DNA from: Algoriphagus ratkowskyi | GTDB taxonomy: Bacteria; Bacteroidota; Bacteroidia; Cytophagales; Cyclobacteriaceae | NCBI RefSeq assembly: GCF_002150505.1 | Contig: NZ_MSSV01000015.1 | Location: forward strand, 124,001-188,000 | Direction: 5' to 3' | Length of the DNA stretch: 64,000 nucleotides | Shown here: piece by piece, positions 1-64,000 of the stretch | Layout of the letters: every line of letters begins with the position of its first letter | Position numbering within the stretch: position 1 is the first letter of the stretch | Notes under the pieces: model-generated | Told to the model about the DNA's origin: nothing | The model's database searches: none | What the model saw: the letters and a program-made list of their open reading frames with translations, nothing else | Made by a program: the position numbers and the translations under genes

Positions 1-1235
1 TGAGTATAAGTTTTCCGATCCTATTTCTAGTTCTTTCTCTTGGAGCGGGTTTGACACTTGCGGGTACAGTGATAGTGTCACAGTACAAAGGGGCCAAAGA
101 TCAGAAAATGATTGATTTCAGTGCTTCTCAGACGGTTTTAATTGTTTTTTTAGTTTCAATTCTACTCGCTGTTTTAGGTTATTTCTCAGCCTCCCCGCTG
201 ATGAATTTGGTAGGAGCAGGGCCTGAGATTTTGGATGATTCGGTTACCTATTTTAAAGTTTCCTCCTGGGGTTTTGTGTTTCTCTTCATGTTTTTTGTCT
301 TCCAGTCATTAATGCGAGGTATAGGAAACGTGTTGCTTCCAATGTATATCGTATTTGGTACAGTAATTTTGAATTTGATATTGGATCCTCTTTTCATTTT
401 TGGATACGGAAGCATCGAAGGATACGGAATAGCTGGAGCGGCAATAGCCAGTGTCATCACACAAGGGATTTCTGCGCTGGTAGGAATTCTAATTCTTTTC
501 CGCGGAAAACACGGCATAAAAATACGATTAAAGCACATGTGGCCTCAGTTCATATGGGTTAAGCGCATGGTTGAGCTTGGAATTCCTGCAAGTTTGGAAC
601 AGTCTTCCCGCGCAGCTGCTATGACCGTTATGGTTATGTTAGTTACCAGTTTTGGATCGGAGGTAGTGGCCGCTTATGGTATAGGAGCTAGAATTCTTAG
701 TTTGGTGATCGTTCCAGCTTTAGGGATGGCTATTGCTACTACCACCTTGGTAGGCCAGCAAGTGGGGGCTGGAAATATAAAAGGCGCTGAGAAAATTGGT
801 GATTTGAGTGTGAAAATTGCATTCTTTGGACTAACAGGAATTGGGCTTTTACTCTTTGTATTTGCGGAGCATTTGACGGCTTTTTTCGTGCCAAATGATC
901 CTCAGGTAATCAAGGATGGCGCTCGATTTATTCGGATTATGGCTCCAAGTTTTGGATTACTTGGCGTGCAGCAAGTGCTGAATGGATTGTTTAACGGAAC
1001 AAGATTTACTCAGGCTTCCATGTTGATTTCTGTTTTTAGTCTATGGATGGTTCGGTTTCCTTTGGCTTTTGTGCTTTCGCAGCGAACAGATTTAGCCTTT
1101 GAAGGAATATGGTGGGCATTTCCACTTTCCAATTTTGTGGCAGCTTTAGTTGCTTATATTTATTATAAAACGGGGCATTGGAAGCTTAGAACCCTAAGGC
1201 ATCGAGGTGATTGGATGAGCACAGGAATCGGGTAG
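1..1235 (+). CDS. MATE family efflux transporter (5' end outside window)
   Basis: Multidrug and toxin extrusion (MATE) family inner-membrane antiporter, expected to export drugs or metabolites in exchange for Na+ or H+. The reading frame is open from base 3 to the stop at 1235, so the true start lies upstream; about 410 residues are visible and about 40-50 are missing compared with the usual 440-460. The protein is a series of hydrophobic helices in two MatE-type halves, with the typical motifs LDPLFIFGYG and GISALVGILILF in the first half and TTTLVGQQVGAGN opening the second. A second MATE gene lies at 2243-3622 on the same strand. Substrate cannot be told from sequence. An internal TTG at 51 could be taken for a start but coding similarity continues upstream of it. 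Confidence 0.9.
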   Translation, partial: SISFPILFLVLSLGAGLTLAGTVIVSQYKGAKDQKMIDFSASQTVLIVFLVSILLAVLGYFSASPLMNLVGAGPEILDDSVTYFKVSSWGFVFLFMFFVFQSLMRGIGNVLLPMYIVFGTVILNLILDPLFIFGYGSIEGYGIAGAAIASVITQGISALVGILILFRGKHGIKIRLKHMWPQFIWVKRMVELGIPASLEQSSRAAAMTVMVMLVTSFGSEVVAAYGIGARILSLVIVPALGMAIATTTLVGQQVGAGNIKGAEKIGDLSVKIAFFGLTGIGLLLFVFAEHLTAFFVPNDPQVIKDGARFIRIMAPSFGLLGVQQVLNGLFNGTRFTQASMLISVFSLWMVRFPLAFVLSQRTDLAFEGIWWAFPLSNFVAALVAYIYYKTGHWKLRTLRHRGDWMSTGIG

Positions 1236-1249
1236 GCTTTTAGTAGAGA

Positions 1250-1286
1250 AAAATAACCGCAAACGACACAGAGATTTTCGCTGAGG
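1250..1286 (+). repeat. Degenerate dispersed repeat, AACCGCAAA...CACAGAG type
   Basis: A stretch of the form aaccgcaaacgacacagag followed by attttcgc. Similar strings occur at 48812-48832 on the same strand and, inverted, at 51910-51947 and 56055-56083, always in intergenic DNA. Function unknown. Confidence 0.4.
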
Positions 1287-1391
1287 CCTCAGGTGAAACT
1301 ATTTAATGAAGGAACAAGCAAAGCACATGATCTTTGGGTTCAACTTTGAAACGAGTATACATTTAAAAATCTACCATTTTTTCCCAACCCT

Positions 1392-2102
1392 ATGAAAATA
1401 CATTATTGCAAGGACTACAATGAAATGTCAGCATTGGGTGCCAGCTTGGTTCATTCGAAAGTTGAGAGCACTCCGGACTTACTTTTTTGTGCTGCAAGCG
1501 GAAATTCACCTACGGGATTGTATGAATTGATGGTGGAAAAGAATGAAACGGCTCCGGGTTTTTTTGATAGCATGCAAGTTGTCAAATTAGATGAATGGGT
1601 TGGGTTAAACAATGAGTCAACGTTTACATCAGAATATGACATTCAGCAAAAGCTGCTCAAAAAACTGGGAATTGAAGGGGATAGATATATTTCTTTTGAG
1701 GTGGAAGCCAAAGATCCAGTTTTGGAATGCGAGAGAATTCAAGATGAACTAGATAAATCAAATGGAATTGATATTTGCATTCTTGGCATCGGGATCAACG
1801 GACATATCGCTTTGAATGAGCCAGCCGAAGTTCTTCAACTAAATTGCCATGTCGCCAACCTTCATCCAGTAACCTTGGCAAGTGGAATGATTGAAAAAGT
1901 TGGAATTGCGCTGACGCAGGGAATGACAATGGGAGTAAAGAATATTTTGGATTCGAAAATGGTAATTCTCTTTATCACTGGAAAAGGGAAAAAACCAGCT
2001 TTGGATCTACTTTTGGAACGGAAGATCAGGACGGACTTGCCTGCTTCATTTCTGTGGCTTCACCCGAATGCACATTTGATTATTAATGAAGAATCCATCT
2101 GA
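1392..2102 (+). CDS. Glucosamine/galactosamine-6-phosphate isomerase family protein
   Basis: Predicted cytosolic amino-sugar-6-phosphate isomerase/deaminase of the NagB/AgaI superfamily, converting an amino-sugar phosphate to a ketose phosphate and ammonia. Seen: the phosphate-binding motif SGNSPTGLY (residues 36-44), LDEWVG (66-71, Asp67) and LGIGINGHIALNEP (131-144, His138, Glu143). At 236 residues it is shorter than NagB (about 266) and nearer to AgaI-type enzymes; Asn136 stands where NagB has the ring-opening Asp, as in galactosamine-6-phosphate isomerases. Preference for GlcN6P or GalN6P is therefore open; 6-phosphogluconolactonase is less likely. It stands alone between two MATE genes with 156 and 140 bp gaps, so no operon is evident. 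Confidence 0.82.
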   Translation: MKIHYCKDYNEMSALGASLVHSKVESTPDLLFCAASGNSPTGLYELMVEKNETAPGFFDSMQVVKLDEWVGLNNESTFTSEYDIQQKLLKKLGIEGDRYISFEVEAKDPVLECERIQDELDKSNGIDICILGIGINGHIALNEPAEVLQLNCHVANLHPVTLASGMIEKVGIALTQGMTMGVKNILDSKMVILFITGKGKKPALDLLLERKIRTDLPASFLWLHPNAHLIINEESI

Positions 2103-2242
2103 GGGGATCTTACAGTCTAGCAATAGGATGGAAAAGTGATAATTATCCTCTTTAAACATGGGCATACTTTAATATATCTCTTCATTTTTGGATCAGCAGA
2201 AAATTTGTTTTCTTTCGAACTTCATAATTTTTCGATTCATCA

Positions 2243-3622
2243 ATGACTTGGCAACTAATCAAAGATGCTCTGAGAGGCAAAGAGCAGGATTTCACCAGTC
2301 TTCCGCTTAAGACCGCCATTTTCGTACTAGCCATTCCCATGATCCTTGAGATGATGATGGAGTCGGCGTTTGCAGTGGTAGATATCTTTTTTGTAGCAAA
2401 ACTAGGTGAGCATGCCATCGCCACTGTTGGCTTGACAGAATCTGTGGTTGTGCTGGTTTACGCCATGGGTTTTGGGATCAGCATGGCTGCTACGGCTTTG
2501 ATCTCCAGGAGATTTGGGGAAAAAGAATATGCAGAAGCTGGAGCGGCTGCTTTTCAACTGCTTATTGTCGGAGGAGCGATATCAATTGTACTCGGTATTC
2601 TTGGATGGACCTTCGCACCGGATATTTTGGGATTGATGGGAGCGGAGGCTACAGTAATCGAGACTGGTGTCAATTACACTCGGATTATTTTCGCAGGCAA
2701 TACAGCAATCATGCTTTTATTTCTGTTGAATGGAGCCTTTCGCGGAGCGGGTCAAGCGCATCACGCGATGCGATCACTTTGGATTGCAAATGGATTAAAT
2801 ATTATTTTAGATTCAATTCTGATTTTCGGGATTGGAAATTGGGCAGGTTATGGACTGGAAGGAGCTGCAATCGCGACCACCTTTGGTAGAGGAATTGGCG
2901 TAATGTACCAGCTTTATCATCTTTTCAACGGAAAACATAAGTTGAAAATCCTGAAAGAAAATATTGTGATCTCTTGGGTAATAATCAAGAAAATCATGCA
3001 AATCGCAATCGGAGGGATGGGGCAATTTTTGATTGACTCTGTGTCCTGGATTGCACTTACCCGAATGAACGCTGAGTTTGGGTCAGCATCCTTGGCAGGA
3101 TTTACGATAGCTTTTAGAATACTGATTTTCACACTTTTACCAGCTTGGGGTTTATCTGGAGCAGCGTCAACCTTAGTGGGGCAGAACCTAGGAGCCAAGC
3201 AGCCACATCGTGCAGAAAAGGCTGTTTGGTTGACTGCCAGATATACGGTGATTTTCATGGCTTCGGTTACAGGCATTTATTTGCTTTTCAACAAGCAATT
3301 AGCAGGTTTCTTCACAGATATTCCAGAAGTTCAGTCTGTGGCTGCTCAGGGACTTTGGGTGGTGGCGCTTGGTTATATTTTCTTCGCTGTTGGGATGGTG
3401 CTGACTCAGGCATTCAATGGGGCTGGAGACACCAAAACACCCGCTTGGATTAATATTGGCGTTCTTTGGTTTATTGAGATTCCGCTTGCTTATGTATTAG
3501 CTTTTCCTTTGGGTATGGCTCATTTAGGGATATTCATTTCCATTGCGTTTAGCCATAGTTTCCATTCCTTAATCTCTCTATATTTCTTCAAAAAAGGCAA
3601 GTGGAAATTAATGGAACTGTAG
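2243..3622 (+). CDS. MATE family efflux transporter
   Basis: Second MATE-family inner-membrane antiporter of the window, full length at 459 residues with about 12 hydrophobic segments. The N-terminal segment (residues 23-60) carries LKTAIFVLAIPMILEMMMES, the usual start of TM1, and the repeat motifs FRGAGQAHHAMR and TLVGQNLGAKQPHRAE mark the two MatE halves. The ATG at 2243 gives a normal cytosolic N-terminus. It is not obviously a recent duplicate of the first MATE gene, because motif residues differ throughout. Substrate unknown; export coupled to Na+ or H+ is the family role. Confidence 0.92.
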   Translation: MTWQLIKDALRGKEQDFTSLPLKTAIFVLAIPMILEMMMESAFAVVDIFFVAKLGEHAIATVGLTESVVVLVYAMGFGISMAATALISRRFGEKEYAEAGAAAFQLLIVGGAISIVLGILGWTFAPDILGLMGAEATVIETGVNYTRIIFAGNTAIMLLFLLNGAFRGAGQAHHAMRSLWIANGLNIILDSILIFGIGNWAGYGLEGAAIATTFGRGIGVMYQLYHLFNGKHKLKILKENIVISWVIIKKIMQIAIGGMGQFLIDSVSWIALTRMNAEFGSASLAGFTIAFRILIFTLLPAWGLSGAASTLVGQNLGAKQPHRAEKAVWLTARYTVIFMASVTGIYLLFNKQLAGFFTDIPEVQSVAAQGLWVVALGYIFFAVGMVLTQAFNGAGDTKTPAWINIGVLWFIEIPLAYVLAFPLGMAHLGIFISIAFSHSFHSLISLYFFKKGKWKLMEL

Positions 3623-3683
3623 CTATGAGGCCTGAAGTCCCTATATTTTCTTATATTAAGTAATCGCAACAAATGAATATCTG

Positions 3684-3974
3684 GTGAAGGAGAATGAAAA
3701 TCAACTGCTGGAAAAGTTATTAGCAGGTCTAGAAGATGCAGGCGTTTCTCCGATACCAGACAGGAGATTTTTGCTCCAAAGAATATGTGATAAAATAGAG
3801 AAAAGGGAGCTGGCTGCAGGACAGTCAGATAAGAAAATTATTGATGCTATACCTGATAATTATTCTCCAGTATGCTTTGCAAAAGGGGATGAAGTTCAAG
3901 CGGACTACCTAAGCGAAGAGGAAATCCTGCGGAAAATTGAAGGATATATTGACCGATTGATTTCGAGTAAATAG
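3684..3974 (+). CDS. Hypothetical protein, 96 aa
   Basis: Small hydrophilic, acidic protein with no signal peptide or membrane segment, predicted to be mostly helical. I do not recognise a family. The frame has a stop at 3657 and no in-frame ATG, so the GTG at 3684 is the best start (a CTG at 3681 is the only alternative upstream). It lies 61 bp after the MATE gene on the same strand and could be co-transcribed. Evidence that it is real: sustained codon bias, no overlap with another gene, and a plausible cytosolic composition. The unusual start and small size keep confidence moderate. Confidence 0.5.
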   Translation: MKENENQLLEKLLAGLEDAGVSPIPDRRFLLQRICDKIEKRELAAGQSDKKIIDAIPDNYSPVCFAKGDEVQADYLSEEEILRKIEGYIDRLISSK

Positions 3975-4047
3975 CTTTTTTTTTATTTTCATCATTCGAT
4001 ATTTTCAAGAATTACTCGAATGCCATTCATAATTAACCCAAAATCCT

Positions 4048-4485
4048 ATGACTACTTTAAATACTTACCTGTTCTTTGATGGAAACTGTGAAAACGCCTT
4101 CAATTTTTATCGCTCATTTTTTTGAGGAGAGTTTGCCCATGTCGGTAGATTTTCGGATATGCCTGATGATCCGAATTACCCGGTAGGGGATGAATTTAAA
4201 AACCAGATCATGCACATAAGTTTACCAATCAGCAACGAATGTGTATTGATGGGATCTGACACTGTTGGGCATGGCGAGCCACTTACTGTCGGCAATAATT
4301 TTTCAATTTCTATTAGCACAGATTCTAGAGAAAAAGCTGATACTTTTTTCAGCCAACTCTCTGAAAAGGGGAAAGTGACCATGCCTATGGCACAGACTTT
4401 TTGGGGAGACTATTTCGGTATGCTTACCGATCGATTTGGGATCAACTGGATGATCGGCTTTGCTGAGGAAGCACCGAAAAAGTAA
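4048..4485 (+). pseudogene. VOC/PhnB-like glyoxalase-fold protein interrupted by in-frame TGA
   Basis: From the ATG at 4048 the frame reads MTTLNTYLFFDGNCENAFNF, YRSFF, then TGA at 4123-4125, then GEFAHVGRFSDMPDDPNY and on to the stop at 4485. This is a complete VOC-superfamily (PhnB/YjdN-like) protein of about 145 residues; family members have FYRSvFGGEF here, so the stop replaces a glycine codon (GGA to TGA). The frame is the same on both sides, so one substitution or one base-calling error explains it. A shorter ORF starting at ATG 4159 lacks the first beta-alpha-beta unit and is unlikely to fold alone. Function of the intact family is poorly defined; homologues bind metal or small ligands. 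Confidence 0.8.
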
Positions 4486-4505
4486 GATAGACTAAAAATG
4501 AAAAT

Positions 4506-4532
4506 GCCGAGAAATTTCATTCTCGGCTTTTT
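4506..4532 (+). terminator. Rho-independent terminator, probably bidirectional
   Basis: Perfect 7-bp stem GCCGAGA (4506-4512) / TCTCGGC (4521-4527) with an 8-nt loop and a T tract. It lies between the convergent VOC pseudogene and fasciclin gene; the opposite strand also has a broken T tract, so it can serve both. Confidence 0.85.
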
Positions 4533-4548
4533 CATTTTAAGAAATTAA

Positions 4549-5094
4549 TTAGGGTAGCAACACCTGATCTATCACGTGTACCACACCATTTGATCCAGCA
4601 AGGTCAGCCGTTGTTACGGTAGCATTCCCGATCATTACTTTTCCATCTTTGATGCTTACTTTCAATTGCTTTCCGTTCAATGTGGTGACCATTTGGCCAT
4701 CTGAAAGATCTCCAGACATCACATTACCAGCTACTACATGGAGTGTCAAAATTGATGTCAAATCTGCTTTTGCCTCAGGCTTGAGTAAACCTTCTACCGT
4801 GCCAGCAGGAAGCGCTTCGAAAGCTGCATTAGTTGGTGCAAATACCGTAAAAGGTCCTTCTCCCTGTAAAGTCTCCACCAAACCTGCTGCTTGCAAAGCT
4901 GATACTAAGGTGGTATGGTCAGGAGATTCGATTGCAATATCAACAACCGTATTGGGTGCTTGCATAGCTGGAGCTTCTTCTACTACTTCCACAACTACTT
5001 CTTCTTTAGCGGTAGTTGATTTTGTGTCACAACTCATTGAATATGTGGCTACTGTTGCAGCAACCACAAAAGATAAAATTCTAGACTTTCTCAT
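4549..5094 (-). CDS. Fasciclin (FAS1) domain lipoprotein
   Basis: Predicted envelope lipoprotein with one FAS1 adhesion domain. The N-terminus has a basic start, a hydrophobic core and the lipobox YSMSC with Cys22 as the lipidated residue. A short Glu/Val-rich linker is followed by a FAS1 domain (about residues 48-181) with the two hallmark blocks FTVFAPTNAAFEALPAGT and NGVVHVIDQVLLP. Family members mediate adhesion or matrix contact. The gene is monocistronic, converges on the VOC pseudogene across a shared terminator, and is divergent from the DUF1456 gene with a 173-bp spacer. Confidence 0.92.
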   Translation of the reverse strand: MRKSRILSFVVAATVATYSMSCDTKSTTAKEEVVVEVVEEAPAMQAPNTVVDIAIESPDHTTLVSALQAAGLVETLQGEGPFTVFAPTNAAFEALPAGTVEGLLKPEAKADLTSILTLHVVAGNVMSGDLSDGQMVTTLNGKQLKVSIKDGKVMIGNATVTTADLAGSNGVVHVIDQVLLP

Positions 5095-5234
5095 TTTTAA
5101 TTGGTTAGGTATTGTTCGAGTCTAACAAACAACTGTTCAAAAAGTTTTGGGTGTAATTTACTTTTGGTGTACAAATGAAATTCCTATTGTTTTTTTCATT
5201 CTTCAATTCCCATTCTCAATTCCCAATTGATGCT

Positions 5235-5242
5235 TATCTTTG
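5235..5242 (+). promoter_or_regulatory. Candidate Bacteroidota -7 element
   Basis: TATCTTTG fits TAnnTTTG, 26 bp upstream of the DUF1456 start codon. No convincing -33 TTG at the usual distance, so this is tentative. Confidence 0.25.
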
Positions 5243-5267
5243 AGGGTAAACAGCTCTATGTGCATCT

Positions 5268-5750
5268 ATGATCAATTCAGATATTTTAAGGACTATCCGG
5301 TACATTTTTAATTTTAAAGACCCAGAAATGGTCAGTCTTTTCAAAGCAGGTGGTTTAGAAATCAAGAGGGAGGAAGTGGCCAATTTTTTGAAAAATGAGG
5401 AAGAGCCGTTTTTTCAAGCTATTGTAGATAAAGATCTTGCAGCTTTTCTCAATGGATTTATTATTGAGAAAAGAGGCAAAAAAGAGGGGGAGGAGCCCAA
5501 GCCTGAGAAGACTTTGACTAATAATATTATATTCAAAAAACTGCGGATCGCATTGAATTTGAAAGAAGATGACGTGTTAGAAATTCTTTCTTCAGTGGGC
5601 ATGCACATTAGCCCACATGAACTTAGCGCCTTTTTCAGAAAGCCTTCACAATCGCAATATAGACTGTGCAAGGATCAAATTCTCCGAAATTTCCTCAATG
5701 GATTAAAAAAGAAATATCGTCCTAGCGAAACCCCTCCTGTCAATTACTAA
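5268..5750 (+). CDS. DUF1456 family protein (YehS-like)
   Basis: Small cytosolic protein built from two copies of the DUF1456 module: residues about 3-65 (starting INSDILRTIRYIFNF) and about 82-150 (starting TNNIIFKKLRIALNLKEDD), joined by a charged linker rich in Lys, Glu and Pro. This matches E. coli YehS in length (about 156) and arrangement. The biochemical role of the family is not known to me. The 3' end overlaps the end of the convergent SCO-like gene by 11 bp. Confidence 0.88.
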   Translation: MINSDILRTIRYIFNFKDPEMVSLFKAGGLEIKREEVANFLKNEEEPFFQAIVDKDLAAFLNGFIIEKRGKKEGEEPKPEKTLTNNIIFKKLRIALNLKEDDVLEILSSVGMHISPHELSAFFRKPSQSQYRLCKDQILRNFLNGLKKKYRPSETPPVNY

Positions 5751-6438
5751 GCTTCTTTACTTCCTCTACCAGTTTATCATTACTCACTCCCAGGCCTTCC
5801 TGCTGGTAGTGTAGCACGCCATTTTTGTCGAAAACAGAAATGATATTAGTGTGAGAAAAATCGATAGGTGAGATCTTCTTGTATTTCATTGAAAGCACAT
5901 TCGAAAATTCGCGAACATCGTCCATTCCACCTTGCAGCAAGATCCACTGTTCTCCTACCAAATGCTCTTCTCTAGCATATGCTTTCAATTTTTCCGGTGT
6001 GTCCTTCTCAGGGTCTATACTTACCAATAAGAAGTCTACATCTGGATTGTCTACTTTGGCGTAGATATTTCGCATGTCAGCCACTAGGCGAGGGCAAGCG
6101 GCTTCACAGGAGGTATAGATCATCACCACAACCATCACTTTACCTTTGAGATCATTCAGATGAATGGTCTCGTTATTCTGCGTTTTCCATTCAGATGTGA
6201 GATTAAAAATTGACTTATCTGAAATACCGTCTTCGTCCACAACTGGTTCTTCGATGGAGCTAACTTTCACCAAATCCATCTTACAAACAGGACAAGTACC
6301 GGGCTGATCATAGGTCTTATGCTCTTCGCACCTCATAGGGCAGATATAATGCTCTTTAGTATCTGTCTGTTTTTGGCAGGCAAAAAGAATTACCAATAGA
6401 ACTAAACTAACGAGCTGGATTATATACTTGAATTTCAT
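5740..6438 (-). CDS. SCO1/SenC-like lipoprotein with heavy-metal-binding domain
   Basis: Predicted periplasmic, membrane-anchored copper protein, last gene of the nitrite reductase operon. I chose the ATG at 6438, which gives a clean lipoprotein signal (MKFKYIIQLVSL...LFAC); an upstream ATG at 6459 would add seven polar residues and overlap the preceding gene. After the lipid Cys comes a YHS-like heavy-metal-binding domain with CPMRC and CPVCKMDL, then a thioredoxin-fold SCO domain with the copper ligands CEAAC (CxxxC) and His in FSHTN. SCO proteins deliver Cu to CuA or other sites or act as thiol reductases. Inference from context: copper loading or redox maintenance of the neighbouring NirK. 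Confidence 0.92.
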   Translation of the reverse strand: MKFKYIIQLVSLVLLVILFACQKQTDTKEHYICPMRCEEHKTYDQPGTCPVCKMDLVKVSSIEEPVVDEDGISDKSIFNLTSEWKTQNNETIHLNDLKGKVMVVVMIYTSCEAACPRLVADMRNIYAKVDNPDVDFLLVSIDPEKDTPEKLKAYAREEHLVGEQWILLQGGMDDVREFSNVLSMKYKKISPIDFSHTNIISVFDKNGVLHYQQEGLGVSNDKLVEEVKKLSN

Positions 6439-6442
6439 GGTG

Positions 6443-7207
6443 TTATTTTGATTTAGCACATCTAAAACCTAAGTTCCTAATGTTGTAATCTGCTTTAATA
6501 CTGCCTCTGAAGGCATAGCGCATGAAGGCTGCGTAATCTCGGAGATTACTTGCGGTAATGGCTGCTCCCGCACAGAAAAGATTTCTATCTGCATCGCCAT
6601 CTTGTCGGGATTCGCCAGATATCAATACGCTGTTGAAATCGCTTGTCCATTCCCAAACCAATCCATGCATATCTGACACTCCCCAAAAGTTTTTGTATGT
6701 GCTACCGACAGTTTTGGCATAGGTGTTTGGAGTTTCGTAGGATTCTATAATCCGCTGATTGAATAAGCTGTCATATTCAGCGTTTGGATTACTTTCACTT
6801 GCTTTTGCTGCCAGTTCCCATTCATCTACGGAAGGCAAGCGTTTGTCTTGACATGCACAATAGGCTTTGGCAGCAAACCAAGACACATTGGTGATAGGAG
6901 AGTTGGAATTCATACCTTTTCCTAATTGTAAGTCCCCTTGCCAATCAACGAGGTAGTTTCCATCAGCAAAAATTGACTTAACCTTAGATTTCTGCCATTC
7001 TGGATATTTTTCGACGAAGTCCAAGTACTGTTGATTGGTGACAGCAAATTCATCCAGTTGGAAATCGTCCACCCATACTTTACCCGAATCTAAACCATAA
7101 AGGGGGGCCAATGTCCCCCCTTTAATTTGTTTCAGAGCTGTCGGGGTTTGGCTAATTCCAGTAAGGGATAAGCTAAATAGAAAAAGACAAGCGATGATGT
7201 ATTTCAA
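6443..7207 (-). CDS. SUMF1/FGE-like secreted protein of the nitrite reductase operon
   Basis: Secreted protein (signal peptide about residues 1-19, ending TGISQ) with one formylglycine-generating-enzyme/SUMF1-type domain: FAVTNQQYLDFVEKYPEWQ, ITNVSWFAAKAYC, RLPSVDEWELAAKA, DMHGLVWEWTSDF and the C-terminal IRNLGFRCAKSK. The catalytic CX4C of true FGE is absent: this region (about 210-236) reads FCAGAAITASNLRDYAAFMR, with a single cysteine. Formylglycine synthesis is therefore unlikely. It sits 14 bp downstream of nirK and 4 bp upstream of the SCO-like gene, so it is co-transcribed; NirK-linked SUMF1-like genes are common in Bacteroidota. A role in nitrite reductase maturation or assembly is inference. 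Confidence 0.88.
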   Translation of the reverse strand: MKYIIACLFLFSLSLTGISQTPTALKQIKGGTLAPLYGLDSGKVWVDDFQLDEFAVTNQQYLDFVEKYPEWQKSKVKSIFADGNYLVDWQGDLQLGKGMNSNSPITNVSWFAAKAYCACQDKRLPSVDEWELAAKASESNPNAEYDSLFNQRIIESYETPNTYAKTVGSTYKNFWGVSDMHGLVWEWTSDFNSVLISGESRQDGDADRNLFCAGAAITASNLRDYAAFMRYAFRGSIKADYNIRNLGFRCAKSK

Positions 7208-7221
7208 TTGAATATTCTAAT

Positions 7222-8676
7222 TTAATGTGAACTTTTCACTTTAGTTACCATAATAGGAGTGACTTCAGTTCCGTTATTTCCCCAGCTATTATATACGTAA
7301 GTCAATACATTAGCTACCTGCTCATCTGTAAGCGTTTGTGCAGTCATCACAGAATTGTAATTGTTGCCGTTAACTGTAATTTCTCCTGTGAGACCATGAA
7401 GAACAATTCCTATTGCTCGCTCTACATCAGCATTCAAATAATCAGCTTTGGCAAGAGGAGGGAAGGCATTTGGAATACCTTGACCTTCTTCTTGGTGGCA
7501 AGCCAGACAAGTTCTGGCGTAGATTCTCTTACCCATTTCAATTCTTTCAGAAACCGATCCTGCAACAGGGGCTTCTGGAGCACCTTGATCGCCAGGCATA
7601 GTTTGGATTGATCCACCTTCAGGTTGGTAGATTCCTTCTTGAATAGTTCCAGAATATACGGTTGGATTTTCTTCACCTGTTACTTTTAGCATCCCCAAAG
7701 CACCTTTGTTGAATGCTCTGAAAATCGCGTGATCCACTAATACTAAGGTGCCCGGAGCTTCTACTTTAAACTCAACTATAGCTGCTCCACCTGCCGGAAT
7801 CATCGTAGTCTGTACATTATGATTGATAAGGGATCCTCCTTCTACGTATACTTTATCGAATATTTCACCAATCACGTGGAATGCGGAAGATAGATTTGGA
7901 CCACCATTACCTACATATAGTCTGATCGTTTCTCCAACTTCAGCAGTGATGGCATTGTCTCCTGTTAATGCATTTGTACTTCCATTGAACACCACATAAT
8001 CGGCATGTTCATCTATTGCTTTTTGCATATCAAATGGCTGCAATCCTGGATCTCCATTTTTCCCTTTGGTGTAGAAATCGCCCTGCATGATGTAGAATTC
8101 CTTGTCCACCTTAGACAATCCACCTGCTGGCTCTACTAAGATAAGTCCATACATACCATTCGCAATGTGCATTCCCACTGGTGCGGTAGCACAATGATAC
8201 ACGTAAAGGCCTGGATTAAGTGTCTTGAATGAGAAAGTAATCTCATGTCCTGGTGCCACAAAGGAAGAAGAAGCTCCTCCGCCTGGACCTGTCACAGCAT
8301 GAAGGTCAATATTGTGTGGAAGTTTGTTGTTTGGGTGATTTTTAAGAGTAAACTCTACTTCATCACCAACTCTAGTTCGGATGAAACTTCCAGGAACTGT
8401 TCCTCCAAATGTCCAATACATATAACTCACGCCATTTGCCATTTGACCTTCCTCTTCCACGATCTCCATATCCACAATTAGTTGCTTGGCTGGGCGACTA
8501 CCGATTGGTTCAGGAACATAGGGAGGGCTCGTTAGTTGAGCAGTCATTGAACCCTGAGTCTTAATGTCCATGGAGTTTTCTCTATTCTCATGTCCGCTTC
8601 CACTGCATCCTGCCAGCGAAATAACCGTGCCTAGAGTCAGGATTTTCACAATTTTACTCACTATTTGATAGTTCAT
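7222..8676 (-). CDS. nirK: Copper-containing nitrite reductase with C-terminal cytochrome c domain
   Basis: Reduces nitrite to nitric oxide outside the cytoplasm. A lipoprotein signal ends in LAGC (Cys24). Two cupredoxin domains follow (about 60-190 and 195-335). All ligands are visible: type 1 Cu His121, Cys162, His170, Met175; type 2 Cu His126, His161, His316; catalytic Asp124 (HNIDLHA) and His267 (AFHVIG). A linker of about 40 residues leads to a class I cytochrome c domain with CLACH (390-394) and a likely distal Met in NSVMTA. At 484 residues it is the fused, self-wired NirK type, so electrons may enter directly through the haem. First gene of the nirK-SUMF1-SCO operon. No nitric oxide reductase is in the window. 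Confidence 0.95.
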
Positions 8677-8808
8677 ATTTAATCATTTTAATTGGACATT
8701 TCATTAGAAATCACTCTGATAATTAAGGAATTTTAAGTAATAGTTTGCTACAGTAAAATCTCCCTGAAAACTCATGTAACTGATTAGTTTACCGCTCTTA
8801 TTAAAGGA

Positions 8809-8836
8809 CAAAAATATCCTCTATTTAAAGAACAAA
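8809..8836 (-). promoter_or_regulatory. Candidate nirK promoter (TTTG ... TATTTTTG)
   Basis: On the minus strand TATTTTTG (8809-8816) fits the Bacteroidota -7 consensus TAnnTTTG, with TTTG (8833-8836) 16 bp upstream as -33. Spacing is one base shorter than usual. The predicted start of transcription near 8802 leaves a leader of about 125 nt. Confidence 0.4.
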
Positions 8837-8860
8837 AACAGACCAATGCTGCCTCATGAT

Positions 8861-8874
8861 ATGATTTTAATCAT
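8861..8874. promoter_or_regulatory. FNR/CRP-type palindrome upstream of nirK
   Basis: ATGAT-TTTA-ATCAT, a perfect 5+4+5 palindrome differing from the FNR box TTGATnnnnATCAA only at the outer base of each arm. Its centre (8867.5) lies about 65 bp upstream of the predicted nirK start of transcription, close to the class I activator position near -61.5. It lies between the ywbE-like stop and nirK. Binding by an FNR/DNR-type oxygen or NO regulator is inference. Confidence 0.4.
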
Positions 8875-8896
8875 AAATACAGTTCTATTTTTGACA

Positions 8897-9109
8897 TTAA
8901 TTTTCTTCGATGATTACGTCTACAACTCTTCCTACTTCCCCGGTGTCTAGCATTACTTTTATGCCATGAGGGTGAGTAGGTGATGAGGTAAGAATTTTTT
9001 TCACAAAGCCTTCTGTAAGTTCTCCAGTGCGTTGATGATGTTTCTGTATAATTGTGACTTCACTATCAATTTGTATGTTTTTTCGAATTGTTCCTGTAAG
9101 TGTTTTCAC
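8897..9109 (-). CDS. YwbE family protein (DUF2196)
   Basis: 70-residue cytosolic protein matching the YwbE family over its whole length. Recognisable blocks are IQKHHQRTGELTEGFVKKIL and THPHGIKVMLDTGEVGRVVDV, predicted to form a small beta-barrel. Length equals the usual family length. Role unknown. It lies upstream of nirK on the same strand but 220 bp away with a candidate promoter between, so it is probably a separate transcript. Confidence 0.88.
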   Translation of the reverse strand: MKTLTGTIRKNIQIDSEVTIIQKHHQRTGELTEGFVKKILTSSPTHPHGIKVMLDTGEVGRVVDVIIEEN

Positions 9110-9283
9110 TTCCTTTTAGATTTAGATGATATCACAACTTACTAGTTATTCTCGCAATATTTAAAAATAATGATTATCCGCAATCTGATAATTACTGTGA
9201 GAACTTTGCAACTTCCATCGTTGAGTTACCTAAACTTTCGTGGCTTTGATTACTTATTGGCAAAAAAGTGGAGATATATAAAA

Positions 9284-9314
9284 AAAGAAGCCATTTCACA
9301 ATTGAAATGGCTTT
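9284..9314 (-). terminator. Terminator of the ACP-like gene
   Basis: Perfect 11-bp stem AAGCCATTTCA (9288-9298) / TGAAATGGCTT (9303-9313) with a 4-nt loop; read on the minus strand it is followed by C and seven T. It lies 25 bp downstream of the stop at 9338. Confidence 0.85.
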
Positions 9315-9337
9315 TGGTACTTGGTTTAATACTCAAA

Positions 9338-9586
9338 TTAATTATCCTGAGGTATATTGAAAAGAAGCGTAATCAAATCCTTTGGCGTATGTACGGCGCC
9401 AAGTTTCTCTTCTTGAAAAATTACCTGCAGTTGATATTCCAATTCGAAAATCAGTCCGTTGATGAAAACTGGGTCCATACGCAGTTGCTGAATAAAATCA
9501 GCATTCTTATGCTGGCCAATTAGCGTGATACCATAGGAGTGAAAAACTTCAATGGCCTTTTTTAGTAGAGTAAATTGTTGGTTCAT
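9338..9586 (-). CDS. Acyl-carrier-protein-like small protein lacking the pantetheine serine
   Basis: 82-residue acidic helical protein. The segment GLIFELEYQLQV followed by TPKDLITLLF resembles helices 2 to 4 of acyl carrier proteins (FELEeeFgI ... TvgDlvelI). Where ACPs have DSL, this protein reads DPVFING, so no phosphopantetheine serine is present. It may be a degenerate or regulatory carrier-like protein. The opposite strand has a 117-residue ORF (9170-9523) over the same DNA, but the minus-strand ORF has the better composition, a recognisable fold pattern and its own strong terminator. No biosynthetic neighbours are present. Confidence 0.62.
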   Translation of the reverse strand: MNQQFTLLKKAIEVFHSYGITLIGQHKNADFIQQLRMDPVFINGLIFELEYQLQVIFQEEKLGAVHTPKDLITLLFNIPQDN

Positions 9587-10882
9587 AGCAGAATAGTAAA
9601 GTTTTATAAATTCAGATTCCTAATTTTTTTAAGCTGATAATCTTTGAAAACACAAATAATGCTTCTTTGTTTTCAATATTTGAGATAACGTGAATAGTAG
9701 GAGGTTTGCTACAATAATTTAAAAACTTAACATTTAATAAGATTGTTAAATTCTCTTTCTATCCTGTTGGTAAGTAGTAGTTTACAACTGTTACGAGTTA
9801 CATACGTTTTGTATTGCCTCTTCGGATTAGGTGATTTTTTCAACTGTTATCCATTTGGCTCCTTAGGTAATGCAGGGATTAAATTTTATCAGTGGGAAAT
9901 GGCAAACCCATAATGGAAAGAATTACACATCCAATAAATCAGAAAGGTTAGGATTCGTTCAATATTCTTCATGTTCATACAGATGGTGATTTGAATCCAT
10001 TATTCCCATGGGTGCTGATAGCTAGCGTGCACACCCATGAATTGACTTCAGTAAAAACGAGGTTTTGAAATTAATGATGGAATACGACAACAACAGAAAA
10101 AGGCAATAAGCGACTTAACACATGGTAATCACCTTCATTTTCACTAGTTCTGTCGCCCGTCACTTGAAAGCTATCGATAGGTCTTCTTGCCGGATAAGCA
10201 AAGAAAAAGAGGTTGTCATAATCATTAAGTATAAACATGGTATTCTTATATAATTTATGATGCCGAATATTACTCACATTTTTTTACTCATTTTGAGGCC
10301 ATAAATTCTCAAAATCTTTAATTCAATATAAAAAAATGCATCAATTTGACTTCTGGTCTACTGGCATGATCTTTTGTATAAGTAATTCATTGCTTGATAT
10401 GGCTGCGATTTAATTTGCGAAATTTAGTGTAATATGTTTCTATTTGAATTTTTAATATTTAACGATTAATTGCTATTATTTCTGAATAAAATTAATTAAA
10501 TAAATAAAGATTAGGTGTAAAATCAACACTTTATGAATACATTATTGAAGCGCGAATAGTAGGCAATTCATTTAATAAAAGTAGCTATATGGTCTTTTAT
10601 GGAGGTAAATCTGTTTGTTGATAATTATATATTATCTTTTAATTAATTGCAACTAATCAAAAATAAAATAATTTTTCATTCATAAATTAATTTATAATTC
10701 TAAAAAAAATGTAATTGACTTTGATCTATATTTACATCTTAATAAACTATATTTTGTTGTTATATTACCTTTTTTCTTAAGCTATATAAGACTATTAATT
10801 ATGAATTATTTGAATATTACCATTAGCACTTAATCAATTTTATTTAATATTACCTTTATAAACTAATCTAACAAAATTTAAC
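9587..10882. other. Long AT-rich intergenic stretch, no convincing gene
   Basis: About 1.3 kb without a supportable gene. The part from about 10,300 to 10,870 is very rich in A+T with many short stops in all frames. It contains a palindrome at 10,007-10,039. A 68-codon ORF on the minus strand (10,071-10,277) has no recognisable similarity and an odd composition; I leave it out. No tRNA or structured RNA seen. Confidence 0.6.
10007..10039. repeat. Palindromic repeat (CATGGGTG ... CACCCATG)
   Basis: Inverted repeat CATGGGTG (10007-10014) / CACCCATG (10032-10039) with a 17-nt loop. The core resembles the palindrome CCATGGGT/ACCCATGG at 11,851-11,869 and both are followed by a similar TTGAC string, suggesting one repeat family. 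Confidence 0.4.
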
Positions 10883-11446
10883 ATGGAAAATTCAAGAAAT
10901 GAGCATCAGGAAGGACTAGGCGGAACTTCAGAAAGAAGAGTATTAACAGGAATGTTTCGTGACCGTGAAAGTACAGAAGGTGCCTATAACGCACTTCATG
11001 AGAGAGGATATGCTAAAGATGATATTAACCTTTTAATGTCAGATGAAACACGAAAAACACATTATAGCAGTGACGAAGTTAAAGATACGGAGATTGGAAC
11101 CAAAGCTGCAGAACATGCTGGAAAAGGATCAGCTATCGGTGGTACTATCGGAGCTATTGTAGGTGTAGTGGCAGCCATTGGTACTAGCGTTGTTATTCCT
11201 GGACTAGGAATTTTGATTGCAGGTCCATTAGCAGCTGGTTTAGCTGGAGCAGGAGCTGGAGGCATAACAGGAGGACTAATTGGCGCTTTAGTAGGTTCTG
11301 GTATTCCTGAAGCAAGAGCAAAACTGTATGAATCAGGAATCAAAGAAGGTAATGTGGTTATTTCGGTAACTCCAAAGAATGAAGACGATGCCAAATACAT
11401 TGAAGACAAATGGAGAACAAACCGTGGTGAAGAAATTCATTACTAA
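10883..11446 (+). CDS. General-stress-protein-like protein with glycine zipper
   Basis: 187 residues. The N-terminal part (about 18-65) resembles the GSP17M/YflT-type stress domain: VLTGMFRDRESTEGAYNALH followed by RGYAKDDINLLMSDETR. The middle (about 78-152) is extremely Gly/Ala-rich with repeated GxxxG, such as GGTIGAIVGVVAAIG and GITGGLIGALVGSGIP, typical of a glycine-zipper membrane hairpin. The C-terminal part (about 155-187) has GIKEGNVVISVTPKNEDDAK, a flavin-binding-like beta strand seen in the same family. Bacteroidota proteins of this type are linked to envelope or osmotic stress by annotation only. It stands alone, flanked by gene-poor DNA. Confidence 0.8.
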   Translation: MENSRNEHQEGLGGTSERRVLTGMFRDRESTEGAYNALHERGYAKDDINLLMSDETRKTHYSSDEVKDTEIGTKAAEHAGKGSAIGGTIGAIVGVVAAIGTSVVIPGLGILIAGPLAAGLAGAGAGGITGGLIGALVGSGIPEARAKLYESGIKEGNVVISVTPKNEDDAKYIEDKWRTNRGEEIHY

Positions 11447-11469
11447 GATTAAGCGTTGAAACATTTTTG

Positions 11470-11499
11470 CAAGGGACTTATTTGAGTCCCTTGCTTTTC
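11470..11499 (+). terminator. Terminator of the stress-protein gene
   Basis: Stem CAAGGGACT (11470-11478) / AGTCCCTTG (11485-11493), perfect 9 bp, followed by CTTTTCT, 24 bp downstream of the stop at 11446. Confidence 0.85.
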
Positions 11500-11641
11500 T
11501 AAACTAATGTTATTGCCAACAGAATAAAGGCTAAAAAAAGTACTTAATACACAGATCCTTCCTAATTAGGGGAGTTTATCTTTGACAGTTTATAAAGTAC
11601 TAAATCTTGCCACATCTTAAAAAGTAGTTTAATCAACTAAA

Positions 11642-11667
11642 AGCCGGGGCGAAAGTCTCGGCTTTTT
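11642..11667 (+). terminator. Orphan terminator-like hairpin
   Basis: AGCCGGGG (11642-11649) pairs with CTCGGCT (11657-11663) and is followed by a T tract on the plus strand. No gene precedes it on that strand within 140 bp other than the stress-protein gene, which already has its own terminator. It may end an unseen small transcript or be part of a repeat. Confidence 0.45.
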
Positions 11668-11850
11668 TATTATCATTCCCCAAGATAGCCTGTTGGCTAG
11701 TGAGGAGAACACTCATTAAGAGCTCAAAGACTTTAGGTAATATATTTAACAAATTAATTAAGGTATGAGTCACCTTTGGCAGTGTGTTCAATACATTGAA
11801 TTTGTTCGACTCTTTAAGGGTCGTGGGTATGGTCATGGCTTCATCTTTTT

Positions 11851-11898
11851 CCATGGGTTGCACCCATGGCTATTCATGGTTTGACCCCGTTCGGGGTC
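11851..11898. repeat. Two adjacent palindromes, REP-like
   Basis: CCATGGGT (11851-11858) / ACCCATGG (11862-11869), then GACCCC (11883-11888) / GGGGTC (11893-11898). Two GC-rich hairpins in otherwise AT-rich DNA, the pattern of repetitive extragenic palindromes. Related to the palindrome at 10,007-10,039. Confidence 0.45.
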
Positions 11899-12808
11899 AG
11901 GTATCATTAGCATATTATATTTTCACGTCTTATTCACGATTCGATAGTTAAGTTTAGCGGAGCGATTTTGCGGATGGTCCAACCTTTCAATTACCGCGAT
12001 TGTATCCCGTGGAAAAGCGATATGATGCTAGGATATGTCAACCCTAAAGGGGTGGAACATTCAGGAGATAGGAATTACAAAGTCCAAAAAACAGAAAAGC
12101 GCTGATACAATCTACGCTTAGTCAAAGACTCGTTCTACACCTAGAGGGGAATTAAAAAAGCTTGATGCCGCCCAATAGTATCAATGAGATTATCACTCAA
12201 TGGGATAAGCTGAATGAGCTTGACGAATACCGTCCGAAGTAATTCCGATTCTCGGAAGCTGTGCGTAGGAAATACAATTTGGCGTGCGAGAGGTGCAGGA
12301 CAGACCAGTGGAGACGAAAGTGTTTCATCAGATAATCTGTATTGCAATTCTGTAAATCTAGTCAACGCTGGATTTATCTATTCGCAATTTACCAAGGAAA
12401 CTCACGGGATTAATTTTTGTATCAGGATTGAAGCGCAGCATGGAATAGAAAGAATAATTCTATTCAGTGGAGCATTGGATTTGGCCTACATTGCAGGTGG
12501 ACTTTAAATGAAACAAAGAGGCCTCCGAAAAGGGAAAGAACTCTTAATTAGATTTGGTAAATCAGTAATTCTTTAAGGGGCTTTTTAATTGGTTTTTGAT
12601 GGGAGAAGTATGATTTTCACCAAGCATATTTCCAGGAATTAATGGAATTGATGCAGAATATCAGCCTTGGACCAAAGAACTTTTAGGTTAGGATATTCTT
12701 GTAATATTTTCTTTATCAAATTTAATTCTGCTATGCTTGATCTTTTTCTATTGCATCTTAATATCTATGCGATAATCTAAGTTGCTCACGGATTTACAAG
12801 GTAGGTTC

Positions 12809-12844
12809 AAAAAAAGACCCAGTTACAGAACCGGGCCTTTTACA
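12809..12844 (-). terminator. Terminator downstream of the 164-aa gene
   Basis: On the minus strand GGCCCGGTT, loop, AACTGGGTC (12816-12837, with G-U pairs) is followed by seven T. It lies about 65 bp beyond the stop at 12,905. Confidence 0.75.
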
Positions 12845-12904
12845 ACCAATTTAACCAAAATAATAAGTTTACCTTGGGGTAAAGAAATGCTGTGAATTGC
12901 CTTG

Positions 12905-13399
12905 TCAGTCTTTGAGATTGTTCTCAAGAATTCTTTGCCACTTTTCAGCAATGCCTTTTTCACCTGCCAAACTAGTGAATAACTCACCATCGTAAATCTC
13001 AATCGTCTTAGGGGAATGAGATCTGTCTTTGAAATGGAATTGCAATGCTAGGAAGTCCAAAATATAGCGTTTCTCCTTGCCGACTTGCACATGTCTCATT
13101 TTCTCTTGAATACTTACTTTATTTACCTCATTTAGATCTATAATACTTTGCTCAGGATAGGTGCCAAAACGGTGATATATCAATTTTTTATATTGACTAT
13201 CTAATCCTAAATGGTAATGATTTCTCCAACGTTCCTCCTGGTTGGGAACAACTTTGTGGGTTTTGGAGAACTCTTCAAAAGTAGCGAGGTTTAAACTGCT
13301 GATTTTTTTCAGTTTTAAACTGTAATAAACAAATGGTGAAGCCGAGGCCATCATTGCAAATGAAGACACAGCTAGGGTAATAGGATCGATCGAAATCAT
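12905..13399 (-). CDS. Hypothetical protein with N-terminal membrane segment, 164 aa
   Basis: One hydrophobic segment at about residues 8-27 (ITLAVSSFAMMASASPFVYY), then a mixed basic region and a mainly beta-rich soluble part containing RYILDFLALQFHFKDRSH. I do not recognise a family. The topology suggests an inner-membrane protein with a soluble C-terminal domain. It is followed by a clear terminator and preceded by another small unknown gene on the same strand (67-bp gap), so the two may form a unit. Confidence 0.6.
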   Translation of the reverse strand: MISIDPITLAVSSFAMMASASPFVYYSLKLKKISSLNLATFEEFSKTHKVVPNQEERWRNHYHLGLDSQYKKLIYHRFGTYPEQSIIDLNEVNKVSIQEKMRHVQVGKEKRYILDFLALQFHFKDRSHSPKTIEIYDGELFTSLAGEKGIAEKWQRILENNLKD

Positions 13400-13466
13400 A
13401 GGAATATGGTTAGAATGAAGAGATTTTTAGGCGATTATAAATCGCATTTTATTAATCTATTCTAAA

Positions 13467-13805
13467 CTACCAAGTGTAGAAAAAATGAATGAAGGTGTCC
13501 TTGACATCGAAAAGTGGAGTCGATTTTTTAAAAAATGAAGGAGATAAATAAACTTCATTAAGAAAATGTAAGTCAACATACCAAGCTGGGTTTAGCTTAG
13601 CATTAAGGCTCCAATCCACTTTAAAATTTGGAATTTCTAGTAATTCTGGACTACAATTATATTGAATTAGTTTATGCGTGGGAAGAGCAGAGACAGAATC
13701 GTGGGAGAAGTGATGTGCGCCGCTATCTACTGGAAAAGCAATAACAGCCGCGAACCATAAGACCCAACTCAGGGAAATCATTACGGTTGATAGCTGTTTT
13801 TTCAT
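13467..13805 (-). CDS. Hypothetical small secreted or membrane protein, 112 aa
   Basis: Residues 1-25 form a signal peptide or membrane anchor (KKQLSTVMISLSWVLWFAAV). The rest is rich in His, Phe and Tyr, with no recognised domain. No lipobox. It lies between the GH32 gene (63 bp downstream of the GH32 stop) and the 164-aa gene, all on the minus strand. Composition is protein-like but short length and lack of family make this tentative. Confidence 0.45.
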   Translation of the reverse strand: MKKQLSTVMISLSWVLWFAAVIAFPVDSGAHHFSHDSVSALPTHKLIQYNCSPELLEIPNFKVDWSLNAKLNPAWYVDLHFLNEVYLSPSFFKKSTPLFDVKDTFIHFFYTW

Positions 13806-13868
13806 TTTTTAAGAGTATGTGAATAAATGTAGAATAAAATTGTATTAGAATTCACTATCTAAGGCTGC

Positions 13869-15356
13869 TTATTTTTTCAAATTATAGATTTTTAAGGAGT
13901 TGACCTGATCAGAAACCTCTACAGTTTTCCAAGGACTAGATGGAAATAGGATGGAAGTCATCACCAATTCACCATCATTCACAAATAGTTCGACGGAGGA
14001 AGCGTCCAGAAATATCCGAATCTCAGTAGCTTCCCAACTCATAGGAGCAGAATGAATCGCTGCGAAATCTCGCTGAAAAGTACTTTTACCAGCATTTCTG
14101 CGATCTATATTCACTAAGCCAAGTTCTTTGCTGATTACTAATTTTTCATTCAGCTCATTAGAAAAAGTTACCATAAAGGAATCAGAATTGACCTCCGAGA
14201 TCAGTTCTACAGCCTCTGATGGCAATGAGGAAGATTTCTTGGTTACTTTGTATTCTTTATCCCGTAGTTTCTCAAGTTCTTTTGCGGGAGCAGATTTTAA
14301 AAGAAGGGTGCCATCTACATCGAATAAACTTAATTCTCGCGGAAGGGTCATAGCTGATCTCCATGCCTTGGTAGGCACTTCATTCGCATACAGCCAATTA
14401 CTCATCCAGCCTATAAAAAGCGTTCTGTCGTGATCGGAAGGAAGATTGCTCCAAGTTACTCCAGCGTAATTATCTGGCCCATAATCTAGCCATCGAATCA
14501 TGGTGTCGTCAGGTGTGAATTGTCCATTTTTGAAGTCGCCAATAAAGTATTGAGTTGCTGAGCCATTTTGTGGGCCTCCAGGATTTATGCTGACAAGAAG
14601 TACCCATTTTCCTTCTCCTGATGGGGTTTTGAACGGAAGTAGGTCTGGACATTCCCACACCCCTCCATGTGCGCCTATTGTCTTCCCAAATTCACTGAGT
14701 AAAGTCCAGCTTTTAAGATCTGGAGAACTATAGAAATTGATTTGATCGAGCACGGCCAAGGTCATTATCCAGGATTTGGTGCCATTTTCGTTTGTGATTT
14801 GTGAGACTTTCGGGTCTCGGAAATCACGAATTCCAGGATTTGGTAGGACAGGATTTCCTTCATATTTCTGCCATGTTCTTCCTTTGTCAAGAGAGAAAGC
14901 AATGGCTTGAGACTGAAAAGTTTGTGATTTAGTATTCGCTTCCTCAGCATTGTGATAGGTAAATATTGCTACTATTGGAGGAGTTTCGGCAGTGCCTAAG
15001 CCAGAAGTGTTTTCGGTATCCAGTACGGCACTTCCTGAGAAAATATAACCTAAACTATCTGGGAATAGCGCAATCGGTAAATGCTCCCAGTTGACCAAAT
15101 CACTTGAAACGGCATGCCCCCAGTGCATAGGTCCCCAAACAGTACTATCTGGATAGTGCTGGTAAAAAAGGTGATATTCTCCATCTAAGTAAATCAATCC
15201 ATTGGGGTCATTCATCCAGCCTGATTCTGGAGTGAAATGGTAAGTAGGTCTAAACTCTTCTGTCACTTCTGAAGTAAAAGTGATATCAGAATTCGATTGA
15301 CAGCCAGTAATTAAAAGAACTGTAAGGATGGAGAGGATAAGTATAATTCTATTCAT
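13869..15356 (-). CDS. Glycoside hydrolase family 32 lipoprotein (levanase/inulinase/invertase type)
   Basis: Predicted surface or periplasmic beta-fructosidase. Lipoprotein signal ends in LLITGC (Cys19). The five-bladed propeller has the GH32 signature WMNDPNG (47-53, nucleophile Asp50), FRDPK (179-183, Asp181 transition-state stabiliser) and ECPDL (235-239, acid/base Glu235); a C-terminal beta-sandwich follows from about residue 350. Length of 495 is normal for the family. Likely substrates are sucrose, levan or inulin; sequence alone does not decide. It begins 1 bp after the stop of the glycosyltransferase gene, so the two are co-transcribed, an unusual partner because no SusC/SusD or fructokinase is adjacent. 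Confidence 0.93.
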   Translation of the reverse strand: MNRIILILSILTVLLITGCQSNSDITFTSEVTEEFRPTYHFTPESGWMNDPNGLIYLDGEYHLFYQHYPDSTVWGPMHWGHAVSSDLVNWEHLPIALFPDSLGYIFSGSAVLDTENTSGLGTAETPPIVAIFTYHNAEEANTKSQTFQSQAIAFSLDKGRTWQKYEGNPVLPNPGIRDFRDPKVSQITNENGTKSWIMTLAVLDQINFYSSPDLKSWTLLSEFGKTIGAHGGVWECPDLLPFKTPSGEGKWVLLVSINPGGPQNGSATQYFIGDFKNGQFTPDDTMIRWLDYGPDNYAGVTWSNLPSDHDRTLFIGWMSNWLYANEVPTKAWRSAMTLPRELSLFDVDGTLLLKSAPAKELEKLRDKEYKVTKKSSSLPSEAVELISEVNSDSFMVTFSNELNEKLVISKELGLVNIDRRNAGKSTFQRDFAAIHSAPMSWEATEIRIFLDASSVELFVNDGELVMTSILFPSSPWKTVEVSDQVNSLKIYNLKK

Positions 15357-15357
15357 A

Positions 15358-16629
15358 TTATTTTTTTATCACGTGGTTCAGAACTGCGGTCCGAATTACT
15401 TCAGTTTGGATAGTTTCAGAGAGTTTAAGAGCATTTTTCGCATATACAGGATTTCTCCAAAAGTCTATTAAAGCTATTTCAAATTTTTCTGCATCCAACC
15501 CATGAATGCTTGTTCCAAGAGGACCGAGTTGTCTTTCTGCTATTATTCGATTCCAAAAATACTGATCAATTATATGCGGAACTATCATTTGGACACAACC
15601 GTGAGTGGTTCCTTGATGTGTGGTTCCTGAGCCTCCATGGTGAATGATGCCGTAAAGCTTGGGTAAAATCCAGTCGTAAGGAATTTGATTTATATAGAAA
15701 ATAGACTCATCACTGTTATCTGATTGCTCCAAACCTCCCCAAGAAAAGTTTACGATTGTTGGTATCTGATGCTTTTGGAGTAAATCTATAATCGTTTTTG
15801 AATGCTCCTTTGGCTTGGTATTGCTCATAGATCCGAAGGTGATCAAGATCGCTTTGGGATACTTTGTGAGCCAAGAAACTAGTGCTGCTGAGGGTTGGTA
15901 TTCCTTCAGTTGATTTCTGAAATAGTACCCAACGATCTTTGCAGATTCTGGCCAATTATCCGGTCTTGGAAATAGGGATGGGGAAATAGCATAGATTGTT
16001 TGCAGTCGGTTCTGCTCAAATTCCTTAATACTCTTTAAGTTGATCTTTGTAGAGGGAAAATCCGCATAGAATTTTCCAAGGAATTTTTTCATAGCTAAGC
16101 GTCTTATGCCATTTATCAAACCATAACTGTGTAAATTCCATGTGGAGCTAAATTTCCACTTACCGAAACCTATGTGTGGAAATTCACTGGTAGGATGCGT
16201 CATGCACGGTATCGGAGTAAGAAAAGTAAAGCGGTCTGGATCTGCCATAGCAGCTAAATGGTAGAATAGACATTTTGCATGAAAGACTATTCTATCTGGT
16301 TTATGAGTCCTGAGAGCATCTCGTTGCTGTGTGATTAGCGTATGCTGTATATTCAAGGAATCTTTTGCCAGCTTAAAATAATTTTTAAGTTGATTCCAGG
16401 CATTTCCGCCTCCGCCCATGATGGTTTTTCCACTTTGCGTGTCTAGCAATTCTAAAAAGCCTTTATCAAAACCGATGAACTCATACCCAAGCTGGGTCAC
16501 AGTTTCTCTGAATTGCTCTGGAAAAAGACAAATAACTTCATGTCCTGCCTCTGCAAAAATCTCTGCTTGCGCTAAAAATGGTTCGATATCACCACGAGAT
16601 CCCAAAGAAGCAAATAGTGTTTTCATCAC
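15358..16629 (-). CDS. GT1-family glycosyltransferase (UDP/dTDP-sugar type)
   Basis: 423-residue cytosolic or membrane-associated GT-B glycosyltransferase, related to sterol/macrolide glucosyltransferases. The N-terminal Rossmann start is MMKTLFASLGSRGDIEPFLA, and the donor-binding motif HHGGSGTTHQGTTHG lies at about 330-345, with DQYFW at about 356 taking the usual D-Q donor contact. Acceptor unknown: lipid, carotenoid or other small molecule are typical. It heads a two-gene unit with GH32 and is divergent from rmlA (281-bp spacer). RmlA could supply a dTDP-sugar donor; that link is inference. Confidence 0.87.
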   Translation of the reverse strand: MMKTLFASLGSRGDIEPFLAQAEIFAEAGHEVICLFPEQFRETVTQLGYEFIGFDKGFLELLDTQSGKTIMGGGGNAWNQLKNYFKLAKDSLNIQHTLITQQRDALRTHKPDRIVFHAKCLFYHLAAMADPDRFTFLTPIPCMTHPTSEFPHIGFGKWKFSSTWNLHSYGLINGIRRLAMKKFLGKFYADFPSTKINLKSIKEFEQNRLQTIYAISPSLFPRPDNWPESAKIVGYYFRNQLKEYQPSAALVSWLTKYPKAILITFGSMSNTKPKEHSKTIIDLLQKHQIPTIVNFSWGGLEQSDNSDESIFYINQIPYDWILPKLYGIIHHGGSGTTHQGTTHGCVQMIVPHIIDQYFWNRIIAERQLGPLGTSIHGLDAEKFEIALIDFWRNPVYAKNALKLSETIQTEVIRTAVLNHVIKK

Positions 16630-16910
16630 TTATTTTTTTAATTTTCACTCTTTGAGTAACTTTGAGCTATAAGCTACCCCAAATTCCAATCATTATAGTT
16701 TTTCATCCCGAAAGTTATTGTGAGGCTAGTAACTGAAGTGCCAGCAATCTTAAAGTTTGTTTAGAAATAAGGCTACTGGCATATTAGTATAGTTATTGGA
16801 TGCGGATAATCATATTATTTAGATAAGATTTTCTAATATTCTAGTGATTTGAGAATTGGATTCATTTTTGAGTTTGGGGAGGGAAATAAAAAAATAAACT
16901 ATAGACACAT

Positions 16911-17771
16911 ATGAAGGGAATTATTTTGGCCGGAGGGTCTGGAACGCGATTATATCCGCTGACAATTTCAGTTAGTAAGCAGTTGATGCCAGTATATGAC
17001 AAGCCGATGATCTATTATCCGCTTTCTGTATTGATGATGGCAGGGATCACAGAGGTATTAATTATCACTACTCCTGAAGATAACGAGGCTTTTGAGCGTT
17101 TGCTTGGTGATGGATCTCAAGTAGGGTGCAAATTCGAATATGCTGTGCAGCCTAGTCCTGATGGTTTAGCGCAAGCTTTCATTATAGGGGAGAAATTTAT
17201 AGGCAATGAAAAAGTAGCACTTATTCTTGGGGATAATATTTTCTACGGATCGGGATTACATACGACCTTACAGACCTACACTGAAACAGAAGGCGGAGTT
17301 GTTTTTGCATATCATGTGAACGATCCAGAAAGATACGGTGTAGTCGAATTTGATGAGAATCATAAGGCGATCAGCATCGAGGAAAAACCTGAAAATCCTA
17401 AATCAAATTTTGCGGTTCCAGGACTTTATTTTTATGATAACAGAGTAGTGGAAATAGCTAAGAAGATCAAGCCAAGTCCACGTGGAGAACTTGAAATCAC
17501 GGATATCAATAACGAATATTTGAAGATGGGTGAACTTCAGGTAGCGATCTTGAACAGAGGAACTGCTTGGCTAGATACAGGTACACATCAGTCACTTTTG
17601 CAAGCCGCTCAATTCGTAGAAGTAATCGAGGAACGTCAAGGTTTGAAAATCGGATGTATTGAGGAAATTGCTTATAGAGCAGGTTTTATCGGAGAGGATA
17701 AATTGCTACAAGCTGCTGAGAAATTAGGTAAAAGTGGCTACGGTGTCTACCTGAGAAGACTGATAAAATAG
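16911..17771 (+). CDS. rmlA: Glucose-1-phosphate thymidylyltransferase
   Basis: Makes dTDP-glucose from glucose-1-phosphate and dTTP, first step to dTDP-L-rhamnose and other deoxysugars. The nucleotide-binding signature [11 protein letters not shown] begins at residue 8, followed by [18 protein letters not shown]; later blocks [35 protein letters not shown] and the C-terminal helices match RmlA over its full usual length (286, family about 290). The gene stands alone: rmlB, C and D are not in the window. It converges on the kinase-like gene with only 6 bp between stops. Confidence 0.95.
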
Positions 17772-17777
17772 CAGTAC

Positions 17778-18800
17778 TTATTTCTTGATAAGCTCTTCGA
17801 GGCTTGTTCTCATGATGCTCCCCATGTTTTTGCATGCTAGGAATTTATCATTTCCATAGTGCTTAGCGAGATCTTCTTTCAGCGAAGTTATATTTTGCGG
17901 TAGGGAGATGACATCATGCTCCATGCATCGTAAGATATCAAGTATGCCTTGCCGAGCAGTCTTTAATCTTCTAGAGATTAATGCCCGCTCTTCTTTCTGG
18001 TATTGAAGCATAGATTCTGGCGTGATATATTTCATGCCCAGCTGAATCAGAGCATTGTTTTCCTTAAAATATTGGGGTAGGTAAATAGATTTTTTGCCCT
18101 CATAGGATTGTTGATCAAAATCAATTGCTCGGATTCTGTAATGAGTTTCTTCAAAGTCGGGAGTCACATCAATCACGAAGTTGGAAGAGTGCATGTCGCC
18201 AAGAAGTCTCACAAAACAGCGCTCATTGAATTTGACAAATTCCTTAGCTAATCTAATGGGATTCAAATGCGGGTCCTCCATGTGGGCACGCATAAATTTA
18301 TCACCTGGAATCCCTGCGATGTGTTCTTCAATTAACGTGTTTTGATGGACTAGATAAGAGATTCTATTTGGAGAAAGTAAGTGCTCAAACTCTAAACCGT
18401 AAACTCTAGAGGCATCGGCATTTTTGACATAGAAATAATCAAAATTATCATTGATTCTATTTACTATTCGCACCCGAAAAGGCTGTGTATTTCCATACAC
18501 GCACAGGTCAATCCTATCCACGAATAAGTGCTCCATGACTGTCATATCTCCACCTGATTTCAGCAAGGCGTAAATCATTTTGACATTTAAATGAATCTCC
18601 TCACGGTCAGATTGCTCGTAGAATACTGTTTCCCAAAGTGTGTCTTGATCCTTAGAATCATATAATGCTATGGAACTGGAAAAGCGCAGCAACTCAAAGT
18701 AATGAATAGGAATATCCACTTCCCGACCGTATTTAATCAGGTAACGTCTCAGTCCATTGCTGATCGGGTAAATGAGCTTCTTTTTACTGATTAGTGCCAT
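17778..18800 (-). CDS. Protein-kinase-fold protein of unknown substrate
   Basis: 340 residues, soluble. I see a kinase-like core: a beta-3 type lysine in FYVKNADASR (Lys126), an acidic helix after it, a hinge around TLIEEHIAGIPGD (155-167), a catalytic loop GDMHSSNF (201-208, Asp202, Asn207) and a metal-binding IDFDQ (226-230). This D-x-H-x-x-N pattern is that of APH/ABC1-like kinases. The N-terminal 110 residues are unassigned. It is the third gene of a tight operon (2-bp gap after the DUF3817 gene). A phosphotransfer role is inference from motifs; the substrate is unknown. Confidence 0.65.
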   Translation of the reverse strand: MALISKKKLIYPISNGLRRYLIKYGREVDIPIHYFELLRFSSSIALYDSKDQDTLWETVFYEQSDREEIHLNVKMIYALLKSGGDMTVMEHLFVDRIDLCVYGNTQPFRVRIVNRINDNFDYFYVKNADASRVYGLEFEHLLSPNRISYLVHQNTLIEEHIAGIPGDKFMRAHMEDPHLNPIRLAKEFVKFNERCFVRLLGDMHSSNFVIDVTPDFEETHYRIRAIDFDQQSYEGKKSIYLPQYFKENNALIQLGMKYITPESMLQYQKEERALISRRLKTARQGILDILRCMEHDVISLPQNITSLKEDLAKHYGNDKFLACKNMGSIMRTSLEELIKK

Positions 18801-18802
18801 TT

Positions 18803-19120
18803 TTACAATTCCACGTGCTGACTTTTCTTTAAGTTTCTATCAAAGATAAATGGGCCAAATGGAAGAATTGATGCGACTATCGCAAAGAAAGTTCTAGTGA
18901 AAGTCCAGTTTAGATATTTGGCTGTTGGGAAAACCATTCCTATGTAAAGGATGAAAAGCGCTCCGTGAGCCGAACCGACATAAGTTACAGCCAATGGGTA
19001 GTCGAACATATATTTGAGTGGCATGGCTATTCCAAATAAAACTAGTGTTGAAATACCTTCGATAAGAGAGATCCAGCGAAAACGCTTTGCCCAAGTGTGC
19101 TGTTGAGGGGTAAGGCTCAT
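18803..19120 (-). CDS. DUF3817 family membrane protein
   Basis: 105-residue integral membrane protein with three hydrophobic helices and the family motifs RWISLIEGISTLVLFGIAMP, VGSAHGALFILYIGMV and ASILPFGPFIFDR. Length equals the family norm. Family members have no established role. Gaps of 2 bp to both neighbours on the minus strand show a single transcript with the unknown gene upstream and the kinase-like gene downstream. Confidence 0.9.
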   Translation of the reverse strand: MSLTPQQHTWAKRFRWISLIEGISTLVLFGIAMPLKYMFDYPLAVTYVGSAHGALFILYIGMVFPTAKYLNWTFTRTFFAIVASILPFGPFIFDRNLKKSQHVEL

Positions 19121-19122
19121 TA

Positions 19123-19695
19123 TTATTTTGCTATGTTAAAGAGAATTTTTAATGTGTTCCAAAGCTTGCCTTTCAAGGCTCTGTCTTCCGAGATTGTACT
19201 CAGGGAGTCTGCAAATAGGTATTCAGTTTCATCTTCAGTATGAATATGGTAATCAGAAGCTGGAAGTGCATTGATAGGGTGTTTGACACGACCAAATTTC
19301 AGTACAATATGTGCATTTAAATCGTAGAGCTCTGATAGGGTTCTACCCTCCAGTTCGTCTGACGAAAGTAGCCCCATTTCATTCATAGAATGGCCTACCG
19401 CATTGATCATATTGCCAAGCATCTCCAGTACTTCAGGCTTGAGTACTTTTTCTTCATGCAATACCAATATTCCCTTCTCAAAATTCCCGCGAACTGTCAA
19501 TGGCTCAGGTTTGATTTCATCTTTACGAGATAAGGATTCTTCGATATGCACTGTCTTCGGAAGAGTCTTTGGCTTTTCTGATTCTAAAGAAACTAATGTT
19601 TCTTCCTTTACCTGTTCTGACTGAGGATCTTTTTCAAAGAAAAAAAGTTCTTCGGTAATGATATGTTGGAGCTCCTGAATGCTCATATTTTCCAT
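19123..19695 (-). CDS. Hypothetical protein, first gene of kinase-like/DUF3817 operon
   Basis: About 190 residues from the ATG at 19,695 (an ATG at 19,755 in frame would add 20 unusual residues; 19,686 is also possible). The N-terminal 60 residues are acidic and variable; the C-terminal half has a well-ordered pattern, with KPEVLEMLGNMINAVGHSMN, DLNAHIVLKFGRVKHPINAL and EDRALKGKLWNTLKILFN. I do not recognise a named family. No signal peptide. Its position upstream of two genes with 2-bp gaps implies co-expression. Confidence 0.65.
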   Translation of the reverse strand: MENMSIQELQHIITEELFFFEKDPQSEQVKEETLVSLESEKPKTLPKTVHIEESLSRKDEIKPEPLTVRGNFEKGILVLHEEKVLKPEVLEMLGNMINAVGHSMNEMGLLSSDELEGRTLSELYDLNAHIVLKFGRVKHPINALPASDYHIHTEDETEYLFADSLSTISEDRALKGKLWNTLKILFNIAK

Positions 19696-19932
19696 GGTGG
19701 GAAATTGCTCATAATTAACCTTAACACAAAAGAAGCGAAGTGATATATCTATCAACCTTTGCTTATTTTTGTTTTTTAAACCACAAATGAAATGAATTTT
19801 GACCTGGCCAACATGGACAAATTAAATTGCCAGCTACAAAATTCATCTCCCAGTCATTCCTAATAAAGAATTTGAAAACGATCTTTAGTCTGAAGGCTTC
19901 ATTTCCTGAGGTTAATATCTATTTCCAATATC

Positions 19933-20451
19933 CTATTGAAGGTTGAAAATAGACTTCAGCTCCACCGCGTCTTCAGGTTTCATTCGTTTTGCAAGTACCA
20001 GTCTTAGTTGTCTTCTTCTCAGCGCACCTTCAAAATTTTCGATTTCTTCAGGTGTTTCAGGTACTAAATCTGGGATTCTAGAAGGTTTGTTATCCTGATT
20101 CACTGCTACAAAAGTAAAAAATGCACGATTGGTCATCACTTTTTTATTGGCAGGGATATCTTCTGCTGTCACCTCTATAAATACCTCCATAGAGGAATTA
20201 AATGCACGGGTAACCTGAGCTTTCAGTGTTACTACATTCCCTAATGCAATTGGTTCTTGGAAAGAAATATTATCTGCAGAGGCTGTGACGACTATGCTAT
20301 TGGAATGCTTCTGTGCCGCAATTGCAGCGACTACATCCATCCAATGCATGAGTTTGCCACCCATAAGATTATTAAGTGTGTTAGTATCATTGGGAAGGAC
20401 CATTTCGGTCATGATCACTGCGGACTCTCTGGCGAATTTCTTGCTACTCAT
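19933..20451 (-). CDS. Acyl-CoA thioesterase (hotdog fold)
   Basis: Cytosolic acyl-CoA hydrolase of the YciA/BACH type. From the ATG at 20,451 the protein reads MSSKKFARESAVIMTEMVLP; an upstream ATG at 20,469 adds only six residues. The hotdog block is NTLNNLMGGKLMHWMDVVAA (catalytic Asp in MDVV), then the strand VVTASADNISFQEPIALGN and a C-terminal extension rich in Arg and Lys. Length of about 172 is typical. It likely controls acyl-CoA or CoA pools. No operon partner: 118 bp separate it from pcm on the same strand. Confidence 0.9.
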   Translation of the reverse strand: MSSKKFARESAVIMTEMVLPNDTNTLNNLMGGKLMHWMDVVAAIAAQKHSNSIVVTASADNISFQEPIALGNVVTLKAQVTRAFNSSMEVFIEVTAEDIPANKKVMTNRAFFTFVAVNQDNKPSRIPDLVPETPEEIENFEGALRRRQLRLVLAKRMKPEDAVELKSIFNLQ

Positions 20452-20569
20452 AAATCTAAATTTTAACAAAAATAGAAATAATATTTGGCTGAAAAATGTA
20501 TAGAGTGTTTAATTCAAAACAATATTCTGAAATGCTATCAATTATCAATTCAGCCAATTTTAAATTATT

Positions 20570-21232
20570 TCAGCCCCAACCGTCTTTTCCCAACAATGGT
20601 ACAAAAGCAAATCCCTCGTACTCTTCCTGAACCACTTTTGTTGTAGACTTCTTAGTGATTTTCAGCATGGCTTGTTTACGCTTGTCGCCCACGGGGATCA
20701 CTAGTATACCGCCGATTTTCAACTGCTGAATCAAAGCCTCCGGCACCACAGGAGCACCTGCGGTAACAATTATTTTATCGTATTGCGCATATTCCGGCAA
20801 TCCACCGGTACCATCTCCGTAGAAAAGGTGCATTTCTATTCCCAATCTTGCTAAAAATCGTTTGGTTCCTTCAAAAAGTTTCTTCTGATATTCTATCGTA
20901 AATACTTCTGCACCAAGAAGATGTAAAATACTTCCTTGATAGCCAGAACCTGTCCCGATCTCTAGGACTCGATCTCCTTCCTTGAGTTCTAAAAGCTCTG
21001 TTTGGAAGGCAACTGTGTAGGGTTGAGAGATTGTCTGACCTTCGCCGATCGGAAAGGCTTTGTCTTCATAAGCATGGGAAATCAATGCTGAATCAAAGAA
21101 AAAATGTCTAGGTAAGGTGTTGATAGCCTGAAGTACACGTTCATTTTTTATTCCTTTTTCCCGAAGTAACGTTACCAGTGCTCTCCGTTTTCCTTTATGT
21201 AAATAAGTGTCTTCGAGTTTGAGTAGGGGCAT
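20570..21232 (-). CDS. pcm: Protein-L-isoaspartate O-methyltransferase
   Basis: Repairs isomerised aspartyl residues by SAM-dependent methylation. Seen: the pre-motif IGEGQTISQPYTVAFQTELL that holds the conserved substrate region, SAM-binding motif VLEIGTGSGYQGSILHLLGA, and GGLPEYAQYDKIIVTAGAP with GGILVIPVGD. Length 220 equals the usual 210-225. It is divergent from riboflavin synthase with about 110 bp between start codons. Confidence 0.95.
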   Translation of the reverse strand: MPLLKLEDTYLHKGKRRALVTLLREKGIKNERVLQAINTLPRHFFFDSALISHAYEDKAFPIGEGQTISQPYTVAFQTELLELKEGDRVLEIGTGSGYQGSILHLLGAEVFTIEYQKKLFEGTKRFLARLGIEMHLFYGDGTGGLPEYAQYDKIIVTAGAPVVPEALIQQLKIGGILVIPVGDKRKQAMLKITKKSTTKVVQEEYEGFAFVPLLGKDGWG

Positions 21233-21343
21233 GTTTTATTTGTGGTTCTACGGTCGAAGATAAAAGAATATTTGGCTTAATTTGAACTTGAATTGGGCAT
21301 TTGTTGCTTAGTCATTGAATCTTTGAAAGTTAACTTCACCACC

Positions 21344-21940
21344 ATGTTCACAGGAATTATAGAAGCTTTTGGTACAATCCGAACAATCACCCAAGATGGT
21401 AGCAACGTACATTTTGATTTGGAATCTTCACTTGCTTCAGAATTGAAAATCGACCAGTCTTTGGCTCATGATGGCATATGTTTGACTGTAGTGCAAACTA
21501 CACCAGATACTTACCGAGTGACCGCGATCGATGAGACGATTCAGAAGACTAATTTGGCCCAATGGAAAGTTGGCAAGAATGTGAATTTAGAGCGTTGTAT
21601 GCCAGCCAATGGTCGCTTTGATGGTCATATAGTTCAAGGTCATGTGGATCAAGTGGGAACTGTAAAAAGTATCACTGATCAAAATGGCTCTTGGGTGTTT
21701 GATCTTGAGTTTGAGCATGGACTGGGGAACGTGACCGTAGAAAAAGGTTCGATCACGATCAACGGCACTAGCTTGACTTGTTTCAATTCTGGGCCAGGTA
21801 GATTTTCCGTTGCGATTATCCCGTACACCTTTGAACACACCAATTTTCATCAGCTATCGCCTGGTGACTTTGTCAATTTGGAGTTTGATATTCTTGGGAA
21901 ATACATTCAGAGAATTACCAAAGGCTACGATTTGCAATAA
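21344..21940 (+). CDS. ribE: Riboflavin synthase, alpha subunit
   Basis: Catalyses dismutation of two 6,7-dimethyl-8-ribityllumazines to riboflavin. The ATG at 21,344 gives the invariant N-terminus MFTGIIEAFG; the longer frame from 21,293 has no family support. Two lumazine-binding domains are visible, one from residue 1 with HDGICLTVV and the second from about residue 98 with DGHIVQGHVDQVG and EKGSITINGTSLT. Length 198 is standard. Other rib genes are not in the window; no FMN riboswitch was seen upstream. Confidence 0.95.
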   Translation: MFTGIIEAFGTIRTITQDGSNVHFDLESSLASELKIDQSLAHDGICLTVVQTTPDTYRVTAIDETIQKTNLAQWKVGKNVNLERCMPANGRFDGHIVQGHVDQVGTVKSITDQNGSWVFDLEFEHGLGNVTVEKGSITINGTSLTCFNSGPGRFSVAIIPYTFEHTNFHQLSPGDFVNLEFDILGKYIQRITKGYDLQ

Positions 21941-21993
21941 TCTTTTTTAGCAACAGATAGCAAAAATAAAATTCAAAGAGAAGGGTATTTTAG

Positions 21994-22027
21994 AAGTTGT
22001 CCGGTTTTCCAGAAGTTGGACTTTTAA
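21994..22027 (+). repeat. Dispersed hairpin repeat, copy 1 (GTCC...AGAAGTTGGACTTTTAA)
   Basis: AGTTGTCCGGTTTTCCAGAA followed by GTTGGACTTTTAAG. The string recurs at 48,953-48,989 with the same order and the same CTTTTAA end. The core folds as GTCCxG...AAGxTGGAC. Confidence 0.5.
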
Positions 22028-22152
22028 GTGTTATTTGTTTCAAACCGCAGATTACGTATTGGGAGGAAGAATAAGCTTTTTTTTCTGTCCGAAAGACCGC
22101 AGATTTCCAGATGGATAGAGTAGGTAGGGAGAGTTGGAGATAAGTATTAAGT

Positions 22153-22189
22153 AAAAAAGGACGCTTCTTGATGAGAAACGTCCTTTTTT
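22153..22189. terminator. Bidirectional terminator
   Basis: AAAAAAGGACG (22153-22163) / CGTCCTTTTTT (22179-22189), 11-bp stem with A and T tracts on the two sides, between the convergent ribE and FGE-like genes. Confidence 0.85.
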
Positions 22190-22206
22190 ATTTTCTATTG
22201 AGTTTT

Positions 22207-23304
22207 TTACTTCAAGCTAATCGTCTTGTCCACAGCATCTTTTACCAATCTGAACCCTACATTGGAAGTTCCGCTGTCGAATGCCTGACCTTGACGGGCA
22301 GATGGTCGGTAGTTTACACAGTAATTATCTGCACATAAGTATGAACCACCTTTGATTACTCGCTCCATGGCATATGGATTGTCGGGGTTGTAGCATTGGT
22401 TCATGTTAGCATCTAATTTTGGGGCCTGTCCTGCTATTCTTGCATATTTCAATGCATCATACCAGTCGTCAGTCAATTCCCAAACGTTTCCTATCATATC
22501 ATAGAGTCCAAATGTATTGGGAGCAAAAGATTTGACTGGAGAGGTTCCTATAAATCCATCTAAGCTTTCATTGTCATTTGGGAAATTACCTTGAAAGGTG
22601 TTTGCCAAATATTGACCGTTAGGAGCTAATTCATCTCCCCATGCAAAACGTTTGCCTTTAGCACCACCTCTAGCCGCAAATTCCCATTCATTCTCAGTTG
22701 GAAGCCTTTTGCCTGCCCATTCAGCATAAGCCTTAGCATCGTCGTAAGCGATATGCACCACTGGGTGATTTTCTTTTCCTTTCAAATCCGACCCTGGTCC
22801 TTCTGGGTTTTTCCAACTTGCTCCATCTACCCATTCCCACCATAGTGAAATATCCTGAGTAGGAACTGGGTAGGAGGGTGGGCTGAAAACCATGGATCCT
22901 GCTACTAATTTGGAGTCATCTAGCTTTGGCGTATTCGGGGGTAATTGCACTTTTAGTTCTTCCCAATCCAAGTCCTGCTCAGCTACGGTAATGAAGCCAG
23001 TTGCATCTACAAACTTAATGAACTGCGCATTGGTGACCTCATGTGTATCCATCCAAAAACCGTTAACTTTAAGGTCTACAGCTGGTTTTTCAGCAGAATA
23101 AGCATCCACTTCATTGGTTCCCATAACAAAATCACCTCCTGGAATCCAAGCCATACCTTCCACCTTTTCAGCAGGTTCAGGCATATTGGCTATGATCATT
23201 TTGTCTTCATCAATCACCTTGTCTTTAGTTTTTTCTTGACAGGAGAAAAACGAAAAACTTGCTATGACTACAGTGGCTAGACTGTATTGAATTTTATTAT
23301 GCAT
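22207..23304 (-). CDS. Formylglycine-generating-enzyme-like lipoprotein with intact CX4C
   Basis: 365-residue envelope lipoprotein (lipobox FFSC, Cys22) with one FGE/SUMF1 domain from about residue 50: MAWIPGGDFVMGTNEVD, THEVTNAQFIKFVDATG, RLPTENEWEFAARGG, GLYDMIGNVWELTDDWY and the active-site region KGGSYLCADNYCVNYRPSAR with Cys324 and Cys329 in the CX4C spacing of catalytic FGE, ending SNVGFRLV. FGE oxidises a sulfatase cysteine to formylglycine with copper and O2. The motif suggests real activity, but the predicted location outside the cytoplasm and absence of a sulfatase gene nearby leave the substrate open. It lies 73 bp downstream of a regulator on the same strand. Confidence 0.88.
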   Translation of the reverse strand: MHNKIQYSLATVVIASFSFFSCQEKTKDKVIDEDKMIIANMPEPAEKVEGMAWIPGGDFVMGTNEVDAYSAEKPAVDLKVNGFWMDTHEVTNAQFIKFVDATGFITVAEQDLDWEELKVQLPPNTPKLDDSKLVAGSMVFSPPSYPVPTQDISLWWEWVDGASWKNPEGPGSDLKGKENHPVVHIAYDDAKAYAEWAGKRLPTENEWEFAARGGAKGKRFAWGDELAPNGQYLANTFQGNFPNDNESLDGFIGTSPVKSFAPNTFGLYDMIGNVWELTDDWYDALKYARIAGQAPKLDANMNQCYNPDNPYAMERVIKGGSYLCADNYCVNYRPSARQGQAFDSGTSNVGFRLVKDAVDKTISLK

Positions 23305-23323
23305 AATTATATTCCTTGAGTTT

Positions 23324-23331
23324 CAAAATTA
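23324..23331 (-). promoter_or_regulatory. Candidate -7 element for the FGE-like gene
   Basis: TAATTTTG on the minus strand fits TAnnTTTG, 20 bp before the ATG at 23,304. No clear -33 TTG, so tentative. Confidence 0.25.
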
Positions 23332-23377
23332 GAAGATTCTTTTCATCTAGAACAGAGATTGGAGGTAAATGAATTGG

Positions 23378-24388
23378 CTACTCTTCCTTTTCAACGGTTG
23401 CATTTAGCTGATTTGTTACTTTTTTACGGAGTTTATTAAAAAATTGCTTACGCTCTTTTTCGGCCACGAGACTGATTTGATTCGATTTTTTAATTAAGTT
23501 TTCCAAATTCCGGAACATGGCATCGTTGAACTTTGGGTCTGAAGTGCCATGAAAATAAATCACGCTATGATTGAGGTAAGTAACCTTACGTTCATCCATA
23601 GTAGCAAAAAATGTGTTGTCTCCTATGATAAATTCATTCACGAAGAACGTGTAATCTGCTCCTTCTATATCTGGATGTGAAGGCAAAATCTTTTTTCCTT
23701 TTTCTGCCATTTTTTCTAAGTTATCGATCACTTCTAGCATGCAGTTGTACAGAAAAACAGTGTCTTCTACGGCAGTCATTATCCCCATTTCATGATACAA
23801 CTCAATTTGCCGAAGCGTAATGTTGATGCTTTCTATATTCCATATTTCCGTGGTTGGAATTTTATGGTAGACTTTGAGGATTTTCTGAGTTACCTCTGCA
23901 TACTGGTCATAAGAATTATCATGGATGGAGTATTTGCAGTTTTTAAGACTATCCGTGAAAAGGATTGATTTTCTCCAGAAAAAAAATTTAAAAGCCGCTA
24001 ATTCTTTGTGATAATAATGATGGAAAGGGGGCATGTCCTTCACCAGCCAGTAGATGTGTTTTTTAGAAAAACTGTTTACTAGATTAAGTTGAGCAAGTAC
24101 ATCTTCCATCCATTTCGTGAAACTGTTTTCCTGATAGTCATTCTGATTGCCCTGAAAGAGGATAGCATTGGAGTTAAGATTTAAAAATGAATCGACAGAT
24201 ATATTGAATCGATTACAAAGAATTTCCAGTTCGGAGAAATCCAAAAGTTTTTCTCCACGAATCCTCCTGTATGCACTATCAATACTGATTTCTAAAATTT
24301 CAGCGATCTCATCGACCAAGGAAGTATAGCTTGGCAATGACAATTTGAGCGCCTGAAAAAATGCCGCTTGGCTCTTATTGAAACTCAT
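23378..24388 (-). CDS. Helix-turn-helix transcriptional regulator, Bacteroidota BetR-like type
   Basis: 336 residues. The N-terminal 70 form an HTH: SLPSYTSLVDEIAEILEISI followed by DSAYRRIRGEKLLDFSELEI, the layout seen in many Bacteroidota regulators of stalk-like alpha-helical C-terminal type. The remaining 260 residues are helical and rich in Phe, Tyr and Leu, with no known ligand motif. No two-component receiver. Its gene is 73 bp upstream of the FGE-like lipoprotein gene, so it may be co-transcribed with it or regulate it; the signal sensed is unknown. Confidence 0.72.
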   Translation of the reverse strand: MSFNKSQAAFFQALKLSLPSYTSLVDEIAEILEISIDSAYRRIRGEKLLDFSELEILCNRFNISVDSFLNLNSNAILFQGNQNDYQENSFTKWMEDVLAQLNLVNSFSKKHIYWLVKDMPPFHHYYHKELAAFKFFFWRKSILFTDSLKNCKYSIHDNSYDQYAEVTQKILKVYHKIPTTEIWNIESINITLRQIELYHEMGIMTAVEDTVFLYNCMLEVIDNLEKMAEKGKKILPSHPDIEGADYTFFVNEFIIGDNTFFATMDERKVTYLNHSVIYFHGTSDPKFNDAMFRNLENLIKKSNQISLVAEKERKQFFNKLRKKVTNQLNATVEKEE

Positions 24389-24562
24389 AACAAAAAAGGT
24401 TTTATGAAGTTTGTAGGAGAATATTCTTCATTAAGATATAGGAAAGTTGTCTAAGAAAAAATGAATTGAAAAAGAAAAGGTGCCTTTGTAAAAGCTTATA
24501 AATCACCTATATAATTAAATGTGGTGACTTTCAGTTTTTTTGTTTTAAAATTAAGCGCAAAA

Positions 24563-24588
24563 AAAAAGCGGCTGAAAAGCCGCTTTTG
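24563..24588 (-). terminator. Ferritin terminator
   Basis: AGCGGCT (24567-24573), GAAA loop, AGCCGCT (24578-24584) with flanking A/T; on the minus strand it is followed by nine T. It begins directly after the ferritin stop codon. Confidence 0.9.
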
Positions 24589-24590
24589 AG

Positions 24591-25133
24591 TTATACCTGG
24601 GGATGAGCTGCAGCATGCAGCTTTCCAAGCTCCTGATCAATAGTCCAGAGTCCAACCCCTTCTTCTCCGATGATATCGAAGAGCTCCAATGCTCTTCTGG
24701 ACATAGTCTCTTCCTCTCTTTGTTCCGTAACATACCATTGCATGAAACTGAACGTTGCAAAATCCTTCTTGGAAAATGCATGATCCACGATATTATTGAT
24801 TGATTTAGTCACGGCAATCTCGTGTTCTAATATCAATTCAAAAATCTCTCGAAGTGAATTGAAGTTATGCCTAATACCTGTGATCTCAGGCTGAAATGCG
24901 TGCCCTCCAGCTTCATTGATGTATTGGAAAATTTTCATCATATGCATCCTCTCTTCATCTGAATGTGTATAGAGGTATTTGGCAGCATTCTCATAGCCCA
25001 TCATGTGACACCACGATGCCATTGACAGATAATAAGCGGAAGAAGTACCTTCCATTTCTACCTGAGTATTTAGTAATTTCTCTGTATCGACAAGTAATGA
25101 ACGCTGTAGCGTTACGATTTCTTTAGCTTTCAT
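24591..25133 (-). CDS. Ferritin (non-haem, FtnA type)
   Basis: 180-residue cytosolic iron-storage protein forming 24-mers in the family. All ferroxidase ligands are in place with the spacing of E. coli FtnA: Glu28, Glu61, His64, Glu105, Gln138 and Glu141, within the motifs NTQVEMEGTSSAYYLSMASW, SDEERMHMMKIF and QWYVTEQREEE. Four-helix bundle plus short fifth helix. Monocistronic, with a strong terminator. A 13-bp palindrome AACCAC-T-GTGGTT lies 33-45 bp before the start codon and may be an operator. Confidence 0.95.
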   Translation of the reverse strand: MKAKEIVTLQRSLLVDTEKLLNTQVEMEGTSSAYYLSMASWCHMMGYENAAKYLYTHSDEERMHMMKIFQYINEAGGHAFQPEITGIRHNFNSLREIFELILEHEIAVTKSINNIVDHAFSKKDFATFSFMQWYVTEQREEETMSRRALELFDIIGEEGVGLWTIDQELGKLHAAAHPQV

Positions 25134-25165
25134 AGTTATAGTGTTTCCATTAGTAAACCGAATAT

Positions 25166-25178
25166 AACCACTGTGGTT
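25166..25178. promoter_or_regulatory. Palindrome upstream of ferritin, possible operator
   Basis: AACCAC (25166-25171), one central T, GTGGTT (25173-25178): perfect arms. It directly precedes a near-consensus -7 element (TATATTCG on the minus strand), the place expected for a repressor site. Identity of the regulator is unknown. Confidence 0.3.
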
Positions 25179-25232
25179 CCATAAGCTTCAGCTTTTCATT
25201 GAATTTGGAATTGATTTAATTAAGAACTGCGC

Positions 25233-26579
25233 TTATCTGGAAAGTGGAGATGGGATTACGGGCAAACTTTCTGCTCCAGATTCTGAAACTGATTGCACTG
25301 CAAAGAAGTAATTGTCTTTTGAATAAGGGAGAGTTAGTGTTGTATCTGTTGTCCAGAACTTGCGTTCCCACACTGCTGAAGATGTTTCTCTCATCAATAC
25401 GTAGTATCCTTTTGTTTTTCCGATCACCGAAGCTTTCCATAGCAAGGTGGATTTATTGCTTAATCCGCGCACATCAATTTTAACTTCTTGGGGCTGATCA
25501 GGTGAGTTAGCTAATGAAGCTAGGGACGCGAGATTTACAGCAGCTACTTTTCTCAAGTATTCAAAATCCATGAATTCAGGTAAGTCGCCATATTGTACAC
25601 CATCTTCCACGCGTACATTTTCGTGCTGATGTAGGAAGTTTTCATTCATTTCAGACATTCTTACAGCTGTGAAAGCATTTCTTGCAAAGGCAGTTTGGTC
25701 TCCACCTCTCAGGAATCTATCTGATCTATAGATGAGTTTCACTTCAAACTGATCTACATAACGCTCACCAAGCTCTTTGATGTATCGCGCAAGTTGCCTG
25801 GATTCACTATCATTGTCAGCATTGATCGAGCGTCTGATAGTAGCTTGCTGCTCCGTTTCCGCCATAGGAATTGTTTCCGAGAAAACTCGCATTTTCAAGT
25901 TGTCTTTGATCAGTGTCTCGGACGAATTACTATTTCCCACAATATCATTATTCAGAACTGCAGCGATGTTCCAATCTTCGGCTTTTGCTTTATCAGACAT
26001 ATAAGTAGCTCCCTTGAGTCCCTGTTCTTCCCCAGTAAATGCTACAAAAAGGATAGTGGCTGAGAACTTATGAGAAGCCATGACTCTTGCTAATTCTATT
26101 ACAGCGGCTGTTCCGCTGCCATCATCATTGGCTCCTGGCGAACTGCCTTCTACATCCATGATATCCTTATTTCGGGAATCCATGTGCCCAGAAATAACGA
26201 AAATCCTGTCATCTGCCGGGTCTGTTCCCTTAAGTGTAGCAAATACATTTGCACCGGGAGAATCTACCAAAACCCTCCTTTTATCACCTGGAATAGTGAA
26301 TTTTTCTATTTCAGCAGTCATTCTTCCATTTGATTGCTTCGCAAAATTGTTGAATTTAGAAAGCACGTACTGCTGAGCTGCAGGCATGCCATTTTCAGCA
26401 TTGGTATTTAAGGTGTGGCGGGAGTTGAAAGAAGCTAATCTTCGTACGTGATGTTCTAAAGAATCTGAAGAAATTTCAGATACCATCTGAGCTATCTCTG
26501 GATTTCTGATGACAGTGGTTTGCGACATGGTCACTTGACTACCAAGTACCAGAAAGAGAATAAGTAAACTTTTATGCAT
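25233..26579 (-). CDS. Secreted M28-family metallopeptidase
   Basis: 448 residues with a signal peptide (cleavage near MSQ, residue 19). The M28 zinc core is visible: ISGHMDSR (His132), GANDDGSGTAAVIELARV (Asp152) and FVAFTGEEQGLKGA (Glu184-Glu185), followed by a peptidase C-terminal half with SDRFLRGGDQTAFA. The last about 90 residues (TLLWKASVIGKTKGYYVLMR and beyond) resemble a fibronectin-like or PA-type beta domain. Predicted aminopeptidase in the periplasm or medium. Monocistronic, divergent from the DinB gene. Confidence 0.92.
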   Translation of the reverse strand: MHKSLLILFLVLGSQVTMSQTTVIRNPEIAQMVSEISSDSLEHHVRRLASFNSRHTLNTNAENGMPAAQQYVLSKFNNFAKQSNGRMTAEIEKFTIPGDKRRVLVDSPGANVFATLKGTDPADDRIFVISGHMDSRNKDIMDVEGSSPGANDDGSGTAAVIELARVMASHKFSATILFVAFTGEEQGLKGATYMSDKAKAEDWNIAAVLNNDIVGNSNSSETLIKDNLKMRVFSETIPMAETEQQATIRRSINADNDSESRQLARYIKELGERYVDQFEVKLIYRSDRFLRGGDQTAFARNAFTAVRMSEMNENFLHQHENVRVEDGVQYGDLPEFMDFEYLRKVAAVNLASLASLANSPDQPQEVKIDVRGLSNKSTLLWKASVIGKTKGYYVLMRETSSAVWERKFWTTDTTLTLPYSKDNYFFAVQSVSESGAESLPVIPSPLSR

Positions 26580-26647
26580 GATATGAGAGTGTTTTATACT
26601 TATGACTTAAATTTATGGCATAAATATTTTAGCCAACGCATTATTAC

Positions 26648-27163
26648 ATGAAAATACTTGACCAACCGAAAGAAGGGGATTATTCAACGTTTTTCTCCAC
26701 CTATCTCAATCTAGTCTCCGGAAATAAATATGAAGAGCAGATTTTAAAACAGGCAGATTCACTTTTAGGTTTATTTCATAAAAAAGGACTGGAATGGGCT
26801 AGTACTGCCTACGAAGAAGGGAAATGGACTCCCAAAGAAGTGCTTGGTCACGTGATCGACACTGAGCGAATTATGACTTTCAGGGCACTTTGTTTTGCCA
26901 GAGGAGAGAAATCTGCCTTACCGGGTTTTGATCAGGATCCTTATGTATTGAATGCGAGATTTGGTGAGATGCAATTACACTATTTACTTGATGATCTGAT
27001 GGCTCAGCGCATAGCTTTATTATCGATGATCCGAACATTACCTGAAGACACGCTGGACTTAGTGGGTACTGCGAGTGGCAATCCTATTACGCCAAGAGCT
27101 TTATTTTGGATTATACCAGGCCATTTTGCCCATCATATGAAAATACTTGAAGAGCGTTATTAG
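26648..27163 (+). CDS. DinB family protein
   Basis: 171-residue four-helix-bundle protein of the DinB/YfiT superfamily. The three metal-binding histidines are visible: one in KEVLGHVIDTER and two in IPGHFAHHMKIL near the C-terminus. Family members include thiol S-transferases; a specific activity cannot be given. Monocistronic. Confidence 0.88.
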   Translation: MKILDQPKEGDYSTFFSTYLNLVSGNKYEEQILKQADSLLGLFHKKGLEWASTAYEEGKWTPKEVLGHVIDTERIMTFRALCFARGEKSALPGFDQDPYVLNARFGEMQLHYLLDDLMAQRIALLSMIRTLPEDTLDLVGTASGNPITPRALFWIIPGHFAHHMKILEERY

Positions 27164-27295
27164 CTTTAAAGTACCTGTGGAGAAGTGATTAAGTTCAGGT
27201 AGTTGAGCAAATAATTTGATGCATTTGATTCCCTACTTTTAGAAAAGCTGATATTCTTACTATACACTAATAGCAAGATCAAAACTGAAAATTAG

Positions 27296-27997
27296 ATGAA
27301 CCAATTTGTATACAACAGAAGTAAGCAAGTAAAGCGCGCATTCCATTCGTTTACAGAATATTGGCTAACTGATGCAAGCTTCGCGGTATTACTTCTCATA
27401 TTATTATTCACAGTTTTTGTGCTGCCTATTTTGATAGAATATGGACATGTCCATGCATTTTTTGTCAATGCTGTATTTTTGTTTCTGTTTTTCACTGGTA
27501 TTTGGTCTTCTACTAATAGACTTTTAATTGGCATAACCTCCATACTTTTTGTAACACATTTGGGGCTGAGAATCATACGGTTTTCCAATTATGATTTTGA
27601 ATTTTATCTGGCTGAGCGGATAGTAGGCATATTGAATATGATGATTTTTATATTTCTGAACACCAGACTGTTATTTAGGAATCATGAAGTGAATGTTTAT
27701 AGAGTTATTGGAGCGATCAATGTTTATTTACTCGTTGCGATTCTTGGTGCATTCCTATTTGAAATTATTTACCTCACCACTGGATCAGGAATTGGAGGGG
27801 ATTTTACCATGGTAGGATTGGACAAGGATTTTCCCCTCTATATATATTTTAGCTTGGTATCTCTTACCACTGTTGGATTTGGAGATTTATATCCTATCCA
27901 AGTGATGTCAAAGATGTTATCTGTTTTTCTTTCTACAATAGGGATCTTATATCCTGCCGTAGTGATCGCTAGACTAGTATCTTCCTCAAAAGGCTAG
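27296..27997 (+). CDS. Potassium-channel-like ion channel (Ion_trans_2)
   Basis: 233-residue inner-membrane protein with about six hydrophobic helices; the last pair flanks a pore loop with the K+ filter TTVGFGDLYP, following LYIYFSLVSL. No RCK or cyclic-nucleotide domain is attached. The N-terminal helices are not clearly voltage-sensing because regularly spaced arginines are lacking. Role: K+ flux, gating signal unknown. Monocistronic. Confidence 0.87.
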   Translation: MNQFVYNRSKQVKRAFHSFTEYWLTDASFAVLLLILLFTVFVLPILIEYGHVHAFFVNAVFLFLFFTGIWSSTNRLLIGITSILFVTHLGLRIIRFSNYDFEFYLAERIVGILNMMIFIFLNTRLLFRNHEVNVYRVIGAINVYLLVAILGAFLFEIIYLTTGSGIGGDFTMVGLDKDFPLYIYFSLVSLTTVGFGDLYPIQVMSKMLSVFLSTIGILYPAVVIARLVSSSKG

Positions 27998-28082
27998 TAA
28001 ATTGTCTCCACTTATGTAATTTTTCCTCCTCTTTTACTAAGTATTTGTAGCTTCAAAATCGAATAATTATAACCCATACTTT

Positions 28083-29564
28083 ATGAGAAAATTAAGTTTA
28101 ACACTACTCTTTTCTGTTTGTCTCTCTATTGTGATGGCACAAACGGAAAGACAAATCGAAGTGGAATCTGCTGTGGTCACTACACATACTACGACTATCA
28201 AGGGCAAAAAAGTCCCTTATACAGCTACTGCAGGTACGCAACCAGTTTGGAATGAAAAAGGCAAGCCAATCGCTTCCTTATTTTACACTTTCTATCAGCG
28301 AACGGATATCTCTGACAAGAACACCAGGCCTTTGGTGATTTCATTCAATGGAGGACCAGGTTCTGCGTCTATTTGGATGCACATAGCATACACAGGACCA
28401 GTAGTATTGAATATCGATGATGAAGGCTATCCGCTTCAGCCTTATGGCACTAAGTCAAATCCTTATTCTATCCTTGACGTAGCTGACATTATCTATGTAG
28501 ATCCTGTGAATACTGGCTTTTCTAGAATAGTAGATGAAGAAGTCGATCGTTCTACATTCTTCGGAATCAATTCTGATATAAAATATCTGGCTGATTGGGT
28601 GAATACCTTTGTTACTCGTCAGGGAAGATGGGCTTCGCCAAAATATTTGATAGGTGAAAGTTATGGCACTACTCGTGTAGCTGGCCTAGTAGCACAACTT
28701 CAAAATTCCCATTGGATGTATTTCAACGGAGTAGTATTGGTTTCTCCAACTGAAATGGGAATTGAACGTGGCGAACCAATCCATACTTCTAATTACCTGC
28801 CTTATTATGCAGCTACTGCATGGTATCACAATGCCTTAGATGCTTCTTTGCAAAGCAAGGACTTGGATGCAATTTTACCTGAGGTGGAAGCATTTACAAT
28901 AAATGAACTGATTCCAGCCGTCGTGAAGGGCGGTATGCTTACAGCTGCAGAGCGAGATGCCATCGCTACTAAATATGCGCTTTATTCTGGCTTGAGCAAA
29001 AAGGTAGTCTTGGAGCATAACCTGATGATTCCTACCAATTTCTTTTGGAAAGAGCTCCTTAGAGATAAAGGAATGACCGTGGGTAGATTGGATAGCAGAT
29101 ACAAAGGTTTTGATAATGCAGGTACAGGTTCTAGACCTGATTTTGATCCGGCTTTATCTTCATGGAATCATGCTTTTGCACCTTCGTTTCAAACGTATGT
29201 GAGAGAGCATCTTAAATTTAAAACTGACTTGACCTACAATCTTTTTGGTCCAGTACATCCTTGGAATCGCACTAATGAGACCACAGGTTATGATCTAGCT
29301 AGTGCAATGCGCCAAAATCCTTATTTGCATGTTATGACTCAGTCTGGCTATTTTGATGGTGGTACAGATTATTTTAATGCGAAATACAACCATTGGCAAA
29401 TGGATCCATCTGGAAGAATGGCAGATAGACTTACTTGGAAAGGCTACAGAAGTGGTCACATGATGTATTTGAGAGCTGAGGATTTACAGACTTCCAATGA
29501 AGACATTCGTGAGTTCATCAAAAAATCTATGGTAGCTCCTGATATGCCGGCTAAGTATAATTGA
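28083..29564 (+). CDS. Secreted S10-family serine carboxypeptidase
   Basis: 493 residues with a signal peptide (MRKLSLTLLFSVCLSIVMAQ). Alpha/beta-hydrolase with carboxypeptidase Y-type motifs: ISFNGGPGSASIWMH (oxyanion hole), IGESYGTTRVAGL (nucleophile Ser), the Asp block near SGYFDGGTDYFNAKYNHWQM, and His in YRSGHMMYLR. Full length for bacterial S10 peptidases. It would act in the periplasm or outside on peptides from the other secreted peptidases of this region. Confidence 0.92.
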   Translation: MRKLSLTLLFSVCLSIVMAQTERQIEVESAVVTTHTTTIKGKKVPYTATAGTQPVWNEKGKPIASLFYTFYQRTDISDKNTRPLVISFNGGPGSASIWMHIAYTGPVVLNIDDEGYPLQPYGTKSNPYSILDVADIIYVDPVNTGFSRIVDEEVDRSTFFGINSDIKYLADWVNTFVTRQGRWASPKYLIGESYGTTRVAGLVAQLQNSHWMYFNGVVLVSPTEMGIERGEPIHTSNYLPYYAATAWYHNALDASLQSKDLDAILPEVEAFTINELIPAVVKGGMLTAAERDAIATKYALYSGLSKKVVLEHNLMIPTNFFWKELLRDKGMTVGRLDSRYKGFDNAGTGSRPDFDPALSSWNHAFAPSFQTYVREHLKFKTDLTYNLFGPVHPWNRTNETTGYDLASAMRQNPYLHVMTQSGYFDGGTDYFNAKYNHWQMDPSGRMADRLTWKGYRSGHMMYLRAEDLQTSNEDIREFIKKSMVAPDMPAKYN

Positions 29565-29653
29565 GTATTCAGTAGCAAGTATTAAGTATCAAGAGAACAG
29601 AATGGAGAAGGTGATGGACTAAAATTGACTTGAAATCTGATCCAAAAAGTTAG

Positions 29654-29683
29654 AAAGCCGGAGATAATTCTTCGGCTTTTTTT
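29654..29683. terminator. Terminator between convergent S10 and gluQ genes
   Basis: AAAGCCG (29654-29660) / CGGCTTT (29673-29679) with extended pairing inside and seven T following on the plus strand. Confidence 0.8.
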
Positions 29684-29738
29684 ATGAAAAAGATTTATTC
29701 GCAGTAAGAAAGCGGATTTCACTGCGGACGATTTAGCT

Positions 29739-30617
29739 TTAAAGAGATAACTCGCTTTTGAAGGATTCAAAATTCTGAATTGGCTCTTTTGCTCCCATTA
29801 GTTCGCCTAAAATCTGATATACATCTGACGGTTTCTTCCCTTCATTTCTATGGTATTGAATAGAATTAGCACCTTCAGTCTTCGAGAGCTTTTTGTTTTT
29901 GGGACCTTTCAATAGCGCATGATGATGAAAAGTAGCTTTCTGGAAGGAGGTAAGATCGAGTCCATTTGCTACGATTTGCTGATCCAAAGTCGATCCCAGC
30001 AAATCAAGGCCTCTCACCACCAAATCAACTCCATAGTGTACATCGTCTATAACTGAGGTGAGTTGATATGCTGGAAGCTTGTCTTTCTTTCTGACAATGA
30101 AAAAAGCCGAGTCTTCAGGAAGAGTATAGGATTTCAGACCTTGTAAATAGGTTTTGATCTTGATGAAATCAGTGTCGAAGGTATCCATTCGCCAGCACGT
30201 GTCAATTCTTTCCAATGGGATATTTCTGACTTGGCAATGTCCGAGATAATAGCCAGAGGAATCTAATTGCTGAATTTTCTTACGCGTGCAATCACAGGCA
30301 AACACTAATTTACGCTCTCGAATTTGCTCTAATGCTTCCAGATAACTGTTCATTCTATGAATTTGAGACCATTCTTGGTCGAACTCCTGCATATTTTTTG
30401 GCCCCTGGTCATAGCCGATCTCCATGAAGTCTAACATATCAAAAATATCCTGCACATATTCTGGTCTGTACCGATCCCGGTCCAGGTCATCGATTCTCAA
30501 TAATATTTTAGCTCCAGTCTTCTCTGCCAAAGCTTTTGTCACTAAAAAAGAGTAAAGATTCCCCAAGTGTAAAAAGCCGCTGGGTGTAGGGGCAAATCGT
30601 GTAAGCTTAAATTCCAT
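29739..30617 (-). CDS. gluQ: Glutamyl-Q tRNA(Asp) synthetase-like protein
   Basis: 292 residues, a truncated glutamyl-tRNA synthetase without the anticodon-binding domain. Class I motifs HLGN (in GFLHLGNLYSF) and KLSKTEG replace HIGH and KMSKS. The GluQRS zinc site is visible as CDC...YYLGHC (two Cys, Tyr, Cys). GluQ attaches glutamate to queuosine in tRNA(Asp). The alternative, a discriminating GluRS, is ruled out by length. No dksA neighbour. Monocistronic. Confidence 0.88.
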   Translation of the reverse strand: MEFKLTRFAPTPSGFLHLGNLYSFLVTKALAEKTGAKILLRIDDLDRDRYRPEYVQDIFDMLDFMEIGYDQGPKNMQEFDQEWSQIHRMNSYLEALEQIRERKLVFACDCTRKKIQQLDSSGYYLGHCQVRNIPLERIDTCWRMDTFDTDFIKIKTYLQGLKSYTLPEDSAFFIVRKKDKLPAYQLTSVIDDVHYGVDLVVRGLDLLGSTLDQQIVANGLDLTSFQKATFHHHALLKGPKNKKLSKTEGANSIQYHRNEGKKPSDVYQILGELMGAKEPIQNFESFKSELSL

Positions 30618-30653
30618 GTGGTAAAATTAGTCAGTTTAAGCTAACTTATCGAG

Positions 30654-31331
30654 ATGAAATACTCCTTGACCTTATTGACAGTGCTTTTAATGTTCAGTTC
30701 ATGTGCAACTGAAAAACTCCCAATTGATCTCACAGGGGAGGAAATGATCGAGAAATCAATCGCATTTCATGATCCTAATGGAAACTGGAAACACCTCAAA
30801 GCTACTTTTGTGCTAGAAGATAGTTTGCCTGCGCCTAGATCTTCCAGAAGCTATAGTTTTTCACTGGATAATTCTCAATCAAGGATGGCTTATAAAATTG
30901 ACGGAATTAGCTACGTAGTCCAGAATGATTCACTAGATGTGGAAATGGGAGATATGTCCTTGGAGCGTGCGTTGCGGAGTAGGAATTATTACACCTTTCT
31001 TTGGGGTCTACCGATGAAATTACATGATTCCGGAACTACCATTGATGCTTTAACCACTATGGAGGAGTTAGATGGCGTTGCCTATCACGTGGTGCGAGTT
31101 CCTTATGAGAAAGACATTTGGTATTTCTACATGGAGCCTGAAAGCTATAGAATGGCCGCATATAAATTCTATCAAGATGAGCCAAATCAAAAAGGTGAAA
31201 TTATTTATTTAGAAGGTATTACTGAATTTGAAGGAATGAAAATCCCAGCAAATCGTACGTGGTACAGAACTGAAACACCAGAATTTTTGGGTACCGATAA
31301 GCTTATTAGAATTGAATCATTGGGTAATTAG
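30654..31331 (+). CDS. DUF6503-like lipoprotein
   Basis: 225 residues; lipobox FSSC (Cys17). The mature part is beta-rich, with SIAFHDPNGNWKHLKATFVL near the start and the terminal block GMKIPANRTWYRTETPEFLG. This pattern is that of Bacteroidota DUF6503 outer-envelope proteins, possibly LolA-like in fold, role unknown. Divergent from gluQ (36-bp gap). Confidence 0.75.
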   Translation: MKYSLTLLTVLLMFSSCATEKLPIDLTGEEMIEKSIAFHDPNGNWKHLKATFVLEDSLPAPRSSRSYSFSLDNSQSRMAYKIDGISYVVQNDSLDVEMGDMSLERALRSRNYYTFLWGLPMKLHDSGTTIDALTTMEELDGVAYHVVRVPYEKDIWYFYMEPESYRMAAYKFYQDEPNQKGEIIYLEGITEFEGMKIPANRTWYRTETPEFLGTDKLIRIESLGN

Positions 31332-31410
31332 GCATTTTTCAGCTTAGGTTAAGTTTCTTTAACTCCATAAAATTCAAAAACCGAGGAATCCCTACCTACT
31401 TTTGAGCTGC

Positions 31411-32148
31411 ATGAGATTCAGACTCCTAATACTACTTTGTTTTGCTTTTCTCCCGTCTTTAATGGCTCAAAGCACTTATTCGGGCAATGTGCTCGATGCA
31501 AATGATAAGATGTATCTCGAAGGGGTGTCTGTGGAAGTAATAGGAACTGATCAATTGCAAATTACCAATGCCAGAGGCTATTTTTCTGTGAAAGGAGTAA
31601 TTGGAGACACCTTGCGTTTGTCCTATCCTGGTTTCTTGGAGCAAAAAATTGTTTTGGCTGAAGAGACATTTTTATTACTTCAAATTCAGGATAGAGCTAG
31701 GTTGCTACCCACTTTTGAAGTCAAATCTGAACCGTATTCTTTTCGATTCAAAGACGGAAAACTAACCCTAATTGATCCAGATGAAGAAGTAGCAACATCG
31801 ATTAAAAGTGGAATTACTGCGGGGTATTTAAATTCGCCAAATTTGACTGGGGGAGTAGCTATTGCAGGAGTATTGTCTTCTCTCACTAAACGAGCTAGAC
31901 AAGAACGAGAATACCAGAAGAAACTGGAGTGGCTCAGTAGAAGGGCTGGATATTATGCAGTAGTTGACTCAGACACCATCCGTCAGAACCTAATGGTGAA
32001 ATATCAATTGCAGCGATCGGAATGGGATAAATTAATCATTCGCTTCAATGAAGGGAATGCATATCACGAGTTTTTGGATTGGTCAAAGGACCGAGTCTAT
32101 TCCACACTTAGCGAGTTTATTAAGCGCGAAAGTGACTGGATAAATTAG
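31411..32148 (+). CDS. CarboxypepD_reg-like domain protein
   Basis: About 245 residues from the ATG at 31,411 (a TTG at 31,402 would add three). Signal peptide ends near LMAQ. Residues about 22-110 form a carboxypeptidase-regulatory-like beta-sandwich: YSGNVLDANDKMYLEGVSVE, then ITNARGYFSVKGVIGDTLRL with SYPGF. The C-terminal half is charged and helical with no known domain. Secreted; role unknown, possibly envelope assembly. Ends 81 bp before the response-regulator remnant. Confidence 0.78.
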   Translation: MRFRLLILLCFAFLPSLMAQSTYSGNVLDANDKMYLEGVSVEVIGTDQLQITNARGYFSVKGVIGDTLRLSYPGFLEQKIVLAEETFLLLQIQDRARLLPTFEVKSEPYSFRFKDGKLTLIDPDEEVATSIKSGITAGYLNSPNLTGGVAIAGVLSSLTKRARQEREYQKKLEWLSRRAGYYAVVDSDTIRQNLMVKYQLQRSEWDKLIIRFNEGNAYHEFLDWSKDRVYSTLSEFIKRESDWIN

Positions 32149-32229
32149 ACTTTTCCCGCCTAAATCATTCACTTTTTTGAATAATAGGTGAAAAATATAA
32201 TTCCCAATCAAGCTACCTAGTTTATTAGG

Positions 32230-32316
32230 ATGAAGAATATTCTGGTCGTAGAAGACAATGTGGAACTTGCAAATGATATTGTGCACTATCTTTCAGGCGA
32301 AAACTATCAACTATGA
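32230..32316 (+). pseudogene. Remnant of a response regulator (receiver N-terminus)
   Basis: 28 codons starting MKNILVVEDNVELAND and ending YLSGENYQL before TGA. This is the first beta strand, acidic pair and first helix of an OmpR-type receiver domain; the phosphoacceptor Asp, the rest of the receiver and the DNA-binding domain are gone. The final TGA overlaps the ATG of the next gene as ATGA. The simplest reading is a deletion that removed the rest of the regulator (and perhaps a histidine kinase) and joined the stub to the receptor gene. Confidence 0.8.
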
Positions 32317-34718
32317 AGTTTAAAACCTTTTTTCTGATTACTTTCTTCGCTTCTCATGCTGTTTTCGGCCAAGAAACTAATGTAAAGCTGTCAGGGAAAA
32401 TTACGAACAAAGCTTCTCAGGAAGCTTTGTCTTATGTTAACATAGTACTAAGAACATCAGTAGATTCGACTTTCGTTACTGGTGCAATTTCTGATGAAGC
32501 TGGACTTTTTACGCTTTCGGATGTCCCACCTGGAAATTATGAATTGGAAGCAAGCTTTATAGGATTTGAAACTGTTCGGAAAGAGGTGTACGTAGGTTCA
32601 AGTTCTCCGTTTTTAAATATTGGCGAGGTCGCATTGTCTGCCTCATTCCAAGAGTTAGGTACAGTAGAAGTAATAGGACAATTGGAGGAGGTCAGTGCCA
32701 AAATGGACAAGAAAACCTACGATTTGGGACAAAACATAAGCCAAAGCGGGGGCTCAGTTCTTCAAGCCATGTCCAACTTGCCGGGCGTGACTGTCCAAGA
32801 GGGGAAAGTGCAGATTCGTGGAAATGATCGCATAGCCGTGTTGATCGACGGAAAGCAGACTGCTTTGACTGGATTTGGGAATCAAACGGGCCTTGACAAT
32901 TTACCGTCTTCAGCAGTGGAGCGAATCGAAATCATCAATAATCCCTCAGCAAAATTCGATGCCAACGGTAATGGCGGCATCATCAATATTATTCTCAAGA
33001 AAGAAAAGCAGGAAGGATTTAATGGAAAAGTGGGTCTGGCAATAGGTGTGGGAGCTCTTTGGGAAAAGCAGGCAAATCTTCCAGGAATCAGAACTCAATA
33101 CCAAGGCACACCGAAAATCAATCCTTCCCTTTCTCTTAATTACCGGAAGAAGGATGTGAATTTTTTCTTTTCGGCTGATAATCTCTATACAGAGACTTTG
33201 AACAAAAATGAGTATATCACCCGTAATTATGATGACGGAACTGTCATTCATCAGCAGTTAAAACGAAACAGAAACACAAACTTCCTAACCACCAGAGCAG
33301 GAATGGATTGGACGATAGATTCTCAAAATACCTTGACAATATCTGGGCTTTTCGGAAGTGAAAAAATTATAGATAGGGGTGACCAGCCATTTTATAATGG
33401 AGATTTTTCTGAACGGTTGAGACTTTGGCAGTTTCTGGAAGACGAGTTAAAAACTACCGTGATGGCGACTGTAGCTATAAAGCATAATTTTATAGATCCG
33501 GGTCGCAGCCTTTCCGCCGGTTTGAATTACACTTTTCACAGAGAAGATGAGCAGTATTTTTTCACCAATACACTTCCAGAATATACTGGTGAAGAAGCTT
33601 TCAAATTGCTCTCGGATGAAAATGTAGTGGATGTAACCCTTGACTATGTACAGCCTTTGAAAAATGGCAGACTGGAAACTGGAATGAAATTCCGAAGTCG
33701 TTGGATTCCTACCAACATGCAATTTTTTCCAAGTGAGAACTCGCCAATTGATTCACTGGCTGGAGGAGCTGCGACATACAAAGAAATAATTCCGGCAGTT
33801 TATGGCAATTATGTTTTTGAGTCCAAAAAATGGGATGCTGAAATAGGACTAAGATTAGAATACTTTAAACTCAATTATGATGTAAATCCAAATCACCCAA
33901 CTTATAAAAGTGATGGTAATACCTATTTCCAGCCATTTCCGAATACCAGAGTTTCTTATAAACTCAATGAGCTGAATAAGCTGACGGTATCCTATAACCG
34001 AAGGGTGGATCGGCCAAACGAAGTGGATATACGAATTTTTCCAAAGTACGATGATGCCGAGATTATCAAGGTGGGAAATCCCGCATTGAAACCCCAATTT
34101 ACAAATTCGTTTGAACTAGGTTGGAAGACGACTTGGTCCAGCGGATCGCTGTATTTGGCAATTTATCACCGCAGTGTAGATGGAACTATTACTCGGATAT
34201 CCACCACATTTGGGGACAATAAATTGATCTATGCCATTTTTCAAAATGCCGGAAAAAGCTACAATTCTGGCTTCGAGATAATTTGGGATCAGGATGTGAA
34301 TGATTGGTACTCTTTTGATCTTAATCTGAATGGATATCATAATCAGATCGACGCCTTCACCGTGGAGAATCTCTATCCTGAGGCGCACACACTCACAATA
34401 GACAAGCAGGAAATTTTCTCAGGAAATGCAAAATGGAACTCCAAATTCAGGTTTTCAGAGAATTTCACGGGGCAATTGTCGGCCATTTATTTAGCAAAGG
34501 ATATTATCCCCCAAGGCGTAATCCAAGCTAGATTCACGCTGGATATGGGAATTAAGAAAGTGATCCAAAATGGCAACGGAGAGCTTTACTTCAATGCTAC
34601 TGACTTGCTAAATACCATGGTAATCAAGAAAAACATTGATGGAAGTGACTTCAGCTACACAAGCGCTGATTACTATGAAACGCAGGTGTTTCGGTTAGGA
34701 TATAATTATAAATTTTAA
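32313..34718 (+). CDS. Outer-membrane beta-barrel family protein (TonB-dependent-receptor-like)
   Basis: 801 residues. Signal peptide ends near VFGQ (residue 19). Residues about 24-112 form a CarboxypepD_reg-like domain (LSGKITNKASQEALSYVNIV). A plug domain follows at about 115-230 with ALQAMSNLPGVTVQEGKVQI and NNPSAKFDANGNGGIINIIL, then a large beta-barrel of the OMP_b-brl_3 type ending in VFRLGYNYKF with a terminal Phe, the outer-membrane insertion signal. Such proteins lack a SusD partner and their substrates are unknown. Expression may once have been tied to the lost two-component system directly upstream. Confidence 0.92.
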   Translation: MKFKTFFLITFFASHAVFGQETNVKLSGKITNKASQEALSYVNIVLRTSVDSTFVTGAISDEAGLFTLSDVPPGNYELEASFIGFETVRKEVYVGSSSPFLNIGEVALSASFQELGTVEVIGQLEEVSAKMDKKTYDLGQNISQSGGSVLQAMSNLPGVTVQEGKVQIRGNDRIAVLIDGKQTALTGFGNQTGLDNLPSSAVERIEIINNPSAKFDANGNGGIINIILKKEKQEGFNGKVGLAIGVGALWEKQANLPGIRTQYQGTPKINPSLSLNYRKKDVNFFFSADNLYTETLNKNEYITRNYDDGTVIHQQLKRNRNTNFLTTRAGMDWTIDSQNTLTISGLFGSEKIIDRGDQPFYNGDFSERLRLWQFLEDELKTTVMATVAIKHNFIDPGRSLSAGLNYTFHREDEQYFFTNTLPEYTGEEAFKLLSDENVVDVTLDYVQPLKNGRLETGMKFRSRWIPTNMQFFPSENSPIDSLAGGAATYKEIIPAVYGNYVFESKKWDAEIGLRLEYFKLNYDVNPNHPTYKSDGNTYFQPFPNTRVSYKLNELNKLTVSYNRRVDRPNEVDIRIFPKYDDAEIIKVGNPALKPQFTNSFELGWKTTWSSGSLYLAIYHRSVDGTITRISTTFGDNKLIYAIFQNAGKSYNSGFEIIWDQDVNDWYSFDLNLNGYHNQIDAFTVENLYPEAHTLTIDKQEIFSGNAKWNSKFRFSENFTGQLSAIYLAKDIIPQGVIQARFTLDMGIKKVIQNGNGELYFNATDLLNTMVIKKNIDGSDFSYTSADYYETQVFRLGYNYKF

Positions 34719-34724
34719 TACTAT

Positions 34725-35231
34725 TTAAGCTTTCCTCTTGAAAGACCAAGTTACATAGAATCGTGCTACCTCTTCTCCCTGTGGGTTTTTACCACTGGAA
34801 ACCATCGTCAATTTCCCGGTATCATTTGGCCGTAAGGATTCAATCAGTGTAAACAGTTCCTGCCCTTGTTCGCAGGTGAATGTGATGGTTTGATTAGCTT
34901 TTTTAAAGTATTCCGCCCTGAAATCCACCACGAGCATGGAGTATTTTCCTTGACCGCTAATAGCTAATTGACAAAGTGCACCAGTGCTCAATTCTGCTGC
35001 GCCAGCCATTGCGGCGAAATATATTGATTTGAAAGGATTCTGAGTTCTCCAAGAATATGGGATAGTCACCACACATTTCTCAGCATCTAATATTTTTATT
35101 CTAAACTTCCAAAAGATTGCTGAGGGAAGCTTAATTAACATTCCAAACCAAAAATATAGCGGATTGCTCATTTTTTTTTGATAAGCTAATGCATCCGGAT
35201 TTAAAGCGATTTGGGATTCTTTAGTTTTCAT
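34725..35231 (-). CDS. DUF4442 family protein (hotdog-like)
   Basis: 168 residues. The central block FKSIYFAAMAGAAELSTGAL followed by VVDFRAEYFKKA fits DUF4442, a relative of the PaaI-type hotdog thioesterases. Substrate unknown. Converges on the outer-membrane receptor with 6 bp between stops; divergent from the M48 gene. Confidence 0.87.
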   Translation of the reverse strand: MKTKESQIALNPDALAYQKKMSNPLYFWFGMLIKLPSAIFWKFRIKILDAEKCVVTIPYSWRTQNPFKSIYFAAMAGAAELSTGALCQLAISGQGKYSMLVVDFRAEYFKKANQTITFTCEQGQELFTLIESLRPNDTGKLTMVSSGKNPQGEEVARFYVTWSFKRKA

Positions 35232-35311
35232 GTTTTTCAGAATGAAATCTTAAAGTAGTGAAAATTGCATTCTGGTATCCAATTTGAAACTACTGAAGAA
35301 AAAAAACCACC

Positions 35312-36106
35312 ATGAAAAAAATAGCAATTTTGTTTTGTACAGGATTATTTATGTATTCCTGTGCTACAGTGCCGCTAACAGGTAGAAATCAATTATCACT
35401 TGTGTCATCTTCAGAGATTCAACCTATGGTAGATGACCAATATAATCAGGTTCTTAAGGAAGATAAGGTAGTAACTAGCTCGGCTGATGGGCAAAAGGTG
35501 CTCAGAGTGGGGAATCGCATGGCTAAGGCTGTGGAAAGTTATTTGATCTCTCAGGGATTTCAAGAGCTAGCAGATTCTTTTGAATGGGAATTCAATCTGT
35601 TGGAAAGTGATCAAGTGAATGCTTGGTGTATGCCAGGAGGAAAAGTAGCATTCTATACTGGTATTATGCCCCTTACCCAAACAGAAACTGGTATAGCAGT
35701 AGTAATGGGTCATGAGATAGCACATGCAGTGGCTTCTCATTCTGCAGAAAGAATGTCAACTGGAATGCTTACTAACCTAGGAGTAAGTGCATTGTCATCT
35801 GCATTGGGACAAAATCCATCTATGACTCAGCAGATTTTATTACAATCCGTGGGTATTGGAAGTCAACTAGGAACGCTGAAATTCTCAAGGCAGCATGAGT
35901 TGGAAGCTGATGAAATGGGATTAATTTTTATGGCAATTGCTGGTTACGATCCTAGAGAAGCACCGATTTTCTGGACAAGGATGCTTGAAAAAGAAAATGG
36001 AGCGGCTCCACCAGAGTTTCTTTCAACTCACCCTGCATCTCAGACGAGAATAAGTAAGTTGAATAGCAACATGCCTAAAGCCTTAACTTTTTACAAAGGG
36101 AAATAA
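35312..36106 (+). CDS. M48-family metallopeptidase lipoprotein (BepA/Oma1-like)
   Basis: 264-residue envelope protease; lipobox MYSC (Cys17). Zinc motif GHEIAHAVASHSAERM (His134, Glu135, His138) and third ligand in RQHELEADEMGLIFMA. The short form without TPR domain is common in Bacteroidota. Related enzymes degrade misassembled outer-membrane proteins. Monocistronic. Confidence 0.93.
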   Translation: MKKIAILFCTGLFMYSCATVPLTGRNQLSLVSSSEIQPMVDDQYNQVLKEDKVVTSSADGQKVLRVGNRMAKAVESYLISQGFQELADSFEWEFNLLESDQVNAWCMPGGKVAFYTGIMPLTQTETGIAVVMGHEIAHAVASHSAERMSTGMLTNLGVSALSSALGQNPSMTQQILLQSVGIGSQLGTLKFSRQHELEADEMGLIFMAIAGYDPREAPIFWTRMLEKENGAAPPEFLSTHPASQTRISKLNSNMPKALTFYKGK

Positions 36107-36190
36107 GCATTATAATACTGATTTTAAAAAGTTATCATAATAAGACTTGGCTCAAAATCGTGGGAGGTTAAAGAGTTAGTCGCATTGGAG

Positions 36191-36220
36191 AAAGAGCTCG
36201 GTATAAAGCCGGGCTCTTTC
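36191..36220. terminator. Terminator between convergent M48 and GDPD genes
   Basis: AAAGAGCTCGG (36191-36201) / CCGGGCTCTTT (36209-36219), an 11-bp stem with one mismatch and A/T flanks on both sides. Confidence 0.85.
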
Positions 36221-36268
36221 TATTTAGTCTAGTGCCACATTCGGGAATTATTCCACTCTGTCGAATAA

Positions 36269-37144
36269 TTATTTAGCAATTTGGAGGTTAGGTGAATGAG
36301 CCTTGATTCCTATCCAGAATTTAGGTAAATCAGTTTGGACAACGCTAGCACCATGTTGCAATAGATCAAAAGCCAGCTCAGGTTTAGGATTTTTGCTTAA
36401 TTCCCTATCCAAATCTCCAAGAGAATTGATCCATGTTCGAACGCCAAATTTCTTTGCAAGAGCATAGGTTTTTTTAGAATTGAAACTAGGGTCTATGTGC
36501 ACAATCACTGGATCTAGTTGCTTGTAAGCTTTTTTTATCTGCTTCGTTTTGTATGTTCGAGGCATCAAATAAGCACTTGGCATTTTTGCTTTTATTGCTT
36601 TTAGAATTTCCCAATCTGAGTCAAAGAAGATCACTTCATCAAGTACGTTCAATTCTTGAACAACAGCCATCACTTCATCTATTTTGGAGGTTTTGAGATC
36701 CAGATCCACCATGATTTTCCCTTTGGAAAGTGCCAATGCTTCGTTCAATGTGGGGATAGCTATTCCAGAATCTTTGCCATCAAATAAGAGTGTATACTGT
36801 TTCAAATCAGCGCTACTCATTTTTTCTATATCGCCATTTCCTGTAGTTGTGCGATCAATAGTTTGATCATGCATTAGATAGACTTTTCCATCCGTGGTCA
36901 CACGCACATCTATTTCAATAATATCTACTCCCAGATCTATCGCTTCCTGTATTGCCTCAAGACTGTTTTCAGGATAATGTTGATGTGCAGCTCTGTGTGC
37001 TGCGACCAATAATTCATTAGAATTCAGAAGCTTTTCTCTGATCTGATCTACTTGGGCAAAAGATGATAGGTAAAAGAAAAATGTTAGTGCAAAAACTACG
37101 ACACGTTTTGAAAATGAAGTAAGGAAAAGAGGTTGATTTTTCAT
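36269..37144 (-). CDS. Glycerophosphodiester phosphodiesterase family protein
   Basis: 291 residues, secreted (signal peptide to about residue 30, FYLSSFAQ). GDPD TIM-barrel motifs: VAAHRAAHQHYPENS (catalytic His-Arg and Asn; the usual HRG is HRA here), DIIEIDVRVTTDGKVYLMHD (Glu-x-Asp metal ligands and second His). Releases glycerol-3-phosphate or a related alcohol from phosphodiesters in the periplasm. Start codon overlaps the end of the phosphatase gene by 4 bp (ATGA), so the two are translationally coupled and probably act together in phosphate scavenging. Confidence 0.9.
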   Translation of the reverse strand: MKNQPLFLTSFSKRVVVFALTFFFYLSSFAQVDQIREKLLNSNELLVAAHRAAHQHYPENSLEAIQEAIDLGVDIIEIDVRVTTDGKVYLMHDQTIDRTTTGNGDIEKMSSADLKQYTLLFDGKDSGIAIPTLNEALALSKGKIMVDLDLKTSKIDEVMAVVQELNVLDEVIFFDSDWEILKAIKAKMPSAYLMPRTYKTKQIKKAYKQLDPVIVHIDPSFNSKKTYALAKKFGVRTWINSLGDLDRELSKNPKPELAFDLLQHGASVVQTDLPKFWIGIKAHSPNLQIAK

Positions 37145-38460
37145 TTGGATTGAAGTCTTTCTGGCGTATTGGGAATTTTATTTATAATTGAGTTTGATCC
37201 GTCAGCATCCTTTTGGATTTCAAAAGAATCATAGAGTTTGCCAAGTGTTGTGTAGGTTTTAAAAGTCAACAGGTCATCTTTAACATTGATCCATTGGTAA
37301 GTCTGAGTGCTATACCCTTTCCGTGTCATCCACTCATCAGGTTTCAAATCATACATTTTTGGCCCGGCCACAGAGACGACATAGACAGTGCCTTTGTCGT
37401 AGTTAAGTTTACCATTTTCATCGAAGGCCTGACCCCTTGCATAGGCATGATCGTGACCTTGGATAGCTAAATCAACTTTGAACTCCTGCAAAATAGGCCG
37501 TATATAATCTATCATTTTATCATGATAACGAGTAGGGTGGGTTGCATAAACAGGATAGTGAAAAGTGATCACCGTCCATTTTCTAGGGTTATTGGTCAAA
37601 ATATTTCTTAACCAATCAATCTGAGCTTTTCTATAAGTAGGGGATTCATCGATCTGCTCACCATCAAGAGAAATTACCTTTAACTCTGGATAATTTACTT
37701 CATAGCTGGTTTCTTCCAATCCTTTAGGACCATTTTTAGGAAGATTAAATTGAGCATTCCAGTGAGGAGTTAGCGTCGCGGGATTTTTAGAAAATTCATG
37801 GTTGCCTGGAGTCATCATAGAAGGAATCGTCGCATGAATCCAATCTCCAGCTTCAAACCATCCTCCCCATTCAAAATCAGCATGCTCGTTGTCTATTAAA
37901 TCTCCAGCATATACTGTGAAATCCATTTTAGGTAAGTTGATCATCGCTTCTCGAATAACTCGACTAAACATAGAAACAACCTCATTTTGTACATCACCGA
38001 GGTAGAGAAAATTCACCTCCTTGTCATCTTCGGGAATAGAAAATTGAAACCATTCAGACCAGTTTTCCTCCGTTCCGACGCGATACACATACTGTTCGCC
38101 AGCCTTCAATCCTGTCAAATTCACCTGGTGATAATTGGCATGGATGACGGGTTCGCCTTCATGCTGAGACACAAGTGTTTCTGTCTCAGCTTCCAGTAAA
38201 GATACCGCTTCTCTATATTCTGGACCCGCGGTGGCAACAGCAAATTCTAATTGAGAAAAATTCCTAGAAGTGTCGGTTCTCCAGTTAATCCCTATGCCTT
38301 CCAGTGGATTTTCAGATAGATTTAGTATAATCCGATCTGGTTTTGAGCTTGGAAGTAAATAATCATTGGAAGAATTTTCTTGGGCAAATGAAAGAAATGG
38401 TGATGCAAGAATTAGGATTAAAAATAATCGCTTTAGCCTATTTAAATTACTCATTGTCAT
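37141..38460 (-). CDS. Purple-acid-phosphatase-like metallophosphoesterase
   Basis: 439 residues with a signal peptide (ILILASPFLSFAQ). N-terminal fibronectin-III-like domain (about 45-145) typical of purple acid phosphatases, then a calcineurin-type core with YLGDVQNE, VYAGDLIDNE, PGNHEFSK, TVITFHYPVYATHP and QGHDHAYARG, which supply all dinuclear-metal ligands. Hydrolyses phosphomonoesters outside the cytoplasm. First gene of a two-gene unit with GDPD. The start could be the first or second Met (three residues apart). Confidence 0.9.
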   Translation of the reverse strand: MTMSNLNRLKRLFLILILASPFLSFAQENSSNDYLLPSSKPDRIILNLSENPLEGIGINWRTDTSRNFSQLEFAVATAGPEYREAVSLLEAETETLVSQHEGEPVIHANYHQVNLTGLKAGEQYVYRVGTEENWSEWFQFSIPEDDKEVNFLYLGDVQNEVVSMFSRVIREAMINLPKMDFTVYAGDLIDNEHADFEWGGWFEAGDWIHATIPSMMTPGNHEFSKNPATLTPHWNAQFNLPKNGPKGLEETSYEVNYPELKVISLDGEQIDESPTYRKAQIDWLRNILTNNPRKWTVITFHYPVYATHPTRYHDKMIDYIRPILQEFKVDLAIQGHDHAYARGQAFDENGKLNYDKGTVYVVSVAGPKMYDLKPDEWMTRKGYSTQTYQWINVKDDLLTFKTYTTLGKLYDSFEIQKDADGSNSIINKIPNTPERLQSK

Positions 38461-38612
38461 ATTTTTATGGGTATTTCTAAGCGCTTTTTTAGCTTATGAG
38501 TAGATGAGTTAAATATGGTTATCATAGTATATACCCTGATAGTGCTTATTCAGGCTATTGAATCTGCTAAACATTAAGTGAAGCTGATACCTACTATCTA
38601 AACTACTAAAAC

Positions 38613-38640
38613 AAAACCCGAAGTCGCCTCCGGGTTTTTG
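38613..38640 (-). terminator. Terminator downstream of the exonuclease gene
   Basis: AAAACCCG (38613-38620) / CGGGTTTT (38631-38638) with partial inner pairing. On the minus strand it lies between the exonuclease stop (38,776) and the phosphatase start (38,460). Confidence 0.7.
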
Positions 38641-38698
38641 TTTTTGATAAGGTAAGCCAAAAGCATTCTAAAATAAGCTTCAAAATTGAATTGAGAGT

Positions 38699-38723
38699 AC
38701 TTCGGTCTTCTGTCTTCCAGCTT
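38699..38723 (-). repeat. Dispersed GGAAGAC/GAAGACCGAAG repeat
   Basis: On the minus strand AGCTGGAAGACAGAAGACCG. Similar purine-rich strings with GAAGACCGAAG cores occur at 42,902-42,935, 53,601-53,632 and 56,890-56,923, all intergenic. Confidence 0.45.
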
Positions 38724-38775
38724 ATAAAACAATGAGAAGATTACTAAAGACATCAATAAAGCTAAGTTCAAATAC

Positions 38776-39579
38776 TTACATATTAAATCCTCTTAGTTTG
38801 ATCTGAGTAAGTTTCCTTTTGGTGTCTAGCGGGAAATCTCCTCGCATCATCCAGTCATAATATCCTGGCTCGTCTTTGAGCACTTGAGTGACTGGAGTTC
38901 CTTTTTGCTTCCCGAAGTTGAAAACTTCAACACCTTCGTTATTGAATACAAACCTGCCGGCTAGATCTACCATTTTCTCATTGAGCAGGTCATGTAGTTT
39001 CTTCATGTCGTTTTCGAAGACTCCCACTTTATTACCCTGCAAATCTTCCATTTCTTCTCCCAAATAACGCTCTATTTGTGCTGTGAATACATCCAATGTT
39101 GCAAGCGTATCAGCTTCGGCAGAGTGAGCATTTTCTAGATTTTTGCCACAGTAAAACTTGTAGGCAGATGTCAGGTTACGTTTTTCCATCATGAAAAAGA
39201 TCTTCTGCGCATCCAGTAAGTTTCTCTTCTCCACATCAAACTCGATACCTGCCCTGAGAAATTCTTCTACCAGAAGCGGAATGTCATATTTCAGTATATT
39301 GAATCCAGCAAGATCAGACTGACCGATAAACTGAACAATCTCTTTTGCCAAATCTTTAAAGGTGCTCTCCTCTTTCACATCCTTGTCGTAGATGCCATGA
39401 ATTAGCGAAGCTTCAAGAGGAATAGGAATAGTAGGGTTGATCTTTTTGGTATAGATTTCCTGTCCGCCGTCAGGCTTTACTTTCACGATGGAAATCTCGA
39501 CAATACGGTCTGTGGAAATATTAATTCCGGTTGCCTCTAGGTCAAAAAAAGCGATTGAATTCTTTAAGTTTAATTGCAT
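38776..39579 (-). CDS. 3'-5' exonuclease (DnaQ/RNase T superfamily)
   Basis: 267 residues. DEDDh exonuclease domain at about 8-175: FFDLEATGINISTDRIVEIS (Asp, Glu), DLAGFNILKYDIPLLVEEF (Asp) and AHSAEADTLATLDV (His, Asp). A C-terminal extension (180-267) has FNFGKQKGTPVTQVLKDEPG and YDWMMRGDFPLDTK, seen in DnaQ-like proteins of Bacteroidota. Likely a proofreading or nucleic-acid-trimming exonuclease. Two bp after the mpl stop, so co-transcribed. Confidence 0.9.
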   Translation of the reverse strand: MQLNLKNSIAFFDLEATGINISTDRIVEISIVKVKPDGGQEIYTKKINPTIPIPLEASLIHGIYDKDVKEESTFKDLAKEIVQFIGQSDLAGFNILKYDIPLLVEEFLRAGIEFDVEKRNLLDAQKIFFMMEKRNLTSAYKFYCGKNLENAHSAEADTLATLDVFTAQIERYLGEEMEDLQGNKVGVFENDMKKLHDLLNEKMVDLAGRFVFNNEGVEVFNFGKQKGTPVTQVLKDEPGYYDWMMRGDFPLDTKRKLTQIKLRGFNM

Positions 39580-39581
39580 GA

Positions 39582-40937
39582 TTAGTTGAATTTAGCTTTA
39601 ATCGGTTCTAGGTCCATTTTGTCATAGGATCCCGAACTCATTAAAAGTAGGTTGGAATTTGTATAGTCTTGCGCTAGAAGGTATTCTTTTAGACTGTTGC
39701 TATCAGTAAATAATTTTAAATCAGGTCGTTGGAAACCATCTCTTAGCGTTTCCTCGTCCATCAATTCTAGTTTTTTCAATGCTACTGCATGAGGATCAAG
39801 GTACACAATTGCTACATCTGCAGCTTCCATCGTCTTAGCGTAGTTAGGCAAAAACTCCTTATTAAGTGAAGAATAGGTGTGAAGTTCCTGCACGGCAATT
39901 AGCTTCCTGTTTGGGAATTGGTTCTTCACTGCCGACACAGTTGCTTTCAATTTGGATGGAGCGTGGGCAAAGTCGCGGAATAAGCTAGAGTTTTCTGTTT
40001 CCATCAAAAGCTCTTGACGCTTTGCTGCACCTTTAAAAGTTTGTATGCTTTTGTAAAACTGTTCTTTCGTAAGTCCCAAAGCTAGGCAAATGTCCATTGC
40101 ACCCTGAAGATTCTGTAAGTTATGCTCTCCAAAAATGTAAATCGAAACTAATCCCTTCCCCGTTTCCAAAAATGTTTTTCCATCCTTAATAATCGCTGGA
40201 TGAGCTTTATAAGCAGTTTTCTTTGCTGCAATATCACTTTTCTCCGCAGCTTCTTTCACCAGTGGATCCGCTTCGCAATAGATCAACTCACCAGCATCAG
40301 GCGTCAAATCCATCAATTTGCTAAACTGCTCTTTGTATTCGTCGAAGTCAGGAAATACATTGTAATGATCCCAAGCAATTCCGCTTACCAAAGCAATGTC
40401 ATGCTTATAATGAAAGAACTTTGGCGTTCTGTCGAGCGGAGAAGTGAGGTATTCGTCACCTTCGATGATGATCACAGGCGCATCAGAAAGTTTTACCATC
40501 AGGTCGAAACCTTCAATCTGCGCCCCAACAAGATAATCGAAATCTACATTTTGATCCTTCAACACATGGAGAATCACAGAAGTAATAGATGTCTTGCCGT
40601 GTGAGCCAGCCACTATCACGCGCTTTTTGTTTTGACTTTGATTGAAGATAAATTCAGGGAATGAATAAACCGGAATTCCCAATTCCTGAGCTTTCACAAG
40701 CTCCGGATTGTCAATTCTAGCATGCATGCCTAGGATTATACCATCGAGGTCAGACGTAATTTTCTCAGGATACCAGCCGTATTCAGCAGGTAAAATTCCT
40801 GCTTTTTCTAATCTCGTTCGGGAAGGTTCGTAGATTTCATCGTCAGAGCCAGTTACCCGATAGCCTTTTTCTACAAGTGCCAGAGCTAGGTTGTGCATCA
40901 CAGCTCCACCTACGGCTATAAAGTGATAGTTTTTCAT
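39582..40937 (-). CDS. mpl: UDP-N-acetylmuramate:tripeptide ligase
   Basis: Murein-recycling Mur ligase that attaches the recovered L-Ala-gamma-D-Glu-meso-DAP to UDP-MurNAc in the cytosol. N-terminal Rossmann FIAVGGAVMHNLALALVEKG, ATP loop AGSHGKTSIT (110-119), EGDEYLTSPLDRTPKF, and C-terminal GAAKRQELL plus DFAHAPSKLKATV. Length 451 matches Mpl. MurC is the alternative, but the loop sequence and the C-terminal DFAHHP-like motif favour Mpl. Upstream gene of a pair with the exonuclease. Confidence 0.9.
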   Translation of the reverse strand: MKNYHFIAVGGAVMHNLALALVEKGYRVTGSDDEIYEPSRTRLEKAGILPAEYGWYPEKITSDLDGIILGMHARIDNPELVKAQELGIPVYSFPEFIFNQSQNKKRVIVAGSHGKTSITSVILHVLKDQNVDFDYLVGAQIEGFDLMVKLSDAPVIIIEGDEYLTSPLDRTPKFFHYKHDIALVSGIAWDHYNVFPDFDEYKEQFSKLMDLTPDAGELIYCEADPLVKEAAEKSDIAAKKTAYKAHPAIIKDGKTFLETGKGLVSIYIFGEHNLQNLQGAMDICLALGLTKEQFYKSIQTFKGAAKRQELLMETENSSLFRDFAHAPSKLKATVSAVKNQFPNRKLIAVQELHTYSSLNKEFLPNYAKTMEAADVAIVYLDPHAVALKKLELMDEETLRDGFQRPDLKLFTDSNSLKEYLLAQDYTNSNLLLMSSGSYDKMDLEPIKAKFN

Positions 40938-41272
40938 TTGGAAAAATAATAGGTTGGAATTCTACTGTAAACTTAAAAATAATAATTGGCTGCTCGGAAG
41001 ACTAGCAATTCTAATTCGAAAGTTTTTCTCTGAGTGGTATGATTCTTCTACTATGGAGTATGTCATTTTCATTGTAAAATCTGGAAATCTAAGCTCAATA
41101 AGCTTCAGTGTGGTTTCGGACGATTATATTTTAGCTTGTGTTTTGTGATTAAGAAAAGGCATTTATTAAAAATAATTATCGCTTTGAGGCTTGATTATTG
41201 AGTCTTTCAAATGTTGATAACTTGGGTAGAAGTTGTTCAAAACTCTTGCCTTTTTCCCAATACATTTGTTCT
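40938..41272. other. Divergent promoter region between mpl and dnaB
   Basis: 335 bp with no gene. A 64-codon ORF (40,954-41,148) has no similarity. The string TACATTTG (41,261-41,268) fits a -7 element but lies only 4 bp before the dnaB ATG, so it is unlikely to be used for it. Confidence 0.4.
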
Positions 41273-42853
41273 ATGAACGAGAAAAGTAGCAATCCACGTA
41301 TCACCCGTACTAAGCCAACTCACACAAATACGAACCAACTTGGTAAAGTTCCTCCGCAAGCCATTGAGCTTGAGGAAGCTGTGCTTGGAGCCTTGATGCT
41401 GGAGAAGGATGCGCTTACTAACGTGATAGATATTTTGAAGGTGGAGAGCTTTTACAAGGATGCTCATCAGGTAATTTTTCAGGCGATTTTGGATTTATTT
41501 ACAGAAAGCCAGCCGATCGATTTGCTCACAGTTACTTCTCAGCTTCGCAAAAGTGGAACTTTGGAAATTGCTGGAGGAGCTTTCTACGTGACAGAATTGA
41601 CATCTAAAGTTGCTTCTGCTGCCAATATTGAATACCACGCAAGGATTATCACCGAGCAATCCATTAAGCGTGAGATGATCAGAATTGCTTCCGATATTCA
41701 AAAAGATGCGTACGAGGAGACTACAGATGTTTTTGAATTGCTCGATAAAATGGAGCAGAACCTTTTTGAAATATCAGAAAAGAATATTAGAAAGAATTAC
41801 TCAGACATGAAATCCATCATGCGAGAGGCGATCATAGAATTAGAAGCTAGAAAAGGCCAAAAGGATGGATTGACCGGCGTTCCATCTGGTTTGACTGCTT
41901 TGGATCGTGTGACGGCTGGTTGGCAAAAATCAGATTTGGTAATTATTGCAGCACGTCCTGCGATGGGGAAGACAGCATTCGTCCTCTCGGTATTGAGAAA
42001 TGCGGCTGTAGATCATAATCGTCCTGTTGCGATTTTCTCTTTGGAGATGTCCTCCATTCAGTTAGTTAATCGTTTGATTTCATCCGAAGCTGAACTTGAT
42101 TCAGAAAAAATTAAAAAGGGTTCTTTGGCCGAGCATGAGTGGGCTCAGTTGGTTCATAAGACGGCCAAACTCTCAAAAGCACCACTTTTCGTAGATGATA
42201 CGCCTGCACTTTCAATCCTTGAGCTTCGTGCTAAATGTAGAAAGCTGAAGGCGCAGCACGATATTCAGATGATTGTAATTGATTATTTGCAGCTGATGTC
42301 AGGTGATTCTAAAGGTGGATTTGGAGGAAATAGAGAGCAGGAAATTGCAAGTATTTCCAGAGCGCTGAAGAAAATTGCAAAGGAACTGGAAGTTCCCGTG
42401 ATAGCACTTTCTCAGCTTTCCAGAGCGGTGGAAACTAGAGGCGGAGATAAGCGACCTCAACTTTCAGATTTAAGGGAATCAGGAGCCATCGAGCAAGATG
42501 CAGATATGGTAATGTTCCTATATCGCCCAGAATATTATGGAATCACCGAGGATGAGGATGGTCATTCTACTCAAGGAGTTGGTGAAGTGATTATTGCCAA
42601 GCACAGAAATGGTTCATTGGACAATGTGAAACTTCGTTTCATTGGTAGATATACAAAGTTTCAGGATTTGGATGGCTTTGGAAATATGCAAGATCCACAA
42701 GGTGGAAACGCGGTTTACAGACCTACCTTCGCTGCACAATCAAGTGGGGTTTCTGAGTTTGATTCTGGAAATACTATCAAGCTTCAAAGTAAAGCCAATA
42801 GTGATGATGGAGAAGATTTATTAAATAGAAATAATTCAGAAGACGCATTTTAA
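41273..42853 (+). CDS. dnaB: Replicative DNA helicase
   Basis: 526 residues from the ATG at 41,273 (MNEKSSNPRI); an upstream TTG adds 25 unlikely residues. N-terminal primase-binding domain begins PPQAIELEEAVLGALMLEKD; RecA-like ATPase has Walker A ARPAMGKTAF, Walker B VIDYLQLMSG and the arginine-finger region RAVETRGGDKRPQLSDLRES, with DADMVMFLYRPEYYG. No intein. The C-terminal 60 residues are a variable Ser/Asn-rich tail common in Bacteroidota. Confidence 0.97.
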   Translation: MNEKSSNPRITRTKPTHTNTNQLGKVPPQAIELEEAVLGALMLEKDALTNVIDILKVESFYKDAHQVIFQAILDLFTESQPIDLLTVTSQLRKSGTLEIAGGAFYVTELTSKVASAANIEYHARIITEQSIKREMIRIASDIQKDAYEETTDVFELLDKMEQNLFEISEKNIRKNYSDMKSIMREAIIELEARKGQKDGLTGVPSGLTALDRVTAGWQKSDLVIIAARPAMGKTAFVLSVLRNAAVDHNRPVAIFSLEMSSIQLVNRLISSEAELDSEKIKKGSLAEHEWAQLVHKTAKLSKAPLFVDDTPALSILELRAKCRKLKAQHDIQMIVIDYLQLMSGDSKGGFGGNREQEIASISRALKKIAKELEVPVIALSQLSRAVETRGGDKRPQLSDLRESGAIEQDADMVMFLYRPEYYGITEDEDGHSTQGVGEVIIAKHRNGSLDNVKLRFIGRYTKFQDLDGFGNMQDPQGGNAVYRPTFAAQSSGVSEFDSGNTIKLQSKANSDDGEDLLNRNNSEDAF

Positions 42854-42901
42854 CCAATGCATTGCACCTAGAAGCCATTTAGCATATCTTTTCAGTTAAC
42901 C

Positions 42902-42935
42902 TGACGGAAGGCTGGAGACCGGAGAAGGAAGATGG
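42902..42935 (+). repeat. Dispersed GGAGACCGGAGAAGGAAGA repeat
   Basis: Purine-rich string TGACGGAAGGCTGGAGACCG followed by GAGAAGGAAG in the dnaB-MDR spacer; member of the family described at 38,699. The spacer (233 bp) holds nothing else I can support. Confidence 0.4.
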
Positions 42936-43086
42936 CGACTAATTTCAGATTAAATACTAAAATTCATGGTGCTTCGGTCACCATTCTACCGAAAGTTATA
43001 GTGAAGTATTGCCGGAGGCTAATCAAAGAATATGTGATTGGTGGCATAACTACAGATAATCTAATTTTTGACCAATAATTTTCCCC

Positions 43087-44085
43087 ATGAAAGCAATTAC
43101 TCTAGATAGTTCTCAGGATTCCAAATTACTTCTGACTGACGTTCAGTCACGAGCCTTGCTTCCGGGCGAGGTAAGAGTGCAGATTAAAGCGGCAGCTTTA
43201 AATCATCGCGATGAATGGTGCAGAAAGGGTTTGTACCCCAATCTGAAAGATGGAGTAGTTTTAGGTTCTGATGGAGCTGGAATAGTTGCTGAAATAGGAG
43301 AGGGAGTGGATTATGACTGGTTGCAAAAAGAAGTAATTATAAATCCAGCGTTGAATTGGGGAGCAAACCAAAAAGTTCAAAGCGAAGCATTTGAGATTTT
43401 AGGTATGCCGAGAAATGGCACGCTTGCTGAATCAGTCATTGTTCCGCTTGATAGATTGCATGAGAAACCAGCGCACTTAAGTTGGGAAGAAGCAGGTGCA
43501 TTGCCGCTAGCAGGTTTGACAGCTTTCCGTGCACTTACTTTTCAAGGAGATCTTCAGGCCGGAGAAAACCTCTTAGTCACTGGTTTTGGTGGGGGTGTAG
43601 CTCAATTTGCAGTTCAGTTTGGATTGGCACTTGGGGCAAGAGTATCCACAAGTAGTAGCAGCCCTGAGAAATTGGAGAGGGCGAATGCGTTGGGCGTGGA
43701 TTTCACGTTTAATTACATGGATCACAACTGGATTTCAAAAGCCTTTGAAGAGACAAATGGTTTTGATCTAATCGTAGATGGAGCTGTTGGTGACACACTA
43801 AATCATCTTATTGAAGTAGCTAAGCCTGGTGGGAAAATTGTTTTCTATGGAGCTACATTAGGTAATCCCAGCAAATTGATAGCTCGAAAAATATTTTGGA
43901 ATCAGCTAAAAATCATGGGAACAACCATGGGTTCTGATCAGGACTTCATAAACATGCTTTCTTTGGTATGCGAAAAGAGAATTGTTCCGATTATCGATCA
44001 GGTTTTCAAATTTGATGAGGCAGAGGAAGCTTTTGATCGAATGCGTGATGGCAAGCAGACAGGGAAGATCGTATTGGTTCCTTAA
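43087..44085 (+). CDS. Zinc-type medium-chain dehydrogenase/reductase
   Basis: 332-residue NAD(P)-dependent oxidoreductase of the MDR superfamily. Seen: GroES-like N-terminal domain with LNHRDEWCRKGLYPNLKDGV and LGSDGAGIV, then a Rossmann domain with LVTGFGGGVAQFAVQFGLAL. The structural-zinc cysteines of classic alcohol dehydrogenases are absent, so it is nearer to quinone-oxidoreductase or enoyl-reductase-like members. Substrate unknown. Its stop overlaps the convergent PGDYG gene by 4 bp. Confidence 0.88.
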   Translation: MKAITLDSSQDSKLLLTDVQSRALLPGEVRVQIKAAALNHRDEWCRKGLYPNLKDGVVLGSDGAGIVAEIGEGVDYDWLQKEVIINPALNWGANQKVQSEAFEILGMPRNGTLAESVIVPLDRLHEKPAHLSWEEAGALPLAGLTAFRALTFQGDLQAGENLLVTGFGGGVAQFAVQFGLALGARVSTSSSSPEKLERANALGVDFTFNYMDHNWISKAFEETNGFDLIVDGAVGDTLNHLIEVAKPGGKIVFYGATLGNPSKLIARKIFWNQLKIMGTTMGSDQDFINMLSLVCEKRIVPIIDQVFKFDEAEEAFDRMRDGKQTGKIVLVP

Positions 44086-44567
44086 ATCTCCACGTAAGTT
44101 TCGCCAAATTCCTTCTTAGCTATTCGATAAATTTCATCTTTTTGAGTTGGAACAACTAGCATATCTCCAGATTTGAGTATCATACTATCTTTCCAAGGCG
44201 CTTGAAATTCCAATACTTTTGTGCTCCCCAAATCAGCCAAATGGCTGTCATCAACTCGAATTCCTAGTATTTCAACATTTGGCTGATAGCATCCCCAGCC
44301 TTGCTCCAGTGATTGGACCAAGGAATATTTCTTCTGGAAAGTTTCTGCTTTGACTAGATACAATTCATTGGTACTTGTTTGATTCTCAACCAGCCAATCG
44401 CCCGCTTCAGCTGTATTTTGTGTCTCATCACCATCAGAAGTTTTCGTAACCACCAACTGTCCAGGTTGGGCCTTCTTGGCACGAATCATACTTTTCTTTT
44501 TGTATCGCTTGCCACTTTTTTCCAAAAGAGGAAGAAAATGAGCTAACATTTCTTTTTGGGTGATCAT
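44082..44567 (-). CDS. PGDYG-domain-like protein
   Basis: 161 residues, cytosolic. Contains EAGDWLVEN, the PGDYG-like signature, with flanking strands QLVVTKTSDGDETQ and ELYLVKAETFQKKY; a C-terminal block GDMLVVPTQKDEIYRIAKKE follows. The domain is a small beta-fold of unknown function, found with housekeeping genes. Convergent, 4-bp overlap with the dehydrogenase gene. Confidence 0.7.
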   Translation of the reverse strand: MITQKEMLAHFLPLLEKSGKRYKKKSMIRAKKAQPGQLVVTKTSDGDETQNTAEAGDWLVENQTSTNELYLVKAETFQKKYSLVQSLEQGWGCYQPNVEILGIRVDDSHLADLGSTKVLEFQAPWKDSMILKSGDMLVVPTQKDEIYRIAKKEFGETYVEI

Positions 44568-44695
44568 TGCGTTGGAGGATTGGATTGAAAGGTCAAGATA
44601 AGAAAACGACTCAGAAACTTACTGCCTCAACTTCAAGTTTAGGATAGATTATATCATAGGTTAAACTGCCTGGTGGAGGCTAAATCAATGGGAGC

Positions 44696-45829
44696 TTAGT
44701 TACTGATTTTAAGTTTATAGATAGATGTTTTGTCTTCCGCTCCAAAGAAATTCTGATTTTTTAATGCAATAATTTCATCCTCAGAATTGTAAACACCATT
44801 AAACACCAGGCCTTTAGGTAGCTCTATATCTTTTTGCAAAAGAGAATCATTTCTATCAAATACAGCAGCAAATCTTGGAATACCATCAATAAAATTGCGC
44901 AATTCCTCGGCTTTCTCAGTGTCATATTGATTTAAGGTTTCATTCTTTTCACCTTTCGTATAGATCAAAATTGTGTAGTCAGACAAAGGATATAAGCTTT
45001 CTATTCTCCCAAAAAGATTAGGTGCTAGCTGTCGATTTAATAACCACGGTGTTTCGATTGGAACACCGACTACGTCCAATGCATCAGGTATCTCTAGGTC
45101 TACAGTTTTTACATAAATCACCTCATCCTCCTTTTCCTCATAAACATGATATTTTCGCTCTGCTCTCATATGGAGATACCATTTCCCATCTCTTTTAGCA
45201 ATAGTGGGAAACATCCAACCATAATAGTTTCCATCCTCATAAATTGATCCAGGAGGAAATTCCATTGTATTGGAGACATCACCAGTCTTAGAGTCCAACA
45301 CTTCCAAAAGTGGACTTTCATAGATTCGTTTGTAAAAAGCTGATTGGTCTTTATTTTCCGCCTCATCACGTTCTGGGCGGATATAGGAGTAATTCGTCCC
45401 CAGTTTGTAAGCAGAAAAACTTAACTCATTGAAATAATAATGTTCACGGGGTATTTCAATGCGATTAACCTCACCATCTGTATCGAATTGAAAAAGACCA
45501 TTTCTTACATCCATTAAAGTTGCTTTACCATCCAAAAAACCTTTTCCAACTACCCAAGTGATAACGTTGGATTTGGCTGTTTGCACAGAAAATTGAGGTT
45601 GAGATTTGCCATCTTCATCAAAAAGAACAACATCATTAACATCAGAATCCAAGCCCAGATACAGACCAGATTCTGGATCAAAATCAAAAACATTCAGATT
45701 ACCTAAATAATCCACCTGTATAGAATCTTGGATTTCAAGGTTAAATGACTTAGCTGAATTGTCAGCCGAATTTTCAGATGTACAACTGAAAACCGATGCA
45801 AGAATAATAATCAGGGCTAGATGTTTCAT
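44696..45829 (-). CDS. Beta-propeller-like lipoprotein (DUF4221-type)
   Basis: 377 residues; lipobox VFSC (Cys16). The mature part shows repeated strands with FDFDPESGLYLGLDSD, LFQFDTDGEVNRIEIPRE and FDRNDSLLQKDIELP, the layout of the six-bladed DUF4221/BF3164-type propellers of Bacteroidota. Probably outer-membrane associated; role unknown. Monocistronic. Confidence 0.7.
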   Translation of the reverse strand: MKHLALIIILASVFSCTSENSADNSAKSFNLEIQDSIQVDYLGNLNVFDFDPESGLYLGLDSDVNDVVLFDEDGKSQPQFSVQTAKSNVITWVVGKGFLDGKATLMDVRNGLFQFDTDGEVNRIEIPREHYYFNELSFSAYKLGTNYSYIRPERDEAENKDQSAFYKRIYESPLLEVLDSKTGDVSNTMEFPPGSIYEDGNYYGWMFPTIAKRDGKWYLHMRAERKYHVYEEKEDEVIYVKTVDLEIPDALDVVGVPIETPWLLNRQLAPNLFGRIESLYPLSDYTILIYTKGEKNETLNQYDTEKAEELRNFIDGIPRFAAVFDRNDSLLQKDIELPKGLVFNGVYNSEDEIIALKNQNFFGAEDKTSIYKLKISN

Positions 45830-46013
45830 GATTTCAAGCTTAGTAACTAGTATTTCAATTTTTGTATTAAGATAGAAAGAAAATGAGTAAGCATTTCTAG
45901 CAGGAGAATCTTAATTACGAAGGATTAAAAAATTTGATCTAGATCATATAAGCACAAAAGGTTTTTCACGAACTTAAGCTGGTTTCAATCTTTTTTGACG
46001 CTAAAATTTCAAC

Positions 46014-46349
46014 TTAATCTAGGTCGTTTTCAAAGAGAAAATTTTGATAGGCATTCTGTAATTCCTGTAGAGCTTTGGTGTTTTTTTCCACACGAGCTAG
46101 AACTATACCATTTTCAAAAATCACTTTTGATTGGGCTATTTCCCCCATTTCGGCATATAAATGAGCGGCGGGAAAGTAGGTGGCAAGGTAAGTTGGATGT
46201 TCAGCAAGCAATTTGGCAAAGAGTGAATATGCCTCATCTTGATCTGATTCTCGAAATTCTATTGCAAGTGCATACCAGTTAAAAGGGTTTTCTGGTTCCT
46301 CTTCGGTAAACTGTCGGAGTAGCTGTATCCTATCCAGATTGGTCATCAA
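46014..46349 (-). CDS. Tetratricopeptide-repeat protein
   Basis: 111 residues, soluble, no signal peptide. Contains about two TPR motifs: NPFNWYALAIEFRESDQDEA and PTYLATYFPAAHLYAEMGEI. Likely a protein-interaction module. Divergent from etfB with 71 bp between starts. Confidence 0.82.
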   Translation of the reverse strand: MMTNLDRIQLLRQFTEEEPENPFNWYALAIEFRESDQDEAYSLFAKLLAEHPTYLATYFPAAHLYAEMGEIAQSKVIFENGIVLARVEKNTKALQELQNAYQNFLFENDLD

Positions 46350-46420
46350 TAGTTTTTTTAATTAAGTCCTTACTGTTATTTTCACGAGAAATAAATCTAA
46401 AATAATCTAACACTAAACCA

Positions 46421-47158
46421 ATGAAGATTCTTGTTTGTATCACCCACGTACCCGATACTACCTCCAAGATTCAGTTTACGGCCGACAATACCAAGTTCGA
46501 TTCTACTGGAGTTCAATATATAATTGGCCCATACGATGACTATGCTTTGGCGCGCGCTGTGGAACTTAGAGATCAGGCAAGTGGAAAGTTAACAGTTTTA
46601 AATGTAGGAGAGGCGGATTCGGATCCGACTTTGAGAAAAGCATTGGCAATAGGTGCTGATGATGCAATCAGGGTTAATTCTGCTCCTAAGGATTCCTATT
46701 TCGTAGCTCAGCAGATAGCCCATTACGCCAAAGAAGGTGGATATGATTTGATTTTGATGGGTAGAGAATCTATTGACTTTAATGGAGGAATGGTTCATGG
46801 AATGGTGGGCGAATTGCTTGGCATACCTTCTTTTTCACCAGTTATGAAGTTAGATGTAGATGGATCATCTGTGAAAATGGCGAGAGAAATTGAAGGAGGG
46901 AAAGAAATGTTGGAAGCAACTCTTCCTCTAATTGCTGGCTGTCAGGAGCCGATTGCAGAATGGAAAATCCCAAATATGAGAGGAATCATGTCTGCTAGAA
47001 CGAAGCCACTCACTGTGGTAGAGCCTGTTTCTCAGGACACGCAAGCTGAAGCGAGCAAGTATGAACTTCCTCCAGCTAAGGGCGCTGTTAAATTGGTCGA
47101 TAAAGATAATGTGGCAGAACTAGTGAGGCTTTTGAAAAACGAAGCAAAAGTACTTTAG
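46421..47158 (+). CDS. etfB: Electron transfer flavoprotein, beta subunit
   Basis: 245 residues. EtfB/FixA pattern: MKILVCITHVPDTTSKIQFT, GPYDDYALARAVELRD, DLILMGRESIDFNGG and the C-terminal PNMRGIMSARTKPLT. With EtfA it carries electrons from acyl-CoA and other dehydrogenases to the quinone pool through ETF:quinone oxidoreductase (not in the window). Thirty-four bp before etfA, same transcript. Confidence 0.95.
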   Translation: MKILVCITHVPDTTSKIQFTADNTKFDSTGVQYIIGPYDDYALARAVELRDQASGKLTVLNVGEADSDPTLRKALAIGADDAIRVNSAPKDSYFVAQQIAHYAKEGGYDLILMGRESIDFNGGMVHGMVGELLGIPSFSPVMKLDVDGSSVKMAREIEGGKEMLEATLPLIAGCQEPIAEWKIPNMRGIMSARTKPLTVVEPVSQDTQAEASKYELPPAKGAVKLVDKDNVAELVRLLKNEAKVL

Positions 47159-47192
47159 TATAAACCCATAACCTATTATAATTCAAGATATT

Positions 47193-48161
47193 ATGTCAAT
47201 TTTAGTATATATAGAACAAGCCGAGGGTAAGGTAAAAAAGACGAGCCTTGAGGCTGTTTCATTTGCAAATGCTCTAGCTGCACAGACTGGAGAGGGAGAT
47301 GTGGTAGCCGTAGCACTCGGTACGATAAGTAAAGAAGAATTAGCTGCTGTAGGAAAAGCTGGCGCTTCCAAAGTACTACATGGAGCTGACAGTAAGTTGG
47401 ATGCTGGAGTGATCCAAGCTCACGCTTCGGCTGTAGCTCAAGCATTTGGGCAAGTAGAAGCTAAAACTCTTGTGCTAGCCAAATCATCTTTAGGTGATGC
47501 GGTAGCAGCAAGACTAGCGATCAAATTGAAAGCTGGATTAGTTTCCAATGTCGTTGATTTGCCAAAAACTGATGGTGGATATATAGTCAAAAGAAGTATT
47601 TACACTGGAAAGGCTTTTGCCGAAACCACGGTGACTACCGAAAATAAAATTCTTGCAATCAAGAAGAATGCAATCGATTTAAAATTGGATGGAACTGATG
47701 CGCAAGTTGAAGAATTTGCAGTGTCCCTGAATGAGTCAGATTTTGCTTCTAAAATAACTTCCACAGAGCGCGCTACTGGAGACGTTCTTCTTCCAGAAGC
47801 TGATATCGTAGTTTCAGGCGGTAGAGGATTGAAAGGCCCTGAGAACTGGGGCATGGTGGAAGAAATGGCTAAAATACTTGGTGCGGCTACAGCGTGTTCA
47901 AAACCAGTTTCTGATCTAGGTTGGAGACCTCATCATGAGCACGTAGGTCAAACTGGTATAAAAGTCGCGCCTACTTTATACATAGCGATAGGAATTTCAG
48001 GAGCGATTCAACATCTTGCAGGGGTCAATTCCTCAAAGTGTATCGTCGTAATTAATAAAGATCCTGATGCGCCTTTTTTCAAAGCGGCAGATTACGGGAT
48101 CGTAGGTGATGCATTTGAAATTGTACCAAAACTAAACGAAGCATTTAAAGCTGAATTATAA
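47193..48161 (+). CDS. etfA: Electron transfer flavoprotein, alpha subunit
   Basis: 322 residues. N-terminal ETF domain MSILVYIEQAEGKVKKTSLE, C-terminal FAD-binding domain with VSGGRGLKGPENWGMVEEMA, DLGWRPHHEHVGQTG and AIGISGAIQHLAGVNSSKCI, all family hallmarks. Partner of EtfB. Seven bp upstream of the bifunctional-nuclease gene. Confidence 0.96.
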   Translation: MSILVYIEQAEGKVKKTSLEAVSFANALAAQTGEGDVVAVALGTISKEELAAVGKAGASKVLHGADSKLDAGVIQAHASAVAQAFGQVEAKTLVLAKSSLGDAVAARLAIKLKAGLVSNVVDLPKTDGGYIVKRSIYTGKAFAETTVTTENKILAIKKNAIDLKLDGTDAQVEEFAVSLNESDFASKITSTERATGDVLLPEADIVVSGGRGLKGPENWGMVEEMAKILGAATACSKPVSDLGWRPHHEHVGQTGIKVAPTLYIAIGISGAIQHLAGVNSSKCIVVINKDPDAPFFKAADYGIVGDAFEIVPKLNEAFKAEL

Positions 48162-48167
48162 ATTTTT

Positions 48168-48764
48168 GTGGAAAAACTCATAGAACTTGAGATTTTAGGA
48201 CTTTCGTCTAATCACTCCCAATCGGGGTCATTTACCTTAGTACTTGGAGAGGTGAGTGGCGCTAGACGCTTGCCGATAGTAATCGGTATGTTTGAAGCTC
48301 AAGCAATTGCCTTGGAAATCGAAAAAATCGTTCCTAATCGTCCCATGACGCATGATTTGTTTAAATCTTTTGCGGCTGGATTCAATTTCGACATCGAAAG
48401 AATCGTGATCACTGATATGAAGGAGGGGGTTTATTATGCTAAAATTAAGTGTAAAAGCGACCAAATCGAATCTGATGTGGATGCACGCCCTTCTGATGCA
48501 ATAGCGATAGCGATACGGTTTGGAAGTCCTGTTTATTGTACTGAAAAAGCTATGTCTGAAGGGGCCATTGAGCACTATGAGGTAGAACGAAAGGATGATG
48601 CTGATGAATCAAAACCAGCCACCCAAAAGTTCACCACTAAAAAAGAGCCTTCTCTGAAGGATTTTAGTTTGGATAAGCTTAATCAGATGCTTGACAAAGC
48701 GATTAATAACGAGGACTACGAGCGAGCAGCTCGGATCCGAGATGAAATAAACAAGAGAAACTAA
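48168..48764 (+). CDS. Bifunctional nuclease family protein (DUF151) with UVR motif
   Basis: 198 residues from a GTG start (no in-frame ATG nearer than residue 42). Residues about 1-135 form the DUF151/BFN domain: ELEILGLSSNHSQSGSFTLV, RRLPIVIGMFEAQAIALEIE and DARPSDAIAIAIRFGSPVYC. Residues 160-198 carry a UVR-like helical hairpin (LNQMLDKAINNEDYERAARI). BFN proteins in other lineages cut RNA and DNA; activity here is unproved. Six nt after etfA, so co-transcribed; this etfBA-BFN order recurs in Bacteroidota. Confidence 0.9.
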   Translation: MEKLIELEILGLSSNHSQSGSFTLVLGEVSGARRLPIVIGMFEAQAIALEIEKIVPNRPMTHDLFKSFAAGFNFDIERIVITDMKEGVYYAKIKCKSDQIESDVDARPSDAIAIAIRFGSPVYCTEKAMSEGAIEHYEVERKDDADESKPATQKFTTKKEPSLKDFSLDKLNQMLDKAINNEDYERAARIRDEINKRN

Positions 48765-48773
48765 TACCAGTTA

Positions 48774-48801
48774 GAGCCCGAGATTATCTCGGGCTTTTTT
48801 T
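48774..48801 (+). terminator. Terminator of the etfBA-BFN operon
   Basis: AGCCCGAGA (48775-48783) / TCTCGGGCT (48787-48795) with a 3-nt loop, followed by seven T. Confidence 0.9.
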
Positions 48802-48811
48802 ATAAAAAAAG

Positions 48812-48832
48812 AAATAACCTCAAAGGGCACAG
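48812..48832 (+). repeat. Degenerate AACCxCAAAGGxCACAG repeat
   Basis: AAATAACCTCAAAGGGCACA, related to the string at 1,250-1,286 and to inverted copies near 51.9 and 56.1 kb. Confidence 0.35.
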
Positions 48833-48952
48833 CATTGATTTAGTTTAAGTATGAAGTTTCACATTAGCTAGCTCATACTAGTTCAACTGCGATTGCACTC
48901 TGATGACTGTACACTTATTACCTTTTGCTCTTGATAACAAATTCAAGTCAGT

Positions 48953-48989
48953 CCAGTTGTCCTGCTTCTCCAGAAGCTGGACTTTTAAT
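48953..48989 (+). repeat. Dispersed hairpin repeat, copy 2
   Basis: CAGTTGTCCTGCTTCTCCAG followed by AAGCTGGACTTTTAAT, matching 21,994-22,027. GTCCxGCTT pairs with AAGCxGGAC around a 6-nt loop. Confidence 0.5.
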
Positions 48990-49147
48990 AACTTAAACTA
49001 CTTTTGTCAATATAACTGAATCCTGATCACTGAAAATTGATCACTTTTCTACCCCCTCATTTCTATTTCAACTGTATTCGCCGAAAGCAAGATTGTTTTC
49101 CGAGCAGGCGTTCCTTATTTTTAGGCCTTATTCGCAATAATTACTTA

Positions 49148-50434
49148 ATGGAGTATTTAAGAGGAGTCTTTGGTCTGGCCGTCATCGTTTTGGTGGCTTT
49201 TGTTTTTTCAAGCAACAAGAAAAGTATCGACTGGAGATTAGTTGGAATTGGAATTCTCTTACAATTAGTTTTTGGATTTTTGATTACTCAAGTTCCTATT
49301 GTAGAAAGTGGATTTGCGATGGTTAGCCGAGGTTTTGTGAAGTTTCTGAGTTTTAGCCGTGATGGAGCATCCTTTATTTTTGGAGACCTTGCTGGAGACA
49401 GTTACGGTTTCATTTTCGCTTTCCAGGTACTTCCTACTATTATTTTCTTCTCTACAGTTTCCGCAGGATTATATTATTTAGGAATACTTCAGAAAGTTGT
49501 TTTTGGTATCGCCTGGGTGATGGCGAGAACGATGAGACTTTCAGGACCGGAGAGTTTGTCCGCAGCAGGAAATATTTTTCTGGGACAAACTGAAGCACCT
49601 TTGCTGGTGAGACCCTTTATCCCAACCATGAGTAAATCAGAACTAATGTGCCTGATGACAGGTGGAATGGCGACTATTGCCGGTGGAGTTTTGGCTGGGT
49701 ATGTAGCTTTTCTGGGAGGTGACAGTTTGGAGGAGCAAAGTAAATTTGCAGCATATTTACTTGGAGCAAGTATTATGAATGCCCCGGCAGCGATTGTGAT
49801 GTCCAAGATGTTTATTCCTGAGGTAGAGAAGGAACGAACGGCCGCTAAGCTTGAAGTGAATGAAGAAGCGATGGGAGTAAATCTGATCGATGCGATGTCG
49901 ATTGGTGCTTCTGAAGGTTTGAAATTAGCGTTGAATGTTGGAGCTATGCTTTTAGCGTTTATAGCCGTCATCGCTGCAATCAATTTTCTTTTGATGGGGA
50001 TTGTGGGTGACATCACAGGATTGAATGAATTTGTAGTGAATAGCACAGGTGGCCAGTTTAAGGGCTTTTCTTTGGAATATCTTTTTGGCCAAGTCTTTAG
50101 ATTGTTTGCTTGGGTGATCGGAGTGGAGTGGGCTGATACGCTCCAGGTGGGTTCTTTACTTGGACAAAAGACCGTTATCAATGAATTTGTGGCTTATTTG
50201 AGCCTTTCAGAAATGAAGGAAATGGGAAGTCTAAGTCCAAAGTCGATTGTGATAGCAACCTATGCACTTTGTGGTTTTTCTAACTTCAGTTCAATTGCAA
50301 TTCAGTTAGGAGGTATTGCCATCATCGCACCAAATCAACAAGCAAATATTAGCAGACTAGGCTTGAAGTCATTGCTTGCAGCATCGCTTGCTTGCTTGAT
50401 GACGGCTACGATTGCTGGGATGTTGTTTGGGTAG
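49148..50434 (+). CDS. NupC/CNT-family nucleoside transporter
   Basis: 428 residues from the ATG at 49,148 (MEYLRGVFGLAV); the frame stays open 37 codons upstream but without similarity. Concentrative nucleoside transporter with about ten membrane segments, N-terminal GVFGLAVIVLVAFVFSSNKK, core motif GQTEAPLLVRPFI and SMSIGASEGLKLALNVGAML, and C-terminal ALCGFSNFSSIAIQLGG. Imports nucleosides with Na+ or H+. Confidence 0.95.
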   Translation: MEYLRGVFGLAVIVLVAFVFSSNKKSIDWRLVGIGILLQLVFGFLITQVPIVESGFAMVSRGFVKFLSFSRDGASFIFGDLAGDSYGFIFAFQVLPTIIFFSTVSAGLYYLGILQKVVFGIAWVMARTMRLSGPESLSAAGNIFLGQTEAPLLVRPFIPTMSKSELMCLMTGGMATIAGGVLAGYVAFLGGDSLEEQSKFAAYLLGASIMNAPAAIVMSKMFIPEVEKERTAAKLEVNEEAMGVNLIDAMSIGASEGLKLALNVGAMLLAFIAVIAAINFLLMGIVGDITGLNEFVVNSTGGQFKGFSLEYLFGQVFRLFAWVIGVEWADTLQVGSLLGQKTVINEFVAYLSLSEMKEMGSLSPKSIVIATYALCGFSNFSSIAIQLGGIAIIAPNQQANISRLGLKSLLAASLACLMTATIAGMLFG

Positions 50435-50470
50435 CTTCACTTTCAATATGCAATTTTTAAAGCTTTAATT

Positions 50471-50881
50471 ATGAATAAACTTTTCGTTATAGAAATTGTG
50501 AAATCAGATAACTATGAGGGAATTGTAAAATTCAGCAATTCAAGAGGGAATTCTATATATGCGAATTTTTGGGGACAAGATTTTGAAATCGGAAAATCTT
50601 ACATGGTTGAATTTTCTCATTTGGAATATTCATTAAGGTGGGAGGAAGTTTTCAGTGAAAATATAAACAAACAATGTAAAATTGACCAAGCTGAAAATCA
50701 AACTGCATATAATTGTTATGGGATAATCGAGTCTATAAATCCGACGGTTGCTGACTTCGGAGATTTGAAACTTTCAATTGGCGAGTTATCAAACGACCAA
50801 AAAATAGTCGATGAATTTATTTATTGGAAAATATTCCGACTTGATGTCTTTCAAATTTTGGAGCTGAATGATTTACATTGA
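50471..50881 (+). CDS. Hypothetical protein, 136 aa, AT-rich
   Basis: Soluble, no signal peptide, strongly acidic, with strand-like segments such as FVIEIVKSDNYEGIVKFSNS and SYMVEFSHLEYSLRWEEVFS. No family recognised. Codon use is more AT-rich than its neighbours, and it lies 37 bp after the nucleoside transporter and at the edge of a repeat island, all of which suggest acquisition. A clean 136-codon frame with ATG supports it being a gene. Confidence 0.6.
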   Translation: MNKLFVIEIVKSDNYEGIVKFSNSRGNSIYANFWGQDFEIGKSYMVEFSHLEYSLRWEEVFSENINKQCKIDQAENQTAYNCYGIIESINPTVADFGDLKLSIGELSNDQKIVDEFIYWKIFRLDVFQILELNDLH

Positions 50882-50940
50882 AATTCATTTAAAATTTTGT
50901 GTTTTTCTTGAATCATAATAATAACACCCACAGTATTTGA

Positions 50941-51031
50941 AAAAAATAGGCGGATAATCGATTTTATCATAACCCAACTTACCGCCTTTTACTTTTTACC
51001 TATTTTAAGAATTGCAACTTACAATTCATAC
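50941..51031 (+). repeat. Spacer-type repeat, copy 1 (hairpin with GGCGG/CCGCC)
   Basis: AGGCGG (50948-50953) ... TTACCGCCT (50979-50987), followed by ACTTTTTACC and AAGAATTGCAACTTACAA. The same layout recurs at 51,957-52,040 with GGTGG/CCACC, a paired base change on both arms. Weaker copies lie near 51,341-51,405 and 51,517-51,556. Confidence 0.65.
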
Positions 51032-51035
51032 ATTT

Positions 51036-51296
51036 TTTTAGATATACCGATCGTGCCTTTGACACTCATATTTATCTATAAATTTGACTAAACCCCGAAT
51101 TTCGCTTCGCTGTATTTGGGGCTATTATGGGAATTGCCGTTGGCAATTTCTCGGGATCTGAATTAGATTATAGTTCTGAAAATCTAAAAATGATTAGGGT
51201 ATTGTTTTGTGCCAACGGCACAACCAGTAACAGCCCAGAATGAAATTCTGGGTTAAAAAATATCTGATGGTTCTCTAGAGTGCCAAAGGCACGATC
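51036..51296. repeat. Composite palindromic element, copy A (about 261 bp)
   Basis: Begins GATATACCGATCGTGCCTTT and ends AGTGCCAAAGGCACGATC. The two ends are inverted repeats of the 18-mer GATCGTGCCTTTGGCACT (one mismatch at the left end here). Inside are further palindromes: CCCCGAA...TTTGGGG, ATTGCCGTTGGCAAT, GTGCCAACGGCAC (51,209-51,221) and CCCAGAATGAAATTCTGGG. Direct repeat of 51,566-51,825. Confidence 0.8.
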
Positions 51297-51565
51297 CATA
51301 TTCCATGTAAAATCCGACTCTTCATCCCTCCATTAAAATAAGAGGTAAAAAATATCTTGTATTTACATCTCACTTTTCACCTCGAACTTCTTACAACTTA
51401 CAAGAAAGTATTTCGCTTAGAGTCCCAGCCCTGACGAGCAGGGCTTTGGTATTCAGGGCTTTCAGCCCTATTATTCAAAGTCATCAGTTTTTAGTTTCTG
51501 AGGGATTCCTCGTGTTCAATTTCACTATTACCTCATACAAGAATTACTACTTAGAAATGAAACAA

Positions 51566-51825
51566 TTTTAGATATACCGATCGTGCCTTTGGCACTCGTA
51601 TTTATCTATAAACTTGACTAAACCCCGAATTGCGCTTCGCTGTATTCGGGGCTTTTATGGTAATTGCCGTTGGCAATTTCTCGGGATCTGAATTAGATCA
51701 CAGTTTTGATAATCCAAAATGATAAGGTTTTCGTCTTGTGCCAACGTTACAACCAGTAACAGCCCAGAATGAAATTCTGGGTTATAAAATATCTGATGGT
51801 TTTCCAGAGTGCCAACGGCACGATC
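51566..51825. repeat. Composite palindromic element, copy B (about 260 bp)
   Basis: Same order and orientation as copy A at an offset of 529-530 bp. Terminal inverted repeat 51,579-51,596 against 51,808-51,825 differs at 1 of 18. CCCCGAA...TTCGGGG and the CCCAGAA/TTCTGGG stem are intact; the GTGCCAACGGCAC palindrome is decayed to GTGCCAACGTTAC. No ORF of a transposase is inside, so if mobile it is non-autonomous. Confidence 0.8.
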
Positions 51826-51909
51826 AGTGTCATGATTCAACTACAGGTGAGAGAAACTAGCTGAGGTACGACAATTAAAACTATCCCTGAAAGAATTCAA
51901 CAACATTAC

Positions 51910-51947
51910 CCTTTGCGCTTTCTTTGTGATCTTCGTGGCTAAAAATA
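51910..51947 (-). repeat. Dispersed repeat, inverted copy (CACAAAG...GCGCAAAGG)
   Basis: On the plus strand CCTTTGCGCTTTCTTTGTGA then TCTTCGTGGCTAAAAAT. Matches 56,055-56,083 and, inverted, 1,250-1,286. Confidence 0.45.
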
Positions 51948-51956
51948 GAAATCTAT

Positions 51957-52040
51957 CAAAAAAGGTGGTAAATGGAATTCATCAGAACCCAACTTACCAC
52001 CTCTCACTTTTTACCTCTTACAAGAATTACAACTTACAAA
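51957..52040 (+). repeat. Spacer-type repeat, copy with GGTGG/CCACC hairpin
   Basis: AGGTGGTAA (51963-51971) / TTACCACCT (51994-52002), a perfect 9-bp stem, then ACTTTTTACC and AAGAATTACAACTTACAA. Counterpart of 50,941-51,031. Confidence 0.65.
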
Positions 52041-52058
52041 TCTTACGATTTACAAACT

Positions 52059-53531
52059 TTACTTATCCCCGTAAAGCTTTTTCCCTGCTTCCTGGTACTT
52101 ATCACCAGCAACCCACATTGGCTGCTCTTTGTTGTTCGCGATGTTTTGCGCAGCTAGGATAAATGACTTCCAATAAAGGGTCACATAATCCAAATCCATG
52201 GAATCCACGTGATCCCCAGCTTTGTGATAATACTTGTTAATCTCATCATCAAAAGCAGTGAATCCTAAACTGAAGGTAGGAGCGGGGATGCCTTCTTTGG
52301 CGAAGTTCACATTATCCGATCTATCGTAAAGTCCCTGCTCTGGAGCTGGATCAGCAATTGCTTTCAGTCCAAAATCAGAAACAGCTTCCGATACTAAGTC
52401 ATCAGCAGTTGTTCTTCCCAAACCAATCACGGTAATGATAGATGTGTCATTGTAACCAGCACCATCGATATTCAGATTGTAAATGATTTGATTTAATGGA
52501 ATTAGGGGATTGCTTGCAAAATATCCACTACCCAACAATCCTTTTTCCTCAGCTGTCCAAAGCGCTAAAAGTATAGATCTTTTTGGAGGGTTTTTGGCAA
52601 AAAACTTAGCTGCATTCATTACAGCTACTGTTCCCACAGCATTGTCACGAGTTCCGTTGTAAATGGAATCTCCACTTGCATCTGGTGTCCCAATTCCCAC
52701 ATGATCGTAATGCGCAGACAGCATCACAAATTCATTTTTTAGTGTTTTGTCCGTTCCCTCGATCCAGGCAAGCACATTTTTCCCTTCAACAGGTGTATTT
52801 TTTTTGCCTTCAATGGAAAGAGAAGCCTCCACCTTTCCGGCAGTTAATTGATTTTTAAAGGTGTTTTTCACATCCTCTATCCAGATATATGGCATTTTGC
52901 TTGATTCTCCATTATCAACGACCATCTGAGTGCGATTCAAATAATTGGAAATCAAAGGCCATGGAATAGATGGAATGTTAAATCGTTCGATCACTCCAAT
53001 AGCACCTGCAGCTTCTGCAAGTTTAGCTTTCTCAGCACCCAAGCTGAACAAATCAGCAGGACTCATTCGGTCTGGAGCACCTACATTTGTCAACAAGATT
53101 TTACCTTTCAGGTCTTTTCCTTCCAGATCTGCGGCCATTCCAAACCCTACATCTACCAACTCATATTTCCCAGAAATAGCACCTCCATTAATTACAAGCA
53201 TGTTTTTTCCTTGAGAATAAACCGAATCTCTCAATTTTATTTCTCCTTTGGTAGGAGGCGATGACATTATAAAAGGAATGTTTTGAAAAAAGCCATCTCC
53301 TCCAGGAACTGGCTTTGCACCAGCAGATTCTAGTTGCTTGGCGATGAAATCATAGGCAAGTGCCATCTCAGGAGTGCCAGGATCTCTACCTTTCAGTTCA
53401 TCAGATGCTAGGTAAGTCAGTTCAGAAATTGCTGCTTTTTCATTGAATTTCTTGTCAATTTTCTTCTTTTGAGCCTCAGCTACAAAAGTCACGGATAGTA
53501 AAAGGCTAAGGCCTAAAAGTGATTTCTTCAT
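52059..53531 (-). CDS. Secreted M28-family metallopeptidase
   Basis: 490 residues; signal peptide ends near VAEAQ (residue 20). The N-terminal block SELTYLASDELKGRDPGTPE is typical of M28 aminopeptidases; a PA-like insert (about 100-220) precedes the zinc core MLSAHYDHVGIG, YNGTRDNAVGTVAVMNAAKF and LLALWTAEEKGLLGSGYFA. The terminal His ligand is in YYHKAGDHVDSMDLDY. Probably a periplasmic aminopeptidase. Its 3' end abuts the repeat island. Confidence 0.93.
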   Translation of the reverse strand: MKKSLLGLSLLLSVTFVAEAQKKKIDKKFNEKAAISELTYLASDELKGRDPGTPEMALAYDFIAKQLESAGAKPVPGGDGFFQNIPFIMSSPPTKGEIKLRDSVYSQGKNMLVINGGAISGKYELVDVGFGMAADLEGKDLKGKILLTNVGAPDRMSPADLFSLGAEKAKLAEAAGAIGVIERFNIPSIPWPLISNYLNRTQMVVDNGESSKMPYIWIEDVKNTFKNQLTAGKVEASLSIEGKKNTPVEGKNVLAWIEGTDKTLKNEFVMLSAHYDHVGIGTPDASGDSIYNGTRDNAVGTVAVMNAAKFFAKNPPKRSILLALWTAEEKGLLGSGYFASNPLIPLNQIIYNLNIDGAGYNDTSIITVIGLGRTTADDLVSEAVSDFGLKAIADPAPEQGLYDRSDNVNFAKEGIPAPTFSLGFTAFDDEINKYYHKAGDHVDSMDLDYVTLYWKSFILAAQNIANNKEQPMWVAGDKYQEAGKKLYGDK

Positions 53532-53600
53532 AGGGTTTATAAATTGTGGATTTTTGAATATATGATTATCCGCTTGTTACTAGCAACCATTAGTTTTAAT

Positions 53601-53632
53601 TGACGGGAGACAGAAGACAGGAGACCGAAGTG
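53601..53632 (+). repeat. Dispersed GAAGACAGGAGACCGAAG repeat
   Basis: TGACGGGAGACAGAAGACAG then GAGACCGAAGTG, family of 38,699, 42,902 and 56,890. Lies upstream of the M28 gene. Confidence 0.5.
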
Positions 53633-53735
53633 GCCTGAAACATAGAATAAAATTATTCGAATTTGAGTTTGCTTTTTTAATGTCAGAAAAGCGGATTTGA
53701 CTACTAAAGTATTTAAATTTTGGGAAATGGCGATC

Positions 53736-54443
53736 CTATTCCTTTAGATGAAGGGCTGTCCATCCTAAATCAGTGATGGTTTTTTGGAAATGGCCTGGAA
53801 GCTCAGCTCGTACGATGAGAGTTTCTTTCAAAATAGGGTGGGTAAACTCAAGTTGTCTCGCATGCAAAAGCAAGTTTTCCATTCCAAATTGTTTCTCGAA
53901 AAACTGGTTCTGCTTATTGTCTCCATGCTTCCTATCCCCCAAAATATAGTGTCGTATATGTGCCAAATGCCGACGGATCTGATGAGTTCGACCAGTTTCA
54001 GGTTTCAATTCAAGCAAACTATAGCGGCTTGTCGGGTACCTTCCAGTGGTGTCAAACGGGATCTCACCTTCCTCTAAAACTTTATAATGTGTTTGCGCTT
54101 CCTGCAGTTTGTTTGAGCGCTCACTTGTGAGTGGATGGTCAATTAGAGCTGATCTGATAGCAGGAATCCCACGAACTATCGCCAAATAAGTTTTCTGCAC
54201 AGATCGATCAGCAAATTGCTGTTTCAGCATGGGCAGAATATCTTCTTTTTTGGAGAAAAGTAAAACCCCACTCGTAGGTCTGTCCAAGCGATGTACAGGA
54301 TATACATGCTGCCCAATTTGATCACGGAGCATTTGCAAGGCAAAAACAGTTTCCTCTGCTGCGATGGAAGTTCGGTGAACCAACAGTCCCGAAGGCTTAT
54401 TAATTGCGATAATAAAATCGTCTTCGAAAAGTATTTCTAACAC
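53736..54443 (-). CDS. RluA-family pseudouridine synthase (TruC-like)
   Basis: 235 residues without an S4 domain. Catalytic motif VHRLDRPTSGVLLFSK (Asp in HRLD), N-terminal ILFEDDFIIAINKPSGLLVH and C-terminal ETGRTHQIRRHLAHI plus LGDRKHGD. Size and the missing S4 domain fit TruC (tRNA U65); RluA itself is the alternative. Downstream of mnmA on the same strand with hairpins between. Confidence 0.9.
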   Translation of the reverse strand: MLEILFEDDFIIAINKPSGLLVHRTSIAAEETVFALQMLRDQIGQHVYPVHRLDRPTSGVLLFSKKEDILPMLKQQFADRSVQKTYLAIVRGIPAIRSALIDHPLTSERSNKLQEAQTHYKVLEEGEIPFDTTGRYPTSRYSLLELKPETGRTHQIRRHLAHIRHYILGDRKHGDNKQNQFFEKQFGMENLLLHARQLEFTHPILKETLIVRAELPGHFQKTITDLGWTALHLKE

Positions 54444-54495
54444 AGGGGAATTTAAAATGGAATAATTTAAAATTGAAAATGAATGAGTAGTGAAA

Positions 54496-54539
54496 GAGGC
54501 TAATGAATTGAACTGAAGGTTTCAAATTTCATTAGCCTC
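54496..54539 (-). terminator. Long hairpin downstream of mnmA
   Basis: Perfect 12-bp inverted repeat GAGGCTAATGAA (54496-54507) / TTCATTAGCCTC (54528-54539) with partial inner pairing TTGAAC/GTTTCAA. On the minus strand only TTTC follows, so it may be a weak terminator. A second small palindrome TTCCGATAGCTTTCGGAA (54,543-54,560) lies between it and the mnmA stop. Confidence 0.5.
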
Positions 54540-54590
54540 ATATTCCGATAGCTTTCGGAACGTAAATCCTAAATCAAAATTCTGAACTTA

Positions 54591-55805
54591 TTAGAATATC
54601 GTCCCCGAACCAATACATTCCTCACCATCATACCAAGCCACAAACTGACCTGAAGCCACACCTTTTTGAGGCTGTTCGAAGATGACATAGAGACCATTTT
54701 CTTTTTGGATAAGCGTGGCTCCACTTAGCGGTTGACGATAGCGAATGCGGGCTTCGTATCTGGCAGTTTCGCCAAGATTGAGCTTTAGATCCTCACGGAT
54801 CCAATGGATCTCGTCAGTTTTCACGAAAAGCCCATCTCGAAGTAGTCCAGGATGTGTTTCTCCCAAACCTGTGTAAATCACATTTTCAGTGGTATCGGTA
54901 GAGATCACAAATAGTGGTTTGCCAGTGCCACCAACATGAAGCCCTTTTCTTTGGCCGACAGTGAAGTAATGCGCTCCATTATGCTCAGCCAACACTTTTC
55001 CCTGATCCTGAGAATAATGGATAGGTAGAGAAATGGCATCCAAAGCTTCCTGATCGTAATCTTCAGGAGAGATTCCCGCTGGGATTTGTTGTTTTTGATA
55101 GATTGCTAAGTCCTCAGGGATCTGTATGATTTGCCCTTTTTTAGGTTTTAGCTGCTGCTGAAGAAAATCAGGTAATCTAACTTTACCTATAAAGCAAAGT
55201 CCTTGACTGTCTTTCTTGTCAGCAGTAATTAAGTCCATTTCTTTGGCCTTTGCCCTTACATCTGGCTTTTGCATATGCCCAATTGGAAAGAGCGCTTTTG
55301 CTAACTGACTTTGATTCAATTGACACAGGAAATAACTCTGATCTTTGTTTGGATCGGCTCCTGCAATTAATTGATAGGTTGTTTTGCCATCAGCACCCAT
55401 AGTTTCGCCTTTTTGGCAATAGTGTCCAGTAGCCACAAAATCAGCTTTTAACTTCTCTGCGGCTTTCAGGAAAATATCGAATTTGATTTCTCTGTTGCAA
55501 AGGATATCTGGGTTGGGAGTTCTGCCGGCTTTGTATTCGGCAAACATATAATCCACGATTCTATCCTTGTATTCTTCGCTGAGATCGATTGCTTGAAATG
55601 GAATACCTAGTTTTTCTGCCACCAGCATTGCATCGGTGGAATCTTCCATCCAAGGGCAATCATTAGATATGGTGACGGATTCATCGTGCCAGTTCTTCAT
55701 GAACATCCCGATGACTTCGTAGCCTTGCTCGATTAGCAATTGAGCGGCGACGGAACTATCGACCCCTCCAGAGAGGCCGACTACTACTCTTTGTCTTGTC
55801 TTCAT
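54591..55805 (-). CDS. mnmA: tRNA 2-thiouridine(34) synthase
   Basis: 404 residues. Thiolates U34 of tRNAs for Lys, Glu and Gln. PP-loop [17 protein letters not shown] at the N-terminus, [11 protein letters not shown], catalytic cysteines in [14 protein letters not shown] and [13 protein letters not shown], and C-terminal beta-barrel with [15 protein letters not shown] and [12 protein letters not shown]. Somewhat longer than the E. coli enzyme (368) through loop insertions usual in Bacteroidota. Confidence 0.96.
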
Positions 55806-56054
55806 GTGCTGTAATAGGTAATGGATTCAAGGTCCATTAGGTTACAATGTGTTCAGAACAGCATTTCTTGCGAAAATGGTTCTAATTGGGACAAAGGTAA
55901 GGTAAATCTATTTTTCTGCGACCTAGTTTGATGATCTCAAAACAATAGGTCGTTCGAGATGACACAAACGACTGCATAGGCATGCTATCATTTAGTTTTT
56001 AGATCTATGCTACCCCTTCCAAGGGTAATTACTTCATTGTAATTTCGTACTAAG

Positions 56055-56083
56055 TCTTTGCGCTTTCTACATGGCTAGAAAAA
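56055..56083 (-). repeat. Dispersed repeat, inverted copy (CTTTGCGCTTTC)
   Basis: TCTTTGCGCTTTCTACATGG then CTAGAAAAA on the plus strand, matching 51,910-51,947. It lies in the 298-bp gap between the mnmA start and the ROK gene, which otherwise shows nothing. Confidence 0.4.
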
Positions 56084-56103
56084 ATATTTGCAGTTATAAA
56101 ACC

Positions 56104-56778
56104 TTACAACTTGAAATCCTCTTCCCAGAATTTGAAACCACCTTTGAAAGCATTCTCGTTGGTTCCCAATCTGCATCCTTCAGGAATAGTGGTTAATAAC
56201 TTGGAATTTCCGCCACCCAAGAGAATATCATCTGGCTGAAATGCTGCTCGGAAGTGCTCTACCATTTTTAGCACGTTTTTTTCCCATCTTTTTGTACCGC
56301 TTTTGGTCAGGTATTCCTTTCCAACATACTCTTCGAATGTCTTTTTCTTGAAGGGAAGATGTCCGCCTTCTATAGGTAAGATGGTGTTGTGTATGACCAT
56401 TGCAGTACCGAGGCCAGTTCCTAAACCGAGAAAAAGTAACTTTTTCCCCTCATAACTTCCAAGAGCCTGCATGGCAGCATCATTAATAAATTTTATTGGG
56501 AGATTGAATGCAGCTTGAAAATCAAATTTATTCCAGCCTTCTCCAAGGTTTACAGGTTCTGAGACTATTCGATTTTCTTTGACCACTCCTGGGAATCCCA
56601 TCGTGATCATGTCGTAATCCCAATGAGAAGCATTTTCTTTTACTAATTCAACCAACTCCTCGGGCTTGAAATCTGCTCCAGATGGGATTTTAATTCTTTC
56701 TGCGGCACCTGTTGCCAGGATTTTAATGTTTGAACCCCCTATATCGATTACGAGGATTTTCTTTTTGGTTTTTTCCAT
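56104..56778 (-). CDS. ROK-family kinase (polyphosphate-glucokinase-like)
   Basis: 224 residues. ATP-binding start ILVIDIGGSNIKILATG, substrate region MGFPGVVKENRIVSEPVNLG, catalytic Asp in FINDAAMQALGSYEG and adenosine loop FLGLGTGLGTAMV. No zinc-binding CXCGXXGC motif of typical ROK kinases, a trait of the short polyphosphate-glucokinase type. Likely phosphorylates glucose with ATP or polyphosphate. Monocistronic. Confidence 0.85.
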   Translation of the reverse strand: MEKTKKKILVIDIGGSNIKILATGAAERIKIPSGADFKPEELVELVKENASHWDYDMITMGFPGVVKENRIVSEPVNLGEGWNKFDFQAAFNLPIKFINDAAMQALGSYEGKKLLFLGLGTGLGTAMVIHNTILPIEGGHLPFKKKTFEEYVGKEYLTKSGTKRWEKNVLKMVEHFRAAFQPDDILLGGGNSKLLTTIPEGCRLGTNENAFKGGFKFWEEDFKL

Positions 56779-57184
56779 TCATTGAAACTAATTAGAAATG
56801 TTTACTTACAGAAGAAGAAATTGAATCAATTGTTAATTATTATGATTTATGGTAATTATTTTAATAGCCTTATTTCCCTTGGTTAAGGGGCTGGAAGACC
56901 GAAGACCGATGACCGAAGCCACATCAATTATAGAGTTATTCAATCCTTCTTTTACTTCAAACTCTTTAGAGTTAAATAAATTACATACATAAAAATTTTG
57001 CCTTGAACTTCCCTTGCGCTTCGGTAAATATTTTTTTTGGCTGAAATGATTTTTCTTTAATCAAATGCTGTGTTCTCTCATTTCTTACTTTAAATTACAA
57101 GTATTACATACATCTCAGATGATTCAAATTATTTTCATGTGAGGATTAATTTGACCTTTTTCTACCAGAATATTCTATCTAGCC
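56779..57184. other. Intergenic region upstream of the transglutaminase cluster
   Basis: 406 bp, AT-rich, with a dispersed repeat at 56,890-56,923. It must hold divergent promoters for the ROK gene and the transglutaminase cluster; no convincing consensus seen. Confidence 0.5.
56890..56923 (+). repeat. Dispersed GAAGACCGAAGACCGATGACCGAAG repeat
   Basis: GCTGGAAGACCGAAGACCGA then TGACCGAAGCCACA; clearest copy of the family at 38,699, 42,902 and 53,601, with three GACCGAxG units in tandem. Confidence 0.55.
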
Positions 57185-60100
57185 ATGTCAATTAAAGTTG
57201 CTATCCGGCACTATACCAAATACGAGTACGATCGCCACATTGCACTTAGTGCCCAAGTTATTCGCTTGCGTCCGGCACCTCATTCACGCACTCACATTAA
57301 AGGCTATTCTTTAAATATCAAGCCTGAAAATCATTTCATCAACTGGCAGCAAGATCCATTCGGCAATTATTTAGCAAGGATAGTTTTTCCAGAAAAAGTA
57401 AAATTCTTTGAGATCGATGTGGAAGTGATCGCCGATATGGTTGTGATTAATCCTTTTGATTTTTTTGTGGAAGAGTATGCTGATAAGTTTCCCTTTGTCT
57501 ATGATGAAAGTGTAAAGCAGCAGCTGGGGCCGTATTTGGAGCTGAAAGAGTCCGATGCTTTGTTAATGAAGTTGGTCGAAAAGGCTAAAGCTTTGATCAC
57601 AAAGGATATTATCACAGTGGATTACCTGGTTGCTATTAATGCTATGATCAATCAGGAACTTCGCTACAATGTGCGGATGGAGCCTGGCGTACAATCCTGT
57701 GAAGAGACGCTGAACATCGGCTCAGGATCATGTCGTGACTTTGCCTGGCTATTTGTGCAGGTTTTACGTCATGTGGGATTGGCATCTAGATTCGCTTCTG
57801 GGTATTTGGTTCAATTGAAATCTGATGAGAAATCACTCGATGGGCCATCAGGACCAGAGGAAGATTTTACGGATCTGCATGCGTGGACTGAAGTATATGT
57901 GCCAGGAGCAGGATGGATAGGATTAGATTCGACTTCAGGTTTATTTGCTGGAGAAGGGCATATTCCGCTTGCTTGTACCCCAAGTCCTCAGGATGCAGCT
58001 CCGATTTCTGGGATGTCGGAACCTACGGAAACTGAGTTTTTCTTCAAAAATGAGGTGACTAGGATCGAAGAAACTCCCCGGGTGACCAAACCTTATTCAG
58101 AAGAGCAATGGGAGAAAATACTCGCAGTTGGAGATCTAGTGGATGAAGATTTAGAAGCCAACGACGTGAGGCTGACTATGGGAGGAGAGCCTACTTTTGT
58201 GTCTGTGGATAATCAGGACGCTCCTGAATGGAATACAGACGCTGACGGAGAACATAAGCGAAGTCTTTCCAATACACTTTTTCATAAGCTAAAAGGAGAA
58301 TTCGGAGCAGGTGCGCTGATGCAATATGGTCAGGGGAAATGGTATCCAGGCGAACCTTTGCCGCGATGGAAACTTGCTTGCATCTGGAGAAAGGACGGTA
58401 AACCCATGTGGCACAACGATGCTTTGATGGCAGATTTGTCGAAGGATTATGAAATGGTTGATACCGATGCGGAGAGGTTTATGTCTGAATTGGTTTTGCA
58501 GCTTAATCTTGACAAAAGCAATTTGACGCCTTTGTATGAGGATCCATTCTATTTTATTTGGCAGGAAGGGAAAGTTCCAGTAAATATAGATCCCTATAAA
58601 TACGATCTGAAATCGCCTCTTGAGCGTCAGAAATTAGCTGAACTCCTAAATGAAGGCTTAGATAAACCAGTCGCATTTACTATTCCTTTGGAATGGGATA
58701 CAGAAGAAATCTTATGGCAAAGTTGCAAATGGGAATTCAGAAGGAAAGATTTGTTTTTGGTGCCGGGGAATTCGCCTGCGGGATTGAGACTGCCTTTAGA
58801 TTCTATTGAGTTTACTCCTCCAGAAGAAGAACCACTCAAGCCAGAAACGGACTTATTTGCTGAGGTTTCTGCTTTACCAGATTCATCAGTTAAGGCAACT
58901 TCTTTTAAAACAGCTCCAAAGAATTCAGAGCGTATTTTCAAGACTTCCTTAGTGGTAGAAGTAAGAGAAGGAAAACTCTTTATCTTCTTTCCACCACTCA
59001 ATAGAATTGAGAATTACCTTGATTTGGTGTCTGCGGTAGAGCGTACTGCAGAAAAGTTGGGAATCCTGATTTTGATTGAAGGATATGATCCCCCATCTGA
59101 TAAGCGAATCGAAAAGATGATGATTACTCCAGATCCCGGGGTAATAGAGGTGAATGTTCAGCCAGCTAAAACCTGGAAAGAGGTTACTCACAATTATGCT
59201 GTGATCTATGAGAAAGCCCGCGAATCCCGTCTGATTAGCGAGAAATTCAACGTGGACGGTAAGCATACTGGAACTGGTGGTGGAAATCACATTACCCTTG
59301 GCGGGTCTTCTCCAGAGAATAGCCCTTTGCTAAGAAGACCTGATGTGTTAAAGAGTTTTATTACTTATTGGCAGCATCACCCAGCTTTGTCCTACCTATT
59401 TTCTACCCAATTCATCGGACCTACCAGTCAGGCTCCAAGAGTGGATGAGGGAAGGGACGATATGCTTTATGAGCTAGAATTAGCTTTTCAGCAGGTTCCT
59501 AATGGCAAGGAGAATGAGATTCCTTTTTGGATGGTTGACCGTGTTTTCAGAAACTTACTGGTGGACATTACGGGAAATACGCACAGAGCGGAGTTTTGTA
59601 TTGATAAATTGTATTCACCGGATTCTAGCACAGGTCGCCTTGGGATTCTAGAATTCAGAGGATTTGATATGCCTCCGCATTATCGGATGAGCATGGTGCA
59701 ATTGCTATTGATTCGTGCATTGATGAGCTGGTTTTGGAAAACTCCATACGATCATAAACTCGTACGATGGGGGACTTCTCTTCATGATAAATTTTTGCTT
59801 CCACACCACTGTGAAAAGGATATGGCTGAGGTGGTCAACGATTTGAAAGGTGCTGGGTACGATTTTGATCTTTCGTGGTTTGATCCGTTTTTCTCTTTCC
59901 GTTTTCCTTTTATAGGGGAGCTACAAGTGGATGATATTCATATAGATATGAAGATGGCTATCGAGCCATGGCATGTGTTGGGAGAGGAGATTTCCAGTAC
60001 TGGAACGGCTCGCTATGTAGATTCTTCTTTGGAGAGACTTCAAGTGAAAATCTCAGGATTAACAGATTCTCGTTATCATCTGCTCTGCAACGGACATAGA

Positions 60101-60532
60101 ATTCCTTTGAAGAACACTGGTGTACAGGGTGAGTTTGTCGCTGGCATCCGATACAGAGCGTGGCAGCCTTATTCTGCTTTGCATCCGACTATTGGCATTG
60201 ATACACCCTTGGTGATTGATTTGTATGATACTTGGACTAAAAAGTCTGTGGCAGCTTGCCAATATCATGTGGTACACCCAGGAGGCAGGAGCTACGATAA
60301 TTTTCCTATAAACAGCAATGAAGCGGAATCCCGTAGGATTTCGCGGTTTTTTGACTTTGGCCACACGATCAATTCCTCACCAAATGCACCCAAGACCGCT
60401 GTGCAGGAAGATAAGACGTCAGGCAGGTATATTACTAAAATGAATTTGAAAGCAACTTATGATGAATCTCCTGAGATCGTTAATCCTGAATTCCCATATA
60501 CAATGGATCTCAGACGGTATAAAAAACGCTAA
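57185..60532 (+). CDS. Transglutaminase-like protein with DUF2126
   Basis: 1115 residues. N-terminal bacterial transglutaminase part (1-290): beta-sandwich starting VAIRHYTKYEYDRHIALSAQ, then the catalytic triad Cys183 (GSGSCRDFAW), His232 (DLHAWTEVYVPGAGW) and Asp248 (GLDST). Residues about 320-1110 are DUF2126 (RLTMGGEPTFVSVDNQDAPE, HTGTGGGNHITLGG, NTHRAEFCIDKLY), a domain always found with such transglutaminases and resembling amidoligase/glutamine-synthetase-type folds. First of three genes with 40- and 130-bp gaps. The predicted system makes and cuts amide or isopeptide bonds; substrate unknown. No signal peptide: cytosolic. Confidence 0.93.
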   Translation: MSIKVAIRHYTKYEYDRHIALSAQVIRLRPAPHSRTHIKGYSLNIKPENHFINWQQDPFGNYLARIVFPEKVKFFEIDVEVIADMVVINPFDFFVEEYADKFPFVYDESVKQQLGPYLELKESDALLMKLVEKAKALITKDIITVDYLVAINAMINQELRYNVRMEPGVQSCEETLNIGSGSCRDFAWLFVQVLRHVGLASRFASGYLVQLKSDEKSLDGPSGPEEDFTDLHAWTEVYVPGAGWIGLDSTSGLFAGEGHIPLACTPSPQDAAPISGMSEPTETEFFFKNEVTRIEETPRVTKPYSEEQWEKILAVGDLVDEDLEANDVRLTMGGEPTFVSVDNQDAPEWNTDADGEHKRSLSNTLFHKLKGEFGAGALMQYGQGKWYPGEPLPRWKLACIWRKDGKPMWHNDALMADLSKDYEMVDTDAERFMSELVLQLNLDKSNLTPLYEDPFYFIWQEGKVPVNIDPYKYDLKSPLERQKLAELLNEGLDKPVAFTIPLEWDTEEILWQSCKWEFRRKDLFLVPGNSPAGLRLPLDSIEFTPPEEEPLKPETDLFAEVSALPDSSVKATSFKTAPKNSERIFKTSLVVEVREGKLFIFFPPLNRIENYLDLVSAVERTAEKLGILILIEGYDPPSDKRIEKMMITPDPGVIEVNVQPAKTWKEVTHNYAVIYEKARESRLISEKFNVDGKHTGTGGGNHITLGGSSPENSPLLRRPDVLKSFITYWQHHPALSYLFSTQFIGPTSQAPRVDEGRDDMLYELELAFQQVPNGKENEIPFWMVDRVFRNLLVDITGNTHRAEFCIDKLYSPDSSTGRLGILEFRGFDMPPHYRMSMVQLLLIRALMSWFWKTPYDHKLVRWGTSLHDKFLLPHHCEKDMAEVVNDLKGAGYDFDLSWFDPFFSFRFPFIGELQVDDIHIDMKMAIEPWHVLGEEISSTGTARYVDSSLERLQVKISGLTDSRYHLLCNGHRIPLKNTGVQGEFVAGIRYRAWQPYSALHPTIGIDTPLVIDLYDTWTKKSVAACQYHVVHPGGRSYDNFPINSNEAESRRISRFFDFGHTINSSPNAPKTAVQEDKTSGRYITKMNLKATYDESPEIVNPEFPYTMDLRRYKKR

Positions 60533-60572
60533 TTGTTTATTATTTAAACCTCATTAAGTTCATTTTTGCGGT

Positions 60573-63113
60573 ATGATTGAGTCTTATCTTATTGACAAAA
60601 TGTTCAATAATGAGCCGTTTCTGGATGAAATGGCCACCGACCAAGGTAAAATACATCCTCATTGGGAAAAGTTAGCTAGATACTACGAACAGATTGGATC
60701 TGACCGTATGGGGCAATTCCATGAGGAGGTTGGTCGGCAATTGCGTGAAAATGGCGTGACATACAATGTCTATGGTGATCCCAATGGGATGAATAGACCA
60801 TGGATCTTGGATCCTGTTCCTATGATTTTTAGCAGTGAGGAGTGGGAGGGAATAGAGAAAGGCTTAATTCAAAGAACGGAGCTTTTAAATCTGATCTTGA
60901 GTGACTTGTATGGAGAGCAAACCTTGATCAAAGAAGGTCATATTCCCTTTGAATTGATTTACAATCATGGAGGTTTTCTTCGTCAAGCTCACAACATCAA
61001 GCTCGATGGAGATCAGCAACTTATTCAATATTCTGCTGATTTGGCTCGTGGTCCACATGGCAAAATGTGGGTGCTTCATGATCGCACAGATGCTCCCTCA
61101 GGCTCTGGATATACTTTTGAAAATCGCGCCGCTATGACACGTGTTTTCCCAGAATTAATTCGAGAAAATCACGTACGTAAAATCACCTCCTATTACCAGA
61201 CTTTTAAAAATACACTAAGTAATCTCACCACAAACAATAAGGAAAATCCCCGAGTAGTTTTGCTTTCTCCGGGACCCACGAATGAGACATTTTTCGAGCA
61301 TGCGTACATATCCTCTTTTATGGGATTTACATTGGCTTTTGGAGAGGATCTTACAGTAAGTGATGGATATGTATGGCTGAAAACCATCAAGGGTTTAGAA
61401 AAAGTAGATGTAATAATTCGTCGTGTTGACGATGTTTTTTGTGATCCCTTGGAATACAGAAATGATTCTCACCTAGGCGTTGTGGGCTTGATGGAAGCGA
61501 TTCGACAGAGAAAAGTATTGGTGATTAACCCATTGGGATGTAGAGTGTTAGAGAACCCTGGTTTAATGGCTTTTTTGCCCAAAATAAGCAAACATCTCTT
61601 GGGTGAAGATTTGATTTTACCTTCTGTGGCGACATGGTGGTGCGGTCAGCCTTCCGAAATGAAATATGTTTTTGAGCATATTGAAACATTGGTAATCCGT
61701 AATATTTACAGAAGTACTCAGAAGAAATCTGTTTTTGGAGGAGATCTGTCAAAGGCTGATTTGGAGACTTTTAAGCGGGAGATTAGACGTAGCCCTTTTA
61801 TGTATGTAGGGCAGGAGATGGTAGAATTTTCTACTACTCCCTCTTGGATCAACAATAAGTTGGAGGCAAGAAATGCAGTTTTCCGTAGCTATGTTGTAGC
61901 CGATTCAGAACACAAAAGCTATAAAGTAATGCCAGGTGGAATGTCTAGAAGTTCTCCTGAAAAGGGAGCTTTTCTAGTGTCAAATCAAGGTGGCGGAATC
62001 AGCAAGGACACTTGGGTATTAGGAAAAGGAAAAGAGTCATATGTCTCTGTATCTAAAGCTTTAAAATCTCAGCCATTGGTTCGAAATGTACTTCCTAGTA
62101 GAACTGGAGAGCGCTTATTCTGGCTGGGAAGGTATCTGGAAAGAGCAGCATATTCTGTGCGTCTGATGCGTTTGACCCTACTTTCTTACAATGAAGCGGA
62201 TGAGGATATACATATTCATGACAATCCAGTATTGAGTACTTTGCTTCAGACGCTCACCGTGATGACAGGAACTTTGCCAGGTTTTACTTTGCAGAAGAAC
62301 CTGAAAAAACCTGAGACTGAGCTGCTCGCGCTGGTTCATGATGTCAATAAGACCGGTAGTTTGGCTTATTGTATTCAGTCTTTTCTCACAAATGCGTATT
62401 CGGTACGAGACAGGCTTAGTCCGGATACTTGGAGGATTTTAGATAGTATTTCGGAGGAGCTTACTCGAATGCGCAAATCCGATACGACCCTGATGCAAGC
62501 CTATCAAAGCCTAGATAATATGGTGGTGAAATTGATGGCCTTTTATGGGTTGAATATTGATAACATGACCAGAGAGCCAACATGGCATTTATTGAATATT
62601 GGGCGTTTTATAGAGTCAGCAGCCAACAATTGTTTGATTTTGAAAGGGATGCTGAGTAAATCGTTTGATTCAGAATCTAATAAAGAGTTGATGGAAGATA
62701 CCCTGCGATGCAACGAAAGCTTAGTGACCTATCGCTATCGCTATCGATCCAACCTGGAAATGCACGGGGTTCTGAGTTTATTGATTCTGCATGAAGACAA
62801 TCCAAGAGCATTGATTTTTCAATTACTTGAGATTGATAATCACTTGAAAACTCTTCCTAATCAGAATGAAAAAGAGCTTTTCAGTACTGAGCGTAAGAAA
62901 TTGCTGGAAGCGATCACCAAAATCAGATTATGTGATATTGAGCTTATTTCTACTCCAAATGAGCTAACTCATGAGTTTGATGAGTTAAGGGCACTTTTGG
63001 ATCAAATTATAAAGCTCCTTCATGAGACTTCAGATGCTATTTATGAGAAATATTTTAGTCATACTGAAACTAGATACAGTATGATTCAATCCTCTGTAAT
63101 TCCTGAGATATGA
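60573..63113 (+). CDS. Circularly permuted ATP-grasp plus alpha-E fusion protein
   Basis: 846 residues, cytosolic. Residues about 1-490 form a circularly permuted type 2 ATP-grasp domain: GQFHEEVGRQLRENGVTYNV, RPWILDPVPMIFSSEEW, DVIIRRVDDVFCDPLEYRND and KVMPGGMSRSSPEKG. Residues about 505-840 form the alpha-E domain (LPSRTGERLFWLGRYLERAA; later FIESAANNCLILKGML). In many bacteria these are separate neighbours (COG2308, COG2307); here they are one protein. ATP-grasp implies ATP-driven ligation of a carboxylate to an amine. It lies between two transglutaminase genes; alpha-E is assumed to assist. Confidence 0.92.
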   Translation: MIESYLIDKMFNNEPFLDEMATDQGKIHPHWEKLARYYEQIGSDRMGQFHEEVGRQLRENGVTYNVYGDPNGMNRPWILDPVPMIFSSEEWEGIEKGLIQRTELLNLILSDLYGEQTLIKEGHIPFELIYNHGGFLRQAHNIKLDGDQQLIQYSADLARGPHGKMWVLHDRTDAPSGSGYTFENRAAMTRVFPELIRENHVRKITSYYQTFKNTLSNLTTNNKENPRVVLLSPGPTNETFFEHAYISSFMGFTLAFGEDLTVSDGYVWLKTIKGLEKVDVIIRRVDDVFCDPLEYRNDSHLGVVGLMEAIRQRKVLVINPLGCRVLENPGLMAFLPKISKHLLGEDLILPSVATWWCGQPSEMKYVFEHIETLVIRNIYRSTQKKSVFGGDLSKADLETFKREIRRSPFMYVGQEMVEFSTTPSWINNKLEARNAVFRSYVVADSEHKSYKVMPGGMSRSSPEKGAFLVSNQGGGISKDTWVLGKGKESYVSVSKALKSQPLVRNVLPSRTGERLFWLGRYLERAAYSVRLMRLTLLSYNEADEDIHIHDNPVLSTLLQTLTVMTGTLPGFTLQKNLKKPETELLALVHDVNKTGSLAYCIQSFLTNAYSVRDRLSPDTWRILDSISEELTRMRKSDTTLMQAYQSLDNMVVKLMAFYGLNIDNMTREPTWHLLNIGRFIESAANNCLILKGMLSKSFDSESNKELMEDTLRCNESLVTYRYRYRSNLEMHGVLSLLILHEDNPRALIFQLLEIDNHLKTLPNQNEKELFSTERKKLLEAITKIRLCDIELISTPNELTHEFDELRALLDQIIKLLHETSDAIYEKYFSHTETRYSMIQSSVIPEI

Positions 63114-63226
63114 AATCATCACTAGCTCAAGCGTTACACGGAAAGGTGATTAAACTCCATGCGAGATTCTCCCAAAACAAGCCTGCCTGGGGCAGACATG
63201 TTCGGGACGGGCTATGTGACCAATAA
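63110..63226 (+). CDS. Possible 38-aa ORF overlapping the ATP-grasp stop
   Basis: ATG overlaps the preceding stop as ATGA and the frame runs 38 codons: MKSSLAQALHGKVIKLHARF and on to GLCDQ, stop at 63,224. Basic composition, no known family. The DNA includes a GCCTGCC/GGCAGAC hairpin. It could be a real coupled small peptide or chance. Confidence 0.25.
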   Translation: MKSSLAQALHGKVIKLHARFSQNKPAWGRHVRDGLCDQ

Positions 63227-63243
63227 AAATCAAGTATAAACAC

Positions 63244-64000
63244 ATGAAATATAAAGTCACACATATCACAGATTATATCTACGAGTTCCCAGCTACTCTT
63301 TGTCATAACCTGATGTTCCAGATTCCTCCAAATCTACCTTTTCAAAATGTGGAAGAATACACCTGTGAAATCACTCCAAAGCCGAGTTCTGAGATAGAGA
63401 GAATAGATTTTTTTGGGAATAAGTACTTATATTTTTCTGTGGAAAGACCTCATAAAAATCTAACTATCAACTCTAAAAGTTTGGTGGAACTCTCTGCTCC
63501 GCCATGGATAGCTATCAAACCAACTGAGACTATGGTATGGGAAAAAGTGGTCGAATTACTTCATTCCACAGAAACCTCTACGGATGTTCGGCAATATTAC
63601 TTAGAGTCGAACCACGTTCAATTTGTGGATAGGATACGTGCTTATACGTTGAAATCTTTCACTCCCGGGCGACCAATAATGGAAGCTATGCTTGACCTGA
63701 ATACTCGGATATTTCGTGATTTTGCTTTTACTCCAGGGTTCACAGATATCAGTACTCCGTTAGAGAAAGTTTTTAAGCATAAAAAGGGTGTATGTCAGGA
63801 TTTTGCACATTTTTCTCTGGCCTGCTTGCGTGTAATTGGATTGTCTGCTCGATATGTCAGTGGGTATCTGGAGACTCTACCACCTCCCGGCAAGCCAAAA
63901 TTAATAGGTGCAGATGCTTCACATGCTTGGATTGCAGTATATATGCCAGGGCACGCATGGGTGGAGTTTGATGCGACAAATAACCTGCTAGTGAATGATA
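63244..64000 (+). CDS. Transglutaminase-like cysteine protease family protein (3' end outside window)
   Basis: 252 residues visible from the ATG at 63,244 to the end of the window with no stop. N-terminal bacterial transglutaminase beta domain (MKYKVTHITDYIYEFPATLC) and catalytic triad Cys184 (KKGVCQDFAHFSLACLRVIG), His227 (DASHAWIAVYMPG) and Asp243 (WVEFDATNN). Typical members have about 270-300 residues, so perhaps 30-40 are missing. Third gene of the cluster. Known clusters of this kind often continue with a proteasome-like Anbu peptidase, which would lie beyond the window. Confidence 0.92.
   Translation, partial: MKYKVTHITDYIYEFPATLCHNLMFQIPPNLPFQNVEEYTCEITPKPSSEIERIDFFGNKYLYFSVERPHKNLTINSKSLVELSAPPWIAIKPTETMVWEKVVELLHSTETSTDVRQYYLESNHVQFVDRIRAYTLKSFTPGRPIMEAMLDLNTRIFRDFAFTPGFTDISTPLEKVFKHKKGVCQDFAHFSLACLRVIGLSARYVSGYLETLPPPGKPKLIGADASHAWIAVYMPGHAWVEFDATNNLLVND

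What the first reader, a model, noticed from the sequence alone, without database searches (positions are those of the whole stretch)
57185..64000. Transglutaminase / ATP-grasp / alpha-E cluster with fused ATP-grasp-alpha-E: an uncharacterised amide-bond system
Three adjacent genes encode a transglutaminase-DUF2126 protein with intact Cys183-His232-Asp248, a circularly permuted ATP-grasp fused to alpha-E, and a second transglutaminase with Cys184-His227-Asp243. Comparative genomics (Iyer and co-workers on amidoligases) predicted that such sets make and cleave peptide-like tags, but substrates remain unknown. The ATP-grasp-alpha-E fusion removes doubt that the two act together. All three lack signal peptides, so the product is made in the cytosol.
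Basis: partly seen in the sequence, partly recalled or inferred. Interest (0 to 1): 0.75.

Follow-up and report, generated by a model that had tools for sequence, protein, structure and literature searches.

The report
Amide-bond enzyme cluster without Anbu
Three neighbouring genes in an Algoriphagus-type bacterium encode a known but uncharacterised set of enzymes predicted to make and break amide bonds; in the genus sample examined the set occurs only in genomes that lack the proteasome-like protein Anbu, which suggests that the two can stand in for each other.

Summary
57185-60532 is transglutaminase-DUF2126, 60573-63113 is a circularly permuted ATP-grasp fused to alpha-E, and 63244-64125 (cut by the window end) is a second transglutaminase. 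All six catalytic residues named are present, and conserved in relatives except for one Asp in one of 13. The kind is known (a 2009 prediction by Iyer et al., seen only as cited by others), and the same gene order occurs in Proteobacteria and Acidobacteriota.

New here: no Anbu was found in this genome. Of 72 genus genomes, 18 carry the cluster and 33 carry Anbu, none both; all 51 have an unfused alpha-E. At least two separate switches are needed (one clade rejected, p-AU 0.003). In five genomes Anbu alone has gone from between alpha-E and the operon transglutaminase. Across the phylum, however, DUF2126 and Anbu co-occur more often than expected, so the exclusion is not general.

Published transcriptomes place relatives of both the Anbu operon and the DUF2126 cluster among genes controlled by NtrC. 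Best reading: a cytosolic ATP-driven amide-forming and amide-cleaving module of nitrogen metabolism, in which the transglutaminase-ligase cluster can replace Anbu. Substrate unknown. Predicted structures were too poor to test the proposed fold of DUF2126.

The parts
57085..57129 (+). Conserved upstream element (TTACTTTAAATTAC ... CAGATGATTCAAAT), possible promoter or regulator site
   Evidence: Recognisable by eye, with variation, in the alignment of 18 of 18 Algoriphagus clusters lying in three upstream-flank groups. Patterns taken from it, searched upstream of the unfused ATP-grasp gene: the TAAWTTAC part in 0 of 18 cluster genomes and 3 of 31 Anbu genomes, the CCCA part in 0 of 49. The 15-mer occurs once without mismatch in the window, at 57089
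57185..60532 (+). Gene 1: transglutaminase domain (residues 1 to about 280) fused to DUF2126, a predicted amidoligase (280-1110); Cys183/His232/Asp248
   Evidence: triad in 15 of 15 proteins
57185..58024 (+). Transglutaminase domain TG1, on the same branch as the transglutaminase of this genus's Anbu operon
58022..60514 (+). DUF2126 domain
   Evidence: PF09899, 1282 bits; no solved relative found by sequence
60573..63113 (+). Gene 2: circularly permuted ATP-grasp fused to alpha-E
60819..61952 (+). ATP-grasp domain (residues 83-460)
   Evidence: PF14403; solved relative 3n6x, E 4e-83; 34 residues invariant in 20 proteins, 14 fused and 6 unfused
62091..63056 (+). Alpha-E domain (residues 507-828)
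   Evidence: PF04168, 230 bits; differs from unfused alpha-E
63244..64000 (+). Gene 3: transglutaminase TG2, Cys184/His227/Asp243; continues to 64125 beyond the window
   Evidence: Cys and His in 13 of 13, Asp in 12 of 13

Best explanation
A cytosolic module that makes and breaks amide bonds with ATP. The ATP-grasp-alpha-E protein activates a carboxylate as an acyl phosphate and joins it to an amine, alpha-E acting as the domain that holds substrate or partner. DUF2126 is a second ligase, and the two transglutaminase-fold Cys-His-Asp enzymes cleave or transfer the amide. The module works beside a core unfused ATP-grasp/alpha-E pair elsewhere in the genome. In Algoriphagus it takes over the role played in sister genomes by Anbu plus the Anbu-operon transglutaminase. 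The physiological setting is most likely nitrogen limitation, with a small peptide or amino-acid-like amide as substrate. Shown here: gene content, fusions, conserved active sites, constant company of an unfused alpha-E, exclusion from Anbu within the genus with at least two switches. Shown by others for relatives: NtrC-dependent expression; release of phosphate from ATP by an unfused ATP-grasp relative. Inferred: ligase and amidase chemistry of these proteins, the substrate, and the functional replacement.
For: Domains and active sites. Fusion and DUF2126 go together: 9 of 9 fusion genomes of 296 and the same 18 of 72 in the genus. Each of these genomes also has an unfused alpha-E, and in an Enterobacter plasmid the unfused pair and the three genes lie in one run. 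Genus: cluster 18, Anbu 33, both 0. Two changes on a MetG tree, one clade rejected with p-AU 0.003; three changes on the core-gene tree, two forced by starred branches; upstream flanks in three groups of 12, 4 and 2 genomes. Anbu alone missing from between alpha-E and transglutaminase in 5 genomes, both missing in 13. TG1 lies on one branch with the Anbu-operon transglutaminase (99*). Regulation: I35_5080-83 of Burkholderia cenocepacia (DUF404/407, DUF403, transglutaminase, large transglutaminase protein) is NtrC- and sigma54-dependent (PMC5491218, passages), and a B. cenocepacia record shows such an order followed by the fusion and TG2. PP_2685-2688 of Pseudomonas putida responds to nitrogen supply (PMC7801951, PMC3325844, PMC8050072, passages).
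Against: In the phylum sample DUF2126 and Anbu are positively associated: 6 of 12 DUF2126 genomes have Anbu against 15 of 284 others, and three fusion genomes (G190, G154, G283) have both. Only about two switches are informative on the MetG tree and the independent-pairs test cannot reach significance. Anbu also sits beside transglutaminases of the TG3 type (G214, G154, G099), which group with TG2, not TG1. In PMC7801951 the Anbu gene PP_2685 itself stands at 1.12 in the first column of the table while PP_2686-2688 stand at 11-15. No nitrogen-regulation evidence in Algoriphagus itself was seen. The glutamine-synthetase-like fold of DUF2126 found no support: model pLDDT 48, hhalign probability below 1%, no better than one control. 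No product or activity of a fusion protein appears in the passages read.
Confidence: 0.4

Rival explanations
1. Protein tagging (the prediction credited to Iyer and co-workers): the ligases attach a peptide tag to cell proteins and the transglutaminases (elsewhere Anbu) remove it or lead to degradation.
For: Proposed for the Anbu operon in the literature (passages in PMC6376114 and PMC5666114); two ligases and two thiol hydrolases would fit writer and eraser.
Against: No tag or carrier gene was noticed between the three genes (frames under 90 aa were not listed, relatives were not searched for one). Co-expressed Yersinia bercovieri operon proteins showed no specific interaction and Anbu cleaved none of the proteasome substrates tried (PMC6376114, passages).
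Confidence: 0.2
2. The Anbu exclusion is incidental: cluster gains and Anbu losses share a few lineages without functional link.
For: Only 2-3 events; other families keep both (G190, G154, G283); Anbu was not found in 98 of 119 alpha-E genomes of the phylum sample, so Anbu is easily done without.
Against: Within the genus all 33 alpha-E genomes without the cluster keep Anbu and none of 18 with it does; three upstream-flank groups. No Anbu match in the 12-20 kb read around 26 Bacteroidota fusion loci (17; the own locus and 8 others) nor around 12 plasmid loci with DUF2126 and fusion.
Confidence: 0.35
3. True transglutaminases: the two thiol enzymes cross-link proteins or polyamines, and the ATP-grasp makes a polyamine conjugate in the manner of glutathionylspermidine synthase.
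For: Solved relatives are named putative glutathionylspermidine synthase (3n6x) and protein-glutamine gamma-glutamyltransferase (6g49). An arginase-family gene and an ornithine/arginine-decarboxylase-type gene lie about 5.5 and 8.7 kb past TG2 in this genome.
Against: Those names are depositor labels; the better match of TG2 is called a putative cysteine protease (3isr). Of 119 loci searched, the arginase gene turns up in five of the named Algoriphagus cluster loci (three of the five cut by the locus end) and in no other locus, and the decarboxylase gene in none (most loci reach too short a way to show them), so this looks like local synteny.
Confidence: 0.1

Closest known systems
Anbu operon (ATP-grasp, alpha-E, transglutaminase, Anbu), e.g. 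PP_2685-2688 of Pseudomonas putida, Y. bercovieri operon
   Same: Same ATP-grasp, alpha-E and transglutaminase families; in the genus sample a genome has one or the other
   Different: No Anbu; ATP-grasp and alpha-E fused; transglutaminase fused to DUF2126; extra transglutaminase TG2
Burkholderia cenocepacia I35_5080-83 (PMC5491218) and the cluster in L231
   Same: Transglutaminase-DUF2126, fusion and TG2 in the same order in L231; no Anbu match there; I35_5080-83 NtrC-dependent
   Different: Unfused pair and a further transglutaminase lie directly upstream; in the window's genome the unfused pair is on another contig. That L231 and I35_5080-83 are one locus is inferred from gene order
Five-gene run on Enterobacter roggenkampii plasmid p1_120063
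   Same: ATP-grasp, alpha-E, transglutaminase-DUF2126, ATP-grasp-alpha-E, transglutaminase; DUF2126 protein 55% identical to the window's
   Different: Contiguous and plasmid-borne
Peptide synthesis/tagging systems predicted by Iyer et al. 2009 (PMC3268129, not held; seen only as cited in other papers, abstract recalled)
   Same: Circularly permuted ATP-grasp, alpha-E, predicted second ligase, transglutaminase
   Different: The Ntn-hydrolase (Anbu) part was not found in the genome

Membership tests
Circularly permuted ATP-grasp/alpha-E/transglutaminase amide-bond systems | Circularly permuted ATP-grasp | tested here: met
   PF14403 E 8e-145, 3n6x E 4e-83
Circularly permuted ATP-grasp/alpha-E/transglutaminase amide-bond systems | Alpha-E domain | tested here: met
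   PF04168 230 bits over cut-off 20.8; first ER motif present, second reads ES
Circularly permuted ATP-grasp/alpha-E/transglutaminase amide-bond systems | Transglutaminase-like protein with Cys-His-Asp | tested here: met
Circularly permuted ATP-grasp/alpha-E/transglutaminase amide-bond systems | ATP-dependent amide-bond formation | not testable with these tools
   Phosphate release shown by others for an unfused relative only (PMC6376114, passages)
Anbu operon | Anbu gene in the operon or genome | tested here: not met
   Only HslV found with PF00227; Anbu profile A1 finds nothing in G000 while it scores 412-436 bits in 33 relatives
Glutamine-synthetase-like ligases (proposed for DUF2126) | Match to the DUF2126 family named putative amidoligase | tested here: met
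   PF09899 1282 bits
Glutamine-synthetase-like ligases (proposed for DUF2126) | Glutamine-synthetase-like, circularly permuted fold | tested here: inconclusive
   Model pLDDT 48, Foldseek hits with TM-scores near 0.1; hhalign probability below 1% to 13 shorter and 15 long glutamine synthetases; shallow profiles, so no refutation
Peptide-tagging system in the sense of Iyer et al. | Ntn-hydrolase peptidase (Anbu) | tested here: not met
Peptide-tagging system in the sense of Iyer et al. | Tagged proteins | not testable with these tools
   needs proteomics

The most novel reading that the evidence does not exclude
The transglutaminase-DUF2126/ATP-grasp-alpha-E/TG2 cluster is a natural functional substitute for Anbu. 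If so, Anbu is not a protein-degrading proteasome but the hydrolytic step of a nitrogen-limitation amide cycle, a step that transglutaminase-fold enzymes can perform instead.
Probability: 0.3. Interest if true: 0.75.

Novelty: new member of a known kind. Interest (0 to 1): 0.48.

Why it matters
Anbu is a proteasome relative with solved structures and no known function (PMC5666114, PMC6376114, PMC8665760, passages). A genus in which it has been exchanged at least twice for a defined set of predicted ligases and thiol hydrolases, with a retained core pair, says which genes belong to one process. Together with published NtrC control of relatives it turns an open question into a short list of deletion and metabolite tests in harmless strains.

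Tried and rejected
Structure prediction of the fusion protein (15 Algoriphagus sequences, the others 83-92% identical to the window's) and of the DUF2126 domain gave pLDDT 43 and 48. Foldseek found one match at E 0.001 or better for the first, 3n6x, and for the second six diphtheria-toxin chains with TM-scores of about 0.1, which I take as meaningless. No fold claim is made. Profile searches of PDB with DUF2126 (A5, best E 0.17) and alpha-E (A6) found no credible relative; 2lse, 'Four Helix Bundle Protein', at E 5e-4 was set aside as general helix similarity. Profile comparison of DUF2126 with glutamine synthetases failed. One viral-contig scan found no relative. Rfam: nothing at gathering threshold in 52-64 kb. 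I first read the DUF2126 tree as a separate transfer into G359, because there it nests with G361; the tree of all three proteins puts G359 and G319 together apart from the other 16 (96*), so that claim was dropped. A phylum-wide rule that Anbu and DUF2126 exclude each other was tested and rejected. That the upstream element also controls the unfused pair was tested and not found.

Literature: no paper on DUF2126 function or on Anbu replacement was noticed in the listings;'s 81 papers only the 30 listed were seen, and's 31 only 20. Iyer 2009 is not held. Papers were seen as passages only.

Counts left out or to note: G090 (alpha-E of the unfused type in an 844-aa open frame, not read) and G151 (match below cut-off) were not counted as fusions. 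G328's alpha-E is split over two contigs. 14 of 72 genus genomes, all without alpha-E, were not in the MetG tree (58 rows). Core-gene tree 48 of 51; the unfused ATP-grasp was read in 49 of 51. 14 of the 25 plasmid records with DUF2126 at E 1e-100 or better were read, plus one with the fusion but no DUF2126 beside it.
Full report
Observation. The three genes are present as described. The third is cut by the window end and is 293 aa in the genome (window 63244-64125). Both Cys-His-Asp sets sit at the stated residues. They are conserved: TG1 in 15 of 15 proteins; TG2 Cys and His in 13 of 13, Asp in 12 of 13. None of the three has a hydrophobic N-terminus. The genome is an Algoriphagus or very close relative: the 14 loci found in the named genome collection are all Algoriphagus, with fusion proteins 83-92% identical, and all 14 keep the gene order. 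Fusion and TG2 genes overlap by 4 bases in 9 of 18 genus clusters and are 108 to 552 bases apart in the other 9, the window among them.

Parts. Gene 1 joins a transglutaminase domain to DUF2126, which Pfam names a putative amidoligase. Gene 2 joins a circularly permuted ATP-grasp (solved relative 3n6x) to alpha-E. Thirty-four ATP-grasp residues are invariant in 20 proteins, 14 fused and 6 unfused. The fused alpha-E differs from unfused alpha-E: the second ER motif reads ES here and is lost in the fusions of G126, G091 and G226 too, but kept in the seven unfused proteins aligned. The two transglutaminases belong to different lineages (quick tree of 47 rows, 18 of 44 inner branches weak). TG1 shares a branch (99*) with 11 rows that I labelled Anbu-operon transglutaminases (one of them, G226, from an alpha-E operon without Anbu, and four from operons that have lost Anbu) and with TG4_G079. 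TG2 lies with transglutaminases of other alpha-E operons (TG4) and with TG3. The split does not follow Anbu neatly: TG3 also sits beside Anbu in G214, G154 and G099.

Spread. In 296 Bacteroidota genomes at least 90% complete, alpha-E is found in 119 (118 over cut-off), the fusion in 9, DUF2126 in 12 and Anbu in 21. All 9 fusion genomes have DUF2126 and a second, unfused alpha-E. Fusion and DUF2126 lie on one contig within about 15 kb in 7 of 9; they are far apart in G091 and on different contigs in G137. The three DUF2126 genomes without fusion (G064, G158, G162) have transglutaminase-DUF2126 divergent to an unfused ATP-grasp/alpha-E/Anbu run. Outside the phylum, 14 of 25 plasmid records with DUF2126 were read. 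Eleven have the clean order transglutaminase-DUF2126, fusion, TG2 (Acidobacteriota and Alpha-, Beta- and Gammaproteobacteria); a twelfth (Halomonas) has it in broken frames; Caballeronia Lep1P3 has a broken fusion; Acidithiobacillus caldus has no fusion and two Anbu-like genes nearby. Eight of the 14, not counting A. caldus, also hold the unfused pair nearby. An Enterobacter plasmid carries the unfused pair and the three genes as one run. So the window's cluster and the distant unfused pair of this genome (L004) are most likely two halves of one system.

Anbu. The only proteasome-type gene found in the genome is HslV (identified by length and sequence). A profile of 12 Anbu proteins (A1) finds nothing in it but scores 412-436 bits in 33 of 72 genus genomes. 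The fusion and DUF2126 occur in the same 18 genomes. No genome has both Anbu and the cluster, and all 51 have an unfused alpha-E. Four of the 18 are single-contig assemblies (G307, G314, G330, G348), so missing contigs cannot explain the pattern. At the unfused locus the Anbu genomes read ATP-grasp, alpha-E, Anbu, transglutaminase (30 loci read; in one, G332, the contig ends inside Anbu); in the other three, coordinates put Anbu next to alpha-E. Of the 18 cluster genomes, all read, five keep the transglutaminase with Anbu gone and thirteen have lost both; no Anbu remnant was found in the 2.5 kb after alpha-E. The locus lies on the same contig stretch as metG in 16 of the 18 and in 29 of the 30.

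Independence. On a MetG tree of 58 genomes, cluster against Anbu needs two changes, and holding the 18 as one clade is rejected (p-AU 0.003). The tree of the unfused pair needs three, with two forced by starred branches. Upstream flanks of the cluster fall into three groups of 12, 4 and 2 genomes, the same groups as on the core-gene tree; downstream flanks fall into six groups, none of which mixes those three. The Fisher value for the 51 genomes (4e-14) ignores kinship and should not be used alone; the independent-pairs test has only about two informative pairs. Against a general rule: in the phylum sample 6 of 12 DUF2126 genomes have Anbu versus 15 of 284 others, and G190, G154 and G283 have fusion and Anbu at separate loci.

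Mechanism. ATP-grasp ligases work through acyl phosphates, and an unfused relative from the Yersinia bercovieri Anbu operon releases phosphate from ATP, while Anbu itself cleaved none of the substrates tried (PMC6376114, passages). The setting is best hinted at by regulation. In Burkholderia cenocepacia the genes for DUF404/407, DUF403, a transglutaminase and a large transglutaminase protein (I35_5080-83) depend on NtrC and sigma54 (PMC5491218, passages). A B. cenocepacia record shows the order ATP-grasp, alpha-E, transglutaminase, transglutaminase-DUF2126, fusion, TG2 (L231); that this is the same locus is my inference from order. In Pseudomonas putida the operon PP_2685-2688, whose PP_2685 is the proteasome-like member, rises under nitrogen limitation (PMC3325844 and PMC7801951) and on nitrate against ammonium (PMC8050072) (passages); in PMC7801951 PP_2685 itself hardly moves in the first column of the table. 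Marine metagenome abundances link these domains with urea metabolism (PMC3597751, passages). A. caldus has ntrC and glnL close by. These lines fit a nitrogen-linked amide cycle better than general protein tagging, but none was measured in Algoriphagus.

Known or new. The kind is known and its function is not. What I did not notice in print is the exchange of Anbu for this cluster within a genus. DUF2126 and alpha-E have no solved relative that these searches could find, and my models were too poor to help.

Noticed in passing
window 57085-57129: Upstream element recognisable in all 18 Algoriphagus clusters although they lie in three upstream-flank groups; its core patterns are rare or absent upstream of the unfused ATP-grasp gene. 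Function unknown.
   Followed up: partly
window 63114-63243: 130-base spacer between fusion and TG2; 9 of 18 genus clusters have such a spacer (108-552 bases), 9 have a 4-base overlap. No repeat found.
   Followed up: partly
window 62613-62618 (fusion residues 681-682): Second ER motif of alpha-E reads ES; also lost in fusions of G126, G091 and G226, kept in the seven unfused alpha-E proteins aligned.
   Followed up: partly
window 56104-56778 (-): ROK-family gene next to the cluster, similar to polyphosphate glucokinase but far under that model's cut-off; also beside the cluster in L009.
   Followed up: no
L003:13168-14118 (-) and L003:16342-17733 (+): Arginase-family and ornithine/arginine-decarboxylase-type genes 5.5-9 kb past TG2; the arginase gene recurs past the cluster in five named Algoriphagus loci.
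   Followed up: partly
L005:1285-2634: Third transglutaminase-core gene of the genome (contig C50), with a lipoprotein-like N-terminus and on another contig than the cluster.
   Followed up: no
L193:2181-3242, L233:6809-7870: Caballeronia: divergent putative zinc metallopeptidase (Peptidase_Mx) between unfused alpha-E and transglutaminase-DUF2126.
   Followed up: no
L236: Acidithiobacillus caldus megaplasmid: ntrC and glnL, two Anbu-like genes (weak matches, 57 and 79 bits), transglutaminase and DUF2126 as separate genes, unfused ATP-grasp and alpha-E, and an aliphatic amidase in one region.
   Followed up: partly
L188 (G359): DUF2126 alone nests with G361, while the three proteins together place G359 with G319: possible recombination or weak signal.
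   Followed up: partly
phylum sample: Anbu was found in only 21 of the 119 alpha-E genomes; among the 30 best-scoring alpha-E loci read, 21 have a transglutaminase best matching the TG4 reference beside alpha-E (many are from one family).
   Followed up: partly
L229: Halomonas sp. PA16-9: cluster genes read as several separate open frames, so broken or with sequencing errors.
   Followed up: no
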